Source of the DNA: a virus
Length of the DNA: 27,525 nucleotides
IMG/VR virus record: IMGVR_UViG_3300020189_000057
Location: 1 to 27,525 of that record
Strand: one strand, 5' to 3'
The position numbers were made by a program, and so were the translations under genes. Of the stretch, positions 1 to 27,525 are shown piece by piece; within the stretch, counting starts at the first letter, position 1; every line of letters starts with the position of its first letter. Below the pieces are notes generated by a model. It had not been told where the DNA came from. It worked only from the letters and a program-made list of their open reading frames with translations, and made no database searches.

Positions 1-2
1 TA

Positions 3-233
3 AAAAGAAATTATAGTTCTGCCTCATCCACTTCCTTTAATGCTATTATAACTAACCCTTCAACTGATGGGATAGCTACTATCTCTTTGACCAACACAGA
101 TACGGCAGCATTAGAGGTTGGTAGATATGTATACGATGTAAATTTAGCCTTTACGGATAGTGATGGTAATGATATAATTGAACGAGTTCTGGAAGGAAGA
201 TTTCAGGTTACTCCAAACGTTACCGGATCTTAA
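3..233 (+). CDS. 3' end of a virion structural protein (partial)
   Basis: An open frame enters from the left edge and stops with TAA at 231-233, giving 76 visible residues. The visible end has the pattern NTDTAALEVGRYVYDV followed by IERVLEGRFQVTPNVT. This 'Gly-Arg-Tyr-x-Tyr-Asp-Val ... Arg-Val-Leu-Glu-Gly' pattern is typical of the last strands of a beta-sandwich in short phage baseplate or fibre-associated proteins. The start codon lies outside the window, so full length and exact role are unknown. The stop is 10 bp before the next gene, with an AAGGGG ribosome-binding site between them, so the two are probably co-transcribed. The assignment as a structural protein rests on sequence style and on the fibre genes that follow. 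Confidence 0.7.
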   Translation, partial: KRNYSSASSTSFNAIITNPSTDGIATISLTNTDTAALEVGRYVYDVNLAFTDSDGNDIIERVLEGRFQVTPNVTGS

Positions 234-243
234 GGGGATATAA

Positions 244-3200
244 ATGGCTATTACGTTAACAGTAGGAAATACCACCATAATCAAAAAGGTGGTAGTAGGA
301 ACTCCGGTAAAGAAAGTTACTGCAGGCGGTCTTAGTATCGAGGCAATCGCAGGTATTGAATTAACGTCATTAGCCGATAATCAAGTTCTAGTATACGATG
401 ATAATTTAGAAGCATTCGTTAATACTAGTGTTTTACCCATATTAAAAGTTGATAAGTTTTCACTAGATAGTGATACCATTACTATGACTGGTAATAAACT
501 GAACATTAGTTCTACTAGTGAAGTTAATATTACCTCTAGCAATGTTGATATCTCAGGATCTTTAGATGTTGGTTCTAACCTAGATGTGGATGGGGCAACG
601 ACTCTAAACACCGGTAAAATAAACCAGACAACACCTTTTAATGACAGTGATATTGCTTCCAAGCTATACGTTGATCAGGAAATAACTAAGGTAAATGAGT
701 TAGCATTTAAAACCGATGATAACTTCGTAGATTCTGTTGGGATCTATGGCGATGAAAGGGTTAATCTTATTGGTGGGAATGGTATCACTACCTCTGGCCA
801 AAAGATAGGTTCTAATTACAATGCAACATTCTCACTAGATAGTGGCGGTGCAGCGGCGGGAACCTATGGTACTAACTCACTTATTCCCGTCATAAAATTA
901 AATCATCTTGGCCTAGTAGAATCTGCTGGCGAAGTTGCTGTTGCCGGTGTTTCCTCTATCGACTTTGATTCTGCCACAGGTAGATTTACTATTAACACAG
1001 CTGATGGTGGTGTATTCACAGATGTTATTACACTTGATCCGTTTACCACAGATAACTTAGTTGAAGGCAATAATCTTTATTATACCAGAGCAAGATTCGA
1101 TTCTGCATTAGGGGATAATACATCTATTTCTACTATCAGAAATATGATCAGTACTTCTGGTGACTTGCAGTACAATACTAGTACCGGTGTTATCTCGGTT
1201 AACGTTTCCCAGGTTTATACATCAAGCGACTTTGACTCTGATCTAGACGCCGCACTACAATCCTCTACAACTCTTGAATACGATTCCATTAACGATACGT
1301 TTAATGTGAAAAGAAGAGCAGAGACCATCATCGATGTTGATGGTGCCAATGGATCAGTATATACATTCACAGGCGACGGTTTCCCAACTACCTCAGGTGG
1401 TAATCCTGATATCTATCTACACCGTGGTAAGACGTATATTATTAACAATCCATCCCATGCATCACATCCTATCGAGATTAGAACATCCGATGGTGGTTCA
1501 GCCTATACTAATGGTGTTGAAGGTGCTGGTACAAATCAGATAACATTTACTGTTCCATTTAGCGCACCAGCTACATTGGTATATCAATGTACAGTTCACT
1601 CGGGAATGGTTGGAACTTTCTACATTGATCAGGTCCTAACTGGTGGTACGGGTCTTACATATGATGAAGCAAATAGTATCATTGATCTGGATGACACAAC
1701 AGTTACTCCTGGTAGCTATGGTAGTTCAACCCAGATCCCAACATTTACAGTCGATCAACAAGGTAGGCTAACATCTGCAGGATCAACAGCAGTAGCAGGC
1801 GTAACAGATTTTGTATATGATTCCTCGAATGGTAATCTAACTATTAGCACAGCTGATGGCGCTACCTTTACTGATAACATAAATCTAAATCCATTTACCA
1901 CATCCGATCTTGCCGAAGGAACAAATCTATACTATACCACTGCCCGTGCAGATAGTGATGCAAGACATGCGGTAAGTGCTGCAGGCGATCTTTCGTATAA
2001 TCCGAATACTGGGCAATTCAGTATTGACGTTGAAGAGATTTATTCAGCAGATAACTTTGATTCCGACTTGGATGCGGCAATATCTGGTGGCACGGGTCTT
2101 ACATATGATAGTGTCGGTAACACTATAAGTTTAGATGATACCACAGTAACAATTGGATCATACGGTAGTTCAACTTTGATTCCTACCTTTACAGTGGATC
2201 AGCAAGGACGATTAACAGCAGCTGGTGAGGTATCTGTTGCTGGCGTTGATAGTACATCGTGGGATGGAACTACAAGTACCTTTACCATTAATACAGCTGA
2301 TGGTGAGCAATACTCTACATTAATAGACAGTTTTGGTACTAACGTTAAGTTTAATAATGGTATAACTGTAACTGGAGATATCTTACCAAGTGCTGATAGT
2401 TCGTATGATTTAGGATCTCAGACTAAAAAATGGAAAGACCTTTGGTTATCAGGCCAATCAATCCATTTAGGTTCGCTTGTCTTATCAGATAGCTCTGGTT
2501 CATTAAGAGTCACTAACTCGGGGGGCCAGTTAGTCAATGTAGCTGCTAGCCATGCAAGTTTTGATTCAGCAGATATAAGCCAGCTTACTAGTGATTCGGC
2601 AGCAATTGGTCAGCTTTCAGTAGATTCGGCAGATATAAGTCAGCTTACTAGTGACTCTGCCCAAATTGTTAATTTAAGATCTAATACTATAACAGCTGAT
2701 ACTTCCATAAAAGTTAAAGAAAATGGATGGATAGAATTCGAACCTACTGATTATTTGGCAGGTCCGACATATCAAGAAGGAAGATTGTGGTATAATCAGG
2801 ATGCTAAGACGCTTTATTTACAAGGTGCTAGCTCTGATATGGATATTCAAATTGGTGAAAGAGAATGGCTAAGAGCTAGAAATAGCACCTTAGCGACTAT
2901 TGGTAAGGGTAAGCCAGTTTATATGACCGGTGTTCATATACCCGGGCATCCTGTCCATGGGCATCATCCGACAATTGATCTTGCCGATGCGTCTGATGTA
3001 ACTAAGAAGGATGTTATAGGTATTGCTGCCGAAGATATAGCTGCTGGTGCACATGGTTATGTGGTAGTCCGCGGATATATTGATGGAATAGATACTTCAG
3101 CTTTAACTGAAGGCTCGAGGGTTCACTTAGGATTTGCCTCGCCAGGATCTCTAGTTGCAACTGCACCAGAATATCCGAACTATCCTATGGATGTTGGTTT

Positions 3201-5682
3201 ATGTTTAACCGCTGATTCGGCTGCAGCTGGCGGTGCTCTATATGTTCAGATTTTCGATCACACATTCGAAAGATTCCGGGTAACTGGTAATACCCGGGTA
3301 GATGGAAACTTAACTATCGCTGGCAACTTACAGGTTCTCGGTACTCAGCAAACAGCCTCTACTACTGCACTAAACGTATCGGATACATTTATATATTTAG
3401 GCGGCGGGGATACGATCGGTGCTTCAGGTACTAACTTTACTGGTAGCGGACTTAATGACGCTGAGATCAATGGACACTTTACAGGGGAAGCTACTACTAA
3501 TTTTTATGTAAGAATAAAAGATTCTGATGGCTCCGGTAATGACATCATTGAATTTGCCTTAGATTCAGATTTTAATACAATAATAGACTTCGACTCTGAT
3601 GGAACTAATCTTCAGGAATGGAATCTCTCTACTGATGGACTTTCAGCAGTCCTAAGAGGTAATCAGAGCATTACGTTTGGGGCATCAACCGGTCACACCA
3701 TAGGGGATAGATGGTTCGGACAAGCTTCTCCAATTAATGTTCAGATTGGTCTAGCTGGTAACTATAATACTCCTTCTGACTCGTACGCGCACTCGGGATT
3801 GTTTAGGGATCCTGGTGACGGCCGTTGGAAATTCTTCCAAGGGTATCAACCAGAGCCCGAAGGTAGTGTTGATGTAAACCACGCGACCTATGCTTCTGCC
3901 CCAGTAGAATTTAGTATGGCATATGGTAATTTGACTGGTAATGTTACTGGCCAAGTTTCCACCCTACAAAATCATAATACTGATGATTTATCTGAAGGGC
4001 CCACAAATCTATACTATACTACGGCTAGAGCAGATTCTGATGCTAAAAGAGCATTTAGCGTAACAGATGCTGGTGGTGACGGATCCTTAACATATAATAA
4101 TGGTACTGGGGTCATTACCTATACTGGGCCATCAGCTACAGAAGTAAGAGCACATTTTTCTGCTGGTGGGGATTTATCATATGATGCTAATACTGGTCAA
4201 TTTAGTATTGATGTTGAGCAACAGTACACAAAGGCAAATTTTGATAGTGATCTAGGCGACGCTAATACTGGTCAATTACCAGAAGGTACAAACCTCTATT
4301 ACACCACTGCTCGTGCCGATAGTGATTTCGATGTAAGACTGGCAACTAAGACCACTACTGATGTAGCAGAAGGTACAAACCTCTATTACACTACAGCTCG
4401 TGCAGACAGTGACTTTGATGTAAGATTGGCAACTAAGACCACTGATAATCTTACTGAAGGTTCTAGTAATTTATACTACACCACAGCTCGTGCTGATAGT
4501 GATGCAAGACATGCTATTAGTGTATCAGGAGACTTATCATACGATGCCAACACAGGTGTTATTAGTATCGATGTTGAGCAAGAGTATACAAAGGCAAACT
4601 TTGACAGTGACTTAGGTGATGCCAATACCGGTCAATTACCTGAAGGAAGCAATCTATATTACACCACAGCTCGTGCAGATAGTGATGCTAAAAACGCACT
4701 AACAGGTGGAACAGGTATTACATATACGCCAGGTACTGGTACTATAGACATTACTAATACCACGGTCACTGCAGGTACATATGGTTCGGCATCACAAGTT
4801 CCAGTCTTTACAGTTAATGCACAGGGTCAATTAGACTCTGCAGGAACAGTTAGTGTAGCAGGTGTATCATCCACATCATTTGATTCTGCGACAGGCGTAT
4901 TCACAATTAATACTGCAGATGGTGGATCATTCCTTACAACCATACTAGACTCCGACTTTACATCGCAAAGAACGAGAGACGCACTGGTTGCAGGAGACAA
5001 TATCACATATGATTCTGCAACAGGAACAATCTCTGCTAATTCTAGCTATACATCGCTCACAGCCACAGATAGACTAATAGCTTCCAGTGATAGTACCGGG
5101 TCCGTAATGGTAACCCAGAACACTATCCTAAGAACATATGCCAACCGTGATTCTGATTTAAGTGTTATTGCCAATGTAGACAGCTACGGCGATGATATTA
5201 TTAACATCTATATGAGATCAGACTTTAAGACGACTAACCACAGATACTATGGTAATGGTTCGACTAAAGGTTACTATATGGCATTCGATTCAGATGATCT
5301 GTATACATCGAGAGAAATCGAATCACCTCATCTAGATCTATTACCAGGAACTACCTATAGATTCCACCATCATGATTCGTCTATGGCAACACACGATGTT
5401 AGGTTCTATTATGATGATGCTAGAAACGGACCACTATCAGACAGTGCAGCTAAAATAGTTTATACAGGTACTGCAGGAGACAAAGACGTCGGTAACACAT
5501 ATGCTCAAATCAGAGTATTCGATTATGGTCCAAGAACTATTTCATATCAATGTTTAAACCATCCGTATATGGGTAACTCAGCTAACACTAATACAACCGG
5601 TGGCGGCAGAATGTGGAGCACCACCAGCGGTATAAAAATTGCTGGGGATATTGATGCAACAATTGACGGTGGTACATATTAA
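244..5682 (+). CDS. Giant repetitive tail-fibre-like protein with two cupredoxin-like modules
   Basis: This 1812-residue protein is probably a long fibre or fibre-baseplate component of the virion. Seen: seven copies of an EG(x)NLYYTxAR motif; four copies of a module of the form G(S/T)YGSxxxxPxFTVDxQGRL...AGxVxVAGV ending in (N/S)TADG; a [14 protein letters not shown] motif near residues 724-740; a short [12 protein letters not shown] repeat near 775-805; a His cluster at 898-908; and a [15 protein letters not shown] segment near 1020-1035, as in many marine T4-like fibres. Two cupredoxin-like modules lie at about residues 359-463 and 1687-1783. No intramolecular chaperone domain is obvious at the C-terminus, which ends in [10 protein letters not shown]. 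The ATG follows AAGGGG by about 7 bp. The role is inferred from repeat style and neighbours; receptor specificity cannot be read from sequence. Confidence 0.8.
1318..1632 (+). other. Cupredoxin-like module 1 (residues 359-463 of the giant fibre protein)
   Basis: The module has an N-terminal half with [20 protein letters not shown] and a 'His-Pro' ligand loop, then a C-terminal half with [16 protein letters not shown]. Candidate type-1 copper ligands are H408, C449, H452 and M455. The Cys-x2-His-x2-Met spacing is that of amicyanin; plastocyanin has x4 before Met. H408 to C449 spans 41 residues, close to amicyanin (39). Copper binding is inferred from the intact ligand set. Confidence 0.7.
3991..4684 (+). 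repeat. Tandem EG(x)[12 protein letters not shown] repeat block
   Basis: Five of the seven NLYYTTAR copies of the giant fibre gene are clustered here, three of them separated by [16 protein letters not shown] or [11 protein letters not shown] spacers. The repetition is also strong at DNA level. For example, the stretch encoding [20 protein letters not shown] occurs twice with few changes, as does the one encoding [13 protein letters not shown]. Isolated copies lie near 1066 and 1915. Such direct repeats could recombine and change fibre length. Confidence 0.75.
5302..5592 (+). other. Cupredoxin-like module 2 (residues 1687-1783 of the giant fibre protein)
   Basis: Near the C-terminus the fibre carries [20 protein letters not shown], a THDVRF ligand loop, then [12 protein letters not shown]. 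Candidate ligands are H1717, C1770, H1773 and M1776, again Cys-x2-His-x2-Met. It is the most divergent of the five modules in its N-terminal half and has additional histidines (HHH) just before the ligand loop. The fold assignment is by motif and order of elements only. Confidence 0.6.
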
Positions 5683-5686
5683 GTCG

Positions 5687-5694
5687 TATAAATA
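5687..5694 (+). promoter_or_regulatory. T4-type late promoter TATAAATA
   Basis: An exact match to the T4 late promoter -10 consensus TATAAATA lies in the 70-bp gap after the giant fibre gene and 58 bp before the next ATG. T4 late promoters need no -35 element and are read by RNA polymerase carrying gp55 and gp33 with the gp45 clamp. This is the longest non-coding gap in the window, which supports a real promoter. Confidence 0.75.
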
Positions 5695-5752
5695 GTATAA
5701 AGTGCAGGTCGAGTTTTTACTCATTCAAGGCTTTCCTTATTAGGGTTTTAAA

Positions 5753-6967
5753 ATGGCAGCAAATATTAAATTAAAAAGATCCTCGGTTACGGGTAAGATC
5801 CCTACCGATTCAGACTTATCATATGGCGAGTTAGCCCTTAACTATGCTGACGGTCGGCTGTATTATAAGAATACTTCAAATGACATTGCAAGTATTTCAG
5901 GTGGTGGCGCTGAGACAGATAGTGCTGCACCAACATCTGCATTACAGGACGGGTCACTTTGGTGGGACGCTGTTAATGGTAGATTAAAGATTTACTATAA
6001 AGAGCCGGCACCAGCAGCTGCCACTATTGCCCTAACTGCTACCCAAACAAACGCACAAACAGGTGATTATCTTTTCACAGGTACTGATAGACAATCGACG
6101 TATAGTAGTACAGGCGATCCGACCATATATCTTTATAAAGGTGATACTCTAGAGATTGTTAATAATGCGACCTCTGTTCACCCTTTGTGGTTGGTAAGTC
6201 AATTAAGCATTACCAGTAGCTACGATGCGCTATATAATATTCCAGGGGTTACTAATAACGGTGGCTATGATGGAATTACTACCAGTTACCAGTTTAATTC
6301 AGTAGGAACATACTATTATATTTGTCAATTCCATCCTAACATGCAAGGACAAATTATTGTTCAAGATGGGGTCCAAGCTAATACACAATGGGTAGACGCT
6401 TCTCCCACAGGAAGGGGCTACACGGGTTCGGCTGGTGCTATCTTCCAAGGCGAAACTGCACCTTCTAATCCTTCTGATGGACAAATCTGGTATAATTCAA
6501 GTACGGGTAAATCTTATATCTATTATACAAACCCTGCAAGCAATCCACCACAATCTCAATGGGTCTTGCAGGCTGATCCAACAGTAAGTGATGGCGATAT
6601 CGGATATACAGGATCTGTTGGATATGTAGGATCTCAGGGCGTATTTGGCCCGCGGAATATTTCTTTCCAAAATCCTGCAAATGCGGACACCCAAACTTTA
6701 ATCTATACTAATAGAGAAGTTACAATCAATGAAGTTAGATCCGTTATCTCGGGTGGGACTTCTGCAGCAATTTCATTAAAGTGGGATTCCGATAGAGGTA
6801 GTACAGGAACAACTATAATGTCCGAAACTGTTACTGACTCCGGCGGGGGTTCAGTTGCGACTCTTAGTAATAACACAGTTGATGCAAACAGATGGATTTG
6901 GGCAGAGGTAGGAAGTGTTAGCGGATCCGTAAAAGAACTAAGTGTAAACGTAAGATTTAATGAATAG
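5753..6967 (+). CDS. Fibre-associated virion protein with cupredoxin-like module and short collagen-like stretch
   Basis: This 404-residue protein starts with IKLKRSSVTGKIP...GELALNYADGRLYY, an N-terminal motif common in phage tail-fibre proteins that probably docks the protein to another virion part. A GSLWWDAVNGRLKIYY segment follows, then a cupredoxin-like module (about 89-205), a short GYTGS element, a DGQIWYNSSTGKSYIYY segment and a second GYTGS/GYVGS element near 285-295. A C-terminal beta-rich domain (about 297-404) begins PRNISFQNPA and ends VKELSVNVRF, resembling a jelly-roll head. It is the first gene after the late promoter at 5687. AGGG about 9 bp before the ATG is the likely ribosome-binding site. 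The exact role in the virion is unknown. Confidence 0.75.
   Translation: MAANIKLKRSSVTGKIPTDSDLSYGELALNYADGRLYYKNTSNDIASISGGGAETDSAAPTSALQDGSLWWDAVNGRLKIYYKEPAPAAATIALTATQTNAQTGDYLFTGTDRQSTYSSTGDPTIYLYKGDTLEIVNNATSVHPLWLVSQLSITSSYDALYNIPGVTNNGGYDGITTSYQFNSVGTYYYICQFHPNMQGQIIVQDGVQANTQWVDASPTGRGYTGSAGAIFQGETAPSNPSDGQIWYNSSTGKSYIYYTNPASNPPQSQWVLQADPTVSDGDIGYTGSVGYVGSQGVFGPRNISFQNPANADTQTLIYTNREVTINEVRSVISGGTSAAISLKWDSDRGSTGTTIMSETVTDSGGGSVATLSNNTVDANRWIWAEVGSVSGSVKELSVNVRFNE
6017..6367 (+). other. Cupredoxin-like module 3 (residues 89-205)
   Basis: The module reads YLFTGTDRQ...DPTIYLYKGDTLEIVNN, a VHPLWLV ligand loop, then YYYICQFHPNMQGQIIVQD. Candidate ligands are H143, C191, H194 and M197. 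The GTDRQ element and 'GDT' strand are shared with modules 4 and 5, showing common descent among neighbouring genes. This is the clearest canonical cupredoxin pattern in the window together with module 4. Confidence 0.75.
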
Positions 6968-6975
6968 GGAATAAC

Positions 6976-7947
6976 ATGCCAGCACTACAATTTCCAGGAT
7001 CCCCAACACACTTAGATACATATACCGACCCAAACCAGGCGGTGTGGCAATATGACAGTGATAATACAGTTTGGGATCTAATTACTAGTACTACTAGAAA
7101 GGTCTTTAGTGGGGTTAAAGCAAAGACTGCTGCTAACTTCGACTTAACAGCATCTTACCAGGATGTACCCTTTGACACCATTGAATTTAATGTAGATAAT
7201 TATTATCAAACTGTAAACACAAAAGGTATTGCACCTTCCACTGGATTTTACAGGGTACTGGTTTCTGTATTTAGTGACACTCAAGGTACGGGCGCTTCAT
7301 ATTCTGCAGCGGTATATAAAAATGACACACTAAAATTAGGAGAGATTAATTTTGGTGCTAACCAAAACGTGAACTTTGATGAAACAATTTCACTAGTTGA
7401 AGGTGATTTTATTAATGTAAAGGCAAAGGAAAGCACCGGTCTTGGAGCATTGACTACTCAGTCAAACTTTACAATGTATCGGATTGGTTATGCACCAGGG
7501 ACAGGTATTTCTAACCACAGCGCATTTAGTGGCGTAAGAGCAATCGTTACTCAAAATGTAAACACTACCTCTACACCAACTTCTATTACTTGGGGTAACA
7601 CAGACTTCAATGCAAACTCTAATGTATTAGGCGATCTGTATTGGTATAATTCAGAAGCGACAAGATTGACACCTAAGACTTCTGGTTATTATAAAGTTAG
7701 ATCTTTGGTTGAAACCACATCTGCGGGCTCAGCAAATTCATATACTATTACATTAAGAAAAACAAATCCGCAATTAGTGTCTACAACACTTACTACTATT
7801 AATATGTCACCCAATGATCAGATTGAATTAGACGAAACAATCTATTTGGATGCGGATAATTACGTAGACCTACTTGTATCAAACTCCGATAATACAGGAG
7901 CTATATTATCAACCGTTTATTTAGAACTCGTCAGAGAAGGAGTATAA
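6976..7947 (+). CDS. Virion protein with two tandem C1q/TNF-like jelly-roll domains
   Basis: The 323-residue protein opens with LQFPGSPTHLDTYTDPNQAV and then W-Q-Y-D-S-D and VWDL. This is the 'FP.nP.dGdtYt...W.YD...W' N-terminal module also seen at the start of the collagen-like gene at 13544, and probably an attachment segment. Two similar beta-rich domains follow, about 42-175 and 180-323. Each begins with FSGV(K/R)A and contains a Gly-(F/Y)-Tyr-(R/K)-Val strand, a TLK or TLRK strand and a 'DE(T/I)..L..(G/D)(D/N)(F/Y)' strand, the usual order in C1q-like heads of phage fibres. A trimeric head or tip role is inferred. AGGG precedes the ATG by 8 bp, and the next gene starts one base after the stop. 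Confidence 0.65.
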   Translation: MPALQFPGSPTHLDTYTDPNQAVWQYDSDNTVWDLITSTTRKVFSGVKAKTAANFDLTASYQDVPFDTIEFNVDNYYQTVNTKGIAPSTGFYRVLVSVFSDTQGTGASYSAAVYKNDTLKLGEINFGANQNVNFDETISLVEGDFINVKAKESTGLGALTTQSNFTMYRIGYAPGTGISNHSAFSGVRAIVTQNVNTTSTPTSITWGNTDFNANSNVLGDLYWYNSEATRLTPKTSGYYKVRSLVETTSAGSANSYTITLRKTNPQLVSTTLTTINMSPNDQIELDETIYLDADNYVDLLVSNSDNTGAILSTVYLELVREGV

Positions 7948-7948
7948 A

Positions 7949-8317
7949 ATGGCATTCGTCAAATCAACCAGTACACTTTCTGCTGATGCCATTACGGTGC
8001 CTAACCTTTCCGGCGGCGATAATGGTAAAGTGGTAAGGATCTCTGGATCAAACACAGCAGTGAACGCAGCTAACACAGATACATCTGCGCAATTATTTAA
8101 TATCTTATTTAAAATTGGTGATGAGTATTATGCACAAGGTACTGTATCAGGACTATCTGGTCTTACACCTGGCGCATCTTATTATCTATCTACAGCAGGT
8201 AACATTCAAAGTTCACCACCCACCCCAACAGCATCGACTCGAGCATTGTTTATAGGGTTTGCTCTTAATACTACAGATATTGTCTTTAGACCCGGAATTC
8301 CAATCTCAGGATCATAA
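7949..8317 (+). CDS. Small fibre-associated structural protein
   Basis: This 122-residue protein contains LSGGDNGKVVRISGSNTAV and, near the middle, the pattern SGLTPGASYYLSTAGNIQSS followed by ALFIGFALNTTDIVFRPG. The 'GLTPGa.YYLs..G.i...' element recurs in many small beta-sandwich proteins and domains attached to phage tail fibres. It has no signal peptide or transmembrane segment. A strong AAGGAG site overlapping the end of the upstream gene and a one-base gap indicate translational coupling with the tandem jelly-roll protein. It may be a decoration or fibre-joint protein; the specific role is not known. Confidence 0.6.
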   Translation: MAFVKSTSTLSADAITVPNLSGGDNGKVVRISGSNTAVNAANTDTSAQLFNILFKIGDEYYAQGTVSGLSGLTPGASYYLSTAGNIQSSPPTPTASTRALFIGFALNTTDIVFRPGIPISGS

Positions 8318-8320
8318 TTT

Positions 8321-11300
8321 ATGGCTATAGCTAATTTAACCCAAGAAGTTTCCCTAGTAGATTCAGATTTTCTGGGATTACCAGTTCAGCATCATATTTC
8401 TGATAATGGTTACTGGTATGTGTATCACCCATCGGATCTAACTAATAACTCTCAGTTAACGAATAATGCTATTGAAGCATATAAGTGGGATTCGGCTCTT
8501 CACATTGATCCTACATATTATTTAAGTGCTAGTGATCCAACTTATGCAACAACAGATGGTACTTTTGCGTTTGTTACAGAGACTTGGGATGGAGCGACTA
8601 AAAGATATCACGGTGGTGCTATTCAGCACATTGGTACTGGTACAAACGATATTACGGGTACTTCAGAAAACGATGCGTTTATGTTTTCTCACATCGGTAC
8701 ATTTGGTAACGATGGTGCCACCCCTGGTGGTACTCTAGAAGATGATGCTTTCTATTGGGATAGACTGTATCAAAGAACTGCCGGTGATGAGTGGGAATTC
8801 TATCAGTACCACAAGCACTTACCGTCCAACTATTCTAAGTACGATGATGGTAGAATAGTATTCGGATCAGACGGATTTATTAGACCAGCTGATAAACAAT
8901 ATGGTTACCTGATTAATATCTTAGCTAAGCAGGGGCAGAGTGCATACTCAGTTCCTCTTGCTCGTATCCACACTCCTTCTGTTGGTGGTGCGCACAACTC
9001 ACACAACGATGTTACCTTACCAAACGTTGCCGGTGTTAACTATCTACCTGGCGGTATTCTAAAAGGTAGTTCGAATAGATTCCATGCATTCTATTTGGAG
9101 GATGCGAATAACGCTGACAGTGAGTGGAACGTTTATTCTAGAACATATACATCATCGTCAGGTTCTTTTACAGCACAAGTTAACTATGGGGCTTTTGATA
9201 TTAAGGTTCCAAACTTTGATCCTTATCCTGGAGCTGATGAGGATAATGAAGGCACACAGAATGACTATTCCTTCTCTATAAGCGCTGGTCACACATTTGG
9301 TTCATATGTCTATTGGCCAGTAACTATGAAAGCAGTCACAAGAAGCTGGGCCGTAGAGACTGTTGTACCTGGCGGTCAGAACGTATACAGGATTGATGGT
9401 ACAGATAGACAAGAACCTGGAACACTAGATGCTACAACGAACCATCCTACTATTCAAATGAAAGTTGGTGACACAATAGTATTTGATGTTGCAGATGATT
9501 ATTTAGTACATCCACTTTACGTTAAAACTAATAGCCAATCAAATACCAACAACCCAGCCCCAGGTTCTTCAGGTAATGGCACTGCAACAGTTACATTTAC
9601 ACCCCAGTCAGCTGGAACTTTTTATTATGTTTGTGTTGTACATAGTGGTATGTATGGCGAGATTGAAGTTACAGCTCTTGAAGGTACAGGAGACCTAAAG
9701 ATCTGGAGAGTCACAGACGCTAATACTATTTCTCCTGGTTCACTTACACAGATTGATATGCCTTGGCCATTCCAAGGAACAGATGTTACACCATCTGCAC
9801 TAATCACATCAGTTGGAACAAATGGTTATATTGCTGCAGCCGGCGGTACCGGTGGCGGTGCTCAGATGTATAGTTTCGCCACACAACTAGATTCTGGTGG
9901 ACAATTAGTATTCCAGGGTGATATCGTAACTAACCCAGCAGATCAATATCTAAGAATCCATGGATTTAAATACAATGCGGAGAATACAAAGTACTATGCA
10001 TTGCTTTCGGGTAATGATGGTGTAGGTACATATGCAGGCGACGGGCTTTATAGCTGGGACTTAGCTGGTGGAACATTTGAAGGCTACGCACATTTGGATA
10101 TTGATACCTCTAGTTTAGGATTTGTAAACAGAGGAAACAATACATCTGGTTATTTGTCTTATAATAACGCTACTGGTGTTATTACTAGAGACGGTTCTAA
10201 CACAGAGCCTGAAGGTATTCCAAACGGTGTTAATATTTTAACCTGGGATGATGCTTCTCCACTATTCTATAACAGAAAAGAGATTAACACAGGATCTACA
10301 GAATATTATTTCCAAGGAATATATCTATCAGATGGGCGTAAGGCACTAGTGGGAAGAGTCGAGGATGCGCCTGGAAATATAGGAACTGAATTAACCGGCG
10401 ATCTACTTTTAACCATTGTCGATAACGAGAACAATTCTGTTAGCTATACCTACGGATTAGAGGGTGATGACTTTGTTACAGGAATCATCGAAGATGTAGA
10501 AAATAATAAAATTATTCTATCAGGATATGCAAAAGGTGAATTAGCAGATAAGTCTAAGCAATGGGTTCACGGTTGGGCTAGAAATATAAACAATTCATAT
10601 GACTCTGCAAACTGCACATATGAATCAATTATGAGAGATAATGCTGGTGATTATATTGCTGTAGGAAATGACAGTATAAATGAAGATATATTAGTTTCGT
10701 ATTACGATAAAGACTTTACCGTAACCGATACAAAATTCGTATCGATTGGGGCTCAGCTGGATCGGGTGTCAAAAATCGTACATGATGAAGATACGGGCGA
10801 TAGATATATGATAGGGCATACATATAACGGAAGCCTACCATTTTCATCGGCTCTTATAATTAAAATGAATTCTTCTAACGAAGTAGTTTGGTCAAAAAGA
10901 TATGGCGCTGCAAGTCGGTATGTTAAAGGCCCTGCAATTGAAATTGTAGAGTATTCAGGTGTAAAGTATCTTGTAGCATTCTTTCAATCTAGCCTGGTTG
11001 CAGAAAATGATTTCAGAAGTGGTGCAGTAGTCATATTAAATACTGACGGTACGATTATCAGAACTAGGGACCTTTCAGAAATTAACACAGGAACGGGTTT
11101 GTTCATTAACTCAATTAAAGGTGGTGGACAAAATACTGGTAAATTCTTTATAAGTGGTTCAGCTGCAACCCTAGATGGAAGTGCGGTTGGTAGAACGCCT
11201 GCATGGGCCTTCTGTGATGTAAATGATCCACTCATAGTAAAGTATATAAGATACACTGATTATAACGGATTCACTCTAGCTGACCAGCAAACATATGATG

Positions 11301-13540
11301 ATTATGAGGCTGCTTGGCTTGATATTGATATAATAAAATATGATTCGGATCTATCAACCCATGAAATTATTCTGGGTGGTAAAAAGGAAGACGTATCTTT
11401 AGCTGATGGTGCTTCTGCTACTGCTCTTGCCCCAATGGGTGAAAGAGGTCACACTTCCTTTGCACTACTTCAAAAAGCTAAAATTGCAGACTCGGCTGTC
11501 TACAGTGTAGATGTATTATGGACCAAACAAATCTCTTCCGGTAAAGGATACATGGAAGAGATTAATTCGGTATTGGTAGAGGATTCTGATAGCAGACCCT
11601 GGTGGTTCTTCGAAGATGAGGAGTTTCATGATGGCAATCATAGAGTCATCTTTGCTGGTACTGGGCTAAACTTAGATAGTACTGCTGGAACGTTAATGAG
11701 AGCCGACACTCTTATAGGTGGTGTTAATACAAATGATGGATCCTTATATTTCCACAGTTCATTAGGACACATGGGTGAAGATAATATTAATAAAGATATG
11801 ATCTGGGATCACCTCACCAGAAACTTTGTTACTGTAGGATCTTCTACCTCACACTCAGTAGGTAAAGACGGTGTACTATTTAGAGGTGAAAAAGAAGGAT
11901 GGGGTCAAGGTGTATATCACACAGCTGCTTCCACTTCTAACGCATATTACTATGACTCTGCAACGATTACTACATCCGATGAAACCCTACTTGAAGCAAA
12001 TATTTTGGAAATTAGTAACCCCAGTTTTCTAGACTTTAACTTTACTTCTAATAATATTTCTGCATCTTTGATAGACAGAACATATAATACTTTAGAGTAC
12101 AATGGTTCATATGGTGCTAACGGTCTATTCACAGGCTTCCTAGCAATCGTGGATAAAGATGATCTACAATCATTCTTGAACACCGATGCCTATCGTGAAG
12201 AAAAAGCAGCTGGGAAAATTATTCACCGAGCAGAATCCATATTCGAAATTCACCAGGTGTCGACTGTAGGCGATGCGACGGCGGATGACGGTAACGTATT
12301 CTTCTATGATGTTATCAAATCAGCAGACGGCGAATACTACTATCTTGCGGGTCAAACATCTGGTAATATTGCTAAGCAAAACACTGGGCTATCAGGTGTT
12401 TATGATTACTTCCTAGGTCAATGGGATATCGCTTCTAAGGAATTTAGATTCTGGCAGAATGGTACAGCAGAAGACGAAGAGATCTATGCTCTTACTGAAC
12501 TAGAAGGTACATCAAAGGCAGTTACAGATCCGGAAGCAGTAAACAATGGTGCATTTAAAGGCACTATTAGTTGGACACCAACAACTGCTGGGACATACTA
12601 CTATCAGTGTGGTAATCATACAAGCATGAATGGCCAGATTGTTGTTCAAGATGTAGTGGGTACAAGTTCAACATTCAATGTTACTGCAGCATATGATAAT
12701 GCACCTAGCGCATTCAGATTTAGTGGTACAGACCGTGTCGGAAATATTAACCCGGCAACTGATAATCCAACATTGACTATAGATACTAATGATACAATTA
12801 ATATTGCAGTCGATAATCGTGGGCACCCACTTTGGATCCAAACCGAAACTGGTACTGGTGGGGCCAAAAAAGGACACATTGCCTTTACCGGAAGAACCAC
12901 TGGTAACCTAGCAAATGGTACATTATTTGGCGGTTATGATATCTTCTTAGGTATTTTTGATCCTAGAGCTTGGACTGCTGAATATTATAATATCGGATCT
13001 GGCTTCAATGATAAGGGTATGAATATCCATGATATTAATAGTAATGTAGAAAACACACTAGCAATTACCTACACATCATTTGGTTCTGTTAATAACGCCT
13101 TAACATTTGGATCTGAAGACATTGGTATTATTACATTTAATTACGACTCTGATACCTGGTCACCAGGATATCAAACAGGGTCAGAAACATCAGAAGAGAT
13201 TGAACAAAACGGTAAGCCTAGCTCCAGACTTCCAGATGGAAGAATTGGCGTAGTATGTAATACCGCGGGTGCCTTCGCGGACGACGCGAATACGTTCGGA
13301 TTGAAAGATATGGGACTTGGTATATTCGACTTTGACAGTGATGGTTCAGGTAATTATCTTGGGTGGAAGAAATATCAGGTTGGGTCTGGATCATCAGACT
13401 TTTCATATAGTATAGATAATAATGGCTCTAGCTTTCTTATAACAGGATACTCAGAGGCAACATGGGATAAAGACGTTTCAGGTGTATTTGTTGAATTTGA
13501 TCCTGAAAGAAACATAAAAGGTAAAGCATCGGGAACTTAA
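8321..13540 (+). CDS. Giant propeller-like virion protein with a canonical and a circularly permuted cupredoxin-like module
   Basis: A 1739-residue protein without signal peptide or membrane segment. Residues 1-340 form an aromatic-rich N-terminal region (YWYVYHPSDL, EWEFYQYHKHLPSN). A cupredoxin-like module spans about 343-452. From about 455 to 1400 and 1515 to 1739 it has recurring beta-strand units of the form 'DG.YY.AGQT.....D.FLG.(W/F)D', such as EYYYLAGQTSGN...DYFLGQWD and HIAFTGRTTGN...DIFLGIFDPR. These resemble SBBP/beta-propeller blades. A permuted cupredoxin module interrupts the last blades at about 1401-1515. The gene lies between fibre genes, starts 3 bp after the previous stop and lacks a strong Shine-Dalgarno. 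It is probably a large adsorption-apparatus or baseplate-peripheral protein; the propeller assignment is by eye and is moderate. Confidence 0.65.
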   Translation: MAIANLTQEVSLVDSDFLGLPVQHHISDNGYWYVYHPSDLTNNSQLTNNAIEAYKWDSALHIDPTYYLSASDPTYATTDGTFAFVTETWDGATKRYHGGAIQHIGTGTNDITGTSENDAFMFSHIGTFGNDGATPGGTLEDDAFYWDRLYQRTAGDEWEFYQYHKHLPSNYSKYDDGRIVFGSDGFIRPADKQYGYLINILAKQGQSAYSVPLARIHTPSVGGAHNSHNDVTLPNVAGVNYLPGGILKGSSNRFHAFYLEDANNADSEWNVYSRTYTSSSGSFTAQVNYGAFDIKVPNFDPYPGADEDNEGTQNDYSFSISAGHTFGSYVYWPVTMKAVTRSWAVETVVPGGQNVYRIDGTDRQEPGTLDATTNHPTIQMKVGDTIVFDVADDYLVHPLYVKTNSQSNTNNPAPGSSGNGTATVTFTPQSAGTFYYVCVVHSGMYGEIEVTALEGTGDLKIWRVTDANTISPGSLTQIDMPWPFQGTDVTPSALITSVGTNGYIAAAGGTGGGAQMYSFATQLDSGGQLVFQGDIVTNPADQYLRIHGFKYNAENTKYYALLSGNDGVGTYAGDGLYSWDLAGGTFEGYAHLDIDTSSLGFVNRGNNTSGYLSYNNATGVITRDGSNTEPEGIPNGVNILTWDDASPLFYNRKEINTGSTEYYFQGIYLSDGRKALVGRVEDAPGNIGTELTGDLLLTIVDNENNSVSYTYGLEGDDFVTGIIEDVENNKIILSGYAKGELADKSKQWVHGWARNINNSYDSANCTYESIMRDNAGDYIAVGNDSINEDILVSYYDKDFTVTDTKFVSIGAQLDRVSKIVHDEDTGDRYMIGHTYNGSLPFSSALIIKMNSSNEVVWSKRYGAASRYVKGPAIEIVEYSGVKYLVAFFQSSLVAENDFRSGAVVILNTDGTIIRTRDLSEINTGTGLFINSIKGGGQNTGKFFISGSAATLDGSAVGRTPAWAFCDVNDPLIVKYIRYTDYNGFTLADQQTYDDYEAAWLDIDIIKYDSDLSTHEIILGGKKEDVSLADGASATALAPMGERGHTSFALLQKAKIADSAVYSVDVLWTKQISSGKGYMEEINSVLVEDSDSRPWWFFEDEEFHDGNHRVIFAGTGLNLDSTAGTLMRADTLIGGVNTNDGSLYFHSSLGHMGEDNINKDMIWDHLTRNFVTVGSSTSHSVGKDGVLFRGEKEGWGQGVYHTAASTSNAYYYDSATITTSDETLLEANILEISNPSFLDFNFTSNNISASLIDRTYNTLEYNGSYGANGLFTGFLAIVDKDDLQSFLNTDAYREEKAAGKIIHRAESIFEIHQVSTVGDATADDGNVFFYDVIKSADGEYYYLAGQTSGNIAKQNTGLSGVYDYFLGQWDIASKEFRFWQNGTAEDEEIYALTELEGTSKAVTDPEAVNNGAFKGTISWTPTTAGTYYYQCGNHTSMNGQIVVQDVVGTSSTFNVTAAYDNAPSAFRFSGTDRVGNINPATDNPTLTIDTNDTINIAVDNRGHPLWIQTETGTGGAKKGHIAFTGRTTGNLANGTLFGGYDIFLGIFDPRAWTAEYYNIGSGFNDKGMNIHDINSNVENTLAITYTSFGSVNNALTFGSEDIGIITFNYDSDTWSPGYQTGSETSEEIEQNGKPSSRLPDGRIGVVCNTAGAFADDANTFGLKDMGLGIFDFDSDGSGNYLGWKKYQVGSGSSDFSYSIDNNGSSFLITGYSEATWDKDVSGVFVEFDPERNIKGKASGT
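9347..9676 (+). other. Cupredoxin-like module 4 (residues 343-452)
   Basis: Order of elements is canonical: YRIDGTDRQ, HPTIQMKVGDTIVFDV, ligand loop VHPLYVK, ATVTFTPQSAGTFYYVC, then VVHSGMYGEIEV. Candidate copper ligands are H397, C438, H441 and M444, with 41 residues between H397 and C438. The DGTDRQ element matches the GTDRQ of module 3, and the 'TFTP..AGTFYY' strand matches module 5. Confidence 0.75.
12521..12865 (+). other. Circularly permuted cupredoxin-like module 5 (residues about 1401-1515)
   Basis: Here the C-terminal half comes first: GTISWTPTTAGTYYYQC then GNHTSMNGQIVVQD, giving C1430, H1433 and M1436. A linker (FNVTAAYDNAP) leads to what is normally the N-terminal half: FRFSGTDR, NPTLTIDTNDTINIAV, then RGHPLWIQTE with H1502. 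The first-ligand histidine therefore follows the Cys-His-Met cluster by 66-72 residues instead of preceding it. All four ligands are present. Confidence 0.7.
13263..13290 (+). other. GC-rich inverted repeats inside the propeller gene
   Basis: About 75% GC in an otherwise AT-rich gene. TTCGCG (13274-13279) and CGCGAA (13285-13290) form a perfect 6-bp stem with a 5-base loop. The overlapping CCGCG (13263-13267) and CGCGG (13276-13280) form an alternative stem. The two structures exclude each other. Function is unknown, and a chance origin is possible. Confidence 0.4.
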
Positions 13541-13543
13541 CAT

Positions 13544-15445
13544 ATGGCAATCATTAACTTTCCAACGAATCCATCAGATGGTGATACATACATCACTAAC
13601 GAAGGGGTATTATATACCTACGACGCCGCATCAACATCTTGGGTGGTTGATGCAGCAATTGGTTATACTGGTTCACAGGGGTTTACCGGTTCAGCCGGAT
13701 CGGGTTTTACCGGATCAAGAGGTAGTCTAGGTTATACTGGTTCGCTTGGTTATACTGGTTCACAGGCTTATACCGGATCAAGAGGATTTACTGGATCAGG
13801 GGCTAATTCTGGAAACGTATACCAAGTTGATACAGGGACAACCGCTACATCTACAGCAGGATCTTATACTGTTGCTGGACAGCTATTATTCAATAATGCT
13901 ACACTAACATCTGCTACTGAAATTGGTCTTCACCAGAATGCAGTGAATAATGCTTCTTGGGGGACATACATTGATACATGGGATGACCTGGGTGGGACTA
14001 GCAATCGTGGTATGCTACTTTTAAAAAGTGATGATGTTAACTCTGGTGATTATCTTATGTTCCAGATCTCTGGTAGTGTTAATACTGCTGGTAACGGTAA
14101 ATATTTTACTGTATCATATGTATCAGGGCAATTAGGTTCCATTACAAATAATTCTCGACTTATTGCTAACTTTATTCCTGTTGGGATATCAGGATTCACT
14201 GGTTCTCAAGGTGGCATCGGTTACACAGGATCTCAAGGTCTTAGAGGATTCACTGGTTCTCAAGGGGAGAGAGGATTTACAGGATCTCAAGGTCTTAGAG
14301 GATTCACTGGTTCTCAAGGTCTTAGAGGATTCACTGGTTCTCAAGGTCTTAGAGGATTTACAGGATCTCAAGGGGTGATTGGATACACCGGATCCAGAGG
14401 TTACACAGGATCTCAAGGTATCATCGGTTACACAGGATCCAGAGGTTACACAGGATCTCAAGGTATCATCGGCTACACCGGATCTCGTGGTCTTATCGGA
14501 TACACAGGATCCAGAGGATATACCGGATCTCGTGGTCCTATCGGATATACTGGATCTCAAGGTGGCATCGGTTACACAGGATCTCAAGGTATCATCGGCT
14601 ACACTGGATCTCAAGGATACACTGGGTCCAGAGGATATACCGGTTCAAGGGGATCAGATGGTACATCAATTGCAATTCAAGGTACAGTTGCTACAACAGG
14701 TGACCTACCTAGTTCGGGTAATACTGCAGGCGATGCTTACATTGTTACTGCCAATGGTAATCTATACGTTTGGGATGGGGCAGCATGGCAAGATGCTGGA
14801 CAGTTTGCTGGATACACCGGATCTCAAGGCCCACGTGGTTACACAGGATCTCGTGGTCCTATCGGATATACTGGATCTCGTGGACCTATAGGATACACAG
14901 GATCCAGAGGATATACCGGATCTCGTGGTTCTATCGGATATACTGGATCTCAAGGCCCACGTGGTTACGCTGGATCTCGTGGACCTATAGGATACACAGG
15001 ATCTCAGGGTCCACGTGGCTACGCTGGATCTCAAGGACCTATAGGATACACAGGATCTCAAGGCCCACGTGGTTACGCTGGTTCTCAGGGTCCTAGAGGA
15101 TACGCTGGATCTCAAGGACCACGTGGTTACGCTGGATCTCAAGGTCCACGTGGTTACGCTGGTTCTCAGGGTCCTAGAGGATACGCTGGATCTAGAGGTC
15201 CCAGAGGATATACCGGATCTCGTGGTCCTATAGGTTACACAGGATCTCAAGGTGGTGGTGGTCCACGCGGCTACACAGGATCTCGTGGTTCTATAGGTTA
15301 CACAGGATCTCAAGGTGGTGGTGGTGCACGCGGCTACACAGGATCAGCCGGAGGAAGCGGCGGACCAGGTCCTAGAGGTTATACAGGCTCAGCAGGATTT
15401 ATTAGCTGGGGATTACATTGGGCAGCAGGAATAATATTTGGGTAA
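13544..15445 (+). CDS. Collagen-like fibre protein (GYTGS repeats)
   Basis: The 633-residue protein has an N-terminal FPTNPSDGDTYITNEGVLYT...WVVD module, as at 6976, which probably anchors it to the virion. Three Gly-X-Y blocks follow (about residues 40-86, 217-371, 423-618), dominated by units such as GLR-GFT-GSQ and GPR-GYT-GSQ. They should form a trimeric collagen-like stalk. A beta-rich domain (87-216) separates blocks 1 and 2. A small domain with TTGDLPSSGNTAGDAYIV and LYVWDGAAWQDAG separates blocks 2 and 3. Proline occurs mainly in block 3 as GPR/GPI. The end is short and hydrophobic (FISWGLHWAAGIIFG), with no visible trimerisation head, so the small proteins encoded downstream may cap it. 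Collagen-like fibres of this type are common in marine T4-like phages. Confidence 0.85.
   Translation: MAIINFPTNPSDGDTYITNEGVLYTYDAASTSWVVDAAIGYTGSQGFTGSAGSGFTGSRGSLGYTGSLGYTGSQAYTGSRGFTGSGANSGNVYQVDTGTTATSTAGSYTVAGQLLFNNATLTSATEIGLHQNAVNNASWGTYIDTWDDLGGTSNRGMLLLKSDDVNSGDYLMFQISGSVNTAGNGKYFTVSYVSGQLGSITNNSRLIANFIPVGISGFTGSQGGIGYTGSQGLRGFTGSQGERGFTGSQGLRGFTGSQGLRGFTGSQGLRGFTGSQGVIGYTGSRGYTGSQGIIGYTGSRGYTGSQGIIGYTGSRGLIGYTGSRGYTGSRGPIGYTGSQGGIGYTGSQGIIGYTGSQGYTGSRGYTGSRGSDGTSIAIQGTVATTGDLPSSGNTAGDAYIVTANGNLYVWDGAAWQDAGQFAGYTGSQGPRGYTGSRGPIGYTGSRGPIGYTGSRGYTGSRGSIGYTGSQGPRGYAGSRGPIGYTGSQGPRGYAGSQGPIGYTGSQGPRGYAGSQGPRGYAGSQGPRGYAGSQGPRGYAGSQGPRGYAGSRGPRGYTGSRGPIGYTGSQGGGGPRGYTGSRGSIGYTGSQGGGGARGYTGSAGGSGGPGPRGYTGSAGFISWGLHWAAGIIFG
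13661..13802 (+). repeat. Collagen-like repeat block 1
   Basis: Short Gly-X-Y block with GYTGSQ, GFTGSA, GYTGSL and AYTGSR units. Phase breaks (GSGFTGSRGS, SQAYTGS) make it less regular than the later blocks. Confidence 0.75.
14192..14656 (+). repeat. Collagen-like repeat block 2
   Basis: Regular 27-bp (9-residue) units encoding G-(L/I/E)-x-G-(F/Y)-T-G-S-(Q/R). Several consecutive copies of the GLRGFTGSQ unit are nearly identical in DNA (14282-14370), using repeated GGTTCTCAAGG or GGATCTCAAGG cores. This is consistent with recent unit duplication. Confidence 0.85.
14810..15397 (+). repeat. Collagen-like repeat block 3
   Basis: Longest Gly-X-Y block, with alternating GPRGYTGSQ, GPIGYTGS and GPRGYAGSQ units and GGG interruptions near the end (15250-15390). 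Proline is at the X position only. DNA units are near-identical, for example repeated CCACGTGGTTACGCTGG, so unequal recombination could change copy number. Confidence 0.85.
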
Positions 15446-15451
15446 TATAAA

Positions 15452-16066
15452 ATGGTAGGACATTCTATACACTATGACGCACTTGGTAAAACAGCTGGGT
15501 ATGAAGGATATCGACACTTTTCTACTGATCTGTTTGGGGGTACAGGTAACCATAAACATTTTGTTGGGCTGGGACATCTAGGCTATACAACAGTCGGAAG
15601 TGGTAGTGTCAATTTGTTCAGTGGGGCCAATGCTACCATAGGCCAAATTAATCTATATCAGCCCGCATTTGCGAGTTATCAAAATGCTTATGATAGTAGT
15701 ATTTTCGCATTGGATATTGTAATTATTAACCTGACAGTTTGTAATGCAGAGACGACGGGGGTTGATGGTAGATTTACCTGCGCCGTAAGAGGTCAGTACT
15801 CCACCCCAAACAATCTTAATAAGGTCACATCAGCTACTGAAACAGATATGACAGAGTCATATTGGATTCCGACCGGAACATCCTTAACCATATTTAGTAA
15901 AAGTAACCCTTTATATATTCCCTGGCTGGGAAATGGAAACACCTCTGGATATCACTATTTATCGATACGATCGAATGATGGGCCGAGAATGGATGTTACC
16001 TGTACCTATGCTATGATACATAATACATATGATACCGATTGGACTGGATCAGGATACGGGGCTTAA
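15452..16066 (+). CDS. Small virion/fibre-tip protein, paralogue A
   Basis: A 204-residue protein directly after the collagen-like gene. Its C-terminal two thirds have the pattern shared by the next five genes: a strand like LDIVIINLTVCN, then WIPTGTSLTIFSKSNPLYIP, then a final strand pair. The N-terminal 70 residues are extra and rich in Gly and His (GNHKHFVGLGHLG). It has no signal peptide or transmembrane helix. A beta jelly-roll fold and a role as a fibre tip or decoration protein are inferred from composition, size and position. The ribosome-binding site is weak, so expression may depend on coupling to the collagen gene 6 bp upstream. Confidence 0.6.
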   Translation: MVGHSIHYDALGKTAGYEGYRHFSTDLFGGTGNHKHFVGLGHLGYTTVGSGSVNLFSGANATIGQINLYQPAFASYQNAYDSSIFALDIVIINLTVCNAETTGVDGRFTCAVRGQYSTPNNLNKVTSATETDMTESYWIPTGTSLTIFSKSNPLYIPWLGNGNTSGYHYLSIRSNDGPRMDVTCTYAMIHNTYDTDWTGSGYGA

Positions 16067-16069
16067 CTA

Positions 16070-16498
16070 ATGGCGTATGAAAATAGAGGTTTGGAATTTT
16101 ATCCTCATTATGAGGCAGCAAGCAGCGATACCAATAGAGGGACCGGCCTCGGGGTTGTTTATACCAGTACTTCATCTGGTAGTTTTACTTTTCTCACATC
16201 CGGGAGCACCACTACTACATGGAACATAAGTGGTAAAGACCTTTATAATATCCATCAGATGAGCATCGTTAACAATTCTTCGGCGACCACTTACGTTTCT
16301 GTTTCTTTAGGTACGGTTCTGGCCACATCTAATTATATCATCTATAGTCAATTTCTCGACAGTTATGGTGTTCTTAATCCTATTACAAAGGAAAATCAAT
16401 ACTTTTTAAATGCCGGAAGAAGTATATTTGTCCAGCAAACAGCATCAGCTAATATAAGCTACTGTGCGAGTTTTATCTATTTCGGGAATGAGGCGTAA
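16070..16498 (+). CDS. Small virion/fibre-tip protein, paralogue B
   Basis: This 142-residue protein contains IHQMSIVNNSSATTYVSVSL, then LNPITKENQYFLNAGRSIFV and a final SASFIYFGNEA-like strand (CASFIYFGNEA). The order 'x-x-(L/M)-x-I-x-N-x-S ... (L/V)-x-(A/P)-x-x-S-(I/F) ... F-I-(R/Y)' is that of its neighbours, although the SKD-x-P-L motif is replaced by the SIFVQQTAS region. It starts 3 bp after the previous stop behind GGGG. This is the most divergent member of the cassette, and no specific function is recognised. Confidence 0.55.
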   Translation: MAYENRGLEFYPHYEAASSDTNRGTGLGVVYTSTSSGSFTFLTSGSTTTTWNISGKDLYNIHQMSIVNNSSATTYVSVSLGTVLATSNYIIYSQFLDSYGVLNPITKENQYFLNAGRSIFVQQTASANISYCASFIYFGNEA

Positions 16499-16500
16499 AA

Positions 16501-16968
16501 ATGACTGGTGTAAACTTTTTTAAAGGGAATGATGGATACCAGGGGGATTATAGTACTTGGACTGGTGACGGTTCCCAAAATGCTACAATGGAGTTTGGGT
16601 CGGTAGGCTTTGATATTACTGCCTCGGGTTCAGCAAATGGGACGACTTATGATATTCTTGCACCTGGTAGTGCGAACTACCAATATATAGTCCAAAATTT
16701 GATAATCTATAATGTTGGTCCTGACGTAGACTCCTATTATTTAGAAATTTATAGAAGACTCGGTTCGAACTATAGTGCCTTTCCTATTTGTCAAGCACAA
16801 ACCATCGCTCCGGAACATTCTTTTCAATTTTTTTCTAAGGATGCACCACTAATCTTGGGGGATTATAGGAATAGTTCTACTTCATGGGCTAACGTAAGGG
16901 TTAGAGCAATGGGGGGTTTATCCAATACCGCCCGGGTTTTTGCATCTTTTATAAGGCATAAAGAATGA
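16501..16968 (+). CDS. Small virion/fibre-tip protein, paralogue C
   Basis: A 155-residue protein with YIVQNLIIYNVGPDVDSYYL, then IAPEHSFQFFSKDAPLILGD and a final VFASFIRHKE strand. It shares the SKD-x-P-L motif with paralogues A and E and the terminal '(S/Y)-(F/Y)-I-R' strand with B and E. It has no cleavable signal or membrane segment. GAGG lies 8 bp before the ATG, and only 2 bp separate it from paralogue B. A jelly-roll subunit at a fibre tip is the favoured but unproven reading. Confidence 0.6.
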   Translation: MTGVNFFKGNDGYQGDYSTWTGDGSQNATMEFGSVGFDITASGSANGTTYDILAPGSANYQYIVQNLIIYNVGPDVDSYYLEIYRRLGSNYSAFPICQAQTIAPEHSFQFFSKDAPLILGDYRNSSTSWANVRVRAMGGLSNTARVFASFIRHKE

Positions 16969-16978
16969 AGGTTTATAA

Positions 16979-17500
16979 ATGACAACTCAGATTGATAAAA
17001 AAAGATTAAATTTTGGATGGTTATATAGTCAAACAAATAACTCCTTAAGGTTTGAAAGCGAGATGGGTACTAAGAATGGATCTGCCCGATATCAAGCTAT
17101 TCAAACACCAACCAGTGGTAATAGCACCTATATATATCACATGATTTGTATGTCACCATCCGCACAATCATCAGCAAACCTTTCCCCGCCTGTGGTTGTC
17201 GATCAATCAAATGCCACTTCTAGTTCTTCAACTGGTACTTATCGGATGTGTGCATTAGCTATATATATTTCAGACAGTAACACGTTTTCCCAAAATTCTA
17301 CCGGAGCATGTGTGGTCAGAACGCATGGAATTTATTATCAACATAATATGATATTAGATAAAAAAACGCCGTTGATAGTTCCAGCCGGGAAATGGCTATT
17401 ATTAGAAGCTATGGGTAATTCAACAAATCCCTATGGACCTTTTGCGACTCCTTTAGATTTTGATTATAATGTAACTTATGTAAAAGTAGTAGGGGGTTAA
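16979..17500 (+). CDS. Small virion/fibre-tip protein, paralogue D
   Basis: The 173-residue protein contains TYIYHMICMSPSAQSSANLS, a Ser/Thr-rich middle, then MILDKKTPLIVPAGKWLLLE and a last strand YNVTYVKVVGG. The 'DKKTPLIVPAGKWLLL' segment corresponds to the SKDxPLYL plus Ile-Pro-x-x-(S/K)-W elements of the neighbours, with the two elements in altered order. Its N-terminus (TTQIDKKRLNFGWLYSQTNN) is unlike the others. A GAAGG ribosome-binding site is present. It is probably the same beta-sandwich class, but the relationship is weaker than for C, E and F. Confidence 0.5.
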   Translation: MTTQIDKKRLNFGWLYSQTNNSLRFESEMGTKNGSARYQAIQTPTSGNSTYIYHMICMSPSAQSSANLSPPVVVDQSNATSSSSTGTYRMCALAIYISDSNTFSQNSTGACVVRTHGIYYQHNMILDKKTPLIVPAGKWLLLEAMGNSTNPYGPFATPLDFDYNVTYVKVVGG

Positions 17501-17501
17501 C

Positions 17502-17939
17502 ATGTCAACCGCTTATTTCGCAAGACAGGCGCAGGCATTAACGTTTTATAAAAGATATACTACCTCAAACGTTGATATATGGGCTGATTTAGTAAAACAG
17601 CCTAATTTTAATTCTGATATGATTATCACTAGTCTTAGGGTGATGATTGAAAGTGCTAATGCAAACGGAGAGATCCTGATTGCCATGGATGGTGATACTG
17701 ACGTTATATTTAGTGCCAAAGGAAACGGGGAATATTATCCATCGTATCAGGTTTTTTCAAAGGATAGTCCGTGTTATTTAATGTACGATAACGGTACCGG
17801 TGCTGATGGGACCGAGCCTAATAATGTAACCTATCTTAGACTGTTTAGGAAAGCCGGAATGGATCCTGTTGTAGTATGGGTCAGTTATATTCGGATGGCA
17901 GAGAGCACAGGCTACTTAGCCTGGGGTGATGCTGGTTAA
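17502..17939 (+). CDS. Small virion/fibre-tip protein, paralogue E
   Basis: A 145-residue protein with MIITSLRVMIESANANGEIL, then YQVFSKDSPCYLMYDNGTGA and a final VVWVSYIRMAES strand. It has the cleanest copy of the shared motif set, and its ITSLR start of the first strand matches paralogue F (EITSLRIFND). A strong AGGGGG site precedes the ATG and overlaps the end of paralogue D; the gap is a single base. A jelly-roll or C1q-like fold at a fibre tip is inferred. Confidence 0.6.
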   Translation: MSTAYFARQAQALTFYKRYTTSNVDIWADLVKQPNFNSDMIITSLRVMIESANANGEILIAMDGDTDVIFSAKGNGEYYPSYQVFSKDSPCYLMYDNGTGADGTEPNNVTYLRLFRKAGMDPVVVWVSYIRMAESTGYLAWGDAG

Positions 17940-17949
17940 GGAGTAATAA

Positions 17950-18432
17950 ATGGGAGAATCAACTTTTGTCTTTGGGGGATCAACGTCGAGGCAGTTTAAT
18001 TTCGCGAACAATGCCTTTCTTTTTAATGCAGGTCAATATGGCATTTATGAAATAACGAGTTTAAGGATTTTTAATGATAGCACATCAGTTATGGCCACCT
18101 TAACAATCTATATAGATACTAGGGCAGATGAGACCGGCACGCTGTCAGGTGATAGATCTGGTACTCCAACTTCTTTGTACGCAGCCTATGAGAATATTCC
18201 GCCTAAATCCTGGATCAACGTCATAGATAAAAATAATCCAGTATATCTCTATAATAATAATAGTCGGCTTAGTCAGGATACAGGCGGGCCTATAGTGGTG
18301 TATGATGGATCATGGTCAAGTACTACCTCAGCAATGATTCTATATCGATATCTTCAAAATAATGAGGAGGTACAAGAAGACCAAGGCACCTTTACTTTAC
18401 CCGGAACAAGAATCGATCAGAATTGGGGATAA
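17950..18432 (+). CDS. Small virion/fibre-tip protein, paralogue F
   Basis: The 160-residue protein contains YEITSLRIFNDSTSVMATLT, then IPPKSWINVIDKNNPVYLYN and a terminal strand SAMILYRYLQNNEE. An acidic, loop-like tail (EEVQEDQGTFTLPGTRIDQN) follows. It shares ITSLRI with paralogue E and the 'Ile-Pro-x-x-S-x-x-x-V...DKNxPxYL' arrangement with A. AAGGAG lies about 7 bp before the ATG. It is the last clear member of the six-gene cassette; the role is inferred from position only. Confidence 0.6.
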   Translation: MGESTFVFGGSTSRQFNFANNAFLFNAGQYGIYEITSLRIFNDSTSVMATLTIYIDTRADETGTLSGDRSGTPTSLYAAYENIPPKSWINVIDKNNPVYLYNNNSRLSQDTGGPIVVYDGSWSSTTSAMILYRYLQNNEEVQEDQGTFTLPGTRIDQNWG

Positions 18433-18435
18433 CAA

Positions 18436-19194
18436 ATGTCTATTACACATGAGACTGGAGCAAGAAGGGTATATGCCACGTCATCTGCAACTACTGCAGA
18501 CGAGCAGAATGAAATGATGTGGGACAAATATCAAGAAGGGGCGGCTTATAACTACAAGTCTACTAGACCTTTTCAAGAAATTAATGGAACCGGATATTGG
18601 TATAACGGTAATATCGGATCGATTAGTTATACCCTCGGTCTTACGTCATCATTATATTCATATAGTGGAAACCAAGGAACGCTTTGGTTTTCTACAGGTA
18701 ATATAGACGTTAGCTTATATGTCGGGTCTACTTCCAGGATTGTGTGTTTCTATACATCAGGTACTAGTTTTACAGGCGATGCCCAGATTGGATGGGCAAG
18801 ATTAGGTGGTACAACTTGGACCTTTGAAAGCGGGCCAGAAAGCTGGGAAACTACTACGGCAAATAGTACCACCTTAACTTATTCTACTGCATCATTTTCT
18901 AATATTGCTACAAGTGGAACTATAGCTAATAGATGGAATAGGGATGCGTTCGGAACTTCCTCAAGTAATACTGCTATTACCGGCACTTCTGCTATCGTTG
19001 GTGGTTCACCGGCTAGTGCTTCACCGGGTAGTTACTATCTGTATGCTGAAACATCAAGCCCAGGATATTCGAATAAAGATTTTATTTGTAGAAGTCCAGC
19101 GGTAAGTGTTTCAAGTAATACCCTAGAACTAATTTTAGCGGGATATGGTGGCACCATCGGCTCATTCGATGTTTATTTAGATGTTGTGGCTTAG
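18436..19194 (+). CDS. Beta-sandwich (MAM/lectin-like) virion protein
   Basis: The 252-residue protein has an N-terminal 110-residue part with ATTADEQNEMMWDKYQEGAA and a small strand-rich domain, then a C-terminal domain with WTFESGPESWETTTANSTTL, NRWNRDAF, YYLYAETSSPGYSNKDFICR and LELILAGYGGTIGSFDVYLD. The sequence of features 'F..G...W ... G..YLYAE.S.......(F/L)..P.......L.(F)....G..IG...VYL' is that of MAM-like concanavalin-type sandwiches, which often bind carbohydrate or protein partners. The gene follows paralogue F by 3 bp and precedes a glycine-rich adhesin-like gene, so a receptor-binding role is plausible. GGGG precedes the ATG. Confidence 0.55.
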   Translation: MSITHETGARRVYATSSATTADEQNEMMWDKYQEGAAYNYKSTRPFQEINGTGYWYNGNIGSISYTLGLTSSLYSYSGNQGTLWFSTGNIDVSLYVGSTSRIVCFYTSGTSFTGDAQIGWARLGGTTWTFESGPESWETTTANSTTLTYSTASFSNIATSGTIANRWNRDAFGTSSSNTAITGTSAIVGGSPASASPGSYYLYAETSSPGYSNKDFICRSPAVSVSSNTLELILAGYGGTIGSFDVYLDVVA

Positions 19195-19203
19195 GAGGAT
19201 AAA

Positions 19204-20397
19204 ATGGTAGCGTATTATAGATACGGATGTAAAGATAATATTGGGCAGGTTATGACTAGGTTAAATCAATCTGGTTCAACCCCTCATTATACTTTTACTA
19301 GAGGCCAAATTGGTGGGACATGGCATTATCCACAAGCAGGTGCTATAGCTTATGCAGATTATACAAACGGAAACTATAGTACAGTAAATAACGGGTTTTT
19401 AGTCTTTCAAGCGGATTCTAAGAATTACAGAATGGGCTCAGGATCCACGAGCCGAACAAATGGGTTTTCTTTTCAATGGTCTTGGACTGTACCAGCAGGG
19501 GTTAGTGAGGTAACTGTGTTGTGTATTGGTGCAGGTGGTGGGGCAGCATCTACTGGAAGTAACCGCGGGGGCGGGGGAGGAGCAGGTGGTGCTCTTCAAT
19601 GGGCAACTGGAACAGCTACACCCGGAGATACGTGGGATATATTTGCCGGTTCAAATGGATATACTTCGGGTTCTTCGGTGACCGCGTCTGGGATTGCAGG
19701 GGGTGGATCTGGTGTTCGAGCTTCTGGTTCTACTTCATTTTGCGTATGGGCTCAAGGTGGTGAAGGTGGGCCTTCAGGGTTATCATCTGGTAGTGTCGGA
19801 ACCCCGGCAGATATTTCAGATAATCGATTTGCAAATGCCCAGACAGGATGCCTTACTCCTCTATCATCCAATGGTGGGGGAGATGGTGGCGAAGGCGGGG
19901 ACCCTACCTATAACAATGCTGGCGGGGCCGGTGGTGGTGCCGGTGGATACTCTGGGGCTGGAGGAAATGGGGCTTACGGCAACGGAAATGGCGGGGGATC
20001 CGGAGGTGCAGGCGGTGGCGGATCAGGTGGAACAACCTCCACCGGCGCTTGTGGTGGAGGCGGCGGCGTCGGAAGATACGGCGAAGGATCAAGTGGGGCT
20101 CTGCCGAGTACTGCTGGTGTTGGTGGTAACGCGGGATCTGGTGGCCAAGCCGGGACAAACGCGAATAGTGGCTCAGATGGCGGTGATTATGGAGGAGGCG
20201 GTGGGGCCGATGATGACGATTACACTTCCAGCACTAACTATAATGGTGATGGTGGACGTGGATGCGTCGTAATTACCTGGGGTTACGCTCCCAATCAAAA
20301 AATACCGTTAAGTTATGATTATAGTGCACTTGAAGAGATATTCGAACAAGATCTTAATGGAAACGGTACAGTTATAAATAACCAACAGACACCATAA
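19204..20397 (+). CDS. Glycine-rich adhesin-like virion protein with C-terminal EF-hand-like loop
   Basis: A 397-residue protein. Residues 1-85 form a small domain. Residues 86-105 read FSFQWSWTVPAGVSEVTVLC, the entry strand of the phage glycine-rich domain ('W.VPaGV..V.V..iGgGGG'). A glycine-rich segment runs to about residue 355 with many GGxG runs, compatible with a polyglycine-II helix lattice as in T-even-type gp38 adhesins. It ends with GCVVITWGYAP, the usual closing strand. The C-terminal tail has FEQDLNGNGTVINN, an EF-hand/dockerin-like calcium loop (D383, N385, N387). A perfect AGGAGG site precedes the ATG. Adhesin function is inferred from the glycine-rich architecture and the position at the end of the fibre cluster. 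Its last codons contain a late promoter for the next gene. Confidence 0.7.
   Translation: MVAYYRYGCKDNIGQVMTRLNQSGSTPHYTFTRGQIGGTWHYPQAGAIAYADYTNGNYSTVNNGFLVFQADSKNYRMGSGSTSRTNGFSFQWSWTVPAGVSEVTVLCIGAGGGAASTGSNRGGGGGAGGALQWATGTATPGDTWDIFAGSNGYTSGSSVTASGIAGGGSGVRASGSTSFCVWAQGGEGGPSGLSSGSVGTPADISDNRFANAQTGCLTPLSSNGGGDGGEGGDPTYNNAGGAGGGAGGYSGAGGNGAYGNGNGGGSGGAGGGGSGGTTSTGACGGGGGVGRYGEGSSGALPSTAGVGGNAGSGGQAGTNANSGSDGGDYGGGGGADDDDYTSSTNYNGDGGRGCVVITWGYAPNQKIPLSYDYSALEEIFEQDLNGNGTVINNQQTP
20373..20380 (+). promoter_or_regulatory. T4-type late promoter TATAAATA
   Basis: An exact TATAAATA match lies inside the last codons of the glycine-rich adhesin gene (encoding the VINN region), 35 bp before the ATG of the glycosyltransferase gene. 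The position suits transcription start just after the adhesin stop codon. It would let the glycosyltransferase be expressed independently of the fibre cluster. Confidence 0.7.
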
Positions 20398-20415
20398 CAT
20401 TATTAAGGGTTTATT

Positions 20416-23415
20416 ATGAAAATTGCTATTATAGATTTACTTGGATTGACTTATGATGGAAACACACTACAATCTAGAGGATTAGGTGGATCGGAATCTG
20501 CTGTAATTTTAATCTCACAGGAACTTCAAAAAATAGGATTTGAGGTTACAGTATTTAACAATTGTAAAGATTCTAGAGCGAATCCTGGTTTATATGATCA
20601 GGTAAATTATGTGGATCATTCTGACTCTGACCCTGAAGAATTCTTCGATATTGTAATTTCTTCCCGTTCGGTTTTCCCGTTTTTTGAAGATAGTAAGTAT
20701 AGCAAAATGTGTGCACGGGCTAGTTATAAAGTAGTCTGGATGCACGACACATTTTGTGAGGGTGATCAGCATATAGAGGATATGCTAAACAAAGGTATTA
20801 TTGACGAACTATTTACGTTATCAGACTTCCATACAAATTATATTCTTAATTGTGAACATGGCCAAAAACGGAATTATGAAGTATTAAAAAACAAGATCTT
20901 TCAAACACGTAACGGTGCAGTTAAATGGTTTAAAGACGAATATAGATTAGCTAATAAAGATAAAAATCATTTTGTATATAATGCCTCAGTCACTAAAGGC
21001 CTTAAGCCACTATTGAATCATATTTGGCCAAAGGTAAAGGAAAAAATACCAGAAGCTAAATTAACTGTTATCGGTGGATATTATAGATTCAGGGAAGGTG
21101 CCGAACCAGATGCCCAAGAAAAAGATCTACATAAATTTAGAGAAGAGATTGATCCTAAATTAGAAGTTACATTTACTGGTGTGATTTCACAATATAAAAT
21201 TGGAGAAATACTTTCTAAAGCCGGGTTTATGATATATCCCACCGACTTTCCTGAAACATTTGGTATCTCCACGCTAGAGGCTTTACTTTATAAAACACCG
21301 GTCATTACTTGTAACTTTGGTGCATTAGAATCCACTGCACTAGACTTAGCATGTTATAAGATTGATTATGCAAGTGTGCCTAATGGGCTATTTCCACATA
21401 TAAATGAAGAACATCAATCGAATCTATTTGTTGATTTGGTTTTAAGAGCATATAATGATGACTATCTAACAGACCAAAAGCGTACTTATTGTGAAGTGGT
21501 TGAGGACATTCACGGATGGGATACTGTAGCTTTGCAGTGGAAGCAGCAGATTTATTTCAGAATGGAGAAATATTTGCCGGTCAGTGACTTTAGAAAGGTT
21601 AGATATATCAATGATAAGGTCAATAGGGTTTATGGTAAAACATTTACTAATGAAGTGGAAAGACAGAACTATGAAAAGACCTGTCCGGAAAAAAGAATAT
21701 TAATCATATCTCCTTTTAGAAATGCAGAGAATTATATTCAGGCCCATTGTGAATCTATTGACCAGCAAGATTATGAGAATTATTTACACATAGTCATTAA
21801 TGATAATTCTGACGATGATAGTAAAAATAGAATACCTTCTAATCCCAAACGTATCGTCATAAACAATGAGATTCGAAAAGGATGTATTTCAAATCAACTA
21901 CACGCAGTCCAAAAGTATGTACAGCGAGGGGATATCGTCATGCTATTGGATGGTGACGATTTTCTAGTAAGTAATAATACCATTTTTAACTATTATAATT
22001 TTCTATATGAACAAGGTTACCAATTTACGTATGGATCTTGTTGGAGCTTAGCTGATGGGATACCCCTAATAGCCCAAAGCTATCCTGAAAAGGTTAGGAA
22101 GGATAAATCCTTTAGAAGATATTTGTTTAATTGGAAAATTCCTTATACCCATCTAAGGACCTGTTTAGGTGAAACCTTCGGTAAATTAAAATGGGAAAGA
22201 TATAAAGACGAGAATGGCGATTTTATGATGAGTGGCATGGATAACCCGTTGTTTTACGAATTAATAGAAAACACTCCGTCTGAAAGAATTAAAGCAGTAA
22301 AAGAGATTGTTTGTTATTATAATGATATTAATCCTTTGAATGATTATAAGATCCACAGTGAAGAACAAAATATAAATGCAAATAAATCTTATGAAAAAAA
22401 ATACCTGGAAGGGGGACAAGTGAAACCCGCAGATAAAACTATATTAATAGCTATTCCTACTAATGCAGGAATTGAACCCGAAACCTTTAGATCAATTTAT
22501 AATATGAGAGTGCCTGATGGATATAATCTAAAATTCGAATATTTCTACGGTTACCAGATTGATCAGATTAGGAACTTGATTGCAGAGTGGGCGAAGCACT
22601 ACGATTACCTATTTAGTATTGACAGTGATATTGTAGTACCAGAAGACGCCTTAGAGAAAATGTTAGCTCATGATAAGGATGCGGTTTCAGGTGTTTACAT
22701 CCAAAGGCTTCATGATAGACAAACCGTAGAATTATACTATGACGATTCGATGGGTCAAATTAATTATACCGGTGAAAATCTCCCTAAGGACCAACTAATT
22801 TCTGTGTCTGCGTTTGGATTTGGATGTGTACTTATTAAAGGCGAAGTCTTTAGAAGTATTGAATATCCCCATTTTGTTTACTATTCAGCATTGGACCATA
22901 AAGATACCGTTTCGGAAGATGTGGATTTCTGTAAGAAGGCTAAAGATAAAGGATTTGAATTATATGCAGATACAAGTATCATCTGCGATCATATCGGCAA
23001 ACATACATTTAAATTAGGATCACCGACTGTAGAACCCCCCGCTATCAAGGAAGAAGCACCAGAACATATTATATATGACTTGGTTGATAATTCCTTATAT
23101 AAAGTGGTCAACGGTGTTGCTAATATTGTAATAGAAAATATAGAGGAAGGTCTAGATTTAAACGTTCCGATGAACTCTCTTCCTTATCCTGATCTTTTGA
23201 GGATTGATTCAATAGGTAATGAGATTCATTTTATTAAAACTGCCACGATGGTCTTAGAAAATACTCAAGAGGTTATCATAAGAATTAGAAATGATGAGCC
23301 TGATAGCAATCTGATTAGGCAATATTTAATAGATCTATCCTTTGAATCTGGGGGTATTGTAGGTCAAAGTGAAGAGGATAAAGATTACAAATTCTTCAGA
23401 GCTAAAAGTATATAA
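20416..23415 (+). CDS. Three-domain glycosyltransferase (GT-B plus two GT-A-like domains)
   Basis: A 999-residue enzyme, probably cytoplasmic, that would transfer sugars from activated donors. Domain 1 (about 1-400) is GT-B/GT4-like: an N-terminal RGLGGSESAVILI loop, GVISQYKIGEILSKAGFMIY, and PETFGISTLEAL containing the E280-x7-E288 motif. Domain 2 (about 425-660) is GT2-like: RILIISPFRNAENYI, HIVINDNSDDDS and the metal/nucleotide-sugar motif LDGDDF (D512, D514, D515). Domain 3 (about 674-860) is another GT-A-like fold: TILIAIPTNAG and FSIDSDIVVP (D736, D738). About 130 C-terminal residues are unassigned. The enzyme has no membrane helix. It lies between fibre genes and the neck genes with promoters on both sides. 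Acceptor unknown: virion fibres or host surface glycan are both possible. Confidence 0.85.
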   Translation: MKIAIIDLLGLTYDGNTLQSRGLGGSESAVILISQELQKIGFEVTVFNNCKDSRANPGLYDQVNYVDHSDSDPEEFFDIVISSRSVFPFFEDSKYSKMCARASYKVVWMHDTFCEGDQHIEDMLNKGIIDELFTLSDFHTNYILNCEHGQKRNYEVLKNKIFQTRNGAVKWFKDEYRLANKDKNHFVYNASVTKGLKPLLNHIWPKVKEKIPEAKLTVIGGYYRFREGAEPDAQEKDLHKFREEIDPKLEVTFTGVISQYKIGEILSKAGFMIYPTDFPETFGISTLEALLYKTPVITCNFGALESTALDLACYKIDYASVPNGLFPHINEEHQSNLFVDLVLRAYNDDYLTDQKRTYCEVVEDIHGWDTVALQWKQQIYFRMEKYLPVSDFRKVRYINDKVNRVYGKTFTNEVERQNYEKTCPEKRILIISPFRNAENYIQAHCESIDQQDYENYLHIVINDNSDDDSKNRIPSNPKRIVINNEIRKGCISNQLHAVQKYVQRGDIVMLLDGDDFLVSNNTIFNYYNFLYEQGYQFTYGSCWSLADGIPLIAQSYPEKVRKDKSFRRYLFNWKIPYTHLRTCLGETFGKLKWERYKDENGDFMMSGMDNPLFYELIENTPSERIKAVKEIVCYYNDINPLNDYKIHSEEQNINANKSYEKKYLEGGQVKPADKTILIAIPTNAGIEPETFRSIYNMRVPDGYNLKFEYFYGYQIDQIRNLIAEWAKHYDYLFSIDSDIVVPEDALEKMLAHDKDAVSGVYIQRLHDRQTVELYYDDSMGQINYTGENLPKDQLISVSAFGFGCVLIKGEVFRSIEYPHFVYYSALDHKDTVSEDVDFCKKAKDKGFELYADTSIICDHIGKHTFKLGSPTVEPPAIKEEAPEHIIYDLVDNSLYKVVNGVANIVIENIEEGLDLNVPMNSLPYPDLLRIDSIGNEIHFIKTATMVLENTQEVIIRIRNDEPDSNLIRQYLIDLSFESGGIVGQSEEDKDYKFFRAKSI

Positions 23416-23418
23416 ATA
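23411..23418 (+). promoter_or_regulatory. T4-type late promoter TATAAATA for the neck/packaging module
   Basis: An exact TATAAATA match overlaps the stop codon of the glycosyltransferase gene (TAA 23413-23415), 30 bp before the gene 13 ATG. It heads the uninterrupted run of gene 13 to gene 17, where no further exact match is present. Confidence 0.8.
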
Positions 23419-23448
23419 AGAGTAACACTTTTAGGCTCAGAGGTCAAC

Positions 23449-24201
23449 ATGGCAATTACTAGTAGAGACGAATTCATTGATTATATTAAAAGGAGCTTAG
23501 GCGATCCTGTTATAGAGATCAATGTTGAAGAACAACAGATGGAAGACCGTGTCGACGAAGCTTTGGCATACTGGAGAGAATTCCATTCTGATGCAGTTCA
23601 CAGAACGTATATTAAGCATCAGATGACTGCAGCTGATATCACCAACGAGTATATTACTCTCCAGTCAGATGCTCTTCACGTAATTAAAATGTTTAGTGTA
23701 GGATCTAATCTCACCTCATCTAGAAACTTCTTTGATATTAAATATCAGATGCATCTAAATGATATTGCTGATATCCATACCTATATTGGGGACCTAGCAT
23801 ACTATGAACAGATGCAGCAATACTTATCATTGTTGGATCAAAGATTAACCGGATCCCCACAGGTAAACTTCGCACGTCGTCAGAATAGACTTTATATTCG
23901 AGGTGACATCGACGATAAAGATATTCAAGAGGGTGATTACATTGTACTTGAAGCCTATGTCTATATCGATGAAGATACATTTAACCAAGTCTGGGAAGAT
24001 ATCTGGTTAAAAGAATATGCCGTTGCCTTAGTAAAACGTCAGTGGGGTTCGAACCTTATGAAATTCGAAGGTATGCAGCTCCCAGGTGGTGTACAGATTA
24101 ATGGTAGACAAATCTATGAGGATGCTATTAATGAAATCACACAATTAAGAGAAAGAATTAGATTAGAATACGAACTTCCAGCTGACTTCTTTGTAGGATA
24201 A
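23449..24201 (+). CDS. gp13: Head completion/neck protein, T4 gp13 homologue
   Basis: A 250-residue protein homologous to T4 gp13, which together with gp14 closes the portal side of the DNA-filled head and forms the site where the tail attaches. Recognisable features are the N-terminal SRDEFIDYIKRSLGDPVIEI, an acidic helix VEEQQMEDRVDEALAYWREF, and the C-terminal DIWLKEYAVALVKRQWGSNL followed by KFEGMQLPGGVQINGRQIY. These are conserved in marine T4-like phages. T4 gp13 is longer (about 309 residues). The assignment is supported by the gene order 13-14-15-16-17. GAGG precedes the ATG, and expression should come from the late promoter at 23411. Confidence 0.92.
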   Translation: MAITSRDEFIDYIKRSLGDPVIEINVEEQQMEDRVDEALAYWREFHSDAVHRTYIKHQMTAADITNEYITLQSDALHVIKMFSVGSNLTSSRNFFDIKYQMHLNDIADIHTYIGDLAYYEQMQQYLSLLDQRLTGSPQVNFARRQNRLYIRGDIDDKDIQEGDYIVLEAYVYIDEDTFNQVWEDIWLKEYAVALVKRQWGSNLMKFEGMQLPGGVQINGRQIYEDAINEITQLRERIRLEYELPADFFVG

Positions 24202-24204
24202 GAC

Positions 24205-25095
24205 ATGGCAACTAATTTCTATTTCAGCCAAAAAGTAAGATCGGAACAACAGCTATATGAGGATTTGGTTATTGAATCCTTAAGGATGTATGGCCAGGAC
24301 GTATACTATCTTCCGAGAGATATTGTCAATGAAGATAAAATTTTAGCTGATGATGTTCCATCAAGATTTAACTCCTCCCACCGTATTGAAATGTACATTG
24401 AGAATATAGAAGGATTTGGTGGTGAAGGAGATCTATTTACTAAGTTTGGCGTTGAGATAAGGGATCAGGCTACTTTTGTAGTTTCTAGAAAAAGATGGAC
24501 GCAGCTGGTTGCAAGATATGATAACGAGATCCAAGGTGTAAGACCCTTTGAGGGGGATTTAATTTATCTACCATTATCTAATAAACTATTTCAGGTAATG
24601 ATGGTCGAACACGAAGAACCATTTTACCAATTAAGTAATATTGCAGTATTTAAACTACGTTGTGAGCTATTCGAATATAATGACGAAAATTTTGATACTG
24701 GTGTGGAAGTAATTGATGATATTGAAAAAGACTATGCATACACATATCTACTAAACTTGGATAGTGCTGGTGATGGATTTGATGTTGGGACTATGGTATA
24801 TCAAGATTTAGCTGATAGCGTAACTATGTCTGGTGAAATCGTTAAATGGAACACTAATACTAATACACTAAGCTTGATTCATATTGGAGCCAATGATGGT
24901 AAGTATCATGAGTTTGCGCCAGACGGTGTCGTCTACCAGTATAATAGTAGATCTCAAAAAGTTAATCCAGTGTTAATATCCTCTATTGAGGAAGACAATA
25001 AGATTTCTGAGATTGAACAAAATACTGACTTTGAAACATTCACTGACGGCTTCTTAGACTTCAGTGAATCTAACCCATTCGGAGATCCTAGCTAA
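24205..25095 (+). CDS. gp14: Neck protein, T4 gp14 homologue
   Basis: A 296-residue protein homologous to T4 gp14, the neck component that assembles with gp13 on the packaged head before tail joining. Key stretches are the N-terminal LYEDLVIESLRMYGQDVYYL then PRDIVNEDKIL, the middle FVVSRKRWTQLV and EGDLIYLPLSNKLFQVM, and FKLRCELFEYNDENFDTGV. These are the conserved parts in T4-like phages. It is somewhat longer than T4 gp14 (256), the extra being an acidic C-terminal tail. The ATG is 3 bp after gene 13. The stop overlaps the start of the next gene (TAATG), implying translational coupling. Confidence 0.92.
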   Translation: MATNFYFSQKVRSEQQLYEDLVIESLRMYGQDVYYLPRDIVNEDKILADDVPSRFNSSHRIEMYIENIEGFGGEGDLFTKFGVEIRDQATFVVSRKRWTQLVARYDNEIQGVRPFEGDLIYLPLSNKLFQVMMVEHEEPFYQLSNIAVFKLRCELFEYNDENFDTGVEVIDDIEKDYAYTYLLNLDSAGDGFDVGTMVYQDLADSVTMSGEIVKWNTNTNTLSLIHIGANDGKYHEFAPDGVVYQYNSRSQKVNPVLISSIEEDNKISEIEQNTDFETFTDGFLDFSESNPFGDPS

Positions 25096-25388
25096 TGATT
25101 AGCTTTAGGACATACATATCAGAGGGTATTAAGCTAAAGCTTATCCGCGGTAGATCACAGGATGTACTGAAAATGTGGAATAAAGGTGACAGTAAATGGG
25201 TAGAACTAAGGGGTAAACCTGGATTCGAGACAAGATATGATCCAAAAGATCCTTTACATAAAGCAATATCTGCTTTAGGTAAATCTGCAAATATATCGGA
25301 TTTTGTGAATGGTAATGAGGTAAGTATAAACCCAAGACACCCTGATGGTAAGAAAGCACTAGCAACTATTAAGAGATTAATGAAATGA
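25095..25388 (+). CDS. Small basic protein with capsid-targeting-like N-terminus, putative internal head protein
   Basis: This 97-residue protein starts MISFRTYISEG. In T4 the internal proteins begin with a roughly 10-residue capsid targeting sequence (MKTYQEFIAE) that gp21 protease removes after an (I/L)-x-E site. MISFRTYISE matches that pattern in length, aromatic spacing and the terminal I-S-E before Gly. The remaining 87 residues are strongly basic: 19 Lys/Arg against 9 Asp/Glu by hand count. This would suit a protein packaged with DNA. The start overlaps the gene 14 stop by one base, and the stop overlaps the next start (ATGA). The internal-protein assignment is inference; no enzymatic motif is visible. 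Alternative: a head or neck accessory protein. Confidence 0.55.
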   Translation: MISFRTYISEGIKLKLIRGRSQDVLKMWNKGDSKWVELRGKPGFETRYDPKDPLHKAISALGKSANISDFVNGNEVSINPRHPDGKKALATIKRLMK

Positions 25389-25645
25389 GCGACCTATTTG
25401 ATTTCGGATTTACAGCGGTAGATGAGTCTGAGCTTGAAGCTGTTCAGGCTCTTGGAGCTACGGCTAAAGAAGTTGAAAGTAAAGCAAGTACTACTCAGGA
25501 TAAGTTAGATAAACTTTACAACGCTATTGTTCCTCTGTTAAATAATTTAAAGAAGAATCCAGAAAAAGAATATATCCTATGGCCAAATAGATTGGCTAAG
25601 GTGGAAGAGTTTGAAACTCACCTACAATCAATATATAAAGGTTAA
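25385..25645 (+). CDS. Small conserved coiled-coil protein between genes 14 and 15
   Basis: An 86-residue protein. Residues 12-50 are predicted by eye to be helical and coiled-coil prone (ESELEAVQALGATAKEVESK). The end reads LLNNLKKNPEKEYILWPNR followed by AKVEEFETHLQSI, a pattern that I recognise from small proteins of marine T4-like phages. It is translationally coupled to the previous gene by an ATGA overlap and sits 2 bp before gene 15. It has no signal peptide or membrane segment. The function is not established; a scaffold or assembly role with the neck genes is possible from position only. Confidence 0.7.
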   Translation: MSDLFDFGFTAVDESELEAVQALGATAKEVESKASTTQDKLDKLYNAIVPLLNNLKKNPEKEYILWPNRLAKVEEFETHLQSIYKG

Positions 25646-25647
25646 GC

Positions 25648-26442
25648 ATGTTTGGAACACATTTTTATCATCAGAAGCTAAGGAAAAGTGTTGCTGTATT
25701 TGGTACACTTTTTAATAACCTTTATGTTATCCGTTCTAACTCTTCTGGTCAGGTCATATCGCAGGTTAAAGTCCCACTATCATACGCACCCCAGCGTAAG
25801 TTTCTTGATCGTATTAGATCCCAACCAGATCTAATTGAAGATTCTAAAGTGGCGTTGAAACTACCTCGTATGTCTTTCGAGATAACTACCATCGGATATG
25901 ATCCAGCAAGGCAGCTGCAAAAAACTAATAACTTCACACAGACTGGCACGGGTTACGGTAATAGGAATAAGTTCTATAGTTTTGTTCCTTATAATATAGG
26001 CTTTCAGTTATCAATCTATGCTAAAAATCAGGACGATGCGCTTCAGATTGTAGAACAAATACTTCCTTATTTTAATCCTCAATATGTAGTGACAATGAAG
26101 CCTTTCGATAGTTATCCCGATATAAAAGAGGATGTACCTCTTGCTTTGGTTGGGGTAGATTTTTCTGATGACTATGAAAATGCGTTGGAAGCCAGACGGA
26201 CTATCATTTATACTTTGACCTTTGATATGAGAATTAATTTCTACGGTCCGATTACAGATTCTAAAGTTATTCGTACTGCTCAGACAGATATATATGAAAT
26301 TCAGAGAGGCCTAGCAGATTCAGATCTTCAGGTAGCCTCGTTTAGAACAAGGCCGGATCCATTTGACGTTTCCGCGGACAGTGATTATGGCTTCAACGAT
26401 TCGTCTGATTACGACTATCTATTTAACTTTGATAGCACATAG
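25648..26442 (+). CDS. gp15: Tail completion / sheath stabiliser protein, T4 gp15 homologue
   Basis: A 264-residue protein homologous to T4 gp15 (272 residues), which forms the ring that caps the tail tube and sheath and connects it to the neck. Diagnostic stretches are the N-terminal MFGTHFYHQKLRKSVAVFGT, NLYVIRSNSSGQVISQVKVP then LSYAPQRKFL, a KLPRMSFEITTIGYDPARQL segment, and DALQIVEQILPYFNPQYVVT then MKPFDSYPDIKEDVPL. All are highly conserved in the family. The C-terminal 30 residues are rich in Asp and Ser (SADSDYGFNDSSDYDYLFNF) and look like a flexible acidic tail not present in T4. AAGG precedes the ATG, and the stop overlaps the ribosome-binding site of the next gene. Confidence 0.93.
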   Translation: MFGTHFYHQKLRKSVAVFGTLFNNLYVIRSNSSGQVISQVKVPLSYAPQRKFLDRIRSQPDLIEDSKVALKLPRMSFEITTIGYDPARQLQKTNNFTQTGTGYGNRNKFYSFVPYNIGFQLSIYAKNQDDALQIVEQILPYFNPQYVVTMKPFDSYPDIKEDVPLALVGVDFSDDYENALEARRTIIYTLTFDMRINFYGPITDSKVIRTAQTDIYEIQRGLADSDLQVASFRTRPDPFDVSADSDYGFNDSSDYDYLFNFDST

Positions 26443-26451
26443 GAGAAATAA

Positions 26452-26577
26452 ATGAGTGAATGCCCAGATTGCGGACATGAATGTCACGAAGAAACATACC
26501 CCTGTAATGTTGAAGGATGCGAATGCGAATCTTGTACTTGCGGTGAATGTGAGTTGGAACATCCAGAGAAAAGATAA
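26452..26577 (+). CDS. 41-residue cysteine-rich, metallothionein/zinc-knuckle-like protein
   Basis: A short frame that standard length cut-offs miss: ATG at 26452, TAA at 26575-26577. It has nine cysteines (C4, C7, C11, C18, C23, C25, C28, C30, C33) and three histidines (H9, H12, H37), arranged as CPDC, then CECESCTCGEC. This spacing (CxxC, CxC, CxxC) is typical of metal-thiolate clusters or zinc knuckles. The rest is strongly acidic. A good AGGAG site lies at 26441-26445, 6 bp before the ATG, and the stop overlaps the gene 16 ATG (TAATG). These support true translation. Metal binding is inferred from the residues; the role is unknown. Candidates: metal buffering, an assembly cofactor, or a regulator of terminase expression. 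Confidence 0.8.
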   Translation: MSECPDCGHECHEETYPCNVEGCECESCTCGECELEHPEKR

Positions 26578-26927
26578 TGGCAGATAACGCTGATAATGAT
26601 TTTGAATATGCTAGAAGAAATTACCATGACCTGCTAGCAAAAGGCACTGATGCGCTTGAGGAGATGATGGAGGTCGCTCGGGCGACCGAGCACCCGCGGG
26701 CGTTCGAAGTGTTTTCTAATATGATGAAACACGTTGCTGATATTAACGGTAACTTAATAGATCTCCATAAAAAACATAAAGACTATAATAAAGAAGATAA
26801 GCCGGCAGAGGTAGCTAATCAAACTACCAATAATGTGTTTATTGGTTCCACAAGTGACTTACAGCGTATGCTTCTAGATAATGAGGATAAGGTAGTTGAC
26901 ATTAGCGATTACAAGAAAGATGAATGA
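26577..26927 (+). CDS. gp16: Terminase small subunit, T4 gp16 homologue
   Basis: A 116-residue protein homologous to T4 gp16 (164 residues), which recognises concatemeric phage DNA and stimulates the gp17 ATPase/nuclease for headful packaging. The conserved core is EVARATEHPRAFEVF (about residues 32-46), followed by the helix SNMMKHVADINGNLIDLHKK. N-terminal helix: FEYARRNYHDLLAKGTDALE. The C-terminal half contains TTNNVFIGSTSDLQRML, also typical of marine homologues. The codons for the EVARATEHPRA core are unusually GC-rich (CGG, GCG, CCG) and form hairpins. The start overlaps the stop of the cysteine-rich gene by one base, and the end overlaps gene 17 by 8 bp. Confidence 0.92.
   Translation: MADNADNDFEYARRNYHDLLAKGTDALEEMMEVARATEHPRAFEVFSNMMKHVADINGNLIDLHKKHKDYNKEDKPAEVANQTTNNVFIGSTSDLQRMLLDNEDKVVDISDYKKDE
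26672..26700 (+). other. GC-rich hairpin island inside gene 16, candidate packaging site
   Basis: In 26672-26702, 26 of 31 bases are G or C. GGTCGC (26672-26677) pairs perfectly with GCGACC (26682-26687) around loop TCGG. The overlapping GCTCGG (26676-26681) pairs perfectly with CCGAGC (26686-26691) around a GNRA-type loop GCGA. The two are mutually exclusive. CCCGCGGG (26693-26700) is a perfect palindrome. In T4, a packaging-related recognition sequence has been placed in gene 16, so a pac-like role is plausible but unproven. Confidence 0.55.
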
Positions 26928-27525
26928 CACATATCTAGGTAATATTAATATTAAGCGTGATGGTGTTGTTCATAATTTCGCAAGAGATGAAGTTATAGAG
27001 TATAGCAAATGTTTGAAGGATCCTGGATATTTTGCTAAGCATTACTGTAAAATTATACACCTAGACTTGGGGCTAGTACCCTTTGAGCTCTATCCATATC
27101 AGGAGCAGATGTTTGATAAATTCAATTCTAATAGATTTAACATTGTACTTGCTTGTCGCCAATCTGGTAAGTCTATTTCTAGCGTGGCTTATCTTTTGTG
27201 GTATGCGATATTCCATCCAGAAAAAGTTATTGCCATTTTGGCGAACAAAGGTGCTACGGCACAGGAGATGCTCGGAAGAGTAACACTGATGCTAGAGAAC
27301 TTACCATTCTTTTTGCAGCCAGGATGCAAAGCGCTGAATAAAAGATCCATAGAGTTTAGTAATAACTCCCGAATTGTCTCTGCAGCAACATCAGGTAGTT
27401 CTATTCGTGGTATGTCGGTCAATCTACTATATCTGGACGAATTTGCATTTGTAGAGAATGCTGCAGAGTTCTATACCTCTACCTATCCGGTTATTTCATC
27501 AGGTAAGGATACAAAGGTTATTGTT
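26920..27525 (+). CDS. gp17: Terminase large subunit, T4 gp17 homologue (5' part, cut by window edge)
   Basis: The first 202 residues of the packaging motor ATPase/nuclease, homologous to T4 gp17 (610 residues). The adenine-binding region YPYQEQMF (about 58-65) is followed by the Walker A-like ACRQSGKS (C79 to S85, K84), equivalent to the T4 SRQLGKT motif. TSGSSIRGMSVNLLYLDEFAF carries Walker B, with D173 and the catalytic-type E174. The C-terminal ATPase part and the whole nuclease domain lie beyond the window. The start at 26920 overlaps the end of gene 16 by 8 bp. The ATG at 26924 in another frame stops after four codons, so 26920 is the supported start. The frame is open to the last base of the window. 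Confidence 0.93.
   Translation, partial: MNDTYLGNINIKRDGVVHNFARDEVIEYSKCLKDPGYFAKHYCKIIHLDLGLVPFELYPYQEQMFDKFNSNRFNIVLACRQSGKSISSVAYLLWYAIFHPEKVIAILANKGATAQEMLGRVTLMLENLPFFLQPGCKALNKRSIEFSNNSRIVSAATSGSSIRGMSVNLLYLDEFAFVENAAEFYTSTYPVISSGKDTKVIV

Follow-up and report, generated by a model that had tools for sequence, protein, structure and literature searches.

In well-studied cupredoxins the type-1 copper site is a redox centre. Amicyanin (PDB 1SFD, 1AAC) is a free periplasmic electron carrier, and another cupredoxin is already familiar from cyanophages, where plastocyanin is encoded by the auxiliary gene petE, a separate photosynthesis gene of 324-369 bases (PMC3037559). The nearest published idea to copper in a phage tail is that of iron in phage fibres (PMC11705849); our literature search, which missed most subscription journals, found no paper describing cupredoxins or blue copper in phage tails or virion parts. 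The cupredoxin domain family itself is old.

The window analysed here, a virus record of 27.5 kb (27,525 nucleotides), has a T4-type gene order, with large fibre proteins, a collagen-like fibre, neck proteins, a tail sheath stabilizer and terminase subunits, and is best explained as the cluster of baseplate-to-fibre genes from a T4-type phage that is a relative of cyanophages. The virus is of marine type and infects bacteria. The start of its large terminase is 78.5% identical to that of phage C48C1, the nearest phage by terminase and one placed in Kyanoviridae, as against 55-57% for the nearest marine cyanophages; no cupredoxin module was found within the two stretches of C48C1 that were read. 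The window also encodes a 323-aa protein with a weak C1q-like match (6976-7947; E=0.009), possibly a trimeric fibre tip, and a 999-aa protein with several glycosyltransferase matches (20416-23415) lying between the fibre cluster and the neck genes.

Three open reading frames carry the modules described below: P0001 (244-5682), a large fibre/baseplate protein of 1812 aa, P0002 (5753-6967), a fibre protein of 404 aa, and P0003 (8321-13540), a protein of 1739 aa that is directly followed on its 3' side by a collagen-repeat fibre protein of 633 aa (13544-15445). All three frames are open and translate as reported in the first-pass annotation, and the five sets of a histidine plus Cys-x2-His-x2-Met that it had described were all found at the residues it gave. 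The C-x2-H-x2-M motifs begin at P0001 449 and 1770, P0002 191, and P0003 438 and 1430, and the first histidines of the sets are confirmed as H408, H1717, H143, H397 and H1502. All modules are on the plus strand. M1 (1309..1632) spans P0001 residues 356-463 with ligands H408, C449, H452 and M455; M2 (5284..5613) lies in the C-terminal region of the same protein, at about residues 1680-1790 (H1717, C1770, H1773, M1776); M3 (6017..6367) occupies residues 89-205 of the 404-aa protein (H143, C191, H194, M197); M4 (9344..9679) occupies residues 342-453 of the 1739-aa protein (H397, C438, H441, M444); and M5, further along that protein, is split into two halves discussed below. By chance, in shuffles of the same composition, 0 to 0.001 C-x2-H-x2-M motifs are expected per protein. 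Cysteine is rare in the three proteins, with 9 in 3955 residues, and five of these nine are the ligands listed here.

A profile of M1, M3, M4 and their relatives, searched against solved structures, found amicyanin (E=1.5e-9), plastocyanin (2e-8), auracyanin A (4e-8) and copper nitrite reductase (5e-11), and in the amicyanin alignment both the C-x2-H-x2-M motif and the histidine loop of the modules fall on the copper ligands. The Pfam family Copper-bind (PF00127) matched 13 of 15 members at E up to 0.1, M3 reaching 22.7 bits and so exceeding the curated cut-off of 21.2. Searching the PDB with M1 as a single sequence gave nothing significant, and only the profile search succeeded. We also built a search profile in which the four ligand columns were masked, to keep the ligands from helping it to find a sequence; it recovered the module widely, M1 at E=6e-30 and M4 at E=1.3e-36. 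As the profile finds amicyanin with its ligands aligned and Pfam matches are obtained, M1, M3 and M4 are clear cupredoxins, and judged by sequence the domain identity of these three and of M5 is almost certain. For M2 the outcome differs: every one of the seven distinct relatives with coverage of all four ligand positions retains the ligands, but the hhalign probability drops from 30% with the ligands to 0.3% once they are masked, the AF2 model is of low confidence (pLDDT 49.8), and a Foldseek search with that model returned no usable match. We therefore treat M2 as a candidate, a cupredoxin-like ligand set only. The original proposal of five cupredoxin-like modules thus holds for M1, M3 and M4 through profile and Pfam matches and for M5 through the masked HMM and the AF2 model described below, and for M2 it extends to the ligand residues, with the cupredoxin fold a candidate assignment.

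The modules share with amicyanin cupredoxin homology, the histidine loop and the short C-x2-H-x2-M ligand loop, and differ from it in being domains inside phage structural proteins of 404-1812 residues. Being embedded in such large proteins, they are not a soluble periplasmic electron carrier of methylamine dehydrogenase. Nor are they petE: they are virion domains within frames of 404, 1739 and 1812 aa and not a small free-standing gene.

In M5 the two halves of the domain stand in reversed order. The stretch matching positions 56-114 of the ligand-masked HMM (E=9.8e-9), which corresponds to the C-terminal half and holds C1430, H1433 and M1436, comes first in the 1739-aa protein (12506..12655), and the N-terminal half, matching positions 13-73 (E=6e-7) and holding H1502, comes second (12656..12880), 14 residues from the first. 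The residues of this fifth set had been correctly listed in the first-pass annotation, which did not name the order as a circular permutation. The swapped order recurs in every relative found, giving ten distinct sequences with the window's own, in all of which the four ligands are invariant; because these come from separate contigs, an assembly error is ruled out as its source. The permuted core strands are modelled by AF2 at pLDDT 75-97 by ten-residue block. On both sequence and predicted structure, then, M5 is a natural circularly permuted cupredoxin, with the Cys-His-Met half ahead of the His half. Its flanks match a beta-propeller in Foldseek and VIA-align searches, with CylK as the best match, which places the inserted pair in a propeller hairpin; as the match lists are filled by these propeller flanks, they are uninformative on the permuted core. 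M5 also aligns across the junction of tandem modules in four other loci (L036-L039) at 41-42% identity, which suggests that it arose by duplication followed by loss of the outer halves.

The claim that selection acts on the ligands themselves, beyond their neighbours, had been framed in advance with ligands varying as freely as surrounding positions as the contrary outcome. We examined it, with the ligand-masked profile, in 55 non-redundant modules sharing less than 70% identity; one of the patterns used to collect loci, AGTYYYQ, ends just ahead of the cysteine. The complete H, C, H, M set is present in 48 of them. The four ligand columns reach 0.89, 0.87, 0.89 and 0.96, whereas the 96 other columns average 0.47 with a median of 0.41, and the x positions inside CxxHxxM score only 0.25-0.36, so that ligands conserved at 87-96% sit among neighbours at 25-36%. 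A further eight columns, mostly Gly, Pro and Tyr, match the ligands in conservation, as fold constraint would lead one to expect. The seven exceptions drop their ligands jointly: no module keeps the cysteine while losing the second histidine, and co-loss of these two gives a Fisher p=2e-7, a value that is not corrected for kinship and overstates independence, since the losses are confined to a few clades. These results make it highly probable, as far as sequences can tell, that the modules are under selection for metal binding.

The same exceptions bear on a different explanation, in which the modules are pure adhesion scaffolds, their fold captured from a plastocyanin-like gene of the host, with the ligands packing loops and no metal in the virion. 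Modules without ligands do exist in fibres: one group (L056, L051, L082, L043) has, for example, G, N, R and M in place of H, C, H and M, and would serve as a natural metal-free control. The loss of the site from certain modules in fibres of this kind shows that it is dispensable in places. Beta-sandwiches are, moreover, often recruited by fibre proteins, and phage proteins are folded in a cytosol with little free copper, which could leave the sites vacant or occupied by a different metal. However, the seven exceptions, like that group, retain most of the other conserved fold residues, which indicates that metal site and fold can be uncoupled and that the ligands are not needed for folding; and packing poorly explains four metal-type ligands kept at such levels in proteins otherwise so poor in cysteine. 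We consider the metal-free scaffold unlikely, and rank it first among the alternatives, ahead of copper display to a host receptor and, last, redox triggering.

Modules of the M1 type are widespread, occurring in 339 phage records, mostly from Synechococcus and Prochlorococcus phages, and often at the C-terminus of gp9, the baseplate wedge tail fibre connector. Among the module matches we sampled 13 annotated phage records, 12 of them cyanophages, and all 14 complete modules in these records keep the four ligands. The podovirus P-SCSP2 and an actinomycete phage carry the module as well. A scan of species genomes with M3 matched only three Actinomycetota MAG contigs, leaving no clear cellular source. 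In the tree, M1 groups with the cyanophage gp9 modules with a support of 100/100. The start of S-SM1 gp9 resembles T4 gp10 and gp9, and the cyanophage domain therefore ends the protein where fibres are thought to attach. That the same domain ends gp9, a baseplate-fibre connector, in the sampled cyanophages bears out the placement on the adsorption apparatus put forward earlier.

The position of M1 in the large protein is itself occupied variably: in the tree, the module at this slot is of the gp9 type for the window and L002 and of a different subfamily for L004, L006 and L010, with the ligands kept in both. This shows module subfamilies exchanging at a fixed slot, as if one had been swapped for another. 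Such swapping, the permutation of M5 and the wide spread in cyanophages go beyond the first-pass annotation, whose five ligand sets are retained here. In other marine fibres several modules are stacked, and in some of these a complete module comes after or inside another. Four fibre proteins (L062, L052, L045 and L090, with frames at 864, 2627, 731 and 1570) have nested or truncated modules: in the nested type one or two complete modules stand between an N-terminal half-module and a C-terminal half, and in the truncated type complete modules precede a shortened one whose four ligands are intact.

Presence on the baseplate-fibre proteins of cyanophages is also what one would look for if the tail delivered copper to the host or displayed it there, for a copper-uptake or redox protein of the host to recognise; we know of no receptor for it, however, and the cupredoxin partners cytochrome f and photosystem I are located inside the cell. 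The thought has a parallel in the iron hypothesis discussed for marine phages and T4 fibres, by which iron in phage tails exploits siderophore receptors (PMC11705849), copper display being its copper version. On balance we find this quite improbable. Sites that sense redox state or pass electrons at the cell surface, and so set off adsorption or contraction, would fit the presence of several on one protein and the redox use of type-1 sites in known cupredoxins, but neither a partner enzyme nor a second redox centre is visible within the window and electron transfer across fibre distances is implausible, which makes this a very improbable role.

Taken together, the best reading is of a structural module, mobile and under selection to bind metal, probably type-1 copper, that sits on the adsorption apparatus. 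In the fibre proteins, cupredoxin modules would serve as beta-sandwich building blocks that can replace one another, each retaining a complete amicyanin-type copper site (His ... Cys-x2-His-x2-Met). The sites would take up metal, most likely copper, once the phage is released or while the cell lyses, with the lysate or sea water as the source for the apo-domain. At the tip of each sandwich the metal would join the His loop with the Cys-His-Met loop, a tie that may make the exposed adsorption apparatus stiffer and better protected and may shape the surface that contacts the host. We regard this reading as a whole, interchangeable fibre modules whose amicyanin-type sites are metal-filled and structural, as likely; that copper is present in the virion is somewhat probable. 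A role that is mainly structural or adhesive rather than redox is proposed only tentatively, and it is likewise a tentative suggestion that T4-type marine phages bear copper-loaded amicyanin-like centres in their baseplate-fibre apparatus and need the metal for adsorption or stability. Complete sites are preserved in many related viruses, which suggests that the particle may bear copper at the place where it takes hold of the host.

T4-like cyanophages belong to the most abundant viruses of the sea. If their connector carries copper, the metal would link adsorption of the phage and stability of the virion with the copper cycle of the sea in a way that we found nowhere described; and if the copper-loaded reading is true, abundant marine virus particles would be a class of copper proteins, one that includes a naturally circularly permuted type-1 copper domain. 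The permuted M5 and the swapping of subfamilies at a fixed slot show that a metal-site domain serves as a mobile part of the virion.

Two other described systems stand close to this locus. Cyanophage gp9 (PHROG 677) has about 400 residues, against the 1812 of P0001, and ends at its module; it shares with P0001 an M1-subfamily module, C-terminal in gp9, with all four ligands. PHROG 677 matches P0001 86-462; BLASTP of the part of P0001 upstream of M1 against one gp9 found no homology, and a gp9-homologous N-terminal body is not supported by that comparison. The second system is T4 gp37, to whose iron, in the tip of the long tail fibre, the putative role of copper may be likened. The receptor-binding tip of gp37, like the modules as we read them, has metal ions bound within an adsorption fibre (PMC11705849), whereas gp37 holds octahedral iron through HxH motifs along the fibre and the modules have a predicted type-1 copper site within a beta-sandwich.
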